Positions 1 to 64,000 of a stretch of 64,000 nt of DNA are shown here, in pieces. This DNA is from Acanthornis magna (Eukaryota; Chordata; Aves; Passeriformes; Acanthizidae). Position numbers and translations under genes: made by a program. Position 1 is the stretch's first letter, and every line of letters begins with the position of its first letter. The notes beneath the pieces are model-generated. The model was not told the origin of the DNA and ran no database searches. It saw nothing but the letters and a program-made list of their open reading frames with translations. Location: positions 541,501 to 605,500 of the forward strand of contig JAWUZG010000330.1 in the NCBI GenBank assembly GCA_036785705.1, in the 5' to 3' direction.

Positions 1-3000
1 GATCTGCATGCACGGGCCTTGTATGAGAGGCTGTGAACTCAACTGGTCACAGAAGTTAAGAGAATCATAGAATTTAGAGAGTGAAGTTGCTAGAGGGTGG
101 TGTTTCCATCCCCTCCCCCTCTATCTCCCTCTCCCCCATCCCCCCCAATTTATTTGCTTGCCTTGGATAGAAAAGGCTCTGCTGCAGCAGATAAATGACA
201 CATTTGGGAAAACAGACAAGTAAAAAAGTGCATATTCTATTCAAGAAAACATTTGAAGTCTTTAAAGTCTCCAGCACCTTTCAGCCTACCAACATGTTTT
301 CTATCTGATAATAACTTGTTCCAAGTTGAATTACCATGGTTGGCTGCATCCTATCACACCTTTGGATTAGAAAAGTGGACCTTAGAAGTATTTGTGCAGC
401 ATTCTTGATTATTCACAAGCTAGCTCTTGATTGAAGTAGGCTTCAGCAAAACACCCAGTTCACACCTGAGTGTAGAAAAAGCTTTGAACCATGCCTCAGG
501 AAACTGACCTTCACAGATTATTATGACCTTCAAACTGTTGCTACATCACTGAAGTGAGTTTTTTGCAGAATGCGATGATAAACCTGTGGATTACTGGGTG
601 ATACTATGTCAACACCTTTGAAAAGCACTTATCACAGAGTCATACCTGAAGAAATTATTTAAAAAACTAATTCAGAGCAACAACAGCAAAAAAATTTCTT
701 CATTGTGTATCAGTTTTCGCTGTCAGCATACATGCTTCTATATATAGGAATATTAATAAAACAATAAAAAGGAGTCATGCTTTATATTTATGGAGAGTTA
801 CAGGAAAGTGTTTGCAAAAATAAACTTTATTACTACTATCTGCATATTATTACTGTTACTGTTGTTATTGGTAGCAGTATCAACGAAGTAGTCCTTAAAG
901 ACAAGATTTAGGAAAAAAACACTGTTCTATTGGGAAATGTACAGCTATAGAATAGAAAAAAAAATTATCAGTCCTTCCTTCTTAATAAAGTACCTAATTA
1001 ATGCTTAAGGATATTTCAGTAACTGTGGCATGACTTGTTGAAGAATCATAGCCAATGTTTAAAATGGAGTTTCAGGAAAGTTTGTTGAAATTATTAGAAT
1101 TGTCACAACAGGGAGAAGGAGACAATAGTCTTGGTGTATGGGCTATAGTTGCAGTAAAGTACCCAGAGCTCACTCAGATCTGAACAGATAGTTAAGCAAG
1201 TTTTAATCAATAAAGTATGTAAAATTTTTAATAAATACACATGAATTAGTGGTCAATTTTCTACTAAGTTTTTGTGAAAACCTAACTAAATGCATCTCAA
1301 ATGTTACATGCATACAAATAATGACACCAGCTCATGGGTGTCTGGTGTCAGGTCAGGGAGCTCTCAGCTTTGAGAGGTAGTCCTGAGAGGTGTCCCTGCC
1401 TGAGTGAAGATCACCAGGGCACAGCCAGGTGCTGCAGAGGGACAGCTCAATGGACCGTGATGGCTGCAAATATTTATAGTGTAAAGTGACAGTCAGCAGC
1501 TGTAGTGAGATTTTCTGCTGTGTTCATGCAGTTCTGGCCAGTAATCAGCACAGCCTCCAGCCAAAGCAGCCTTTGGGGAGTCGGTGCTGAGTTCTCACTG
1601 ACATCCACCCACGATGGGATTAAGTTAGGTTAGTCCTACCTGCTGAACATCAGTTTGCGCCAAAGTCCAGTTTGTTCAAACAGGAGGAACACATCCATCA
1701 CAGCTGAGTTTTGCCAATTTTCATCATTCAGGATGTTCTGTCTTTACACCTGCAGAAGTGTTTAAACATGAAAATTCTAAGCATCAGAATTATACAAGTG
1801 AAGTTGAAGCTGTTATATTTGAAATCACTAAGGTACAAGGACATTCTCATTAAAAAGACTCTGTACACTTATTCTTCATTTTTAAAGACCCCTACCTATT
1901 CAGCTAAAGATATATTCAAAAAGAGAAAGAACAAAACAAGATAATTAAATTATTTGGTGATTACTTGTATTGTTTAGCATCAATGAGCTAAAACCCACAT
2001 TCCTTCTCTCAGTATTAAAGCAAAAAAACCCCTTTATTAAAATAATTATTTCTTAAAAATTTTCTGGCACTTAAATCACTGGTAGAAAAAGAATTCACTT
2101 TTTAAAAAATTGGTTTTATATATTCTGATGGAAATTTCTTAACAAGCTGTGAATTTTTAAAATATAATCATATTTATTCTTTGCAAATTCTGAACCAAAT
2201 GTACTGATAATAATTGAAGGAGAAATTTATATTATGTCATAACCTATACTCATGCCTCCGGGTTTACATAGGAACTGGCATATTTTATAATCTCATTTCT
2301 TGACAATAACTGGAGTGAAAACAAGGGCTACAGTGACTCATGGGTCATCCTTAAGAAGTCTGGTAGCATTGAATGCAGAGAGAGATCGCTGAAGTCATTG
2401 ACAATTTGAGAAATATCTTCAGCTGCACGGTGAAAAAGGCCAGAACTCCTCACTGATTCTGAAAGAACATATAGATCTCTATACGTTAAAGTATAAGACC
2501 CAGTTCTTTCCTCTGTTTAACTATAGATGTGTGATCTATAGTTATACTGAGGAAATATAATCCTATTTTTAGAAATATGTTTTAGGATATGAAATAGTTG
2601 TATCATCTCATAATGAATTTTTATTTCTGTTCACTAACCATTAAGACAATTTATATATGAAATTGGCAAATGTGACTATACGTAAACTGAAAATGGTGAT
2701 CATTCTCGTAATTTTTCAGAAATGCTTAGGTTTATTCACCAACTGTTCCCAATTTGAATAAAACATTATATTAAACAATCAGAATTAAAATACTATATTT
2801 TCTAAGTAATATCTGCAGTCTAAAATTTTTCTAAAGTGACCAGACCTTAAGGTGCCAAGGTTTTGTAAATCAAATTCTTAAACACTGCATATTTCAGTAA
2901 CTGAATGCATTCTAAAGGCTCCTGGAATTACTCCACTATTTCTACTGATTTGGCACTGCTCATTAGAAAATCCAATTTAATCAAGAGTATCTGGCTTTCA

Positions 3001-6000
3001 GTAATCAGAAAGTTAATGTTGCATTGATTGAAGAGTTAAGACATGATGCTCTGTTTCTTTTTTACAGTTTTAATTTCTTTCTTGGGTTTACTTTCTACAT
3101 ATTATAGGTGATTTACCAGTATTTACACTGAATGATGTCAATGTATTTCTTTTTAGTATGCTAGATAAATTCTGAAATTATTTATCTTGTGGCTTTTTCT
3201 GATTTGTACAATATTCTTCTATTTTTTCAGCTTCCCTTACATTATTCTTTTTCTTGGCTTGCTTAGGATATTCTTATTCCACTAAGTAATATAAATTGCA
3301 CTATTTTTAAACCCACCTCTTTTGATCTTCTTCAGAGGCTATTCCTTCTCTACCTTGTGACACGTTAAGAGAAAGATTTTCTATATATTTTCTTAGTGCA
3401 ATCAATCCACATTCTAAAAAAACACCTATTGTATGTTTATAATTGCCATTTACTTGTAGGTATGTAAAGTTTTTTAATCTACTACTAATGTAGTATGCTA
3501 AAAGTAGATAGTGTCCTAAATGTAATTTTGTCTTTTTAACATCTGTTTCCTTAATTTGTCCTGTTGAATAATTTACTAAGAGCTTAATCAGCGGTTTGAC
3601 TGAAAAGTGTAAAGTCTTTTTCACACTGATAAGTTGGATGCCCAGTTCTTCTTGGTCTGGAATTAAAAGTAGTTTTTTTCATATAACATGCACTGCAGAA
3701 TATTGCTACTTCATACATTTGTGAATTTTGAAATAAAATAGGTAACGTTTTATACATTTTTATGTTGTTTTTAGATAAGAAAATAACTGTGACATAAAAC
3801 CTAAAGATAGAGCTACAACACTTAAATGCCTCTGGTATCAGTCATATTTTTCATGTGAATTTACAGATTTCATTGCAAGGCAAAAAAACCAGTACGACAC
3901 CCAAATCATGTTTCTACTCTTGTTAAATCAATAAACGGCTATACATCCTCTGTTCTATCCTTATAGCATCTTGTTTTCCATAGTTACTGAGATGTCATAT
4001 TAATTTTGTTCTTTGACATTTGCTGAAAAACATATTAAAAAGATTGTATTTTACTACTATTTATTTGGACCCAAATGTGCATAAATGTATTGGGAGACGA
4101 TTAAGAATACATGACAGTATTTAAAGTAAATGAACACCTCTTATTAGAGAATTATGTATAAGCACACAGAATTTTTAAATTATGCAGAATGGAAAAACAG
4201 AATTCATCATTCGGATAACCTCGAGTTCTTTTAATTACTTTAATACCTATTTTTCAAACCTGTATAAACCACAGTCTTTTTAAATTTACATATCTACTCC
4301 ACTCTCTCTGTATTGGAAGTATATAAATACGTAACTATATGTATTAATTTCTGCTTCTCTTGTTGTGTTTCACAGAGATATTTTTTCATATTTATATTTA
4401 CACCCATTCCAAACTCTTAAGTTGTACTGCTGCTTCTCCTGCCAAACTACAGGAAACATGAGTTTGCTCATTGACACTGGTGTTAAATCCATACTCTCAT
4501 AATTCATTAGCCAAAGGTTATATTTATCCAAAAAGACTGAAAATTGTTGCTTGAGCCACGCTATCTCTAATTGTCTATACCAGCATTTCACACAGTTCTC
4601 CTTTTCTCGGTGGCGTCAAATCAATGCAAACAGGAACAGCGCTCTCTTTGCTTCTTAAACTCTCATGGTTTTCAGCTCATCAGCTTGTGCCCTGATGGGT
4701 CAAAAATTGAAGAGACAAAGAAGTAAGCCAAGAGGATAAGAAGCACCAATGTGTTCTAATAGCTTGTGCAAGCTATCAATTTTGTAGCTTCTATGATTCA
4801 TTATTCTTTTTCAAATACTGTCAATTTATCTATCCTGAGACTTTTTACAACCTCTTCATTCCCCTCCTCTCTCAAATGTAACCACAGGTACACCAAGAGG
4901 GGTTCTGCTCTCTGCCTTTTAAAGCTTAGGGTGTGAAGTTTAAACTGAGCAAGTATTATCTGTCTCTCCAAGTGGACTAAGTCAGGTTCTACTGACTGTG
5001 ATGTCAAGAATTAATCAGTCTTTATATTTGATGCTTCACAAGCTATATAGAGAGAACCATCTGAACTTCCACTACACACAACTTTCCAGTTCAGAACCAT
5101 AAGTTATCATATAATTTTAATAATTTGAGACTTTAAGGAATCCTGAATTGAGTGTATCACATTACTTTTGAGGAACAATCATACAGTCTGGAATACACAT
5201 TCTTACTATTTATTTAGCCTAATACTTAAACAACTTATCAGTGGTTCAGAGATCCAGCAATCAAACTGATGTCCATTTATTTGCTCCCAGAGTATGCAAG
5301 CAGATAATGTAATCATCTTAACCAACCATCTTCAATTTATGCTTACTGTCTTAGCTGAGTCCTTCCTAAATCTTTCCACAGTGGTTTCACCCTTGTAGTT
5401 ATGTCCTAAGATTTTCTGTTTTGTAAGGGACAGTATCCTCACACTTCTGGTAGGGATTTCTGTATTGTGTATGAGTGTCACAGTTTTAGCGTATCACCCT
5501 AACAGCTCAGACTCAAATGAGGCACATTATGTTGTTTACTTCTCAAGAAAACTATACACAAGTAAACTTGTCTGTATTAAATAAGTACTTGAACACTTTG
5601 AGCAATTTGTCTTTATTATATGAATGTCAAGACCAAAAATAAATTGTATTCCAAATCATCCTTCTCTCCAAATGTTCCATATTATCATTTGGTTCCCCTG
5701 ATATCTGCTGTCCCAGCAGCCTTTGGCATGCAAAAGACAGGATCACTGGGAGTGCAGAAACACGAGAAGAGAAAGGACTGTTCATAGCACCAGAGGCAGT
5801 GCCCTGATGTTAACACCATGCTCTAGCACAATGCACAATTTTTGATTTGGAAACCAGTCCCCGGGTAAGTGGAAAACGTATATCCAACTGGCACATGGGA
5901 AACATCTAGAGGGACAAGAGCTAAGTCCATCAGTTGGCAGCAAGAGCGGCACAAGCTTCCTGAGGTACTAGAATCCTTTTTGAATAGGAAGCATGAGAGG

Positions 6001-7670
6001 AGACAGCAAATGAGGGAACCTTTTGGCCTGGTACACACTAGACATGAAAAGTAAACCGTGATGCAAACACACCACTGGCTTTGAGAACTAGCTCAAGGGA
6101 GCTCAATACTCCTGCTAGTGCAGCTGCTTGAGAAGCAGCAATAGCTTCTGGTCTGCCAAATCACCTGTCTAAATGCTATGGATAAATGAAGTTGTCAGGC
6201 CGTATTCCCCTTTCAGCATAACTAGCCTTTCTCTGGGCAATGTAAGGACATCTCTGCAACAAGACAGGTTTAACCCTGTTAAAAATTAAGCAGAGAGATA
6301 ATTTAAAAAAAAAAAAAACCATAAGCTGTACACTTGTATACTTACAGATTTATTTCTAACAGCTTCAGACACAAATGGTTGTAAAATTGTGCCTATCAAG
6401 GAGCAGGTAAAAAAAAGGCACTAACTTTTTTTATCTTACATTTTGACTAGTAAGAGCAGCTGCCCACCAATGAAAATACTGTGTGCCAGGCTTATCTGCT
6501 TGTACTTCAAAGAGAGTAATATTTCAGTGGTTAAGATTTAAGACTCTCATCATTCCTTTTCTTGTAATTATTCAAATGATGACATACATCCTGAATGTGG
6601 ACGCAAGTCATGTTCCTTCTAGTGACAGGACATGCATTGCTCTGATTTTGTGGTCTCCTCAGCACCTCCCACTGCTATATGCAATATATGACACCCCCTC
6701 ATACATATAACAAGCTTCAATGATCAATGGTATAAAGAACCCTTTGGTACAATCTAAAATTCTTCTCTTGTTTAAGGACAGAGCTAATCTCTTTTTCTCT
6801 TTAGGAAAGTAAGACTAACTGTAGTTATCTGTTTCTGCAAGCTTTTTCTCTCAAAAGCTTGTTACTGTACTAATATTTGCAAGTGTAACTGCTACGTGGA
6901 GCATTATTTTTAACCACTGTGGTTTTTTAACCATAAATTCTTGTGTTTTACTGATATATTTGTTATCCTCCTCACAACGAGTAAGCGAGATTTCAGATCT
7001 CCCATCTTTTACTGTATGAACAGGTCATTTAAGTGCACTGTATGACCTCAGGTTACAGAAGGTTCAGGTTCTATTTCGTATGGTTTTATTTTCTGTGGAC
7101 AGTCTAGGCAGATGACAACATTGCAAACACGTATGTGACAGGAATGTTTATCAATATGGGGAAGAAGAAGTTTTTGCTTTAGTATGTGACCTGCCTGTAG
7201 TCAGGTGCTGGTTTTCACACCTTTAGGATCTTACCAAAAAATCAGAAAAGCTTTTCTTGTAGTCAGAAAGTCAAACGGTTAATGCTTGTCTAGGATCACT
7301 CCTGTGTTACAGACCTGCAATTAAGCGTGAGACTCCCCAGCTGACTAACTTGACTGCTTTGGAATTAGGATCCTGCAATGGTCTGAGACAAATAGATTTT
7401 GTACCACATTAGGCAAAACCAGTGTCAGACTTGGACAGCTCTGTGGTGCAAGCAGAATGGGAGCATCAGTCAAAGATTGCTAGAGAAGACCTTTCATTGA
7501 GACATGAAGAGCAGAAAGAAACCCCTTGGTACCTAAACTCCTCAGAGAAGAGTCAAGGTGCATCTCAAGCTAATCCTAGCCCCAGACTTAGTCAATGCTT
7601 TATGCCGGAATGATTACACAGCTGTAATACAACCCTCGTACTCATTTGTCCAACAGGATTAAGGACGAAA
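1..7670. other. AT-rich unique DNA, no supported gene
   Basis: I see no gene here. Short open frames occur at about the rate expected in AT-rich DNA, and none has a recognisable domain or consistent splice sites. A GC-richer block at about 1320-1640 contrasts with its flanks and could be an old repeat, but I cannot assign it to a family. The longest frame, on the minus strand at about 3307-3650, is discussed under rejected items. Confidence 0.6.
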
Positions 7671-7720
7671 AATTATAAATATATATAGGTATATACATAT
7701 ATATATATATATAATTTATT
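7671..7720. repeat. (TA)n microsatellite, interrupted
   Basis: An interrupted TA dinucleotide run with TATATA blocks, in otherwise unique AT-rich DNA. Confidence 0.8.
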
Positions 7721-8169
7721 TAAAACTCTTACAATAATGGCAGTGATTGGACCAAAAAAATCTTTAATCAGAATTACTTACCAATCAGTATAGGTAAGTA
7801 TATAGGTGAGTGCACTATACTACTATAGTGCACTATTTTTGAAGCACTGTTGAAGCACTGTTAAAGTACTAAGGCTAGCAAAACCAATTCCTGAATAGAG
7901 ATTGATGTTACTCACACATACCAACTACCATGGGCAAATCTTTCACTTAGCCTCTAGGAGGTGCGCCTGCACTCAAGGGAAGGATTTTCGCACACCTTAG
8001 GGAGGTATGTTAGAAGTTTTCACTGTGAAAAAGTGGAACTGGGGTTTTACAGCATTAATTTATTGACTGTCAGTCATATATATTTTCAGACTACATGTTA
8101 CCAGGCTTACTCAGCAATTTTTTTTTTTTCTGAGAAAGATATAATCAGCTCTTTGGTTTCTTCTGCTCA

Positions 8170-9075
8170 ACAGTTCTGATTCTCCATATCAGGGCCCTGC
8201 ATGTCCTTGCAGTGGGTCTGATAGCTGGTAAGAGACATCAATATGATTTTTTTTATGCTTCAACATATGTTATACACGAGGTGAAAAATTATTTTAGGGG
8301 TGGTACACATACTGGGAGTTCTGTCCCTGGGGAGGCTTCATCTGGAAGCCAATCAGGGCAGAGAAAGCTTCCACTATTAGTCTGCAAGCGATCCCCCCAA
8401 ACTCTTGCTGGTGGGGCAGCCCAAGATGATCGAGAAAAAATGACAGGGGAAATAATGCTATAGGAGGAGCCCTAGCACATAAAAGCAGTGAACTGTGACC
8501 CAACCATGGCCATTTTCTTTGGGTTTCTTGGAGGGAGCAGGGCCTCACCTGGAGGATCAGCTTGGGCCTCCCCCCACCGCACTTTTTTTTTTTCTTCTGT
8601 GGTCCTGCTTCTTCCCGGGCTGTGTTCCCTGTCCGCCCCTGCCCTGCACTGCTTTGCCGTTTCCCCGAGGCAGCTCCGTGGCCGCCACAGCCTCGTGCTC
8701 TGCTGTTTCCCCGGCGGAGCAGCCGCCGCTGCCGCTGCCAAGAGCCGCGCCCCGAGCCTGCCAGCCGCAGCTGCTCCCCGAGCGTGCCCGTGGCCGCGGC
8801 AGGCTGTTCTTCACCCACGGCAGGGACACGCAGCTGCTGCTGCTGCTTGGAAATTGTGCCCAGCCGCTCACAAGAGCCACACGAACTCATCTCAGCTTGC
8901 AGCACACACACTCCATTCGCTGAGCTTTCGCTGACAGGGCACACAGGGTCCAGCGGTAACGATCTGTGGTATTCTCTTTCTCTCTTGGTCTCTCTTTTTC
9001 CCTCTTTATTCCTTTCTCTGTCCTCTTTGGTAGGAACACTTACCCTTCTTTATCAATAAACAGTTCTCAGACACA
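8170..9075 (+). mobile_element. GC-rich promoter block, possibly an LTR
   Basis: This is a GC- and CpG-rich island of about 0.9 kb in AT-rich surroundings. Plus-strand signals are in the order expected of an LTR: a CCAAT box (AGCCAATCAG) near 8347-8356, a TATA-like ACATAAAAGC near 8475-8484, and an AATAAA at 9053-9058. The interval from TATA to poly(A) signal, about 570 bp, is long for an LTR R region. I could not identify clean TG...CA ends, a target duplication or a primer-binding site. Several overlapping open frames on both strands between 8290 and 8945 come from the high GC content and show no domain. An alternative is a host CpG-island promoter or a first exon. The signals are visible directly; the LTR label is inference. 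Confidence 0.4.
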
Positions 9076-9592
9076 ATATTGCCATGTTTGCACTTTATTT
9101 TTTGTCCAAGAAATCTATTAAAGAGAATCCTTCCCAACTCCCCCTTTTTACAGCAGGACAGAACAGTTGGTCAAGGAGGCCTCAGCATTCTTCAACACTA
9201 AAACCACCAGATCATCTTGGCTCAATCTTCTCACTGACAAGCAGACCCTACTTGCTCAATGCATCACTGAACAGCAGGCCCTCCTTGCTCAGTTCATCAC
9301 TGAGAGCATATAAATATATGATTTAATTTCAAGCTGCAATATCCAGGCTTAGGCAGAGCATCCTGCCACAGGCTTAACGCTGGGTGGTGGTGGGGTGAGA
9401 TTTGGTCTCTGCATGTTCCAAGAATGTCTCTATTCCCAGACAGATCCTTCCAGCCAATGCATTCAACAACGTGCAAGCAGACCTTTCCTATCACCCGTGC
9501 TGGTGTATTGCACAGTCACACACACACTGCAGAGCCTTTGACTTAGCTCAATGTGTTTACCAGAGACAAAAGAACTTCAGAGGGCTCAACCA

Positions 9593-9913
9593 TGTGGAGA
9601 TTCAGAGGATTTATTCCCAAAGGGATGCAGCAGCAAAAGAGGCAGAACCACCCTTAGTGACCATGGATATAGGGGTCAAAGGCCAGTAGGGTTGGGGAGA
9701 AGGTGAGGGAGTAAAACAATAATCCAATGGGGAGAAAGGGAGGGCGGAGTCAGTGATACAACAACAACCAATCAGCATAGGAGGATTAGCATAACTAGGA
9801 AGAGACCACCCAACCAACCTCAGAGGTTATTTCATACCTCAGGGTTGACTTACCAGCATGTTGCTGCTTTTTGACCTCTTGGTTCCTCCGAGAAAGTTTC
9901 AGATACCACAACA
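9593..9913 (-). mobile_element. Compact retroviral LTR, minus strand
   Basis: Read on the minus strand, this 321-bp unit starts TGTTGTGG and ends CTCCACA, giving short inverted ends. In order it contains a CCAAT box (CTGATTGG, 9768-9775), a GC box (around 9738-9750), a TATA-like TATATCC (about 9666-9672) and an AATAAA at 9610-9615, with the poly(A) signal about 55 bp from the TATA. This spacing is typical of short class I (gammaretrovirus-like) LTRs. I found neither a target duplication nor a matching second LTR, so it may be solo or one end of a truncated provirus. The sequence just beyond its 3' end begins TGG, as a primer-binding site would, but I could not match it to a tRNA. Confidence 0.6.
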
Positions 9914-10572
9914 CAGGCTGACATCTAGAAAGCTTTAGAGGTAAAAGTGTCAACTTAATTTTTAAAAAATTAAGATATTCTTATCCCATGTTTAAGGGAC
10001 TGTCTAATTTTCAACATTGTGCCTGCCATACTTCATTAGAACTTTCCTTCTTTTCCTCCGTTGTATTATGCATTGGGCAGCTCTGAATGCCAGGCTGTGT
10101 TCAGGAGAACAATCTTGCACTAGCCAGGTCATTGTAATCATGATGATGAACTTTTCTGGGTATCATCTGGTACCTCTGAATTTCCTGTGCAGATCTTGTG
10201 TGCAGATATACAGAATGCTGAGCCTGAAACAGTATCCACCACACAGTATTCACCAGCATTCACCCTGCAGCTCCTCCAGTGCAGCAAATGACATCCATAA
10301 GTGCAGTACAACAGGCAGCTCCTAAATGTGCCTGATTCCAAGCCCCGTCTTAGGTTGTGACAGGCTTATGTCTGCAAAGTGAAAATATTCCTTAAGGAAC
10401 CAGTGAAGGACCGCCCCCTGCCTTTCCTCTTGGTTTGATAATCACCACCATAAATATTAGCCTGTGAATAACACTGATCATTTAAGCTGGCACATTTTGG
10501 TTTTTTTTTATTCTTGTTTAGGGGATTTAATTTTCTGTTATGCTCTGCTCTTTGGTTGGCTGTCTTGGTCCA
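9914..10572 (-). mobile_element. Possible provirus leader/internal remnant
   Basis: On the minus strand this lies immediately downstream of the tRNA-Leu-type primer-binding site, where the leader and gag of an ERVL element should be. The open frames are short and I recognise no gag or pol motif. It may be a truncated internal part of the element or unrelated flank. Confidence 0.3.
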
Positions 10573-10591
10573 ATCCCACTTCTGACACCAA
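10573..10591 (-). other. tRNA-Leu-type primer-binding site
   Basis: The plus strand reads AATCCCACTTCTGACACCA. From memory this equals the last 16 nt of vertebrate tRNA-Leu(CAA) plus the added CCA, so on the minus strand it is a retroviral primer-binding site beginning TGG. It sits 4 nt from the end of an LTR-like sequence ending GGGACA, which is the normal position. Priming by tRNA-Leu defines the ERVL group. The short length and the adjacent LTR argue against this being a tRNA gene. Confidence 0.7.
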
Positions 10592-10594
10592 AGA

Positions 10595-10944
10595 TGTCCC
10601 ATCCCAACGTGAGATGGGGGGAGGAATCTTACCAGATTCCTAAAATGAAATTAGACACAAACATTAGATCAATATTACACTTGTGAAGTGTTTATTGATA
10701 AGGAAAACCAAAGAAAAAGGCCCTAAGAGACAGAAAAGGCAGAAGCAAAGGAAGAAAAAGAAGGAAGGAGTTGGAGAGACACACAGGGTGTTATTAACAT
10801 GGCTCTCACGATGCCACATTGATTTTCAGTTGGCAGGTGGAGTGTGGGGGCTGCAAGCGTGGACAGGGGTGTGACTCCGATGCTTGGTGAATAGCGTGGT
10901 TCTGACAGTCATGAACACTGAACACTGAGAATGGTCAGTTCACA
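10595..10944 (-). mobile_element. ERVL-like LTR next to a tRNA-Leu PBS
   Basis: The minus-strand 3' end of the LTR (…GGGACA) is fixed by the adjacent primer-binding site. An AATAAA at 10691-10696 lies about 96 bp from that end, consistent with R-U5. The 5' boundary is a guess: a TGTGAACTG at 10944 would give a 350-bp LTR. I found no second copy of this LTR in the window, so the provirus is probably truncated. The element lies directly downstream of the protein gene, in the same orientation, and supplies the first canonical poly(A) signal after that gene's stop codon. Confidence 0.5.
10691..10696 (-). terminator. Candidate poly(A) signal of the gene
   Basis: AATAAA on the minus strand, about 375 nt after the stop codon of the two-exon gene. 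It appears to lie inside the ERVL-like LTR, so it may serve both LTR transcripts and the host gene. Confidence 0.55.
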
Positions 10945-11070
10945 AAAGGAAATGGAACAGTATGGAGGTTTTCTCCTGAAGGAAGTTTACAGTGACGGTA
11001 CAAACACTCTTGTCTGTGTCATCAAAGCAAATACCCAGATTATTGTACCATCCATGCTTCCTTTGTGCTC

Positions 11071-13194
11071 CTACTCTTCTTCGGGGTATTTGAACAGTTC
11101 CTGGGTCATAAGAATGGCCTTCTTAACAACCTCAGTCCGATAACAGTCTTTTGCATCCACCCACACCACAGCATCAGGTGGGGAGATGTGTGTCTCATGT
11201 GCTTGGCCTTGGGCATGTCCTGCAGGTCTTTCTGCAGCTATTGATTCTTCGGGGCTCAGTTCCTGGTCCTGCTGCTCCTGTGGGTGTTCAAAGGGTTTCT
11301 GGACCACAAGCACAGCCTTTTTAACTACCTCTGTCTGATAGTAGTCTTTTGCATCCAGAAATACTGGAGCATCAGCTGTGCAACTGTGCCTGGTATGTCC
11401 TGGGCTCTCTGCCCCTCCTGCTGGGGCTGTTACTCTCATCCCTTCGTCAGGGCCTTGTTCCACATCCCTTTGTTCTTCCGTGTGCTCCTCAGATCCCTGG
11501 ATCACAATAACAGCTCTGCTCAGGATCTCATCTGGGATGTACTGGCCTATGTCTGGGAGAGCCGGGCCATCATCAGCTGTGGGGCTGTGTGGCACATGTC
11601 CCGGCCTCACTGCCCCTGCTGCTTTGCCTGTTACTGCCCGTGTTGCATCCGTGCTGTGTTCTTGCTCTTCTGTCTGCCTGTTGGGTCTCTGGATCAAAAT
11701 TGCAGCCTTGCTCATGAACTCACTGAAGGTATGCTGAGCTGCCTCCAGATCCAGTGCACAGGATATGGGTGGCTGCTGTTCCTGCTCTCCTGCCCCATGT
11801 GTTGCACTGAAGGCCCTTGGCAGAGCCCTTGGGACACTCTTGATGAAGGACATCCGTCGCTCCCGAGCCAGGGCATCGATGACTGTGGGGGAAGGAGATC
11901 TGAAGGCACATCCTGCATCTGTTCCTTCTTCTGTTGTTTCCTTCAGGCTCAGTTGCAGGTCCAGCTCTTCTTGCGGCTGCTGGCCAGGGCCCTGTTTCAC
12001 AGGTTCCTCCTTGCCCAGGCCCTCAGCCCTGGCAGACTGGGCTGCCTCTGGCAGAGCCTCTTTGCAGCCTGTTGGCTGCTGCCTCTTTTGCTCTCCTTTG
12101 TCTTGGGCAGCAGTTAAGGCATTTAGAACACTCATTGACTTCCTATGCCACATCTGGTTCCCTTCAAACAGGGCATCCAGGAATGCAGACAAAGGGATTG
12201 TGCAGGAGTGGGCCTGGCCTGGTTCTGGGCCAGCTGCTACCAGCTCCCACACCAAAGAGGGCTCTTCCTGAGCTGCTGGGGTGACAATGGCTGTGCCATC
12301 TTCTCTTTCATGGTCTTCATCCAATCGACATTCCTGCTCCTGAGATCCTTCTGGTGTGGCCATTGGTATTGTTCTGTCATCTGTGGGGCAGCTGGGACCT
12401 TCCTTGGGACCAATGTAGAAGTCTTTGCTGCCCTCCAGGCCCAAGGAATTGACGAGGGGATGGGCAGGAGCTGACCCGATGTCATTTGTCCTTTGCCATA
12501 GATCTGCGTGTATTGCATCTTCCCATTCCTCCTCAGAGAGCTCAAAATCAAGGCCATATTCCCACTGCTTTTCCTCCCACAGCCATGGACCAACGGCGCC
12601 TTCACACTCCTGCGCCTCGGTCAAGGCCACTGACTCACTGGTTGAAGCTTGGGCTCCCAGCTGCTCCAGTATCACAGTATTGTCTATGGTGCCCACAGCG
12701 AACCTCCTACGTGTCAGCCGTGACTGCTCTGGTGCAGTGTAGTCAATCGTCCATGGGAGGCTTGTGGCCCTATCCTCTGCTGTCGCAGGCCATGCCATTC
12801 TGGTGTTGGCACTCACCTGCCCAGGTGTGTCACGGAGCCCCCCGGAGCGCCTCAGGGAGGAGCCCTGTCCTTGGCTCCATGGCTCTCTGCCCTGCAGGCT
12901 ATCCTGCTGCTGTGGCAGGGTGGCTTCCCAGGAGCCGTGGGCCTGGAAGCTCCTGTGTGGCTCCTCTGAAGGCCTCCTCTAGAAAGACACAATAACCTCC
13001 TTCAAAACAGGCCCGTGCCCCCACAGCCATGAAGTGCTTTGGTGGCACTCAACACGCACGGTCAGCCCTGCCTGGTCCTGCTGTTCCCCTTGGTGCTGGT
13101 GGCCTGTCCCTGCACCTGCATCCCTGCTCAGGGAAGCTGATGCAAACATGGTACTCACCTGTGCTGGCTCTGCTGCTGGCTGCTTCTCCTCCAT
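11071..13194 (-). CDS. Uncharacterised two-exon repeat protein, ~647 aa
   Basis: Join exon 1 (13194-13159, 12 codons) to exon 2 (12978-11071, 635 codons plus stop). The ATG is in a strong GCCATGG context. The donor is CAG|GTGAGT and the acceptor TTGTGTCTTTCTAG|AGG. The 180-bp intron is removed in phase 0, and the frame then stays open for 1.9 kb. No signal peptide or membrane span is evident. Residues about 144-173 form an acidic, tryptophan-rich segment. From about residue 258 the protein consists of six diverging repeats (conserved Asp at 280, 380, 488 and equivalents). The last four carry a hydrophobic core of the form AILIQ/AVIVIQ/AVLVVQ/AILMTQ starting at residues 437, 501, 567 and 633. 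The repeats are separated by Glu/Gln-rich linkers, and the last one is cut short by the stop. The exon is much more GC-rich than its flanks. I do not recognise the family. Gene structure is well supported; function is unknown. Confidence 0.8.
11074..11616 (-). repeat. Tandem ~198-bp coding repeats (66 aa)
   Basis: The C-terminal third of exon 2 contains three adjacent units with nearly exact 66-codon periodicity: about 11616-11413, 11412-11218 and a truncated unit 11217-11074. Each has a His/Ser/Thr-rich lead, an Asp, the hydrophobic core ending in Gln (Thr-Gln in the last), and a Glu/Gln-rich tail. Similarity is visible in the DNA as well as the protein, for example in the blocks encoding DAKDYY/DAKDCY and EVVKKA. 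Older, more divergent units lie further upstream in the same exon. Confidence 0.8.
12979..13158 (-). other. Intron 1 of the two-exon gene
   Basis: The 180-bp intron begins GTGAGT and ends TTTCTAG. The minus-strand frame runs open from exon 1 through the intron and stops exactly at the TAG of the acceptor. An unspliced transcript would therefore encode a 71-residue product, whereas splicing restores the long frame. The acceptor has a fair pyrimidine tract. Confidence 0.8.
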
Positions 13195-13302
13195 GGCTGT
13201 TTTCGGTGTCCTCTGCCACAGACCTGCCGGTGTTACCCTGGAGAGCTGCTGCCTCCTGAGAGAATTGCTCTCCTAGGACTGGGAACCCCAGGGCTCTCTG
13301 CT

Positions 13303-13311
13303 CCTTAAATA
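13303..13311 (-). promoter_or_regulatory. TATA box of the two-exon gene
   Basis: The minus strand reads TATTTAAGG. It lies about 110 bp upstream of the ATG, so transcription would start near 13275-13282 and leave a 5' UTR of about 80-90 nt. A TATA-driven compact promoter fits a tissue-restricted gene better than a housekeeping gene. Confidence 0.6.
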
Positions 13312-13319
13312 CCCTCACT

Positions 13320-13399
13320 GTCACAATGGCCCCGTGTCACAATGGCCTCTGTTTTGTAGGGCACTGCATCACAATGGGCCACTGTCATACAGGGCCACG
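13320..13399 (-). promoter_or_regulatory. 16-bp tandem array with SOX-like cores
   Basis: Five units of 16 bp start at 13320, 13336, 13352, 13368 and 13384 (plus-strand numbering). Three of them contain TCACAATGG exactly (13321, 13337, 13369). The third unit is strongly degenerate and the fifth partly so. ACAATGG matches the HMG-box (SOX/SRY-type) core. The array begins 9 bp upstream of the TATA box, the normal place for activator sites. Periodicity and position are visible directly; factor identity is inference. Confidence 0.5.
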
Positions 13400-13402
13400 C
13401 CC

Positions 13403-16400
13403 GAGCTGTGCCATTCTGCTGTTTAGTGTCTAAGTCTTCAGAAAGACAATGAAGATTTAAATGATACTTGAACAAGCTGAGATGAGAGGAACAGCTTTTT
13501 TATTTTCTCAATTTCAACTTTGTTGGCCCAGCAAGAAGGTCCCCAATAAATAACTGTCCAGAAATATAAGAAAGGGCAAAGAGGAAAGAAATCCTGTTTG
13601 TCGGACAAACACTCCATCTACAAGCAGGAGCTTAATAAGTATTATTTGGGAAGCAAGAAATCCTCGGGCAGAATTTGAGATCATGACTACCCTTAGAAGA
13701 CAACTCTTCATCCACATGCTCCCAGCTCTGGACTTCACTTCTTGCTGTGCCCTTTCCAGCCACTTCCAAGGTTTTTCTCTGATTGTCCCTGACATCCATT
13801 CATCCAAAGTCCTGCCACAATTCAGGCTCTCTTCTGTATTTCTGTTGTCGGCTGCACTATGCACTCTGACATACAGGACACTGACGCTTTAAGGACTTCT
13901 GTAACTAGACATCATTCCCTTCTGCAGAATTCTGTAACGACAGCTGACTTGAAATCAATGAGCTAGCCTGAAGTGGATATGCCTCTAACTATCTGAAATC
14001 CTTTGCATTCCAGTTTCAAATCTAAGGCAGTTTTCTTCAACACACTAAAGAGAGCACAAATTCTTCAGGTCACAACACAGGGATTTTTTATTCACACTTG
14101 TCCCTGAGGATTTAAAAAGAAAGTGTAGGATCAAGGCATGCAGGCACTGCCATGACACATTACAGAGCCAGCTCAAAGTATTGGCAAAACCTTGGAGAGA
14201 AGAGGAGGGGCTCATTCTGGGCAGAAGCTAAACAAATTGTTTGGGTTGGTGCTTAAATAAAATCAAATCTATAAAGCTCCTCCCCATTTAACTGAAAACT
14301 GTGTTGGCCTTAGTTGTATTTTCAGCTCTCAGTCCATGTGCTAGCCTCAGATGAATGAGATGCTCAGGAGGATCCTCTTTAAGCTCAGGGAAAAATGCAG
14401 GGTGTGGCAACACAGATGTCGAAAAAAAAAATCCCTCATTTTATCTCAAAACAAAAGGGACCAAAAAGTGACCTTCATTTCAGGTGAAAGGTTTTGTATG
14501 GCTTACATCTGTATTGTGTTGTGCGATATATATTCTGTATCACTCCACTAAGGCAGATTTCCTGTGTATCATCAACTCTCTCTACGACAGTAGAGTGGAG
14601 CAGTGGTGTAAAATATTCTCATTGAGTTCATTAAATGAGCATAAATGTCTCCCTAATTAGCCAGCCCAGCATAGGAGGAGTGAATATGAGACTCAGCCGA
14701 ATGCAGAGCATAAAATCCAGAAGACTAGAAAAGAACTTCAAAGAGAGCAATGGGCTCCAGCTGGCTTCAACCATTCTTTCGGCTGGCGTGCCGTCCCAGA
14801 GACTGAAGTCACTCAGGGTTGTGATGGTGAGTAGCTGACAGGGAATGGTAATGGGAGTCACACTGGTATGGTATCTCACCTGTGCCTTGCGATTGCTATC
14901 TTTTGCTAACAGTATTGTATATTTTTATGGTGGTTTTTGTATCACTCTGTAAAATCCAAAATCCCATGTAATATCAGATGTCTTCAAATGAGTAAAGTTG
15001 CTATTAGTGATCACAGCTTCCACATGTGGAATATCTCATAGGATCTGGTGAGAGAGTACCGGACTCTGACATTTGCCTACCTAAATGCTCTTCCAGTGCA
15101 TCTGCCTTACCTTCATACCAGCCCTGTTACTAACTTCTCTGTGTATTGCTTTAAAAATTAAACATCTTTCAAAGTACCATTTATTGTGGGGCTTTTGCAG
15201 CTTCAGTGACTCCGAGTAACACAATGGAAGATGAGCTTCCACGCTGCTAACATATTGTGGGTTCACGTCTGTAGTTGGAAGCACTCATACGTAGCATTTT
15301 TCCTTTATTTTAAGAAATGTAATGAAACTTCTCAAAGAAGTGTTTTGGTGGACACTGTAACAGCATGGTATGCAGTACAGCAAAAGTTATATTAAAAAAA
15401 AGAAAACAAACCAAAAACCACCACCAACAAAAACCACAAACCAAAAGGAGAGTAAGAGGAAAGACTGATGTTACTCCTCCATACAAATGACCATAGGCAA
15501 ATCTCTTTCCCTCAGTCTCCTGGAGTAACCATGTCCCCACTCAAAGGAGGAATGTCCAGCTACAGAGTTCAAAATCAGAGTTTCAGGTATATTATTCCTT
15601 GAAAGGTAGAAATACACTAATACAAACAGGTCTTTTAAACAAAGAATTACCTTGAGATGAATTCAGATGGGGAATATAAGGATCTGTTTTATTTATTTAA
15701 GACTTTAGATGACTATTACCTTATGTTAAGGACCTACAGACCAGAATATAACATTAACATGCTGTATACACTCCATACACTTCCATCACAGTGTCTGAAA
15801 TTCTTCTAAATAAAATCACCAGAAAGTTTCTCAGTTTCACTTGGTTGTTGCATTCACATTGTGGACTAAATGCCAATTGTATTTATATTACTAGGACTTG
15901 TACTGTGATGAATGTAAGGAAAATATGTTTTCTGTATTTCTGGGGTCTCCATATGGCTTTAAAGAAATTTATTGAAGACATTTGAAGTTATTTTAGATTG
16001 TTCTTTTTTTTTTCTGATTTATCTCAGATTACAGCAAGTTGTAGAAATTTGTTTTTCTTTTCATAAACTTTGATATAAGGAATTGAAAATATAGCTTTCT
16101 TGGCATTAGATCAAGAAGAACAACAAACTCAAGGTTTTGAAATGCTGTTTAGTGTGTGTTGAATTCAAAATGTGAGCTGTGATAGCTTTTCCTTTATTAC
16201 CACTAGAAAATGTTAATGTTGCCATGTCAATCACTCGGATGGCTGTCATTATGCTTTTCTGGTGGGGTTGTATACACATGGTTTTTAGAGTGCAAATCAG
16301 GTAATCTGTATTGGTGCATAGCAACAAAGAAGATTGATTTCTGCATTCTTTTGGTATGGGAAAATTAGTTCAATTCTATGTTCCTTGAAATGTACCTCTA

Positions 16401-16411
16401 GCTTTAGACAA
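13403..16411. other. Unique DNA, no supported gene
   Basis: I see no clear gene. A minus-strand AATAAA occurs near 14086. A small open segment at about 14661-14840 is bounded by a TAG acceptor-like site and a GTGAGT donor-like site, but it is too short to call. Around 15390-15450 there is an A/C-rich low-complexity stretch. Confidence 0.5.
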
Positions 16412-16545
16412 CTCATAGAATCCAAGAATATGCTGAGTTGGAAGAGACTCACAAGGTCATTGAGTCCAATAAATTCGCAGCCCTGCACAAGCTCACACCA
16501 TATGTCTGAGAAAGTTGTCCAGCTACTTCTTGAGCTGTGTCTGAA
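16412..16545 (-). mobile_element. CR1 LINE 3' fragment
   Basis: The plus strand carries the reverse complement of a CR1 3' end: CATAGAATCC, then GAGTTGGAAGAGACTCACAA and GTCATTGAGTCCAA, the usual start of an inserted minus-strand copy. About 130 bp survive, 5'-truncated as is normal for CR1. Confidence 0.8.
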
Positions 16546-17230
16546 ACATAAGGGGTTTTTTTAGACACTTAAATGTAGAGATTTTCGATAAAAGTTAGTT
16601 CTGTTAAAATCAACTAGAATAGAAAAAGACGTAGAACTCAGTTAGAAAGAAATTAATGATTAAAGGCAGAGTAGCCCTTTGATTATTTGATATTTACTCA
16701 GCTGTGCTTAGAATAGACAATTAATAATCTTAAGAAAAGAGGGTCAAAGGAGAGCCTAGACAGTTACAAATTTTGCCCAGATGCAACCTACCTAGAAGCA
16801 ATAGAAGAGAGCATTGGGAATTTTCCAGGGTCAAATATATTGTCAAAAACCAACGAAGTAAGAAGGTCACACTGATGAAGACTCATATTACTTCATCCAA
16901 AGCAGCCCTCAGACTCAAATTAACGACCACTGACTCAATTCCATTGCAGGAGCTGCACATGCTTAATGACTTTTTGGTAATTTCCATATGAAGCAGGGAA
17001 TGGGAGGTGCTTATGCTACGAATATGGATCTGTATTTTAAACATGCATTTTTGTGATAGATAAATAAGTTCTGTGTTGTATTGTTACTTTGGAGTTATAC
17101 ATTTGGGAGCTATCCCTGCAGCTTTCCGGTGCTGAAATAAACATACACTTTCTAACCTTAAGAAGTTAGAGAATCTTTGTCCGTCTCAGGTGGATATCAA
17201 TATTAGATCTATATCTGCATTTTAATAATT

Positions 17231-17770
17231 CAGTCAGGCTTGGTGCTGTGGCCACTGCCCTGGTTAGCCTGTTCCAGTGCCCAAACACCCTCTGGTGGAA
17301 GGACCTTTTTCCTGATACCCAACCAAAACTTCCCTTGACACGACTTCATACCATTCCCTTGTATCCTGTCGCTGGTCAACACAGAGGGAAAAGAGCAGTG
17401 CTTATAATTCCGCTTTTCCTCACAAAGAAGTTGCAGACTGCAGTGAAGTCTCCCCTCAGACTCCTCCTCTCCAGGGCGAGCAGACCAAATGACCTGAGCC
17501 ACTCCTCCCATTGCACCCCCTCAAGGCTCCTCAGCATCCTTACGGACACTCTGTAATAGCTAAATGTCTTTCTTACATTGCGGTACCCAAAACTGTCCCC
17601 AGGACTCAAGATGATGCCACCCAATTGCAGAGCAGAGTGGGACAATCCCTTCCATTGCCTGGCTGGCCATGCTGGGCCTGGTGGCCCCAGGACATGGCTC
17701 ACCCTCCTGGCTACCAGGGCACTGCTGACTCATATTCAGCTTAGCAGCTCCTGTGCTTCTAGGAGTGCTT
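17231..17770 (-). mobile_element. CR1 LINE, 3' part, antisense
   Basis: This is the reverse complement of the CR1 3' region. It includes the blocks complementary to the end of ORF2 and the 3' UTR: the GCCTGTTCCAGTGCCC motif near 17270, TCTCCAGGGCGAGCAGACC near 17470, and CCAGGACTCAAGATG near 17600. The reading frames across it are broken, so it is a dead 5'-truncated copy. Small open frames on both strands here are remnants. Confidence 0.85.
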
Positions 17771-18165
17771 GAAAAGTGAGCTGCACTGATGGACCCCAAC
17801 ACCTTCTAAAATGTTTTCCAAGGATCTCACCAACTAGTTCCCTGAGCCACCTGAACTCTGCTCTCCTCTTGTCTAGCTCTGCGTTTTACTGGGACTTTTT
17901 CCTGTTAACAGAGATTTTAAACTGTATTGCTTCATGTTTGCTGTGCCCAAGACCAGTTGCCACTTCAGTTCCAAGACTCTCTCCTAAAATGCAACAAATC
18001 AAGGAGGACATCTTTCCTAGGTGGCTCCCTTAGTAACTCTGCTATGAAGTCATCATGCAGATGTTGTAGGAATCTTCTGGACTTGTACCAGCTGTGTGGT
18101 ATTCCGAGTTAATACCTGTCAAGCTGAAGTCCTTGATACATTCCTTTTATCCTCTGTTGATGTAA
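17771..18165 (-). mobile_element. Older CR1 fragment, antisense
   Basis: More diverged DNA continues from the previous copy. It resembles older CR1 subfamilies in antisense, notably the stretch at about 18037-18130 (CTATGAAGTCATCATGCAGA and after). It may be a separate, older insertion or the 5' continuation of the same one. Confidence 0.5.
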
Positions 18166-20613
18166 AGACAAGAGTACACTTTGATATTGCTAAAAAATGT
18201 AAGCCTATGAAATAGCCAGTGTTTCCTTTCAATCTGTCATTGTTGATGGTCGACTGTCAGCTGTATTTCCACTTTGCCTTTATTTCCCCATACTTTTCTG
18301 AAGGGAGCTGAGAACCTTACCCTATGTAACCACATACTAAATTTATCCAACTATTGTAGCAAAAATACTGAAATACATAACCACTAATTGCTGCATTGCA
18401 AATAAATCAAAAATATAAAATATAGCTTGACAGGTCAAACACATTTATGACACTCTCATTTTTTGTTTTTGTTTTTTTTAAAAGGCTGTTTGCTAACTTG
18501 TGTTAAGTGGCAGTGTTCAGACCACACACAGCATCCATTTTTTCTCTACCTTGTCTTTTTAACTCTATTCCAGTTATCTGATTTTATGCTCCTTCCTGAA
18601 TTTTTAGTTATTCCTCTCTGATGCTGACTTTTATTACATTTTTCTAGGCGTATCATCTCCTCTTTGCACACTCGAGAAAGCTATAAATAAATAGATTTCT
18701 TAAACTTTTATTGGCTGGTTCATTCATCCTTTTGTAAGTCTCTGAACTCAGAATGGATTTTTGGGGACAGTTTTGGGGGATTTTTTTGGTGGGTTTTTGT
18801 TTGTTTTTACAAGCTGCAGGAAATCAGATAAAATTTCAATTGTAGCTGACATGACAACTTACTACTTTTCCTCAATGGTTCCTCATACTTTTGTTATATA
18901 GAGAAATCCATATCATTCCTATGCTTTACTCAAATACTTTAATAAAGGAAAATTAAGAATAATGGACCTACTAGTTTTGTATATCAGTCTTTTTTCTTAA
19001 TAGGAAGAAAAAAGAATAAAGGAGATATAAGCCAAAAATAGTTACCTAATGGAAACAGCATTTCATGTGGACTACATAAGGAAGGCTTTCTGCACAGTTA
19101 CGAAGAGGCTGTACCATTTATTATTGGGTGCAAGAATTTTTTTGATTTGCTGAAGTAAAAAGTGTGGCTCAATATCTGTAGAACACCACACTGCAGCTGT
19201 GTACTGTAGCCAATGCATCCAAATTACAGCTTGATGCTCACAAATGAATTTTTTTTGTTACTAATGAATAAAATATTCAAACTTTCATAAAACTTGAAAA
19301 ATGGGTTTATATTTTCCGCTTGCATATACATGGACTTTGAATGTCAGCACATATGCAATATGTGTAGAGACGGTAGTAACAGAAATGTTGATTATTTTTC
19401 ATTTGTTGCCTGAATAGTTTATGCAAACCTTTGAGGGAAATATGAAACAGCTCGCATAACTAAGTTTTGTTTTGACTCTTTCTTTTCTACCAGCTTCTAA
19501 TTTATTCCTTTTGAAAATTGCTTTTATTGTTCTCTGTTTATGTTGTAGCTGTCAAGTGTGTAATCTAGCTTTTCCTGTTCAATCCGAAATTAGATATATT
19601 AATCTCACATGTTAATTTTACCCTTCATTGTTTGTTCTGTGTTTTTTTTAAAAAAATCATCATCTTTTATAGAGACTAGTGGAAGATTCTAGAAGGCATT
19701 ATCCCTTTATGATTTTACAATGTACTGAACCATGTTTGTAACACAGTATTTGTCTTAAATCCGTGAATATTATTATTGTATGTATTTTCAAAGACTACTA
19801 GAGTGCCTTCATATAACTCAATTATATACAGTTTAATTAAAGTAAATCAAATTACTCATTAGCACTAGTAACTTTAAGCTTTAGAATGTATTTGAATTGG
19901 GGAAAGGATTTGAATACCTGGCTTACCAGTTCTAGTGTGGTAGGAAATTAATTAGCATTATACATATGTTAGCTCCTTTCAAGACATGCACAGATGGGAT
20001 AACAAAACTGGAAAGATAAGAAGCTCTGAGAATCACTTTTTAAATTTACTAATTAAAAAGGTATTTGCTATTGTGAGCAACTGAATTAAAACAAGACTAG
20101 ATATTGAAGAAAAAAATACACCAACCCCACAGAAGTAATAAGGACTGAATAATAAGTTATCTGACAATGTTATTTTACTTGAGGTCACATTATTTTAATT
20201 GTAATGAAAGTACACTAAAGAAAGGTCACTCTTCTTCATTTTAGTAAAAGTCTTTTTTTCAGAGTGATGAAATTATGTGATTAAAATGAAAAATTAGAAG
20301 GACATGTAGGAATAGTAGATTTCTTTCTTACTTTATCAATTTCCTTAAGATGCAGTTGCACCCTTCATTTTGTTAAACTCATTATCAGGCTTATCTGTTG
20401 TCTTTTGAAAATAATGGCTTCTAAATTCATGGACTCTTGACCAGTGTGTTAGTTTATGTACTCTTTTTATTTCTTGACTTACTTTGAAGAAATTGCACCT
20501 ATATTAGATGTCACAAGTAGAGAAAAACTGAGTGAGATTATTCAGAAAATTATGACAATACATAATAAAAGAAAGCCATAGTAATTTGATAAAATCTGTT
20601 TCCTTTCACAGGA
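18166..20613. other. AT-rich unique DNA, no gene seen
   Basis: Very AT-rich, with frequent stops in all frames. I recognise no repeat family and no splice-consistent open frame. Confidence 0.6.
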
Positions 20614-20751
20614 ATTTTATTTTATTTTATTATTTTATTTTATTTTATTTTATTTTATTTTATTTTATTTTATTTTATTTTATTTTATTTTATTTTATTT
20701 TATTTTATTTTATTTTATTTTATTTTATTTTATTTTATTTTATTTATTTTT
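20614..20751. repeat. (TTTTA)n pentanucleotide microsatellite
   Basis: About 135 bp of almost uninterrupted TTTTA units, with one shortened unit near the 5' end and one near the 3' end. The 5-bp unit has no stop in one plus-strand frame, which creates a spurious low-complexity open frame. Such long pure arrays are usually length-polymorphic. Confidence 0.95.
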
Positions 20752-22980
20752 ACCAGCCAAAGTGTGTTCAGTTTGTCTAACAGGGTCTCGAGCAAAAACT
20801 GTTGCTATTTCTGAAGGTACAAAATCAGAGAGCTAGCAAAACCAGTGAGTAATATATCAGGGTATATTGTTGTCTGAGTTTAACGTTCATGACACCCGAA
20901 GCAAGAAAATAAAGCACATTTTTTATTCTGTTAATGTGAGAATCAGGGTTGCAGAAGAGGGGTGCTCATAACCTTCTGGATAACAACAGTGTTTTCTGGA
21001 TGATTTTCTACCTAATACTGTAAGAATGCTTCTACTCGAACCAATGAAACTCTGCTCTGATAGCTGGTCTATATCTAGACCTACAATATATCAGTATATT
21101 TTGACATATAGAGAAATAATAAGGCAGTACATATTGCTTTGGGTATTATGTGTACTGGCAAAATTGAAATTAAATCTTTGTCGGCTAATGTGAAGAAGTA
21201 AGCCAATGATGGCTTCTGGAGAGGACTCAAGGGGTCACTTTGGAAATGAGATCACTTTGTAAAATAAAGATTTGGAAGAAAGGAATTTTAGGAACAGCAA
21301 AGGTAAGCAGAAGAGGTAGAGGGATTGAGTAGCAGCATACTATCCCATCACAGGCAGGATAAAATTGTCATCAGTGATCAGAGAAACACTGTGCACTAGT
21401 TTTCAGCCCAATCAGTTTGAGGAAGATTTGTTTCTGTTTTCATATGGAAAAAGATGGTAAATAGAGGCTAAATTAAACACTAAAGTTTCCAGACCCAAGG
21501 CAAGAAGATATTAGGGAGTCACAGGCAATACATTAGAGAAGGGAAAGAAGCTACTAAGAAAGGAGTGAGGAAATTCTTACAAATTTCTTGCCCTCTAGAC
21601 AATCAGGAAGACTTTTAAGGGAGACAGTCAAGAATGTAATAAATGATACAGCAAGAATGTAACTAGCCAGAGACATGTAACTGGAAGGGCAAGGGCATCA
21701 AAATAAAGACTTCAGTTATTTCAAAAAAATATTCATAAGCTTAAAACAAAAGCAGTGATTTTTCAATTTGTAATTAAAAAATATGTTTATATATATATAA
21801 AATATATATATAAAATCTTTTATTCATATTAAGAATTCGGAGATAGACCACCTTGGGATGTTCAGTACTACATTCACTAAGTTCATATATAGCAGAATGA
21901 TGCATTCATTTATTTATCCTTACTGAAGAGGATGAAATTTAAGTATAATAAAAAATTACTTGGAGTCAAGCCTTTTTTTCCTTGTAGAAAGCTTTACTCA
22001 ATGCAAGTAAGGGCTGTAGTATCAAAGTAGTCTAAATTTTTGACTTCAGACTTTAGCCTTTCAATAGTAGTAAATGGCTCCTGAGAAAACCCAAAGTCTT
22101 CTACATTACACATTCCACCACTTGGATAAAAGAGTGGATCAATTATTCATTGCCTTTCAAAATAAAAAAAAATTAGTATTAGACTTCCTCAGCTCAGGCT
22201 TCTGTCAATATTGTTTTTTCTACTTAGAATGGTGCTATTTACCTCTCTTCAGTAGAAAACAGTAGGTTTAATTTGCATGATCAGAAGCGAGAGTTCACCT
22301 TCTTTCTTCCAGCACATCATCTCTAAGTGAAAAAAGCAAGAAAGCTGTACCAAGGAACAGTGATTATCAGTTTAGTGCACAGCAATCCATATGCCTAAAC
22401 TGGGGTACTCACTCCTTATTACTCTAACAAACAGTGATCTGCTTTTCATTAGTGTCTAACATATTTTATTTATTCCTTCTCTATGAACTAAGCCACAAAT
22501 CCACAGCTAATTCATGTCAGCATGATGTCAATTTGTAAAACAATTCTTTAAAAATGTTGACACCTAATTAAAAAAAGTCAGTTTAAAAAACCAGTTTCTA
22601 CAAAGAAATATTCTAGAATTCATGACACTCATATGAAGTGTGATGAAGAGGAAACAGAAGTAATGTGATTAAAATGTTGTGAATTAAATTGGGATTTATC
22701 TATACTAACTTTATGATATACCACAATAAGCAGTAGATTTCAAGACAATTATAAAATAAATACCGCATTTTCTATTTTGTTTCCTATAAAGATAGTTTAT
22801 TTAAATTACTAAAGAAAAGCACCAAAAATGGCATGAAAAGCAGAAAGAGAATCCAGGAGTACAAAAACTTCTTCTTCCTGTAGATCAAAATGACTGGAGT
22901 TGTGACTAGAGAAAGATGAATAAATAATTATTTCAAATAGAAAGAGTTAACGATACCATCCTGAATATATGAGCAATGTG

Positions 22981-23017
22981 TATTTGCCCCATTCATAATT
23001 CATGAATGGGGCAAATA
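22981..23017. repeat. Perfect 16-bp inverted repeat, 5-nt loop
   Basis: Positions 22981-22996 and 23002-23017 are exact reverse complements separated by AATTC. Each arm contains TTTGCCCCATTC or its complement. No terminal-repeat transposon structure surrounds it. Confidence 0.9.
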
Positions 23018-23757
23018 TTTTCATGCTTATCCTTTGTTCTTCCTGATTTTAATTATGCCAATGTATGACATAGGGATGACATAAATCTTGAGTTTTGGAG
23101 TGGAGAAGAGTATACTGGAGGAGCTCAGGGTATAAAAATTTAAAGAGCTCTTAAGGAATTCATGGTGGTTATAAAATATGATTGCCAACTGTGTAATAGT
23201 GCCAGAATGCTTATGTTATATCCTGATTAAAAAAAACGAAAACAACAACAACAACAGCAAAACCCAGAGTGGAACAGGATACTTCATAAAATTAAATCTC
23301 AATAACACTACACAAAGATAATTAATATCATGTGCCAGATCCAACTTAAAAAAGAAAAGCTGAAAAAAACCAAAACAGAACCAAGTGTGAAGGGTGCAGA
23401 ATGCTCAGCTGAAAAACCCCCATATCCCACAGAAAGATGAAGAGATTATGATAACTTGGTGGATTCTCTGAATTGTTTCATTATAAATGTGGCTCATGTA
23501 AAGATATAGAAAGAAAATCAAGGAAGGGAAGTCTCAGTATTGTTTGGTTTTACTGCCAGTTTAAGAAATTACTTCAATAAATACAGACCAAAAGACTACA
23601 GGAAGACAAATAACGTGAATGTTAGCGTCTGAGTCCTGGTTTCAATCACATAGGAATAAAAAGTAAAAAACCCCAACAAACAAAAGGACACCACCACCAC
23701 CACAAACAAACAAACAAAATAAAAAGCAAACAAACCAAATAAAATAAAAAGTCTATT

Positions 23758-23786
23758 CCCCCCCCCCCCCAAAAAAAAAAAAAAAA
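23758..23786. repeat. C13-A16 homopolymer junction
   Basis: A run of 13 C is followed directly by 16 A. This is a site prone to replication slippage and to assembly or sequencing error. Confidence 0.9.
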
Positions 23787-25149
23787 TCAACAAACCACAT
23801 GAAAACCTTCTCTGGTTTTTGGTATACCTAAGCTGGTGAAACATCTTCTGTGGATGATGCAGATAGGGATCCAGTAAAAAGTTCTTCTGACAATTTGATT
23901 TATGTCATCAGTTAGTGTAACTAAAGACAAAAATAAATCATCCAGTTGGATGTGTGTTAAGAGGCCCTTTTCCAGCATACTTAAACCATCAGTACTAACT
24001 CAATAAAGGAATTGTACTTTGCTGTAGTTACAGCATGAAAGAGTGAGAGGTGGGTGATCTAAAAACAAACGCTTGGTACGGCAGGAGAGGGTAGGAGTAA
24101 AACATGGAGTGGACAGAAGTGAAAAAGGTTGTTAGAGGTTTAAAATATCTAGGGAATACTTAGCTGGGCAGATTCTGTTGTCATCATCACATCATTGCTG
24201 ACTCACCCCTCTGCAATTCCCACCAAACTGTGTGAGTCAAGGTAAATTTACAACATGTGCAGTTCAGCACAGGGCAACCCTGACTACAGCATCAAAGAGA
24301 AAAAAGACATGAAAGACTTGGAAAAAGAAGCTGAAAGACAGAGAAAAGCTGAGCTTGTGTCAAAGCAAAATAAAAACAGAGGTGTTAATATTTACCACTA
24401 TGAATTTGGGCAGGAAAGGTAGACGGTATTAAACTGGACAGGTGCCCATCTTTAATAAAGACAGCAATGGACAGAAAGGCTGCTGAAGCTGCTCAGAGGA
24501 CATGGCAAAATCATGCAGCCCCAGAGGGACTAGGGAAACAAGTGGGTCAAACTTCAGAGCGCAGATAAAACTGTGGTCTGAATAATCAACAGAAAATCTG
24601 TAGTTTGCTTGTGATCTTGCAAGGCTCTCAAGAGAGGAGCATTACAAGAAAGCTGTTTCTTGTGAGAGGGTAAAGGAGCTTGGCCTGAGGCTTTCCTGGA
24701 AAGATCATGGCTCACATACCAATTTGTTTCTTCTGCTTCTCAGGAGAACTGGTACCCATATATTTTATAACTAAATAAATAATACTATGAAAATATTCTC
24801 ATTCTGCATGGCTAATTTCTTACAAAATGGTAAAAAATATTGGAGGACTTTGAATGTCAGTTTTTACTGGCCTAAAAAAATCAATACAATGTGCATACTA
24901 AATATCTCTACAATCTTTTCTTCCTTCGAAAACAAATATTGTCATTAAGACTACAGTCAAGCCGGAGCTTTTTTCACATTGACAAAATACTGTTCTCTTT
25001 TTACAAAGCTTTATCAGTTACAGTGGACCCCATTCACAATGGTATCCCATGGCTGAATGTAAAGCACACAGCCAACCATCCTAACACAAGCTGGACTTGA
25101 TGTTGAAACAGAGCAGCTTACTTATGCCACTTTTCTACAAACTTTGACT

Positions 25150-25908
25150 TCTCTCATGCCAGACACAGCCAGTTCCAGCTGTCTCCAGTGGACATACTGC
25201 AGGACAAGAGCTAAGGCTGAGGTGAGGGCTTAGCTTGTCTGAGAGGCACTTTAATGAAAAATGTTATCTAAGAAAGTATGAAAAGCACTGTCAGTGAGGA
25301 GTGAGGAAAAAAAGGATAAGAAACAGCCCTGTGAACACCAAGGTCAGAGAAGGAGAGGGAGGATGTGACCCAAGGTTAAACACAGATTCCTGTCGGGAAT
25401 GGCAACTCTTGGAGGACCCATGACAGAGCATGGGAGGGGAGCATGGGAGATGTGAGAGGCAGCAATGGAGAGGAACCTCAAGGTCATGATTGTGAGGGCA
25501 CCAGGTCCCTGAAGGGACTCAGTGTGGCAGATGGCCACTTCCCACAGGGGAGGAAGGGAGTCTGGAGTGAAGAAGAGGAGCAGAGCTGGGGAAAGAGATG
25601 GGGAGAAGAGAGAGGAAGATGTTTTCTACAGATGTGCACATATTCCCCTCTTTTTGATTTGTTTCCCAACACCTGAATCAATGCCCGAATATGCATATTT
25701 AATTGGTAATAATGAAAGCTAAATTCCCTGAGCTGAGTCAGTTTTGTCTGTGGCAGTAATTGGTAAACAATTTCTCTCTCTGCCTAAATCCACAGGCTTT
25801 CTCACTCTTACTCTTCCTAATTTCTCCTCTCCTCCTCCTGAAGGGGGAAGGCAAGTTATTGACTGTCACTGTGGGTGTTTGGCTTTCAGCCCAACCTACC
25901 TCACTGAC
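25150..25908 (+). mobile_element. ERVL-type solo LTR, diverged
   Basis: In plus orientation it resembles the avian ERVL LTR. It begins with a CAGCCAGTTCCAGCTGTCTCC block near 25165. Mid-region G/A-rich blocks (25440-25620) lead to an ATTGGTAATAATGAAA region near 25703, then a GAGTCAGTTTTGTCTGTGGC block, and it ends in a CAGCCCAACC-type 3' end. The sequence is heavily mutated and I found no intact target duplication. Short open frames inside it are incidental. Confidence 0.6.
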
Positions 25909-26269
25909 GTATCTTCATTTATTACCTTGAAGTGGTGATGCAACAAGTGAAGTGAGCACAGAAGAATATAAATAACAAACAAGCAGGAAAAAACCACAAC
26001 CTCTTCTTTTTAGAATATGTTAAATGAAAACCGAGAATGAATACTGGTAGTTTCAGCAGAACAGACTTTAGAAAGCTTAGGCAAGAAAAGGAAAAAAAAA
26101 GAGTGAAAATTTGAAATTAATACTCATAGGCTTTATAATATTAAATTCTTATTTCAATAACTGCAGAAATAGAGGAACTGTACAACTTACCGTAAGTTAT
26201 TTTGCTGTTGTCCCATCTCATCACTTGGCATTTTTAAGAACGGAAGGTATACTGCTTTTATGTGGCATG

Positions 26270-26835
26270 TTGCCCTTGATGAAGCAGGTTGATGGCAGGA
26301 ACCAGGTGATGATGCGGCAATGAAGTTCATGGAGAACTGCAGTTAGTGGCAGGGATTCATGTTGGAGCAATTTGCAAAAAACTGTCTTTCATGGCAGAGA
26401 TTCAGTGCTGGGGCAGGGGAAGAGTTTGAGGAGGGAGAAACAGCAGAAACAACATGCAATGAACTGACCACAAACACCATTCTCTGTCTCCCTGTGCTGC
26501 TCGATGGGAAGGAGGTAAAGAAAATTATGAGTGAAGATAAATATGAGAAGAAAGGAGGAGTGGGAGGAAAGTGCTTTGAGATTTGTTTTTACTTCTCATT
26601 TTCTTGCCCTGGCTTTTGATTGGCAATTAATTAAGTCCGTTTCCCTGGGTCAGCTCTGTTTTGCCCATGACGGTAATGAATGAGTGACCTCCCCCTGGCC
26701 TGTCTTTATATTGACTCATGAGTGTTTGTCATTTTTCCTTTTCCATGTCCAGGAGAAGGGGAGTGATAGAGCAGTTTGGTGGACACCTTGTAGCTAGCCA
26801 ATGTCAACCCAGCAGAGCAGGCTACTGAAACTGAT
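26270..26835 (+). mobile_element. ERVL-type LTR, 3' two-thirds
   Basis: In plus orientation, recognisable blocks appear in the usual order: AGCAGGTTGATGG, GTTCATGGAGAACTG, CTGGGGCAGGGGAAGAGTTT, GAACTGACCACAAACACCAT, GATTGGCAATTAATTAAGT, TTTTGCCCATGACGGTAATG, and a terminal GCCAATGTCAACCCAGCA. The 5' part is missing or unrecognisable. It lies about 360 bp downstream of a second LTR of the same general family in the same orientation. Confidence 0.75.
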
Positions 26836-28254
26836 ATCTGCCAGGTGAAACTGTAAAAAAACTATGATATAAAAAGAACACTTAGGCACTTAAAATAGCA
26901 GAGTCCCTTAATACTTGAGTGATCTAGGTATTCCTCACTGGTGAATGCTATCTCCCTTCCAAACCTTTGTAGCAGAGCCTTCCCTGCATAGATTTTGTAT
27001 TTATTCTGCAATGAAATCCTGTTTATTTGAAACTCTCTTTCAGCTCATTGCGTTTCCAAAAACCGGTCTTTTCCTGTTTCTCTCCCTGTCTTTCTTTAGG
27101 CTAAAAAATTGTATTTTCTTCTATCATCTTGTATGGTATAGGGGCTTGTGTGAAAGTTCTATATAATTAATGTGATGTGAACCTGTTTTGTTGTGTAACT
27201 TGGTCACTTTGCCTCATCAGTTCATTAAAATTCCAGCTGGAGAGATCTCTGTTCTTCCTCACCCATTATTTTATTTTTGCCTTCTCTTACTGTTTATCTC
27301 CAGTTCTCTTATTAACGTTATGAAATACTTGAAAATGGTTTCCATAGAAAGGTAATGTAAAACTGTATCCCATTTTGAGTACTGTATTATTGAGACAACA
27401 GAACGATCACATTTAGGAAAGCACTTGGTTAGCAATTTTAGATAATTGCCATTTGAAAATCTCCAGTTTTGCCTCAAGTGAAAGGGTAAGTGTGGATGCA
27501 GAGCTTATTCTCCCTATGCCATTCATTACTTTACATAGCCTTCTTATATCTGCCTTAATTTCTTGTGTCTAAATTCAAGTCATAATAATTTCCATCTTTC
27601 CATAAATAGACTTCATGAGGCCACTTCATGCCTCTAAAAGTTATCACCTGTTTGGAAGCACCTTGTTTTTCACTATAGCACCCTTGAAAATAGCAGGTCC
27701 AATATTATTTTCATCTTATTTTCCATTTCATAGTAAATAAACAGTAAGTTTTAAGTTGCTTTGAAAACAAATGTAAAATGCTGAAGCATTACTAATTTTT
27801 TGTTTTGTTTTCGCCACTAAAACATTGACTGTTTTATAAATAAAATACAGCACAAATAAATAAGCTCTACAAAAAACCCCAAAAAATAAAACCAAACAAA
27901 AAATGCAAAAACTCCAAAACAAAACAAAAAATCCCATAACAATCATCATAAGTTCTTAGTTAATTGGGAGAATATATATAAATTTTCTCAGGCTTATTGC
28001 ACTGCTTCATTTAAATAATAGTTAAAAGAAAAATCAGATACCAAAATATGATCTGTGTTAACCTTAAGCCTTGCATTTCAAAATGAGATATTATTTTTAA
28101 TTGATAATTGGAAATTAGTTCTTAATTGATTGAATAAATCCAAATTAATATTTGGATTAAAATATTTCCTTTAATGAAGAGGAAAATAAGCTTTTATTCA
28201 AAACACTAATGATTTGTTTGTATGTTTTTTCTAATACCAAAAATTCTGACATCA
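26836..28254. other. AT-rich spacer between LTRs
   Basis: I see no gene or named repeat. A/C-rich low complexity occurs at about 27870-27930. Confidence 0.5.
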
Positions 28255-28965
28255 AGCTCAGTGATGAAGGAGGGAAAGAAGGTGCTCCAGGTGGTCGAAC
28301 AGACATTTCCCTGCAACCCGAGGAGAAGACCATGGTAAAGGAGGTTTTCCCCCTGTAGCCTATAGAGAACTCTATTCCTCACCAGGTGGAGAAGTCCTCA
28401 GAAGTGCTTCAAGACCCACACTGGAGGAAACTCCCAGCCCATGGAGAGAAGCTCATGCAGGAACATGTTTTCTGGAAGGAACTGTGCCCATGGAACACAA
28501 GCTGGAGCAGTTTGCTCCTGAGGGACAGTACCTCCTGAAAAGGACCCATGCTGAAACAGTTCTTGGAACACTGTAGCCTCTGGAACGGACCCATATTGGA
28601 GCAGTTTATGAAAGACTGTCTCCTGTGGGAGGGATGCCACTGAAGCACGGATGTAGCATAGGGAGGGAAGAGTCATGAGTCATGAGTGAAGTCTGGAAAG
28701 AAGGGTGATGGGAAGGTGGTTTTAATTTGGGGGTTTTTTTTTCTCACTTTCTTACTCTAGTTTTAATTGGTAACAAATTAAATTAATCTTTCCCAAGCTG
28801 AGCTTTGCCTATGAAAGTAGTTGGTGATCTCCTTATTCTTGTCTTGAGCTGCAACCTTTTTCATCGTATTTTCTCCCCCGTCCTGAGGAGAAGGAGGAGG
28901 AGTGAGAGTGAGACTTGGTGGGTACCTGTCAGCCAGCCACAGTCCATCTACCATAGTCCTTTGAC
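28255..28965 (+). mobile_element. ERVL-type solo LTR
   Basis: In plus orientation the middle consists of degenerate 'AAC TGT..CC TGG AAC/GGA CCCAT' units (28480-28640). These are followed by AATTGGTAACAAATTAAATT, TTGCCTATGAAAGTAGTTGG, and the 3' CCGTCCTGAGGAGAAGGAGG…GCCAGCCACAGTC end. This order is characteristic of avian ERVL LTRs. Target duplications were not resolved. Confidence 0.75.
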
Positions 28966-29514
28966 ATTCCTGGTTTTTTGAGAGGCAAGTGGTAATCTAC
29001 TCATACACTTTTACCTGCACTGTGTAATTGAGATGATGACTGCTCTCTTCATGATTGTAGTGACTTGTTACAAACTCTTCAGGACACAAATTTGCTAAAA
29101 ATCTTGTGTTTGTTAAACAGTCAGTGTTAAGCTCATAAGTACTGTAAGAGTCATTAATCAGGTGCATTCAGGTGACTGTACAAATGATCATGCATTTCTC
29201 TAGCACTTGGCCTTTTTCAAAGGAGAACACCTAGAATATTAAGTCATCATTTATTTTAATTCGGATTTCACAGACTGGTTTGCAGACTCACAGTTCTGTT
29301 CGTGTACAGTCAGTAGTTCTGACTGGTTTTACCCATTTTTTTTTTTTTTTAATTCCCCATAGCCTCTGACTAAATTTGGGCATGTATTTATGCATGGTTA
29401 ATGTGCATTTGGACTGACATTCCACAGCTCAGCATGCCATTCAGATGTGAGCAGAAACTTGCAGTATCTCTGTCAATCGTCAGTGCAAAGAGTCAGACTG
29501 AGTGAAGTATCAGG

Positions 29515-29730
29515 ACATGCAGAAGGATTTCCTGACAGAAAGGTTTGTTAAACCCTGGAATGGACTCCTCAGGGCTGTGGTTAAGTCACCATACCTGGAA
29601 ATGTTCAACAAGTGACTGGACGTGACACTTAGGACCAAGGTGTCGTTGATATGGTGGTGTTCAGTTGAAGGCTGTACTCCATGATCTCACAGGTCATTTC
29701 CAACCTAAATGATTTTGTGATCCTGTGAAG
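29515..29730 (+). mobile_element. CR1 LINE 3' end
   Basis: About 215 bp of CR1 3' UTR in plus orientation: the GTTAAACCCTGGAATGGACT block, ACCATACCTGGAAATGTTCA, and a final TTTTGTGATCCTGTGA, a mutated copy of the terminal octamer repeat. 5'-truncated. Confidence 0.8.
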
Positions 29731-29759
29731 AATGGAGGTGCCTAATATGAGATGCTAAG

Positions 29760-30400
29760 TGTAAGCAGGCACCACTCACGATTTGAATTAGAAGGAATTT
29801 ATTACCTCATTAACATAGCCAAACACAATAACAAGAGGTTTAGGTTGGCTCTCTGCTGTTACACAACGCGAAGCCCAGCGCAGGCTGTGGCTCAGCCAGC
29901 CTGCAGCCAGACACTCTCTAGGCTGTGTCACTACACTTTATACCCCACAAACCCCACCCATCACCTCCCCTCTGCCCTCCCCCTAGGTCTGAGGTGATTG
30001 GCTGGAGATTGAGTCAGTCCTTCCAATTGGCTCGTTGCTTGCTTCCCGTTGCCTAGGGTCTTGTCATAGGCTTGGTCTTCACCCAATGATCTCCTTGCAT
30101 TTATCCCTTTATGCTAAAGTCTCACTCAGACTCCTCCTTCCATTACATCACCAATATTTGAGAATATTTCAGACCTCCTCATCGCTGGAATATATATATA
30201 TTATTAACCTAAACCATAACTATCAGTAGCTTACTAACTTGTAACATTAACTGTTCATAAAAAGTCTAATTACTCACAACAAATTCATTATCCTTTCAGG
30301 AGTGAACAACAACAATTATTAGGATTACACACTAATTACAACTCTTCTCATTAATCAATTATCATGTGCGAAAGCCAACTCTAACAGCCTATTTTTAATA
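29760..30400 (-). mobile_element. Retroviral LTR, minus strand
   Basis: On the minus strand there is a strong TATA box (GGGGTATAAAG, about 29936-29946), then a GC-rich R region, then an AATAAA (about 29796-29803), and the element ends CTTACA at 29760. Upstream there are CCAAT-like motifs (GATTGGCTGG near 30000 and CAATTGGCTCG near 30025, both on the plus strand). The U3 start, near 30400, is not resolved and no target duplication was found. It abuts a plus-strand LTR, so the two face opposite ways. Confidence 0.6.
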
Positions 30401-30439
30401 CTAAGAAAAATTATTTATCCCTGTCCAGAAACGGAATGA

Positions 30440-31255
30440 TCAGAATGTCTTGGAGTGATTTATGATCATAGACTATTCTATGATCCTCTGCTTTATGCCC
30501 ACAAATGGTTGCTGTATCTTTAAGGCCTGGGACTGGGTGTGTGCGGGGCCAAGGAGGGGGGAGATTTGGGGTTTTTGGTGGGTATTTTTGAAGATTCACT
30601 GCCTAGGTGTTCCATGGCAGTATGCAGTTCTATTTTCCTTGGCTAACTTGGTTTTGTTGGCCCAGGCAAAAAGCTTTTCCCTTTCCTGGCTAGGAGAAGC
30701 TGCAGTAGAAATCTTTCAGCTGCCTCAAGGTGAACTGAAGAGCTGCTTCTCCAAGGCTGGAGAAGGATTGGGGCTGCTCTGTTTCAGCCTCAAACCTCGG
30801 GGAGCCGAGCTGGGGAGAGAAAGCACACTCCAGAGCAGCTTTTTCGCTGCCATGACTCTGTGGAGAGGAGGCTGATGCCAGAGAGCCACCAGGTTTTTTG
30901 GTTCCTGCTGGAACTCCTCCATGGAAGCTCCACTTCCCTCATTGTGAAAGCTGGTGCCATCTCGCACCACATGTCAGAAAGGGGTATTTGTCCAACATTT
31001 CCCCCATTCTCTGGACATTTTTCAGTCTTTGTTCTTGTGTGTGGGTGTGTGTGTGGCAGGGGGGAAGGGAGGTCAGGGTGGGAGTTGTGAGTTCTGATAG
31101 TTTGGTGTTTAGCAGTTTTTACTTTTTTCCTTGCCTTTGGGGCATCCTGTTCTTAATAAATCATGGGTTTGCTTTTTTTGTTTCTGTTTTTTTTTCACTT
31201 TCCTCTATTCATATTAATTTTCTACTGGTGGAAGGAGATTGTTGAAACCCTTTAG
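30440..31255 (+). mobile_element. ERVL-type LTR, plus strand
   Basis: It carries blocks typical of an avian LTR: GCTGTATCTTTAAGGCCTGG near 30511, a long GC-rich body, and TTCTTAATAAATCATGGG with AATAAA at 31155-31160. The end is near GGAGATTGTTGAAACCC. The open frames at 30462-31245 on both strands run across LTR sequence and are not genes. The 5' boundary is uncertain. Confidence 0.55.
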
Positions 31256-31454
31256 AGAAGACTACTCATTGCAGAGTGCCATCTCTTAAATTTGTCTCAA
31301 AACTGAGACACAGAATTTCCTCACTACCTCTCAGGATATAAAAACAATTGTCTGTATTTTCTCTCAGATGGAAGCCCCTTAAGATTGCACTTATCCACAG
31401 GCTGCTTTTGAGTCTAAATACATATTCACCTGTCTTTTAGTAGTGTTGACAGTA

Positions 31455-31965
31455 GGCTGAGGGAAATTATCTGAACTCTGCTCAGTATGATAAGCCTACA
31501 CCTGGAGTGTTGTATACAGTGCTGGTCTCTCCGGTTTGAGAGAGACACAGACACACTGGGTACAGTCAAACAAAAGATTACCAAGATGGTGACGGGACTG
31601 GAGCATTTCTCTAAACTGAAAAGGCTCAGAGAGATAGGACTGTTCAGCCTGGAGGAGAGGATGCTTCACAGGTTCTTTACAGCGGTGTCCCGTGACAGCA
31701 CTAGTTGCAAATGGACATGAACTAGACCACAAAAGGCTCCATCTAAACACCTGGAAGCTTTTTTTCACTGTGAGAGTGGCTGAGCAGTGGCACAGGTTGC
31801 CCAGGGGGACTATGGAGCATCAGTTCTCAGAGATATTCAAAAGCTGTCTGTACATTGCTCTGGACAGCAGCTTTGAGGTGGGCCTGCTTGAGCAGCGCAT
31901 TGGACCAGAAGGCCTCCAGGGGTTCCTTCCAGCCTCAACCATTCTGTGATTCTATGTTCTGAGAT
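31455..31965 (+). mobile_element. CR1 LINE 3' part
   Basis: In plus orientation: the end of ORF2 plus the 3' UTR. It shows the block encoding the conserved 'LFSLEERRL'-like C-terminus (around 31640), the CACAGGTTGCCCAGGGGGAC motif, and a 3' end CATTCTGTGATTCTATG. About 0.5 kb, 5'-truncated, frame disrupted. Confidence 0.9.
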
Positions 31966-33460
31966 TCAAGAAAAGTTCTGCGCTGCAACATCCCATTAAA
32001 TGACAGATGAGTAAGACAACAAGCTGTTACAGAAATCCTTAGACTTAATAAAGCTGAATGCTGTAAACAGAGCCAAATTTAAAGTATTAAGAATGATAAT
32101 TTATTATTAAGTGTCTTCTCTGGAAAACTGTGGTTCACTAGAATCTACTTTTCCTGTGGGCTTTGACAAATAATGTCTTTAGAAACACAATGAATTGCTC
32201 TGCATTAGGGAATTTGGAAGGTGGGACTATGATTCCACAACTGAACTCACTTCAAAATCATTACTGGTGAATACATTGGTGTTCCCATACAAATATTTAT
32301 TTCTATTACCCACTCCATTCAGGAGAAATAAAAATAGCCTTAGGTTTTTTTTCTAGCCTCATTTTGTAAACTTATTACAACCGTATTGTGTGAAGAAATC
32401 TAAATTGGAAGCATCGTTAGGACGGTGATCGAAAACCTGGTTCACAAATTTATCTATACTTTATTAGAGTGATTAAGTGAGCAAGAATAGTCAGATGAAG
32501 GACAAAAGAGGAAATGAGGTAAACAAAGTTGCATGATTGCGTAGGCCTGTAAAACTACTTTTTTAAATTCAGAGTAAATCAGCTATGCAATATAATTTAC
32601 CACTCTGTATTTTTAACCTTAGTATCTTTTTTTGATACAAACAGGACATACGGAATTTAAGAATTACACATCCAGAATTTTTAGTTTCCACAGCTGTCTT
32701 ATTGTGACACTAGACAAAACATGTGACCACTCGTTTAGCTGTGCTGAACAACCATTTTCAAATTTCTTTGGTGAAATTAATCTTAAGAAATATATATGCA
32801 CAATGTAAAAGCAGCTCAAGATTGCATAAGTATAAACCCCAGTAAATAATACACACTTACTTTTCAGAAAGCGAATTTACTAAAGAAACAAAATTATGGT
32901 CCAAAGTATTTTTAAGTTGCAGTAAGAGACTGGAGACTAAAATGAAGGAATGGTCCACAGGCTTGTCTCCAATTTGAAAGCCTAGAACTTATTTAAAGCC
33001 TCTGCAGAGGCAAATGGGTTATTTTGAGAAAATTTTTACTCACTTTGTAAGATGTTGTGTGGTCCAGCCAGACAGTGCTTTTAGGTTTTAGTTGACTGTC
33101 GTAAAGTAGTATCAAACTTAAAACAATGATTGCAATTGATATACTGTAAAAAACCTAATAATAATTAAAAAAAAATCAGATCTTCTTTTCGGAGTTAATT
33201 CATGCTTCATAAATAGTAAATGCCAATATTTGGAGTCACCAATAGAATACAGAGATCCAAAAGAAAATTCATCATCTGTGTGTACTAGGAAGATGTAGTA
33301 CTTAGAACTTCCTTAATTCACTTCCAAATGGGCTGTTTTCATGCTCCTCTCTTTTTCAGCATCTGAAAAGAGCTTGTGAGTATTCTGTCACTGGTGATTT
33401 TTTAAATCATATATGTTAAGAAAGGAATTCTTAAGTAATTTTGAAAAGTGTAAGGAATAA
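31966..33460. other. AT-rich unique DNA, no gene seen
   Basis: No supported open frame, named repeat or regulatory signal. Confidence 0.5.
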
Positions 33461-33520
33461 AATCATAGAATATCCTGAATCAGAAGGGACCCACAAGGAT
33501 CTTCAAAATCTGAGTCCCAA
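33461..33520 (-). mobile_element. CR1 LINE, very short 3' fragment
   Basis: About 60 bp matching the reverse complement of a CR1 3' end: AATCATAGAATATCCTGAAT, then AGAAGGGACCCACAAGGATC. A severely 5'-truncated insertion. Confidence 0.75.
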
Positions 33521-33593
33521 ATGGAAAGAATTTGCTATGAACTAAATCAGATAAATGTAAATATTGTTACTTATACCTATATTTGTTAGATGT

Positions 33594-33640
33594 TTCATTC
33601 ATTCATTCATTCATTCATTCATTCATTCATTCATTCATTT
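33594..33640. repeat. (ATTC)n microsatellite
   Basis: About eleven ATTC units, nearly perfect. Confidence 0.95.
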
Positions 33641-36141
33641 ATCTATTAGGGAAATGGCAAGCACAGAATGTCAAGTACTAAGAAAACTTCTCCACGTTAT
33701 TCTGCCAGTGTTCCCTATCCTGACCTGGATAAAGTACATCCTTCATTTTAAATTGAACTGCTACTCCCTATCATTGTGTATTCACTCTTTTTGATTGATC
33801 TGGGCAGGTACCATCAAGTGAGAATCGTGCCATGTCTGGTACATTTATTAACAAATCTATCTATGAATAATCCATGCAGTTTGTGAAATTTTATATATCA
33901 TTAACTGTACTTAGCAATTTATTGTCTCATCAGATTATTTTACAAAACAAAAAAAAAAAAAAAAAAGAAGAAACATCAGTTAGAAAGAGAATTTAAAAAC
34001 CATTAAATTAGGTATATTGATAAGTGTCTCTACAGAGTAACACACATATGTTGCAGGAGAAAATGCCATAAATATTTCACATTTTTGTACAATGTCAAAT
34101 TATATAGTGTTTTTTCAATCTCCTATTTTACCTATGCTGAAGTACCACTAGACTTCTGTAGAACTCAAACACAGAAACAATATAATGAAAAGAATTATTG
34201 TGGTTTTTGGTTGAGTTTTTGGCAGTGCTCTGGATTGGGATATAGTCTTGTATTGTAGGAGCAAAAATTGCTTGTGGCTTATATAACCTTTACAATATAT
34301 TCATAAAACATATATAAATACCATCCTATAGTAAATCTGAATTTCTATCCAGTAAGAATAATTCTGTTAAAGTTATTAATTATTAAGCTTTTATTATTCA
34401 TTAATTAAAAAGGGAAGTGGTTGTTTGCTATATGTGAAATTTTGTGAGCCTCTGTTCCCAGACAAAACATTTTCTTAATCCTTTTTTATGGCTTTCCCCT
34501 TGTCTATCCCCCATAGTATATTTTCCTAACAACTTGTATGTGCTGCAGAAAGCAAAGGCTACACAGAAGTTCACTGACAAATTTAAATTCAAACCAAAAA
34601 GACAACCTCCAACTTTAAAGTCATGAAAAGGGAATTGTTTTAAAATAATATTAAATATCTATTTGAAGGATTGTTGTAGTTTGGAGGAGTGCATCCCACC
34701 AATAGCAAAAGAAAAACAGAAGTGGTAATGTACTGCCTTCTCTCTTTCTGCCAAGGAAACAGAAAAAACCAAATGTTATAAATCAGCTGTAAATTATGGG
34801 AGTTCAGCTGAGCTGATCACAGAAGTAAGGCAGTAAGTGTCCTAGTTTGGCAGGAAAAAGTAATAACTTGGGACACAAGTTGGATTAAAGAATTTTTCAG
34901 CACGACGCTAGAACAACGCTCAAAGACTGAGGATATCCTCTGAAATCTTCTCAAGAATACTAGTAATGTATCATACTGCTGTAAATTTGCAAAGAGGAAA
35001 TATTTTCTTACTCATATATTAAAAAAATAGTGTGGAGAATAATTTGAAATTTGAATAAAAGTAGTTCATGCTAACCTTATGTTTTGGGTTTTTTTTGGTG
35101 GGCAGGGAAATTCTTGATTGTAGATAATCTCTCTATGTCACAAACTAGCATTCCTGAGAGCACTGGATCTTCACTTTGAGTGCATGCCCCACAGGACAGG
35201 TGGGTCAGATACTTAAAATCAGGGTATATATATATATATACTGCAGAATGTAGGACAGTGAAATAAATAATATCAAATTCTGTGACTAAATAAGAATGAG
35301 GCTGTGCTGCACATGAAGTAGAGGCAGGAGGGAAAATTACTATGTAAATACAAAGACCATGGGAACTGGAAAATCTAAAGGACTTGGCTCGATTGCTGGG
35401 GGAAAAAAAGGTGTCTCTGAGAAATAATAGATATATATAAAAGCAACAATGGCACCTATGCAATTACCCTGATACTGAGGAACAAACTGAGTACATTAAA
35501 TAAAGCAAACAGAACAGAGAAGAGCAAGTACAACTTAAGAACCAGAAGAGAAAAATTAGAAATGCAAATGTGAGATTACTGAGATATTAGTATAAACCTG
35601 AAAAGAATTATTGAGGAAAAGACCAAAGTTTAGAGAGAAGCAGCTGCTTTGGGAGTTGGTAATGAGTAGCTGAAGGAATCAGCACAAGATTTCAATATTT
35701 TTCAAAGCCGCCTATTGAAATATGTAGTCCAGATAGAGCTGGTTATTGCAGCCTTTAGTCACCAGCAGCATGGAAAGGCAAGACAGATGTTTCGAGAAGT
35801 AGCTCAGGGTTAAGGATGCCTTGGTTTGTGCTGTACTGTGAATGGGCAGAGGAAATTGTTGATCCTATATTATAATTATGAAACATTATAGTTATGAAAT
35901 GAATAATACCACAAACACAAAATCAGTAAACCACTTGCTTCTCACAACTTCTCAGGTAGTCATAAATCAAAGTTACATCTACAGTACAGTTCACTACAGA
36001 ATTTAGTAATGTGAGGATCAAACCAACCTGACTTTACTGAAGACAAGTAGAGACTAGAAGACTTATGTCCAAATTCTGGAGATGATAAAAAAAATTGAAT
36101 GCAGCTTTTGAGTACTATAAAACAATGGGAAATTTAGACTT

Positions 36142-36142
<1 letters not shown>

Positions 36143-36172
<30 letters not shown>

Positions 36173-36173
36173 T
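36143..36173. repeat. (TA)n(CA)n compound microsatellite
   Basis: A TATATA tract continues directly into a CACACA tract. Confidence 0.9.
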
Positions 36174-36262
36174 ATAGGGAAGATGTCTCATGTCACAGTA
36201 CTAACAGACTTAACCATGACATGATACACAGAACAAAATGGGAGAAGAAGTTTTTTATTTTT

Positions 36263-36289
36263 CATGGATTGCAGGCAGTGCAATCCATG
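36263..36289. repeat. Perfect 11-bp inverted repeat
   Basis: Arms 36263-36273 and 36279-36289 (CATGGATTGCA and its complement) flank a 5-nt spacer. Confidence 0.85.
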
Positions 36290-36799
36290 CAAGTAATAAA
36301 TGAGATGCACCAATGAAAAGGGCTCTATTAAGTTAATATGAATATATGGCTACAATCTTTGTATTAGAACTGTATCACAGACACAAAACAGGAAAGGATC
36401 TTTCTGGAAAATAATCAGCTTTCAGAAGCTGCCCTCCCAATAGAAAATGTCAACAAAAACTATCCTCCTGGGGAAAACACCTCAGATCTATCAAATGAAA
36501 TGCACAGACAACAACATGGAGAAAGTAGAAGGTGAGATTCTAAAATGAAAGGAGGAACAATAAAGCACCAGGAAGTTGAGAAATTCAGAAAAAGGATTGA
36601 TTCTACAAATACCCACTTTAAGATTTAAAGAAATTATAAAACTTAACCCCACATCAGAACAACAAGAACAACGAAACAAAAACCCCCCACAAACAAAAAT
36701 AAAAACTCAGCAATGAAAATGAATGCCCCCAAGTCTTCATCCTTATATATACATATAAATATCCAGAGGTAAAGCAGGTGTCTTGCATCTGAAAGGGTT

Positions 36800-36822
36800 A
36801 ATTCCATAGCTGCTATGGAATT
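36800..36822. repeat. 23-bp near-perfect palindrome
   Basis: Arms of 11 bp (AATTCCATAGC and its complement) surround a single central T. Confidence 0.85.
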
Positions 36823-36979
36823 GTTTATGTACATATATTTGGGGTAGAATTGGAGATGGGAAAATTCTGGACAATTTTTCTTCTCTCTTGTCCTTCAGAT
36901 TTCATAATAAACTAAGCAAATTACTCTGTCATTTGGGAATTTGGATGAAAGTACTAATAAATTTTTCTGGAAAGTTTAA

Positions 36980-37720
36980 CCAGGTACATACATGTAAGGA
37001 AAATCTTGGAATATCAGTATGAGGATGAAGAGCTTAGAAGGGTTTCAAAAATAGCTTGGTGACCGTATCATTGGGCAGACGATGACAGGAAATTGCGCTT
37101 TAATGGCACACAGTGTAGTGATAGATTTAGTAAATTTTCAGGCCTGGCTAGAAATGCCTCAGGCTATTACAGTTCTAGTCAATCATGCAATTCGTTATTA
37201 TCAAAAAGATTGGAGTGGTGATTCTGTCAAAAGCTGTCCCAGAGAATGCCATAGCTGTCTGCAGCAAATAGCAAGAGATTTGACAACTCAAAGGCAGAAT
37301 TATGTATTTACACAGCCTGTGTAAAGCTAGAGGGCTAATTTGAAAAGCAATCCAGATTTCCCTCGGAGACAATCTCAGCAATTGTAGAAGTGTTAATTGA
37401 CTTGGAGGAGCAGGAAGTCATTCAAAAATGCAATTCAATGACTTACCAACATAGTAGGTTATGAAAGGCAGACGTCTCACAGAGACTAACAATGTTATAT
37501 TTAAATGAAGTAGCTCCTGTCTGCTCTGGTGGTGGCATCCTACGGACAAAAGCAGCTATTGGAAATAAGATGAAGATGTTTTCTGTAATAAAGATATCCT
37601 TTGCTGTCATGAGGAGGATCAGTGAAAGTTTGCCTTAAACAATGGGAATTTCATGACTGTTGTTTCTAGCAGAAATAGAGAAAGATTTTGTGCAACACTT
37701 CTCATCGCTGCTAATGCCTC
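36980..37720 (+). pseudogene. Decayed ERV pol (reverse transcriptase) remnant
   Basis: In plus orientation, residues around 37385-37437 match the start of a retroviral RT domain (an acidic helix ending in a VIQKCNS-type motif). Exactly 24 codons further, in the same frame, LNEVAP at 37501-37518 matches the conserved 'DYR-LN' segment, with KAD…RLT just before it at the expected spacing. A degraded FSVIKI segment near 37580 sits where the first catalytic-Asp motif should be, and it lacks the Asp. There is an in-frame stop at about 37462 and others follow. The open frame at 37082-37324 lies just upstream and may be part of the same element. The motif spacing resembles ERVL-type pol. No paired LTRs were found. 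Confidence 0.55.
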
Positions 37721-39699
37721 AGACATTTTTTCAGATGTGTCAACATGCTAACATTAATTGCATCTCCCCTAAATCAGCTCTCTTATCTAACTAGATATTT
37801 CTAGCTCCTTGGAATACTGTTGTCTCTCAGAGGAATAAAGAAGAGCATAGAAGAACTTATAAAGCCTGAAAAAGCATTCAATATTTCAATGTTGATGAAA
37901 AGTTTTCCTCTTATCCATCAGGTGCAGGAAAAAACATACGAATTCACATGAAACTGTTGAATATATGTTACTTATGAAGTCTTCGCATTTTTGAAGTAAA
38001 ACCTGCTGAACAAAAGCCATTTTTTATTTCTGTTCCATGAGAAACAAAGGTTCATTTTCAGCAGAATAAATATTTTTTAAATAAATGAACTTGCAGAATT
38101 GCATAGAGGACAAATAGCATGGTTTATGAGGAAAAAAACCAAAACAACTACCTTAAAAGGATGAAAAATGCATCATAAATTGCATTTTCAAAATTACAGC
38201 CATAGTTAGCAATAACATTTAAAAACATATTCATAAAGAATAATAGGTCAGCAAAAATCTACAATTTTTGACATGCATTGTATGGATTATTCTGCCACAT
38301 TTATTTGCAGTGGGAGATTGATTTCTCGTGGCCAGCACTGTATATCTGTCATTTTAAAATTGAATGATGTTAACAATTCTGCTAAAAAATATACAGATGC
38401 TTCCATGTTTGAGCCAATACCATAGAAGAAATGACATTAAGTCTTTAATTAAAACCCAGAGGTGCAAAATGCTTATTTGCGATATATTTACAATGGAACG
38501 TTCATCACACTCTATCTATTTTCTATTTGAAACCCTTTGTGTTATAAGAAAGAGAAAGAAACTTTCACTTTGAACTCTATTAGATAGCCAGTGTAATGCA
38601 GTTATTCAAGAAGATTTAAGAGAAGATGCTTTGTACTGACTAGAATGGGGAAATAAGATCAATATTTTCATCTCTGCTTCCATTTAATAAGCAATTCACT
38701 GACTTTGCAGAAATTACAGCAGACAAGAAATCATAGGTATATTTTTAGTGTATATGTCAAGGAGGAAACATAACATTTTTAGTTGCTTTCATTTTGTGAT
38801 TAGCACAAGATAAGACACTATAATTTGTCCAGGTACGTGTATATATTAAAAAAAACCCTCTTACTAAAAGTAGCTATTAAATTTGAGGTTTACTAGATGC
38901 TTTTGGAGACAGTTTCTGTTTCTGATTTTGTCAAATGATTAGTATATATTTCCTTTTTAGTCTACTACATGAAGAAAATCCTCTCTCTCAGGCATGGGCC
39001 AATCTCAAAGTACTTTCAGTTATTAAACTATACTCAACGGTATATAATTAATACATTATATTTTTCAATTATCTTATTTTTTCCCTTTAATTAAGAAAGG
39101 ATGAAAGACAACTAAAAAAAAAAAGAATAATTTCTAAAGAATGCAATGCTTTGAAGATTTGGAATACATTTTACAGTATCTTTAACTTAAATCCACTTCC
39201 AAGAGATACTTAATAAGTGGTATCACAAATACTTTTGTATCAGAAAGATAATTTTGCTCCTTTCAAAGGATTTATCAATGACGTCTTTCGAAAATGTCAG
39301 ACAGATGAGAGCTTAGATTCATAATGCTGCTCTAAGACATTTCCGGTCTATGTAGAAATTCATTCTGCACTTTGGTGGTCTAAAGTCAACTGAAATGGTA
39401 CTGGCTCTGATAAAAAGATTTTTAAAAATTATTTTGAAACAGTAAACATCATTTGGATAAGGTAAAGACTACTTAGATTAATCTTCATTTCTGTGTTTCT
39501 TTTGTAGGACCTTATAGTGTTTTACATCTAAACATCAATAATTTAAACACATTGTAAACAACAAAATTCAGTAGCCAGAATCAGGCTTTGTTCTATAGTT
39601 TTTAACTGGCAATTGTTGCATATTTCAGTAGTGCATGATTTTTCAAAAATTTCATTAGTACATCATTGGTTGCTCATTTTTCATCTCTCAAAACAATTT
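37721..39699. other. AT-rich unique DNA, no gene seen
   Basis: No supported gene. The RT remnant could extend slightly into the first few hundred bases, but I cannot follow it. Confidence 0.5.
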
Positions 39700-40640
39700 A
39701 ACACAGTGTCTTTCATGCAGAGAATAACATATTCATATTATTTGATTTTTGATGAAACCAAATGACCCTTTAAATTTGCAATAGGGTTCTTTAATTTTGC
39801 ATGAGTTTCTTTACTGCTGTTCATTTAATTCTCCATTTCCATTAACCATCTGCAAGCATTTGACTCTATGACAATTATTCAGCTGTGCCACATCATGAGT
39901 GACATTTTATAAATGTTCAAAGGAAAAAGAGATCAAGAAAGGAGGAAAAACCTCATATTCAAACAAAAAAGTCACAGTTCAGAATCCTGCATTTCCCATA
40001 CAGCTGAGACATCTGAATAGTAATTATTGGCCTGATTGTAAAGCCAACTTAATTACATTTTGTCTTCCTATCTGATGAGTACTTCATGATGATGATGATT
40101 ACTCCTACTAAAAGACGATCACTCCATTGATATTTCCCCACACTGATAGCCAGGGGGCCCTGCAGATAAGGCTGTGGAGACAAAAATGCTATTTTCTCTC
40201 TCTATTAATTCAGCTATGATTTTTCGAGTGAGAAAGAATCCCCAAGTATTCAAGTGAGAAAGAATCATGGTTTAGTAGTCTATCTCCCAGCCTGCCTTCC
40301 ACGTGGGGGAAATTGAGCTAATGCTCATTAGAAAGTGCTTTAATTAACAAACATAACTGAGAGACCAAGCCAGCATAATCACTGCTGATTAACTAGGCCA
40401 CCTCTATGCAAAATAAAGCGAGCTCGTTTTCCCCCTATTTATAAAAACTCTTCCATTCAAAATAATCTCTGTGCTTGTTGGAATTACTTGGATTGCTAAA
40501 ATGTTCAGTCCTAATAATTTATTCTTTATTTTTGCATGTTTATGGATTAGTTAGATAGAAATGTTAGGCAAGTCCTGTAGCACAAAGAAGAGAGTTAACA
40601 TGTTTTTATCTATCTTTGTATTTCACAGGAGCCCACTCCA
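39700..40640. other. Candidate conserved non-coding stretch
   Basis: No open frame or repeat is present. The sequence has mixed complexity and is dense in ATTA/TAAT homeodomain-type cores (TTTAATTAAC, GATTAACTAGG, GCTCATTAG), with a GAGTGAGAAAGAATC duplication at 40226-40240 and 40252-40266. Composition alone suggests a regulatory element. This is inference and needs alignment evidence. Confidence 0.25.
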
Positions 40641-41799
40641 TTAGATTTCCACTGAACATTTAAATACAAAAGTGAAACCAAATGACTGTAGAATTAGAAG
40701 GCTCTTATGCCTTTGGCATTTTTTTCTAGGTTTTAAAAGTGTGATGAAAGCTCTGTGTGATAGAAGTGTGATAGAAGCATAGAATTCACGCTGTCTAGAA
40801 GGACATATACCACTGAATATTATAAAGAAATTGTATTACAAGAAATAAATATCTAAAGAAAAGGAAAAATTAAAGACAAATACTTCCTTATGCTTGTTTT
40901 AATATTTTTGGCTTGGCATAAATGGTTATAAAAAAATAAGAATGCCTTCAGAGGACTCATTGTCACACTTCTTTGCAGCAGCTTGGAAGAATTTTATCAA
41001 AGTGCAAAGAAAAATCAGGCACAGAACAGTCCTTTTCATTATCCAGAGTTACCAGTTGAAACCAGAGCCCATGTCAAAGATAACAGATCAAAACTCTCTA
41101 CTCCCTTTATTAGGGAGAAAAGAAAAAACTTCGGTGACATTTGCAGTGGTGGGCAAAGTAGATTAAAGAAAATTAAATGGAGTTTGGATGTTGTCCAGCC
41201 TGAAGACATCTGAAGAGGAAGAAAGTTTTACATAGTCAAATCTTGTCTTTTTCTATCACATAGCTAACTTTTCATTAATTTTCCTTTCAGATTAAATTTT
41301 AAAAGAACAGATAATTTGCCTAAGAGTTTCCTGGTAATGAAAAGCTGTAGAAAGAGAGTATAACTTTTCTCCAGGACTGCAGAACTATCCGAAAATTCAA
41401 ATCTCCTGATTCCTGGGTACATCATCATTAGTACAGGAAATATGGTATTATGCTCATTCCAGTGAGGCCCAGCAATCAAAATATGTGCCCAAGTCCTTCA
41501 AAGAGTGCAAGTTCTTCAGAGAGAGGACACTGGGACTGCACTTAATATTTCCCAAAAACTGAGGAATCTAAAAGCTGTAATTTGGATTTTCTACTTTAAA
41601 ATGCTAAAACATAGGATATTTTTTCATGATCTATTTTAATCAACAACTTTGCTCTTCTCTCCCCCTTCTTAATTTCCTACCAGAGTGAGGTTTTTTCCTA
41701 ACCTAAACTTTTATTTCTGGATTTTTTTAAAAAATCTTAAGTCTCGTCATAAAATATGACAATTAGGGAGTGCAATTCTGAATTACATATTCAGATACA
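40641..41799. other. AT-rich unique DNA, no gene seen
   Basis: Two overlapping plus-strand frames at 40942-41213 show no domain and no splice support. Nothing else is recognised. Confidence 0.5.
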
Positions 41800-43516
41800 G
41801 AATGGGAAGGCATCTCATGAGGTGAGCACAGTCAGCTTTTAAATGGGGACAGGGACAAGGCAGAGGTGTTTAATGCTTTTTTTGCCTCTGTCTTCAACAC
41901 TCATGAGGGACCAAGGAGGTGTCAGGGCTCTGAGCTGGAGTACCATGACTGTGAATATGATCAATTCCCAGTTGATCCTGAACTTCTGAAGGGATCTGCT
42001 GCTCCAGCTGGATCCCTACAAAGCTATGGGCCCTGATGAGATTAATCTGAGAATACTTAAAGAGTTGGTGATGTCATCATGAGCCTCTCTCAATAAATTT
42101 TGAATGGTTTTGGGAGTCTGGAAATTCCCATTTGACTGGAAATTGACTAACATGACACAGTTTTCAAAAGCAGCTATATGGAGGACCACAGAAACTACAG
42201 TCCTGTCAGATTCACTTCAGTGTCTGAAGAGAGAGAAAGTTATTCTGGGAGGGATTGGAAAACATCTGAAAGACACTCCAGTCATTGGTCATAGCCAGCT
42301 TGGCTTCATGAGAGGAAAGTCCTACATACCAAACTTGTTTTCTTTTTACAACAAGATAATTCACACAGCAGATTAAGGGAAGCCAAATGTTGTAATTTTT
42401 GATTTCAATAAAGCATTTAACATTGTCTCTCCCAGAATTCTTCTTGGCAAAATGTTGAGCACATGGCTTGACAGCACATCACGGGGTGGGTGAGCAGCTG
42501 GCTGAATTACCAGGCGCAAAGGGTTATAGTAAATGGGGTGACATCAGGCTGCTGACCCTAGTGGGGCTCCACAGGGCTTCATCCTCAGCCCCGTGCTCTT
42601 CAACACTTCATAAATAACTCATGCAGGATTCAAAGGTGTACTAAGTTTGGCAATGATACTTAACTGGGAGGAGCTGTTGGCTCAATCGAAGGAAGAGAGG
42701 CCCTGTAGAGAAACCTTGATAAATAAAAGGGCTGGGCAATCACCAACTGTGTGGAGCACAACAGTGGCAAGTATTGAATTGTGCATCTGGGATGGGGCAA
42801 TCCTGGATATACAGACTGATTGGGGAATGAGAAGCTGGGAAGAAGTGCCGTGGAAAGGGACCTGGGGGTTCTGGTTGATGGCAAGTTGAGTATGAGCCAG
42901 CAGTGCCCTGGCAGCCAGGAGGGCCATCCCTGTCCTGGGGGCATCAGGCACAGCATCGCCAGCTGGGCAAGGGAGGGGATTGTTCTGCTCTGCTCTGCAC
43001 TGGGGTGGCCTCACCTTGAGTGCTAGGGATAATTTTGGGCACCACTGTATAAGATGTAAAGCTGTTAGAGTGTCCAAAGTTTGGAGGCCATGAGGATGGT
43101 GAAGCGTCTCAAGGGGAAGCCATTCATGGAGTAGCCTGAGGTCACTTAGGTTTTTCAGCCTGGAGAAGAGGAGACTGAGGCAAGACCTCATTGGGCTCTT
43201 CAACATCCTCATGAAGGAAGGAGGAGTGGCAGACACTGCTCTCTTCTCTCTGTTGACCAGTGACAGGACCTGAGGAGATGGCCTGAAGCTGAGTCAGGGG
43301 ATGTTTAGGTTGAATCTTATGAAAAGGTTTATTCCCAGAGGGTTTTTGGGCACTGGAATATGCTCCCCAGGGCAGTGATTGCAGTACCAGTTTGAACGAG
43401 CAAGAGGTGTTTGGACAATGCTCTCAGACATGTGGTGTGATTATTGGGATGTCCTGTGCAGGGCCATGATCTTTGTGTGTCCCTTCCAACTCAGCATATT
43501 CTATGATTCTATGAAA
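41800..43516 (+). mobile_element. CR1 LINE with partial RT domain, 1.7 kb
   Basis: A continuous plus-strand CR1 copy. It starts with sequence encoding the KAEVFNAFFASVFNTHEG-type segment upstream of RT (about 41860-41910). It passes through RT core blocks (FSKAAIWR near 42160; GFMRGKS near 42305; FDFNKAFN near 42400; GAPQGF near 42560) and then the ORF2 C-terminus, and ends CATATTCTATGATTCTATG. Frameshifts, stops and a shortened region near 42605 show it is inactive. Only the 3' part of a full CR1 (about 4.5 kb in the family) is present. Confidence 0.9.
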
Positions 43517-45119
43517 TAATTTCAGTTATATTGGTTTTATCCTCCCTAGTGAGAGAAATGTTAATTTCACTCTGTCCGTATACATCTTCTGTGTGTTAAG
43601 AAATTGGAATGTGCTTTTGGAAATCATGTTGAAAGACAGCTAGTTACTGTCCTTTCCCTTAGGTTTCTTTTTAAATGTTTTCAACAACTGGAAGAACAAA
43701 TATTTTTATCCTCTTTTCAAATTTCCAAAATATGCAAGGCTTTCCTTTAAGCCTGCTGAGTTAAAGCTGCTAGTCAACAGGAATTGTATGAAAAAAGTTG
43801 TTACCAGATCTGTGTAAATTACAGAAAGTTAAAGTATTCTATAATTAATATAGTTTATTTTCTTTAGAAAGGGGACTTCTTAATTAAGGTTGCTTGTGGA
43901 AACGGTTTATTAAATGTAAAAATCTTGGGAATTGCTTGCACTGCATCTCCAGCACATCTAAACCCATACTTTGAAAGGTTTTAAAACAATTTTAAACAAA
44001 CGTAAACACACTTCAGTAATGTTTCGTGGAAAATGGCAAAACTTTATATTTGCTAGCTTCCTGGTTTTGACTGAGGCTAAATTATTGTCCGTATTCATAA
44101 AGACATCATTTCAGGGAATGTTTGAAAAGAGGATCACCCTCATTTTCCCAGAAGTGTATGAAAGTTCCATGTCACAGTTCCAAGACAGAAGATTTGAATG
44201 TTTTGTGTATACTGTATTTAATTTTGTGTGATGTTTTAAAACATGGATTCAGTTCTTTTATTTCAATATACTGCACAACAGAAGATGTAAAAGAAATAAC
44301 CTTACAGTAGGATTTCTTTTATAAGGAAGTTCAAATTATCTACATTAGGACTCCTTTCCTTGCAGTTTATGAAGTAGCACTACAGAAAAAGAAGACAAAG
44401 ATCTTCAAATATTTTAAGAATAAAAACTTGAAAAGTGTGGAAAACTCAAATGTCATTTCCCCAGATGTTTGAATGCGGATTTCCTGAAATTTAAATACAA
44501 AGTTCAAAAGGCCTTGAGGAAAATCTTTTGAGATTTACTACCCTCTCAGAGATGTGAATGCCTCTTCTATTCCACCTTAGCACTATGCATGTCTATACAT
44601 CCCTCTATGCACCTGTTCTCATAAATGTCAGGTAAACTCATTTGAAATAAAACAAGACAATCATTAACAAATATTTGAAATTCTCTACAAGCCTTCATTT
44701 AGAAAAAATATTTTTATTTTCATGGATTTTCATGTCAAGACAATTTATTTGAAGACTTTTTTCTTACAGCCGATTAAGCAAGAACTGTGAGGATTTCAGA
44801 AATACAGATAATAGCTAATGCACTGTATTCACTATTGCAATATCATCTGAACAAATGCATTGTATTATTTATTTTATTTCGTCTAACAGTGAGAAGACAT
44901 TTGCCACAGGGACAGAGAAATCACCTATCATATAAATTTTAACTCAATGAATGCATATTATTAAGTTAATCTTGTCGGGAAAGCTTCCCACTATTTGCTG
45001 TAACAGCTGGAAAGGGACACCACAAATTCCAATACTTTAGTTTGGTCCAAAGCCCTATAGAAAGCTTATCATAGGGTCATATGATTTTCCTCTAGACCCT
45101 TCAAGCCCTATGTTAAATT
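43517..45119. other. AT-rich unique DNA, no gene seen
   Basis: No recognised repeat or gene. An 86-residue plus-strand frame at 43971-44231 has no domain. Confidence 0.5.
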
Positions 45120-45610
45120 TTTATTAAATTTGTGATTGTGTTGGGAAGGACATTCAACGATCTTTCAGTTCAATTCCTCCGCCATGGAGTGCGATATATT
45201 TCATTAGAACAGATTGCTGAAAACTCTGTTCAGCCTGACTTTGAATATTGCCTGTGGCAGAGCATCCACATCTTCTCAAGCATCTCACCACCTTCTTAGT
45301 AAAAATTTCATCCTTATATCCATTCAATCTTTTTGTTTAAAGTCATTGTACCTCATTCTGCTCCTTATTGTCATTACAAGTCCTTTTGCAGCTTTCTTTT
45401 CAGGCCACTGTATATTTAAAACATCTGTAACAAGGTCTCTCCAGAGCTTTCCTGATCCCATCCCTGAACAGTGGAGCAGCATCCCTCTGTTCTTCAGGGG
45501 ATACAAGTCTCTGGTTCCACTGCCTATTACTTTCCTTCTTGCACAGTAGTTTGACCAGAAGGTCCTCAATCAGCTGTGCTGCCCTTCTGCTTTCTGTCCC
45601 TAATTTCTTA
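45120..45610 (-). mobile_element. CR1 LINE fragment, antisense
   Basis: Reverse-complement CR1: GGGAAGGACATTCAACGATC near 45143, TTCAATTCCTCCGCCATGG near 45170, then CTTCTCAAGCATCTCACCACC and CAGAGCTTTCCTGATCCCATC. Diverged and 5'-truncated. The 111-residue plus-strand frame inside it is incidental. Confidence 0.75.
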
Positions 45611-48489
45611 AAGATGGGAATTTAAAAATCTTGTGCTGTAAGAATAATGTCATCAAAAAATTGCCAGCTCTGTTCAGCTTCTTAATCCCTAAAGGCAGGT
45701 TCCTGGGGATCCCATCCACTAATTCCATATGTTCACTCTCCTAAATTTTCGTCTCACTGCAGCTTCTTCCTCAACAGCTGTTATGGATGACTAGATGGCA
45801 GCTTAAATGTAACACTTCTGAGTTCATCAGGAACGCACAGAGAAAGAGACAGTCATCAAACAACTATTAGCACCTCAGTTTTGAATAAAAATAATTATAA
45901 ACATGAGTATACTTGCACATATATATATAAGTATACTTGTATATAAACGTACTTTTTAGTTATGTGTTTGTAGTAAGTTTTCACTTGAAATTTCTAAGTT
46001 TCTCCATTTCTGCACGTTTCTTCTTAAGAAAATTAGTTTTATCAAATCTTGTCTGATTAATTTCTTGAGAAGAGTTAATTTTAAAGGCGTAGTTAATTTC
46101 TCATTAATGTCAACAGCTTTTTTTTTTTTTAAAGGTGCCACTCCTCTTTTATCAAGGTACGGCAATTGGAGTCCTACACATTAGTGCCAAAAGGAAATTG
46201 ACCTCTAAGTGCTTACCTTTGAATAACAACATATATGAAAAGTAGCACTTTAGGAAAGTATGAAGGAAGAAAAAATTTATTTTCATGCTGAAATTATTTT
46301 ATTCCTCCTTTTCGTTTTTTCCCCAGCATTCCTGTAACTTGTTTTGTACTAATTTTATTAAATCCACCATTTACTTATAGGTGTTTCTGTGATTTAATAA
46401 CTGAGATTTGCAGTACAAGTAAATGAAAACTCTCATAAAATAGACTACTTACAACTGCGATCAAGAAGAAAAGTTGCATTATTTCTGCTTCTCACACTAA
46501 GCAAAGGGAAAGGGCTATTTTGCAAATCAATCATTAACTTTTCTCATAAAGGACTGAAACATGAAAAATAATCAAAATAATTTAAGAAAAACCTTAATGT
46601 GTTGGAACACAAGAAGCTTCATTGAATCACTGTAAAGGTCAGAGAGCCAGGAGAAAACACACCTGAAAAGAACATTAATTGCAAAGTTCAGGATAGAATT
46701 AAGTGTGATGCTGGAAATAAGGAATTTGAAAAATTACTGGAAGAAACAAAAAGGTAAAAATCTGAGAATCCAAGAGGACTCTAAGAATTAATGAGACTGA
46801 GATCTTTTTGGAAAACAGTATAGTCATACATGAATGGAACAGATAGCAATTAACTGTGTGAATGTCATTAAATGTAAAAGAGGAATTATTTACTTTGGCA
46901 TGCATATTTCCTGCTTGGCTTGCAAATCATGAGCAGTTTGGGAGTAGGAGGATTAAGACTGCTATCACTACATCATGATAGTTCTGTGTGCTCCCTTTTT
47001 TTGCTGAATAGAACATGATCAGTTCATCTGGGAGTGAGTACCTTGGTGCCTGTGTAAGGTCACGGCTGCAGGATCTGCTGCTGGACCACAGCGACTTCTG
47101 CACTCACAGAGGATGAGGCAGCTCCATCTGTGCTGTCACTGACCCACACGTAGTGTTCAGTTACCATCAGAGCACTACAGCCTCCTCCAGCCTGCCCTGC
47201 CTCAGAGCCACATGCAGCTCTTGGGAGAAGTTTTACAGCCTTTGAAAAAATGCTGAGGGGCACTAGTCTACTTGTTGTATTCACTGCACAATGCTTATCT
47301 TTGAAAGAATCTTTCTTGTGGAGAAGTTAGCAAGTAGCAGCTGGAAATGTGCTGTTTATCATCTAGGAGCCTTGAGGCAAGATTCCAAAAAACAGCACAA
47401 GATACCAGACGCTGAAAGGAATAAAATCTGACAGAAATAAGGAAAGGTGCTAAATTCTGCAGCTTCATTATTTTCAGTGATAACTGACAAAATGTCACCA
47501 GTATTTTAGTATTGAATTCCCTTATTAAGTGGAGTTTGGATTTGTTAAAGTCTGCGGTGTGATTTTCCAGGGATGGCCTTTCATGTGACTGAATAAAGAG
47601 GGTGGACAGCCAAGTGCAAAGCCCGTATTCAGGTACATATTTGCAGTATTTATTTACAGCACATTCCATGTAATCTGCTGTGAAGACAGTTGCTTCACGG
47701 CTTGTGAAATGAACAACGAAAGAAGATTAAAAAAATAAAATTCAGAGTAAGTTTGACAGAAAGAACATGAGAAAGAATCAGAAGAGTCCACACTTTTTGG
47801 GTATTGCTCCTACTCAGGTAGGTATAATTTTGGTTGAAAACCAGAAAAATGTGCCAACCTGACTGAGCCAAAACCAAGTATTTCCGGTTTTCGCTTTTGT
47901 CCTTTTATATTTTTTTCCCATGGCATATTACATTTAGGGAAAAAACAGTGTGCAGTGTTAATGATCTAATGATGCCCACAACCATGACATGAAACTCATG
48001 GTTTTTCACAGCTTTTTTTGCCAAACATACTATTTTATTACCTAAGTACTCAAGGCCACTCACATTAGGACTGCATTATATTTTTCAGTAGCCTTTAACT
48101 CAATGCAATTCTTCCAACGAGTATTTTGTTCACTCTAAACATGCTTTTAAGCATCATCTATCTTATTCAGATAAGAACCAGAGATATTGGAAAAATAATC
48201 TAATTTTCTAATAAAATAGATGCCAGATAACACTGAGACAGCCAGGGCATAGAGCAGCATCTTTGCTATAGCTGTCAATCCCTTATCATATTTTCTATGG
48301 TTGCTGGAGTCAGCATTCACATATGATTACATAACAGTATAATGTCTCTTCCAGATTTCCCTTTGTCAGGTGTTTTCCTGCTAAACTTAAGAAGTAACAC
48401 TGTTTCTGCTGATAATTTTGTATTGTGGTTAGGAATTATAATATATTAAAAAAGGATTTTTTCACCACACACAAGCACATTTGAAGATT
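45611..48489. other. AT-rich unique DNA, no gene seen
   Basis: TA-rich runs lie near 45918-45945. A GC-richer patch at 47050-47260 contrasts with its flanks but is unassigned. A 124-residue minus-strand frame at 47295-47669 lacks a domain and is within chance expectation. Confidence 0.5.
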
Positions 48490-48800
48490 ACAGTGCAGTG
48501 ACATTATATTCCTCTCTCATCACACACAATCGCAGTATGCAATATCATCCATAAAGGAGTCAAGCTCTGTCTAAAAACTGGATATTGTTTCTACTTCCTT
48601 ATTCCACTGGGAAGCTCATTCCTCAACTACACTGCTCTGATGACTGCAAAATTTCATCTAATACCCAGACTAATTTTATTAATACTCATGTCATATCCAT
48701 TTGTTCCTTTGCCAACATTATCTTTTAGTTCATATAGTCTTGCAAGATCTATTAAGAGAGAATAATGAGCCTGCAGTGTCTGATTCTTTCTTTCCTCTTC
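48490..48800 (-). mobile_element. Old CR1-type LINE fragment, antisense
   Basis: It shows the diverged antisense pattern of old CR1 subfamilies: CTGATGACTGCAAAATTTCA, TCTAATACCCAGACTAATTT and CATATCCATTTGTTCCTTTG near 48640-48715, followed by TTGCCAACATTATCTTTTAG. Heavily mutated. Confidence 0.6.
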
Positions 48801-49881
48801 CTGAATCAATAAATAGTGTAGCCAGTTTCATATTTGCCTAGTTTCCACATAAATAATTTACTGCAATTTTTTACTGTTGAATCTGTGAATTCATCTGCTG
48901 ATTCATAAAGAATTATGATATAGAGTTATGTCTAGCCCTTTGAGTTTGGATGCACTAGTATCTTGCAGCTTGGCTTGCTCTGTGGAGATATTTATTATTT
49001 CTCACTAAAAGCACTGTCTTACTGCCTTTGTCTCAGTATTTATCATGACTCTCTTTATTGAAAATGAAGCAAAATATACATTTAATTTAATTAGGGAACT
49101 TGGGATATCCTTGTTTAAGAAAAGCTTTTAAAATTTTTGTTCCCTGGTTCTTCATTCTTCCAATAATTGAAGATCAACTAAAATATTGCCACTGTTAAGG
49201 TTCATTTTACACTAAGTAAATGTCCAAAACTTTATCTTTCTGTCTTTCATGACTAATCCTTTTGCTCCTCCTGTGTGAGGAGACATTCTTTTTGCTTAAC
49301 ATCTTCTCCAAGATGATAATTTTGATAGTTGAATCATTCCGTATAAATTTTTCCTTCTATATTGTATTTGCCTAATTGTATTACGTTTTTCAGCCAGAGT
49401 TTTGAGCTCTCCTATGTTTCAGTCCAGCTAACAGTCATACATTAATTTGACTACTTAATTAAATTAATTGAAGTTAAAATTAAGTTTAATTAAATCCTAA
49501 ATTTCTGAAAATAAACACTTTTGAAATGAACACCCCTCAAATTACAGCTCATTTTGTTTGCTAGTTTGTTTGTTTGCAATTGATGTAGCTGTTCAATTTA
49601 AATTAAATCTATTCAGGGTCTAATTGGACTAAAGTTTTTTACTACCAGACTCATGAGTATCTGAATAAGAAAAAATAATAATAACTATTTATCTAAGAAA
49701 CTGGTAGTTATCCATTAAATGTTTCATTTAAGGTAAAAAAAAAGAGGATATTCAACAAATAAATACATCAATTTCTACAACCAAGATTACCTGATCTTCA
49801 CTTTAAGAAATCACATTATCTTTGTAAGCAATATGCGCTCTCCCATACTAAAATAATTTTAACTGTCCTGGAATGTGTTAC
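48801..49881. other. AT-rich unique DNA, no gene seen
   Basis: No gene or named repeat. TTAAATTAATTGAAGTTAAA-type low complexity lies near 49455-49500. Confidence 0.5.
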
Positions 49882-50898
49882 TGTTGTGGTTTGATGCTGG
49901 CCAAATGCCAGACACCCATGACAGCCACTCACTCACTCTCCCCTGCCACAGCTGAGCAGAGGAGAAAAAAAAAATAAAAGAAGGGGTCATGAGTCAAGAT
50001 AAGGACCAAGAGAAAACACTCCAAGGGCAAAACAGGCTCAACTTAGAGTTACAAAGTGAATTTATTGCTAGCAGTCAGAGGAGGATAATGAGAAGTAAAA
50101 TAAGCCCTTAAAAACCGTTTCCACCCCCAACCTCTCCCTCCTTCCCACCAACAGCACAGGGAACAGGGTGCGGGGGTTTGGTCAGTTCATCACCAACATC
50201 TTCTGCTGCTCAGGGAGAGGAGTCCTTCCCCTGATGTGCCTTGGGGTCCCTCCCACAGGAGACAGTTCTCCCTGAACCTCTCCAGCGCGGGTCCATCTCA
50301 CGAGCAGCAGTTCTCTCAACACTGCTGCGGCGTGGGTTCCTCATCACTGGGGTGCAGTGCTCCAAGGACAGGCTGCTCCAGCCTGGAAGCAGGGCCCCTC
50401 TCTCCCTCGCACTGGATCACAGCCTCCTCCAGGCATCACCTGCTCTGGCGTGGGCACCTCCCCACGGGCTGGGGGTGGATCTCTGCACCCCCTGGACCCC
50501 ATGGGCTGCAGGGGCACAGCTGCTCCACCATGGTCCTCACCATGGCCAGCAGAGGAATCTCGGCTTTGACACCTGGAGCACCTCCTCCCCTCCTTCTCCA
50601 CTGACCTTGGTGTCTCCATGTTGTTTCACTCACATGTTCTCACCTCCTCTTCTTCTCTGGCTAAAAAAAAAAAATCTGCATCCCCTTTGTTTTGGTTTCC
50701 TTCTTAAATATGTTATCCCAGAGGCTTAACCAACATCTCTAATTGGCCCAGGCTTGTCCAGCAGCATGTCCATCATCTTCAGAGCCATCAGGGATTGGTT
50801 CCACTGGACATGGTGGAAGCTTCTAGCAGCTTCTCACAGAAGCCACTTCTGTGCCCCCCTCCCCACTACCAAAATCCAGGCCACACAAAACCAACACA
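49882..50898 (-). mobile_element. ERVL solo LTR with target duplication
   Basis: A 1017-bp unit. On the minus strand it starts TGTGTTGGTTTTGTGTGGCC and ends CCACAACA, so both ends have TG…CA structure. It is flanked by GTTAC (49877-49881) and CTTAC (50899-50903), a 5-bp duplication with one mismatch, as expected for ERVL. A minus-strand AATAAA is at 50061-50066. The GC-rich body (50200-50620) contains imperfect internal repeats of the 'GGACCC…GGAGCAG…' kind. Open frames of up to 162 codons on both strands reflect this composition and are not genes. Confidence 0.9.
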
Positions 50899-52602
50899 CT
50901 TACATAGATTTCTTCTTGATTCCACATCTGATTCATAAGTATGTACCTGACTTCCAGCTTTGCTCGGTAGATTATCACATTCTGTCCTGAAATCTTCTCA
51001 TCTAAATAAATTACACTGGTTTTAAATTTATTTGTGTTGTTTCCTTAAAGTCTAATATACATAACCATATATCAACAAAGTATTAATATCAATGATGTGA
51101 TAATAAATTGTTGTGTTACCTAAACAGTTGCTCCGACTATTGTGTGTAGTTTGAATTCTGCTCCAAGCTCAGATGTATACTATTGTTTAGATAATTAGAT
51201 TATTTATTATTATTGTTAGCAATATTATTGACTTTATTATTGTTTAGATATTTTTACAGTAACAGCAATGCTGTAATGTTCCAAGTTTCATATCACTCAG
51301 TATGAATTCTGATTTTGATCTGATTTGTCTCTCAATATTGATGGATTGCAAGGCAAATACAATTGGTACAAAAGTAATGTAATTTCTGACTTTCTTTCCA
51401 GTATAAAAATGAATTGATTCTAAAGGAGAAAACATCCTGTAACTGGCATGGATATTTCCTGCCTCTAAATTCTACTTTTTACTTCTTCCTTTTGATCACT
51501 TTCTGAATTGACTACTATTTTTCTTCACATAAGATGAAACTGATATGTGAAGAAAGAAAAATACAGACGTTATTACAATTGATTAATTTTTTAACCAACA
51601 TTTCTGTGTATACACATGTAAATTGCAATTGTTCTCTAATTGTAAGAAGGTCTTGTGAAGTCCTTAAATTACATCTATAAGTTTTTAGAATTTACTTTCT
51701 TAGTCTGGTTGACCTTTTTTTGGTCAGACTCTGAAATTTTGGTTGTACAATATTCCCATGTTTGGAAGAGGTAAGTACCTGGTGCAGAAAAATAAATATG
51801 AATGAAACTACTAAAATCAGCATGAATGCAGAGAGATTTAAGACTAAGAACAAATTGAAGTGTCTTACAGACAAGGCTATGCAATCTGTAGAAATACTAT
51901 ATGATTTCTATCTTAATTTAAGAAGACAATCTGTTGTCTTTTTCAGTCCAGAGACACTGAAAATATAAACTGAACATGCATACATGCATGTGTGAATACC
52001 ACCCAGGGTACAAAATGTTTATTTTTCTAAACTGAGGGGTTTCAAAATGTCTCTGTAATCCAGTATGTGCTAGATAACCCTACTCAAGACTTAAGTTTTA
52101 TAATTCAGAAACTCGAAACAAAAAAATCCACTATGTCTCAGTAATACTCTTGTCCGAGTGTGGTATGAAATATATTGGTCTTCAGAATTTTGTTTTGGTC
52201 CATATGTTTTGTATATCAAGGGGTAGAAGGAAATGCGTAGATTTCGATAACTTTGAAAACCAATCTTCCACTGCCTGAGCCACCTGTCAGACTGATAAAC
52301 ATTGAATAAGCATGTTTACTTGTGGTTTTACTCAGGAAAAAGGTATCAATTCAAAGGAAAATGAAGATGCATGAGTCATGAAAGGGATTATTACTGTTCA
52401 AATACTGTCGTAGGAATGGTTCATCAAGCTGGCAAGTCATTTTCTGCCTTCCAGGTTTAAGAAAGGATGTTATTTTCTATTATAAACTGCAAAAGCTACA
52501 TCATACTTAAAGAAGTTTCATAGCCAAGTAATCAATCAAGATGCTTAGATTAATCTTACTATTTTGAAGTAAGAATATATACAGGTTGTTTCCTCATATG
52601 AC

Positions 52603-52625
52603 AAAAAAAAAAAAAAAAAAAAAAA
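52603..52625. repeat. Poly(A) run, 23 nt
   Basis: Pure A23. No upstream poly(A) signal, retrocopy body or target duplication was found, so it is treated as a simple repeat. Confidence 0.9.
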
Positions 52626-53376
52626 GGCAATGTTTGCTTTATAGCAGTGTCCAAGACTAGAATTAAAAATTTCAGAATTACTATCCTGCACTCATTCTGT
52701 GTCATATAGATGGCACTTGCTTTTTACACAACCCAGGAAATTGCGCGAGCTGTGCTGGCACTGAGTGCTGCTGTAATGCTGCACACACAGCCAAGGGCTA
52801 CCGGGGCTGGGGTTGTTGTTAAAATATATTTCAAGTATATTCTAAGTATAATTTTTCATCGTGTCCTTTTATTCTTATGATTAAAAAATATATGTTTTTT
52901 CCTGGACAAGCTATTAAGTGGCAGTATTAAGTCTGTGGAATAATTTATTAATTCACTTTTTTTAGTATTTATGAATTGAATTTCAGTTGCTTATTCCAGA
53001 TCACAGAAGTGAGATACTGAAGTGAAATTCTGTGATTCTGTCAAAAGATGAAATTATGTTTCCTTCAAGATCATCTCCCACACTGCTATGTAGCTGAAAA
53101 AGAAGATGAATCTACCTTATTATTTAGTTATAGTACTGTAGATCCCTGCCCTTGACTGAAATAAGTTCTTTGCCTTTTTGTATAACTTCGTTTATGACAA
53201 TTTTAATGTAGTAAAAAAATCACATGAAACCATGGGTACATAAAAATTCTTTTCCTGTTACATCCTCAGTCTTGTTAAAAATCAAAACCAAACAAACCAG
53301 CAAACAAAACTACAAAACCCCCAAAACACGCAAAAAAGTAAAGATCTCACAGCACAAGAAGAACAAAATAATTATT

Positions 53377-53397
53377 AAAAAAAAAAAAAAAAAAAAA
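53377..53397. repeat. Poly(A) run, 21 nt
   Basis: Pure A21, preceded by A/C-rich low-complexity sequence (53280-53345). Confidence 0.9.
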
Positions 53398-56300
53398 GAA
53401 GTGCCATTACCTACATACCTATAAATATGCCTGGCTTATTTTTGTCTTCAAAAGTTCTGAAAAGTTTGCTATCTTGCCTAGTCTAGCCCATGATTTTACT
53501 TGCAATTTACAAATGTACAATTGTACAGGTCAGGTTCAATTCTCATGACCTCCTCTCTGATACCTCCTGACTTTCTGATGCTTATTTTGTTCTGGAATTT
53601 GGGCTGCATATTCATGTGCCCCAGAATTACTCCAGTCTTGGCTCCTGAAAGATGCTTAAAATACACCATAGAGATGTCATTTTCAATATATCTAAGTACT
53701 TCATGTGATCATCCAATTTTAAGTTTTTACTCCATCACAGGCCTACTTGGAGTCCATTCGCTCTGTTCCTTCTTAAAAGATCTGGTTTCCAGCATTATCC
53801 CTCTACTTTTTTCCTTCAAATCTTCCTTTGTGTGGTGATCTAATGAGAACACTCTGACTCAGAGGCAAACATAGTAAGCACAAGAAAGGTTGAAGAGTTT
53901 TAATTGTACATCTGACTTTGCTAATACTCACAAACAGTTTGCTGCAGCTTTATGAAATTGTTGAACATAATGAAGAACAGAGCAATGGCCAAGAGGAATC
54001 AGTCCCACGAGCTGTGGAATACATCACTGTGGCTTTGTTTACTTGCTCATTTTAGCAAAGAAAAATTATTGATTTGAAAAGTTGCTGATACAGTTCTGGC
54101 TTCTGTGATTGTCAGCTTTTAAACAATATGTATGTCTGATCATTCCTGTTAAATTCTAAATTACTAAGACAAATCAAAATTTGTTTTGCTTAATAAAATA
54201 TTGCCAGATAGTTGATGCCATCTAGCAATTTAATTTTCCATTGTTGTAAATTAACTGTTATGCATATCAGACCTCTATATGCATACAACTATTATTTTTA
54301 ATCAATTTTGTTTTTCCATTGGCACCACAGTTGATACTGTGATCTGTGAAGATATTTTCACCTTAGTCATCAAATATTATCCTTTCCTTCCAAGAGATTT
54401 AGAAAATCTATTGTTTGTTACACTACACTAATGAAAATTCCATGTGCATTGTTTAAAGGAATAAAAGATCATGGAAATATTTCAATTCTTTGGATTACGG
54501 AAGTATTTCAGTTCTTCAAATCTTTAAGTTTCTTTCTGACTGAAGAAAAGTAGACAACTTTAATTGTATGCATCTGACAGAGTTAGCAATCTCAGAAAAT
54601 GTAAACAAGGGTAAAAGTCAAAGATGTGTAAAGGATTTATCTTTCTCATTTCTTCAGACTATGATCAGAAGCCTTCTGTCTTGGTCAAGCAAAGAAACAA
54701 AAGTTTGCTTCATAGAGATTTAAACTTAATACATCATAGGGGTATGCATATATCTTTTGTTAAAAATCCTAGAAACAAGAATGCCATTAATAAAGGGAGC
54801 AAGGATGTAATACTGGTTTATTTGCTTACTTCACATTGGTTTTTACGCCTTTCCTAAGAGATTTTTTTGTTCTTTTAATAGCAGATTTTTCTTTGTAACC
54901 TCTGCTAAAAGGTGTTTCAAAACTGCAGTGCTGTCTTTATATTAAGAGAGAACAAAAATTCATAGAAATAGGAATCATTTCCAGATTCAGGGTTAAGACA
55001 TTCATCTTACATATATATAAGGTCTCTCATCTCCATGGATACCAAAATCTCCTGCTAAGACCAGAGTTTCTCTGCTGAGAGCAACAATCTAATTGCTGAT
55101 ATCTTAGCTTCACTGTATAGCTCCTTCCACTGAGGTAAGTACATTGCCAATAATGAGGCTGCTTACATAATAAATTGTACTTCTTGGATGCAAAAAACAA
55201 TGTGTTAGAATATTTCTGTATCTAACCAAACATATGACACATGAGAAACTATAGACGAACTTAGACAGACATGTTATCATTAAAACTGGAATCTGGCAAG
55301 AATATTAAAGTCTAGCTCTGATTTTATAGTAAATTCCAGAATGTCTTAATGCTTGAATGTGTCCTCCAACAGTGTACGTATTGTGTAGGCACTTATTTAC
55401 ACATGAATGCATTTCTTTTCAAAGAGGGTACCTGTGTAAAAATTATCCAAGTCATGTAAAAAAAAATTGTAGATGTACTTGAAATATTTTCATATGTGAA
55501 AATGCAAACAAATAAATACATAGTTAAGAAGTATGTGGAACAATTTTTTCTCATTTTGCTTTGACTTTATGAAGTTCCTTTATAGAGACATATTTCTGGA
55601 TTTAAAAAAAAAAAAAAAAAAAGTTTATTATCCACCTACCACAAATAATATAGCACATATAAAATAGAATTCACTTTCTTAATCAAGATTGCCAATATCT
55701 TCCTGGACTGCAAATTTTTCAAGGGCATTTATCAACATTAATGTATGAACTTTTGATTAAAAAACTGAGTTTATAGTGTAAATTTCATGAAAAGTAATGA
55801 TAAATCATGCTTATTCGTCAAGAAATTAATTACTAATTCATTCCTTCAAATTCTTCCCTTAACTTACGTAGCAAGTGCTTCCTAATCATTTTCTTGCAGC
55901 AAGAAGGATTTTAAGAGAACAAATTAAGAAGCACATGTAGTATTTCAACATACTCAGACATATTTATGATTCTTTTTAGTTCCTTTTACTAGGCAGAACC
56001 ATCCAAGAGAAAAAAAGAAAATGTTTTAAATTGTAAAAAGTTCTCTCATTTATGTTACTGTATCAAGATGATAAATTGCGTGCTTTTAGTAGAAACATAA
56101 TATTAAAGACTCCAATATATGCAAACTCTCTATCCTGCTCGAGAACGGAAGAGCTTCATACTGGTGTCACTGGATAATTTGTCCCACGTTAGATTATTTT
56201 ATCTAGTTTTGAATAATCTTATATAAAAAAAGGATGCAAACTGCCCAATTGCTTTTGGGAAGATTTCTACATAAGGTACAGTATTATGTTCATTTCACAA

Positions 56301-58529
56301 ACTACTGTGCATCGTGCTACCAGTTCAGCTGGGCCAAAAGGTACTTAATTCATATTGCAGCTCAGAAAAGAAACCCAATGTGTTTTGCTAATTCTGTCTG
56401 CTTGAATTCATCCATCTTCCTGTGGGAAGCCTATTGTCACCAAAAAATGAAGCCGTGCAAGTGGATATATATTATTTTAGCACATCTCTAGAAGACCAGG
56501 AGGTTTGAGCATTTAGGAAGCAGTTTTCTTTCAGCTTGTCCTGTGGGTGAATTATTATACATTTTACAGTTCTTGCTACAAAGATCATACAGATGTAACA
56601 GGAAGACGCTCTTTTAAAGATTCAAGCTGGAGTTAGATGTGTAGTTTCCAGAAATCTTTATTGGTTGTGTATTTATATTCTTTAATTAAAGGATGCTGGA
56701 AATTCAGGTCAGGTTTCTAGCTACTGTGAGGTCATTTTGCCATACGAGGGCTTTGTTCTTCGTAGGCATCCCTGCAAATAAATGCAAGTAAATAACAGCA
56801 TTCCAAGGCAAAAATGCAGCAGAGAAAGCAAACAAATAAGCAAAACATAAACATAATGACCTTTATAAAGCATAAAGGAACAGTAAAAAGCACATGTGGT
56901 TTGGTTTTCTGTTTGGTTTGTTGATTGGTTTTTTTTTTTTAAGTTAACCTTTAAAGCAGTTTTAAATGAGTAGTACCAAACTCCTACTCTCTTTGCTTAG
57001 CTGCTACTAGGGACGATTTCATACACAAATAAGGCAATAATTTTCATATGTGATCTCTCTAATTAAAAGAGGACCCTCTTTCATTTAAAAGAGAGTAGCA
57101 ATAAGTGAGAAGTCCTGTACCCTACAGTGTAATTTGCAGGACATAGAGTGGGCATTACTATTGCATAGCTCCCTTATTTTAGGTTTCTCAAAGCCATTGA
57201 CCGACAGCACATGAACTTCTGAACACAGGTCTAGGAATGAATCATTGCTCACATGGAAGCTCTGATCTGCTTTTATAAATCTTGCCAGAATACATACCCA
57301 CATCCACTATAAAAGTCCTGGGTCAATATTGCATTGCTTGCTTCTCTGTTAGTCATGTAGTTTAATCAAATTTTTGCCTATTTCTTGGCCTTTCTTATAA
57401 GCTTGACCTTTATTTGACCTTTATTCTCAGGACTGTAGGAAAAAATTAACTGTATATAGAGCTGAGAAACACTCAATTGAAAAAAAGGTAATAAAAATAT
57501 AACAAAGATACCACATAGTGACATTGCAAATACTAGAGTACTCCGAAAACATCAGGAGTGTTTAAAACATATATGTACTTAACTGCAAATTTAGAAATAC
57601 ACTTCACACTTAATAAACCATATAGTCCTAATTTCTGCCAAAAATTATAAATCTTACAATAATTTTTAAAATGGCAGTTTAAACATCACACATTGAGTTA
57701 AAGAAAAAAACCACAACAAAAAAGTTACATTATTGTAAACAATAAATTTTTAAAAAGCCCACTTTGACTCTTACAATTTTTTTTCACAGCTTAATATTGA
57801 CATTTGCAATTTCTCAGGTTTCCTGTTTAATAAAATATATTTTGTAGTGGATGTCATTCTTCTGGCTTTTTCTACACTCTATAGTAAAATTTAACTTGCT
57901 CTGGTAAAAAAAGCTTCTGTAGGAAAATGTTTGCACAGATTTAAAAAACTAGGCAAATTCTCAATATGTCAAACTACAGTGATATAAATATGAAGGATTT
58001 TAGATAGTATTATAAATCTAGTCTTTTCATCTCAGTTTAAATCCATTTTGAACAGCATTTTGACAGAAGACTGAACTGAAGGAGAATTCCTAAGGCCATC
58101 ATGTCCTATTGCCTTCAAAGCAATTAAAGAACATATCCTTTTCCAGAAAAAATATTAGAGCCTTTATGGGTCAGATAAATAAAAAAGCTCTTCAATACTG
58201 ATTATGTCAGACTGTATTTTTCAGTGTTGCATTTTGCATACATTATTTTTCATTATCCCCAGTCCTCATTCTACTGATGATTTCCAGGCTAATTGTATCA
58301 TGTTTAGATCATTCTGTGTTTCCTTTTCTAGCATTGTCTTTGATTACATAACCTGGCATTAATACTTTTGTATATAATAATACTTGTTCCTCTGGTATAT
58401 CAGTGTGGTATTTTATTTTTCCCCCCTTCATCTCATGTCCCATTCTAATTCCATGGCTTTGCTTATTTATTCCTTCAAAATATCATTCCTAAATATTTGA
58501 GATTTCCAGTCTTCTCCAGTTCTTAAATC

Positions 58530-58720
58530 AAAGAACCATTTAGGTTGAAAAAATCCTTCAATATCTTTAAACCCAATTATTATTAGCCTAACACTGTACC
58601 ACCAAAATATGTCTCTAAGTGTCACACTCACCTATCTTTGAAATACCTCCAGAGATGGTACCTTCATCACTTCCCTTGGCAGCCAGTTCCACTGCTTGAC
58701 AACAGTTCCTTAGATTTATT
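58530..58720 (-). mobile_element. CR1 LINE 3' fragment, antisense
   Basis: Reverse-complement CR1 3' end: AACCATTTAGGTTGAAAAAA, CTAACACTGTACCACCAAAA, GAAATACCTCCAGAGATGGT, and CAGCCAGTTCCACTGCTTGA. About 190 bp, moderately diverged. Confidence 0.85.
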
Positions 58721-61039
58721 GCATTATTCAATTATAAAATACAATACATTATTGTGACTTATTCTGAAGGCTTTATTCAAATTATGGGCCTCTGAATCTC
58801 AGGGCAGTATATGAAAAAGGAATACATTTTTGAAGCCTTTCACTGACATGTATCCCAGCTCTCTAAATCCTTAACTCAGGAAATTGACATCTCATCAGTG
58901 TTGTCATTCAGACCACACACTGCCAAGTGCTTGTTTATGTGTATCTCGCCATAATGCCAGAAAAATCTCATGATCTGATATTTTTTCAACACACATCCCT
59001 AGGTGTGCTGTCTATGCTGTTTTCGAATGGAACATATTAGCCCAAACTTTCTATAATTTGAAAGCTGAGAGGGAATTTTGACTGAGCAAGTATGAGAAAA
59101 AAATGGCAGGACTGTACTTTCTCAGGATATAATAAAAAGAATAAAGCACACCTGAAAATAACTCCTCACCTTCAGGTTCCAAGCAGCAGCTGCTCAAATT
59201 ATTTGTATGCTCTGAACAAGGTGAGTTTACTTTAATAGAATGACAATGATTGATTTATTTTCTGTCATATGGATATTCCCTCAAACAGTAAATACTGAGT
59301 AACTTCAGAGGATTTTTTCTAAAAATCCATGGAATGATATTTGCACGTAGTAGTAATAAATATCTAAATGCAAGTTGGTGTCCCCACTTTCCCATCCTCA
59401 ATCCAATTTAGAGACACAGAGGGGAGAGGAAGGCTAAATACAAGGGAAAACTTTTACTGTGTGATTCCCAGTATGAAGTAAGATTTCTTGAGAAGCATGA
59501 TGATAGGTGGTGCACATTGAAGCAGTTCCATGGCTACCATGGGAAATTGAAGCAGAAAGGTTCAGAGACAAGGCTAAACACCGGTGCCTCTTCATCCCTT
59601 TATTTTTTTGGTGTGCACACTTCTACCATGCAATAGGAATTGTATTGAAAATGTTTTGGCTGGTTGTTCTTGGTTAAAATATTCTGTTTAGCAACCTTCT
59701 GATTTCTTATCTATTGTATATGTAGTTAATAATAATAATAATAATAACAACAATAACAACAATAATAAAAACAATAAACCCACCATCACCACTACTAAGC
59801 AATTTGAAAAAATTCCTTAATCTAATTTTACAACTTCCAGGCTGCAAAGTTAGTGTAGCAGCAGTCCTGGATCCCTCTTGTGTAAAGGCCACCAGGATAT
59901 GGACCAGCTGTACCCTTCTGCTGGAAGTGGGTTTACATCTATGTTCAGAGAGGGGAAAGAAGATTCAAGTCCTTCACTTTGATTTTTTTCTTATTTTTTT
60001 CTTCTGATTTCATTTTTCAAAATGAAGACAGTGTAAAATGTTTGTATCTTTACTTTGGAAATAGATACATTCATTTAAAAAAATCTAAAAATCTCTTGCT
60101 CAGGCAGGATTATGCCCTTAATTTCTGATTATATTGAAAATTTAAAAAAAAAAAAATTAAAAAAGAAGTTCCTCTGCCCAAAAAGGCACAAAGACAGCAA
60201 CCAGAAATCAGTCTTGAAAGGATTTATCTTGTGTTCATACAAAGATGACATGAGCTACCTCTGTGGCTGCAGAATCCCTCAAGCACACTTTCAGGTCTTC
60301 AATCAAATGAGCAAGAACTTGAAGGCCATTGCTGGCTCCCTTCTCTTTCTCAAGTGTGCATTCAGACCTGCATAGGTTTTCTTATATTCTTCACCATGCA
60401 CACTAGATGTATAACAGCTTTTTTGCAACCTTGGACTGTTCTCAAAGCCCTGGTCACCTACTCTGAGCAATAAGGGGATGAAATTGAAGAAGCTTTTTAG
60501 CTTTTATAGCTTATTGATTTTTGTATTTTCAGATGTATTAGAGCAATTTTTCAAATGTATCCGCCTTACCTTGATATCTTGAGTATGGAGAGAGGATTTC
60601 ACATTTATTAGCTTCACTTTGCTGAAAAAAATACAGCAGTAAAAGTACTTTTGTGTTATCTCAGGGTTATAAATGGTTTTGGCATTAAAAAAAAAAAAAA
60701 TCAATTCTCAGAATAAAATCCAAAGCTTGTGTGCAAGTGTTACATAAAAAGCAGGCAACAAGGAATGCGCCTTCCCAAGTAAGATAGGTTTTAAAAGTGC
60801 AGTCCTGAATTGCAGTTGAACTCAATGAAGCTCAATACTTCCCAAATAGGAAAGTTCTATCTTAATGGAGAGCATATAATACGGTAAATACTTTTTTTAT
60901 TATCTCTGATCAACCGTGACAGCATCAGAAAAGGAATGCAGGAGAAAAGTCTTCTTCAACAGGAGCACTATTTTCTCAGATCAGAGACAATAAAATTATG
61001 TGTGAGCTGTTTCATTATAAGAATTTTTATTTCATTAAG
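58721..61039. other. AT-rich unique DNA, no gene seen
   Basis: No supported gene. It contains the AAT-rich microsatellite listed below and A/T runs near 60140-60160 and 60687-60700. Confidence 0.5.
59727..59780. repeat. (AAT)n/(AAC)n microsatellite
   Basis: An interrupted trinucleotide array of AAT with AAC interruptions. Confidence 0.9.
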
Positions 61040-61470
61040 AGATTTGAATTTTTAAAGAGAATAAACAGAAAATTCTATTCTGCAGCCCAAGTATACAGCA
61101 AATGGCCCAAGAAGTGAAAGGAATGTAGCTATGCCGCTGTTTCAAGAGCATGATATTTATTTCTCCCATAGAATTCTTATCTAGTGATAATTGTGACTAC
61201 ATCCATTCAGCTATAATGATCTGTTTTATCCCATTTTACATGACTTCCATCACCTTCTAACTGCTTCATAATGCAAATGCTTTTTGCTCTGTACTTTGTA
61301 GGGTTTTTTCCTCTCAAACTAGAAATGTACACTTCAAATTAATTAAATAGCTCACATATGAGGGCTACATAAACTCCTTTTGCATAAATTCTCCTCCTCC
61401 AGGGAGGAGCAGGAAAAGCAAATCTGCAATTTCCATACTATAACATTTAGTTTTGCAGTATGCAATTTAT
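61040..61470. other. Candidate conserved non-coding stretch
   Basis: No repeat and no open frame. It has mixed-complexity sequence with homeodomain-like and octamer-like words (ATAATGCAAATGC, TTAATTAAATAG, TATGCAATTT) and a short palindromic CCTCCAGGGAGG. Only composition supports a regulatory role. Confidence 0.2.
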
Positions 61471-62709
61471 CCCTGAAAAAATAAAATAAGCTTCAACTGT
61501 ACTTCTGGGGCTGACATGGTACTCTGACAACGCTTTTCTGTCTAGGAAAATACAATAGAAAGAGAAGGCTTTTAAGAAATAAATGAATCAAACTACTTTA
61601 AAATTAATGAGTACAGATAAGAAAATATGAAGCTTTATATTACCCTATTTCCAAGTCTTTTCCTGATTGGTCTGCAATTGAGGCATGTCAGAAGTCCCAT
61701 TTATGAATGCCCACATAGCAAATCCATATTAGAGAACATAATTTCAAGAAACATCTTATTCTTTGTCATGTTTTGATGTTTTTCGTATCTGATTGGAACT
61801 ACTTATGACTGAAATTCTAAGTCAAAGTATCTGAGTAATTACACAAGCTCACGGGCAAATACTGTCTATACGCATATTTATCTAGTCAGACTATGATCTA
61901 TGATATGCAAATGTAAAGCATAAATATAGTTTAGAGTGTAAAAGATTTCTATACTTTCTACTGGAGATTATAAAACATTTTGTAAGTGCATTCATGACAA
62001 GGTCATATTGTATCCTGTGAAGAAATGGTTTTAAAACAGGTAAGTTTTTTTCCCTTTTCAGATTCTCAGTGGAAGTGTGTCACACCTCCATGGCTTTCAT
62101 TAGCCACAGAAAGTCTCTAACAAGCAACGACAATGACCATGCACCATCCCTTCTCTAGAAGAAAAGCTGACATTGCATACTATGAAGGACTTCCTTTCAC
62201 TAAAAGGTAGAGTAACTAGTGGAAATAATACAAAGGGTAATAACTGCTAGGTAAATAGTGGAATCCCAAGCCCTAAGTCAGGCTCCTTGCTTTCTGTGAA
62301 AATATACAGGAAGGGTTAGGTTTCTGAATATGGAACATGCAATATTATTTGTATATTGAGCAGACTCATCCTGAAATAAACAATATAAAATCTTGCAAAA
62401 ATATGTATCTTAGAACAAACACATGTCAAAAATTAAGATGTTTCTGTGCACCCTTAGTTCTGAATAAGTGGTTGTTACATGCCTAAGCCTTTCAGGGAGG
62501 GCATGGTGGTGGGAAGAAACAAATTTGTGTAGCTCATCCTCCTACTGAAGTGGAGACAAGTAGCTGAAATTACTTATTATGCTTACAAGCACAGCGTTGA
62601 GATCAGGTATTTGGATTCTAGGGCTGTGAGTCATAATTTGAATCTTTTACTTTCCCAGAGAAAGCCTAAGTGTTTGGGTCTTTCTCTGAAATTCGAACCT
62701 CCTTTGTCT
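61471..62709. other. AT-rich unique DNA, no gene seen
   Basis: No supported feature. Confidence 0.5.
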
Positions 62710-62761
62710 CTGTGTGTGTGTGTGTGTGGTTGGTTGGTTGGTTGGTTGGTTGGTTGGTTGG
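62710..62761 (+). repeat. (TG)n followed by (GGTT)n
   Basis: A TG run (62710-62728) passes directly into about eight GGTT units and a T-run. Confidence 0.95.
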
Positions 62762-63044
62762 GTTTTTTTTAAATTTCCTGGAAATATTTAAAGAAGTCCT
62801 GCTCTAGGATGACAATGAAGAAGAGCAAAGGAATATTGGCACTTTTACATGAAACAGTAAGGGAGGAAAGCCATGAAGAGATTGATTCTAGAAATGAAGG
62901 ATCTTCTCTGCAACAACACTGGACCAACAACTCAAAAAGAAATTTTAAAAAAAAAAGAAAAGCAAGAAGTCAGTACTTCTATAATCTTACTGTTCCACAG
63001 GTGTAGAACAATGGTTGGTTTTCATAGTTGTTTAGGGGGTTTTT

Positions 63045-63112
63045 GTGTGTGTGTGGGTGGGTGGTTGGTTGGTTGGTTGGTTGGTTGGTTGGTTGGTTGG
63101 TTGGTTGGTTTG
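63045..63112 (+). repeat. (TG)n/(GGTT)n array
   Basis: GTGTGTGT and GGGTGG interruptions lead into about twelve GGTT units on the plus strand. Confidence 0.95.
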
Positions 63113-63155
63113 GGGGTTTTTTGGGAGGAGATGCTGTTATTGGGTTTTTTGGGTT

Positions 63156-63232
63156 ATTTGGTTTGGTTTGGTTTGGTTTGGTTTGGTTTGGTTTGGTTTG
63201 GTTTGGTTTGGTTTGGTTTGGTTTGGTTTGGG
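63156..63232 (+). repeat. (GGTTT)n array
   Basis: About fifteen pure GGTTT units. Together with the GGTT arrays it generates long spurious Gly/Trp/Leu/Val open frames on the plus strand and an Asn/Pro/Thr/Gln frame on the minus strand. Confidence 0.95.
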
Positions 63233-64000
63233 TCATTATTTGTTTGTTTGGGATTTTTTCCTAATAAATGAAAATAAATATATTCAATCAACTTTCATCA
63301 TTGTTAGGACAGGAAGGAGACTACTCTTTGCCAAGAAATTTGATCTCCAGCTGTGACCCAACACTATTGTATTTACCCCATTTGCCTCTGGAATCCTCTG
63401 ACTAAGGTCTTATTTTCCAAAACTGAATAAGGGACGAAAAAATTGTACATTAATTCCAAAACTGAATTTCAGTGAGCTAAAGTCTCAATGGAGCAAGATT
63501 TACTAAGATTTACCTTGCATTTTCCCTTCTATGTATGTTATGTACTTGCATCTGTTCACTGACTTGGCAAAGTACAGAGCAAATGCCAATAAGAAAGATG
63601 ATATTAGCCTTAGCCTCTTTTTTTTTTTTTTTTTTAATTAAGAAGTTGCACTGCTTACTTGTATTTTACTTAATATATTATTTAAATACAGCTGAGTTCT
63701 TACAGATGCAGCTTGACACCTTGGTGTCTAAAGGATACTCAGAATTTTTTACTGAATTGTGTTAGAAGATGGAAATTATGCATATATGTGAATGCTTTGT
63801 TAGTGAATCAATAGAATTCTGTGTATCTGCATTATAATATCCTAGTTTTATGACCTGTTCTTTACTGCTAGCTTGATTGTTTTAACTATACAGCATTCAA
63901 AAATGCTTTTTATTTATACACAAATATGCCTTTTATTAATGTTTCTGTGAGGAGTCTATACTGTATTTATGAGCCCTTATTTAAGGGTCAAATAATGTTT
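63233..64000. other. AT-rich unique DNA to window end
   Basis: A T-run lies at about 63619-63636. No gene or named repeat is seen. Confidence 0.5.

What the first reader, a model, noticed from the sequence alone, without database searches (positions are those of the whole stretch)
11071..13194. Unrecognised two-exon gene encoding a repeat-rich protein of about 647 aa
Independent signals agree: Kozak GCCATGG start, consensus donor and acceptor, phase-0 join, 635 open codons in exon 2, an upstream TATA box and a downstream poly(A) signal. The intron-retaining frame ends exactly at the acceptor TAG. The protein matches no family I know. Its C-terminal half is built of six diverging repeats, the last three spaced exactly 66 residues apart. 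An uninterrupted frame of this length in a repeat-laden, AT-rich region implies either selection or a recent origin.
Basis: partly seen in the sequence, partly recalled or inferred. Interest (0 to 1): 0.75.

Follow-up and report, generated by a model that had tools for sequence, protein, structure and literature searches.

The report
Coding stretch apparently turned into intron
A many-copy, uncharacterised bird gene family seems, in one branch, to have turned a piece of its own protein-coding sequence into an intron, while sister copies in the same genome still read that piece as protein, which would make a rare event in vertebrates directly testable.

Summary
In detail: a 635-codon frame (12978-11071, minus strand) plus a 12-codon first exon gives 647 aa if 13158-12979 is spliced out. 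It is not an orphan. The genome holds at least 55 copies of this gene (A) and 14 longer paralogues (B); uncharacterised relatives occur in songbirds, suboscines and, distantly, other birds. All 14 B copies and 14 of 20 homologous proteins read through it; the other 6 models begin downstream or at its end. Two point differences separate open codons (B: CAG-GCGAGT ... TTC-AAG) from an in-frame GT-AG intron (A: CAG|GTGAGT ... TTCTAG|AGG); the acceptor TAG is a Lys-to-stop change. All 55 A copies carry donor, acceptor and ATG; 28 also have a second stop inside the intron, yet exon 2 has no indel and one stop in 40 aligned copies. The segment's four fixed A/B differences all lie in the splice signals. 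Best reading: de novo intronization in a fast-evolving, probably disordered, ampliconic protein family. No RNA evidence was available; an amplified pseudogene or a downstream start remains possible.

The parts
13321..13377 (-). Three CCATTGTGA boxes (13377-13369, 13345-13337, 13329-13321) upstream of the TATA-like box; resemble SOX sites (recalled)
   Evidence: 3 boxes in 37 of 40 A and 8 of 9 B copies examined, 2 in the rest
13304..13311 (-). TATA-like box TATTTAAG
   Evidence: present in 40 of 40 A and 9 of 9 B copies examined
13159..13194 (-). Exon 1 coding part, 12 codons (MEEKQPAAEPAQ), start in GCCATGG
   Evidence: ATG in 55 of 55 A copies; none at this place in 14 of 14 B copies, ACG in 13 and ACA in L056
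12979..13158 (-). 180-nt phase-0 GT-AG intron; homologous to 60 coding codons in the B paralogues and in relatives; acceptor TAG = Lys-to-stop
11071..12978 (-). Exon 2, 635 codons plus stop, probably mostly disordered acidic protein
12811..12819 (-). Second perfect donor CAGGTGAGT inside exon 2 (TPGQ|VSAN); eight relatives' protein models lack what follows here
11689..11742 (-). Helix-like repeat 1 (AAQHTFSEFMSKAAILIQ)
11497..11553 (-). Helix-like repeat 2 (DIGQYIPDEILSRAVIVIQ)
11299..11355 (-). Helix-like repeat 3 (DAKDYYQTEVVKKAVLVVQ)
11101..11157 (-). Helix-like repeat 4 (DAKDCYRTEVVKKAILMTQ)
10691..10696 (-). AATAAA, candidate poly(A) signal
   Evidence: an AATAAA within about 700 nt after the stop in 40 of 40 A copies; 0 of 9 B copies at the same offset, where the longer B frame is still running

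Best explanation
The locus is one copy of an ampliconic branch (A) of an uncharacterised bird gene family whose ancestral gene reads the 180-nt stretch as ordinary coding sequence. In the A branch, after it split from the B branch, two point changes created a canonical phase-0 intron out of exon: codons GCG-AGT became the donor GTGAGT (a C-to-T change in a CpG) and Lys AAG became the acceptor TAG, with two further C-to-T differences in the pyrimidine tract. Splicing removes 60 codons, the stop among them, and joins exon 1 to a 635-codon exon 2, giving a mostly disordered, acidic 647-aa protein with C-terminal helix-like repeats. Shown here: the sequence states in every copy found, the coding state in paralogues and homologous proteins, absence of indels in exon 2 of 40 copies, confinement of fixed A/B differences in the segment to the splice signals. 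Inferred: that the intron is actually spliced, that the protein is made, and the direction of change (B state ancestral, supported by homologous proteins, whose DNA I did not see). A role in the germ line, perhaps as a sperm-flagellum scaffold, is only a lead.
For: Read-through of the segment in 14 of 14 B copies and in 14 of 20 homologues (P0006 from the segment's fourth codon); at the stop position K, R or T, never a stop, in the 15 that cover it. Donor, acceptor and ATG in 55 of 55 A copies. A second stop (CAA to TAA) inside the segment in 28 of 55 A copies, as expected of non-coding sequence, while exon 2 shows 0 indels in 40 aligned A copies against 10 in 2681 bp of flanks (12 distinct events less 2 at the alignment edge; Poisson P about 0.001). 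The four fixed A/B differences in the segment (55 A, 14 B) are at intron positions 2, 165, 174 and 178 (binomial P 0.0003); around the acceptor they form an island (3 of 18 sites against 1 of 396, Fisher P 0.0003) in a stretch otherwise homogenised between A and B. Acceptor score is 3.6-4.1 higher in A than in the three B copies scored (recalled weights). A and B protein stems are equally long (0.15 and 0.14). A/B length differences inside exon 2 are multiples of 3 apart from a compensating 1+5 pair (one A against three B copies; a 91-nt gap at the cut end of the alignment left out).
Against: No RNA data of any kind. dN/dS A versus B is about 1.0 (0.93-1.02 over five pairs) and within A nonsynonymous changes exceed neutral expectation (54 non, 12 syn, 1 stop; P 0.04), compatible with weak constraint as well as with positive selection. 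The intron also shows no indel in the same 40 copies, though it is short. A perfect donor is expected about 2.4 times per window, and another equally good one lies at 12816. The acceptor ranks only 6th of 278 AGs, and a stronger one ending at 11883 would break the frame. Copies sit in a recently duplicated segment (flanks 30-34 kb away 99.6-99.9% identical in 4 of 4 tested), so 55 copies are not 55 tests. The donor difference sits next to an unhomogenised block (5 fixed differences in the 36 nt of exon 1), so only the acceptor side is an island. About 68 neutral changes would give 2.5 stops and none with P 0.08, so the single stop seen is not by itself significant. No retrocopy with the spliced junction was found (0 matches). 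Four of 14 B copies carry a stop further down their frame, so B copies are not all intact either.
Confidence: 0.52

Rival explanations
1. Amplified pseudogene: a nonsense mutation (Lys to TAG) killed the A copy, and hitch-hiking in a large recent amplicon made many copies that still look intact because little time has passed.
For: Very recent amplification (40 flank copies 97-100% identical); dN/dS about 1; one of 54 full-length copies already has a stop in exon 2 (L032).
Against: No indels in exon 2 of 40 copies while flanks have 10; all 55 copies keep ATG, donor and acceptor; fixed differences persist only at the splice signals inside a homogenised stretch; half of the A-B changes laid on exon 2 at random would leave no stop in only 1.4% of simulations, though this covers the time before the nonsense change too.
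Confidence: 0.25
2. Downstream initiation: the first 71 codons are a small upstream frame or decay; translation starts at an internal Met (exon 2 residue 61, MAWPATAED...) and no intron is needed.
For: Two homologue models begin at the corresponding Met (P0001) or shortly after it (P0003); B copies lack the ATG used by A (14 of 14), so start position is labile in this family.
Against: A retains the strong-context ATG in 55 of 55 copies, which would start a 71-codon (or, with the second stop, 34-codon) frame first; does not explain the donor or the fixed pyrimidine-tract differences.
Confidence: 0.13
3. Ancient facultative intron (exitron): the stretch could always be spliced weakly (GC-AG in B), and A only made splicing obligatory.
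For: B has CAG|GCGAGT and TTCAAG|AGG, a possible weak GC-AG intron of 180 or 171 nt, in frame; eight homologue models lack the stretch that follows TPGQ further down, suggesting that this family tolerates in-frame facultative introns.
Against: No model among the 20 homologues joins across the 180-nt stretch; the acceptor of the three B copies scored is -3.0 to -3.5 against 0.5 in A.
Confidence: 0.1

Closest known systems
Intronization of exonic sequence (Catania and Lynch 2008; Irimia et al. 2008, as cited in PMC12124190)
   Same: Coding sequence homologous to an intron in a sister copy; length a multiple of three; changes at the splice sites, no insertion.
   Different: Here at least 55 intronized and 14 non-intronized copies coexist in one genome, with signs of gene conversion between them, and the acceptor is itself a nonsense codon. 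Splicing is not yet shown. PMC12124190 (passages read) found three human cases and calls the mechanism rare.
Exitrons (PMC4484396; only the search listing with the start of the abstract seen)
   Same: In-frame intron inside a coding exon, as the B state might be.
   Different: An exitron when retained is coding; the A segment carries one or two stops and cannot be.
Uncharacterised bird proteins such as LOC111940831 (Cyanistes), LOC130265173 (Oenanthe), LOC114070078 (Empidonax), DUI87_05066 (Hirundo)
   Same: Homologous over the exon-2 protein.
   Different: They read through the 180-nt stretch or begin downstream of it or at its end; 34-63% identity to A in a 20-row alignment.
FSIP2 (Pfam PF15783)
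   Same: Two ibis relatives score above the Pfam cut-off (35.7 and 40.4 bits against 27), over a region that in P0022 also aligns to the family.
   Different: No match among the 19 rows of the A1 alignment, P0018 and P0020 and P0019, nor in P0021, P0023 and P0024; 0 matches in this genome, in a search whose controls also rang nowhere.

Membership tests
Intronization | Intron is homologous to exonic coding sequence in relatives or paralogues | tested here: met
   14 of 14 B copies and 14 of 20 homologues
Intronization | Length a multiple of three, frame kept across the join | tested here: met
   180 nt in 53 of 55 A copies and 171 nt in 2 of 55, phase 0
Intronization | Segment is spliced in the derived lineage | not testable with these tools
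   no RNA data; signals only
Intronization | Exonic state is ancestral | tested here: met
   suboscine, clade-C and other oscine proteins read through; these are predicted proteins, not transcripts
Exitron | Retained form stays open in frame | tested here: not met
   TAG in 55 of 55 A copies, extra TAA in 28 of 55; the B form would meet it
FSIP2 | Match to PF15783 above the curated cut-off | tested here: not met
   A exon 2 has no Pfam match at E up to 1, and FSIP2 is not among the families matched by the 19-row alignment; two ibis relatives do match
AKAP (PKA-anchoring helix) | RII-binding amphipathic helix motif (motif recalled) | tested here: not met
   strict motif 0 times in A; relaxed core 4 times against 1.35 in shuffles, reached by 13 of 300 shuffles; strict motif enriched in the distant P0021 (13 against 2.7) and P0024 (8 against 2.7); SmAKAP match below cut-off in P0010
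Ampliconic gene family | Many near-identical copies within large duplicated segments | tested here: met
   55 A copies at 96-100%; flank 30-34 kb away 99.6-99.9% identical in 4 of 4

The most novel reading that the evidence does not exclude
A nonsense mutation was rescued by, or itself created, a new intron: one base change made a stop codon that is also the splice acceptor, and the intronized copy then spread to at least 55 loci while at least 14 paralogues keep the same stretch coding, selection holding the two states apart at the splice-site bases against gene conversion.
Probability: 0.4. Interest if true: 0.75.

Novelty: new member of a known kind. Interest (0 to 1): 0.6.

Why it matters
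How introns arise is a long-standing question, and vertebrate cases made from exon are few (three in a survey of human genes against 3,493 vertebrate genomes, PMC12124190, passages read). Here intron-like and read-through copies of one gene lie in one genome, at least 55 of one kind and 14 of the other, differing by four fixed bases in the segment. That makes the order of events, the role of the stop codon and selection on splice signals testable with a single RNA sample. It also shows that annotation of such families by open frame alone may miss or split genes.

Tried and rejected
Chance open frame: rejected. Recent or de novo orphan gene: rejected by homologues. Known domain: no Pfam match for A exon 2 and no profile match in PDB sequences at E up to 0.1; one PDB chain at E 0.036 by single sequence and ten Pfam families matched weakly by one or two of 19 rows (best DUF5758, E 0.0002, one row) were not pursued. 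FSIP2 membership: suggestive only in an ibis, not accepted. AKAP motif: strict form absent from A. Structure: AlphaFold2 mean pLDDT 35.5, no usable fold, so no fold search was made. Spliced retrocopy in the genome: none with up to 2 mismatches. Chromosome: seven relatives lie on contigs of 70-85 Mb, and the Oenanthe assembly is of a male (passages read), so W is excluded for that species; I suspected Z but found no proof. Whether this genome holds the third (C) clade was not learnt: the search with P0013 did not complete. Literature searches; I saw nothing on this family in those listings and claim no more than that. Papers: passages of PMC11276731, PMC12124190, PMC3565874 and PMC10234393; the rest only as listings. 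Rows dropped before a count: L001-L008, which repeat L009-L016; two alignment-edge indels; a 91-nt end gap; B copies L073-L077 and A copies L058-L072 were fetched only around the segment and so are not.

Full report
What was claimed and what is there. The longest open run in 2000 Markov sequences modelled on exon 2 was 308 codons against 635. Four helix-like repeats are clear, the last three exactly 66 residues apart.

The gene is one of many. In its own assembly (1.48 Gb, 1515 contigs) the exon-2 protein has 97 scored matches, a lower bound by the tool's own note. They resolve into 55 copies at 96-100% identity (group A; 54 full length, 53 of these without a stop, one with a stop; one cut by a contig end) and 14 longer paralogues at 71-77% over their main matched pieces (group B; open frames of 816-921 codons, 4 of the 14 with a TAA inside the matched part). 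A segment 7.6-9.1 kb from the gene is present 40 times at 97-100%, and 1.3-1.7 kb stretches 30-34 kb away are 99.6-99.9% identical in 4 of 4 other copies tested. Copies occur in both orientations on the same contigs. This is a large, recent amplification.

The family. Seventeen proteins match the exon-2 query; a profile search adds seven and a last search one more ibis protein. P0001-P0020 are 18 named passerine proteins, suboscines (Empidonax, Willisornis) included, and 2 unnamed ones. P0021 (Calonectris), P0022, P0023, P0025 (Theristicus) and P0024 (Haliaeetus) are more distant. In a protein tree of 24 rows (2 A, 3 B, 19 homologues), A and B are sisters with full support, next to the other oscine sequences of their clade. 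None is named for a function except P0024, called treacle protein-like; no chain in the solved-structure set matches the profile at E up to 0.1.

The intron is old coding sequence. In 14 of 14 B copies the stretch (180 nt, or 171 nt in five) is open: GCG-AGT at its start, TTC-AAG at its end. Of the nine B copies fetched whole, eight continue to the end of a frame of about 900 codons and one (L049) stops 378 codons after the segment; the other five were fetched only around the segment. Among the 20 homologues, 14 read through it (P0006 from its fourth codon); five start downstream and one, P0007, in its last codons. The residue at the A stop position is K in 13 of the 15 homologues that cover it, R in one and T in one. 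In 55 of 55 A copies the same positions read GTG-AGT and TTC-TAG. The stop that ends the retained frame is therefore a Lys-to-stop change, and it is at the same time the splice acceptor.

Is it spliced? No RNA was available. The donor ties for the best of 96 GTs between 13400 and 11000 (8.51 with recalled weights), with a second one at 12816; a perfect donor is expected 2.4 times per window by chance. The acceptor ranks 6th of 278 AGs, and a stronger one ending at 11883 would break the frame. Against three B copies the A acceptor is 3.6-4.1 higher on the same scale. Across 55 A and 14 B copies, only four positions in the segment are fixed differently: 2, 165, 174 and 178, namely the donor's second base, two pyrimidine-tract C/T sites, and the stop/acceptor base. 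In a wider alignment (40 A, 9 B) one more, position 129, counts as fixed beside a gap; the acceptor end stands as an island, 3 of 18 sites against 1 of 396 in the flanking homogenised stretch. The donor difference lies beside exon 1, which has five fixed differences in 36 nt, so it is no island of its own. Twenty-eight of 55 A copies have a second stop within the segment, as expected if it is no longer read.

Is exon 2 still kept? Within 40 A copies, 1908 bp of exon 2 hold 68 variable sites and no indel; 2681 bp of flanks hold 101 variable sites and 10 indels of 1-5 nt after dropping two at the alignment edge; exon 1 and the intron, 216 bp together, also have none. Codon changes are 54 nonsynonymous, 12 synonymous and 1 stop against a neutral 0.68:0.28:0.04 (P 0.04); for changes private to A in the first 500 codons the counts are 25, 3 and 1 (P 0.036). 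Between A and B, dN/dS is about 1.0 over the five pairs computed, but conversion between A and B makes this a mosaic. Random change of half the A-B amount would leave no stop in 1.4% of simulations, and 68 changes in 8%. Together this fits a reading frame that is held while the protein changes fast; it does not prove it.

What the protein might do. AlphaFold2 with a 20-row alignment gives a mean pLDDT of 35.5, so most of it is probably disordered. Two ibis relatives match Pfam FSIP2, a sperm fibrous-sheath protein, above its cut-off, and in one of them (P0022) the matching region aligns to the family; none of the passerine members scanned does. The strict AKAP helix motif (recalled) is absent from A, though enriched in two distant relatives. 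A sperm or germ-cell role is a lead, not a finding.

A second soft spot. Another perfect donor, CAGGTGAGT, lies at 12819-12811 in the conserved TPGQ|VSAN; eight homologue models (P0005, P0007, P0008, P0009, P0015, P0016, P0018, P0019) lack the sequence that follows in others, the break lying at TPGQ or, in P0015 and P0016, just before it. The family may thus tolerate facultative in-frame introns, which would make the A event an easier step.

Verdict. The best single reading is an intron made from coding sequence in an ampliconic, fast-evolving bird gene family (0.52), against an amplified pseudogene (0.25), a downstream start (0.13) or an older weak intron made obligatory (0.10).

Noticed in passing
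12811-12819 (minus strand): Second perfect donor CAGGTGAGT in exon 2; eight homologue models lack the sequence after (or just before) the corresponding TPGQ, and A and B lack the Q codon that precedes the rejoined part in the relatives.
   Followed up: partly
L049-L057, L073-L077: None of the 14 B copies has the ATG that A uses (ACG in 13, ACA in L056); two (L053, L056) have an in-frame ATG further upstream.
   Followed up: partly
exon 2 around codons 430-460, A versus B: A 1+5 nt pair of gaps suggests that B carries a short compensated frameshift; A resembles the other oscine proteins there.
   Followed up: no
L069, L070: Two A copies carry the 9-nt deletion found in five B copies inside the intron yet keep A-type donor and acceptor, as expected of gene conversion limited by selection or of shared old variation.
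   Followed up: no
2001-3500 and 43217-47273: Flanking DNA is amplified along with the gene (40 copies at 97-100%; 99.6-99.9% identical in 4 of 4 stretches 30-34 kb from the gene).
   Followed up: partly
8297-9049 (minus strand): Stop-to-stop frame of 251 codons in a GC-richer stretch (48% GC).
   Followed up: no
62697-63231: Arrays of TGGT and TTTGG repeats.
   Followed up: no
13321-13377 (minus strand): Three CCATTGTGA boxes just upstream of the TATA-like box, kept in A and B.
   Followed up: partly
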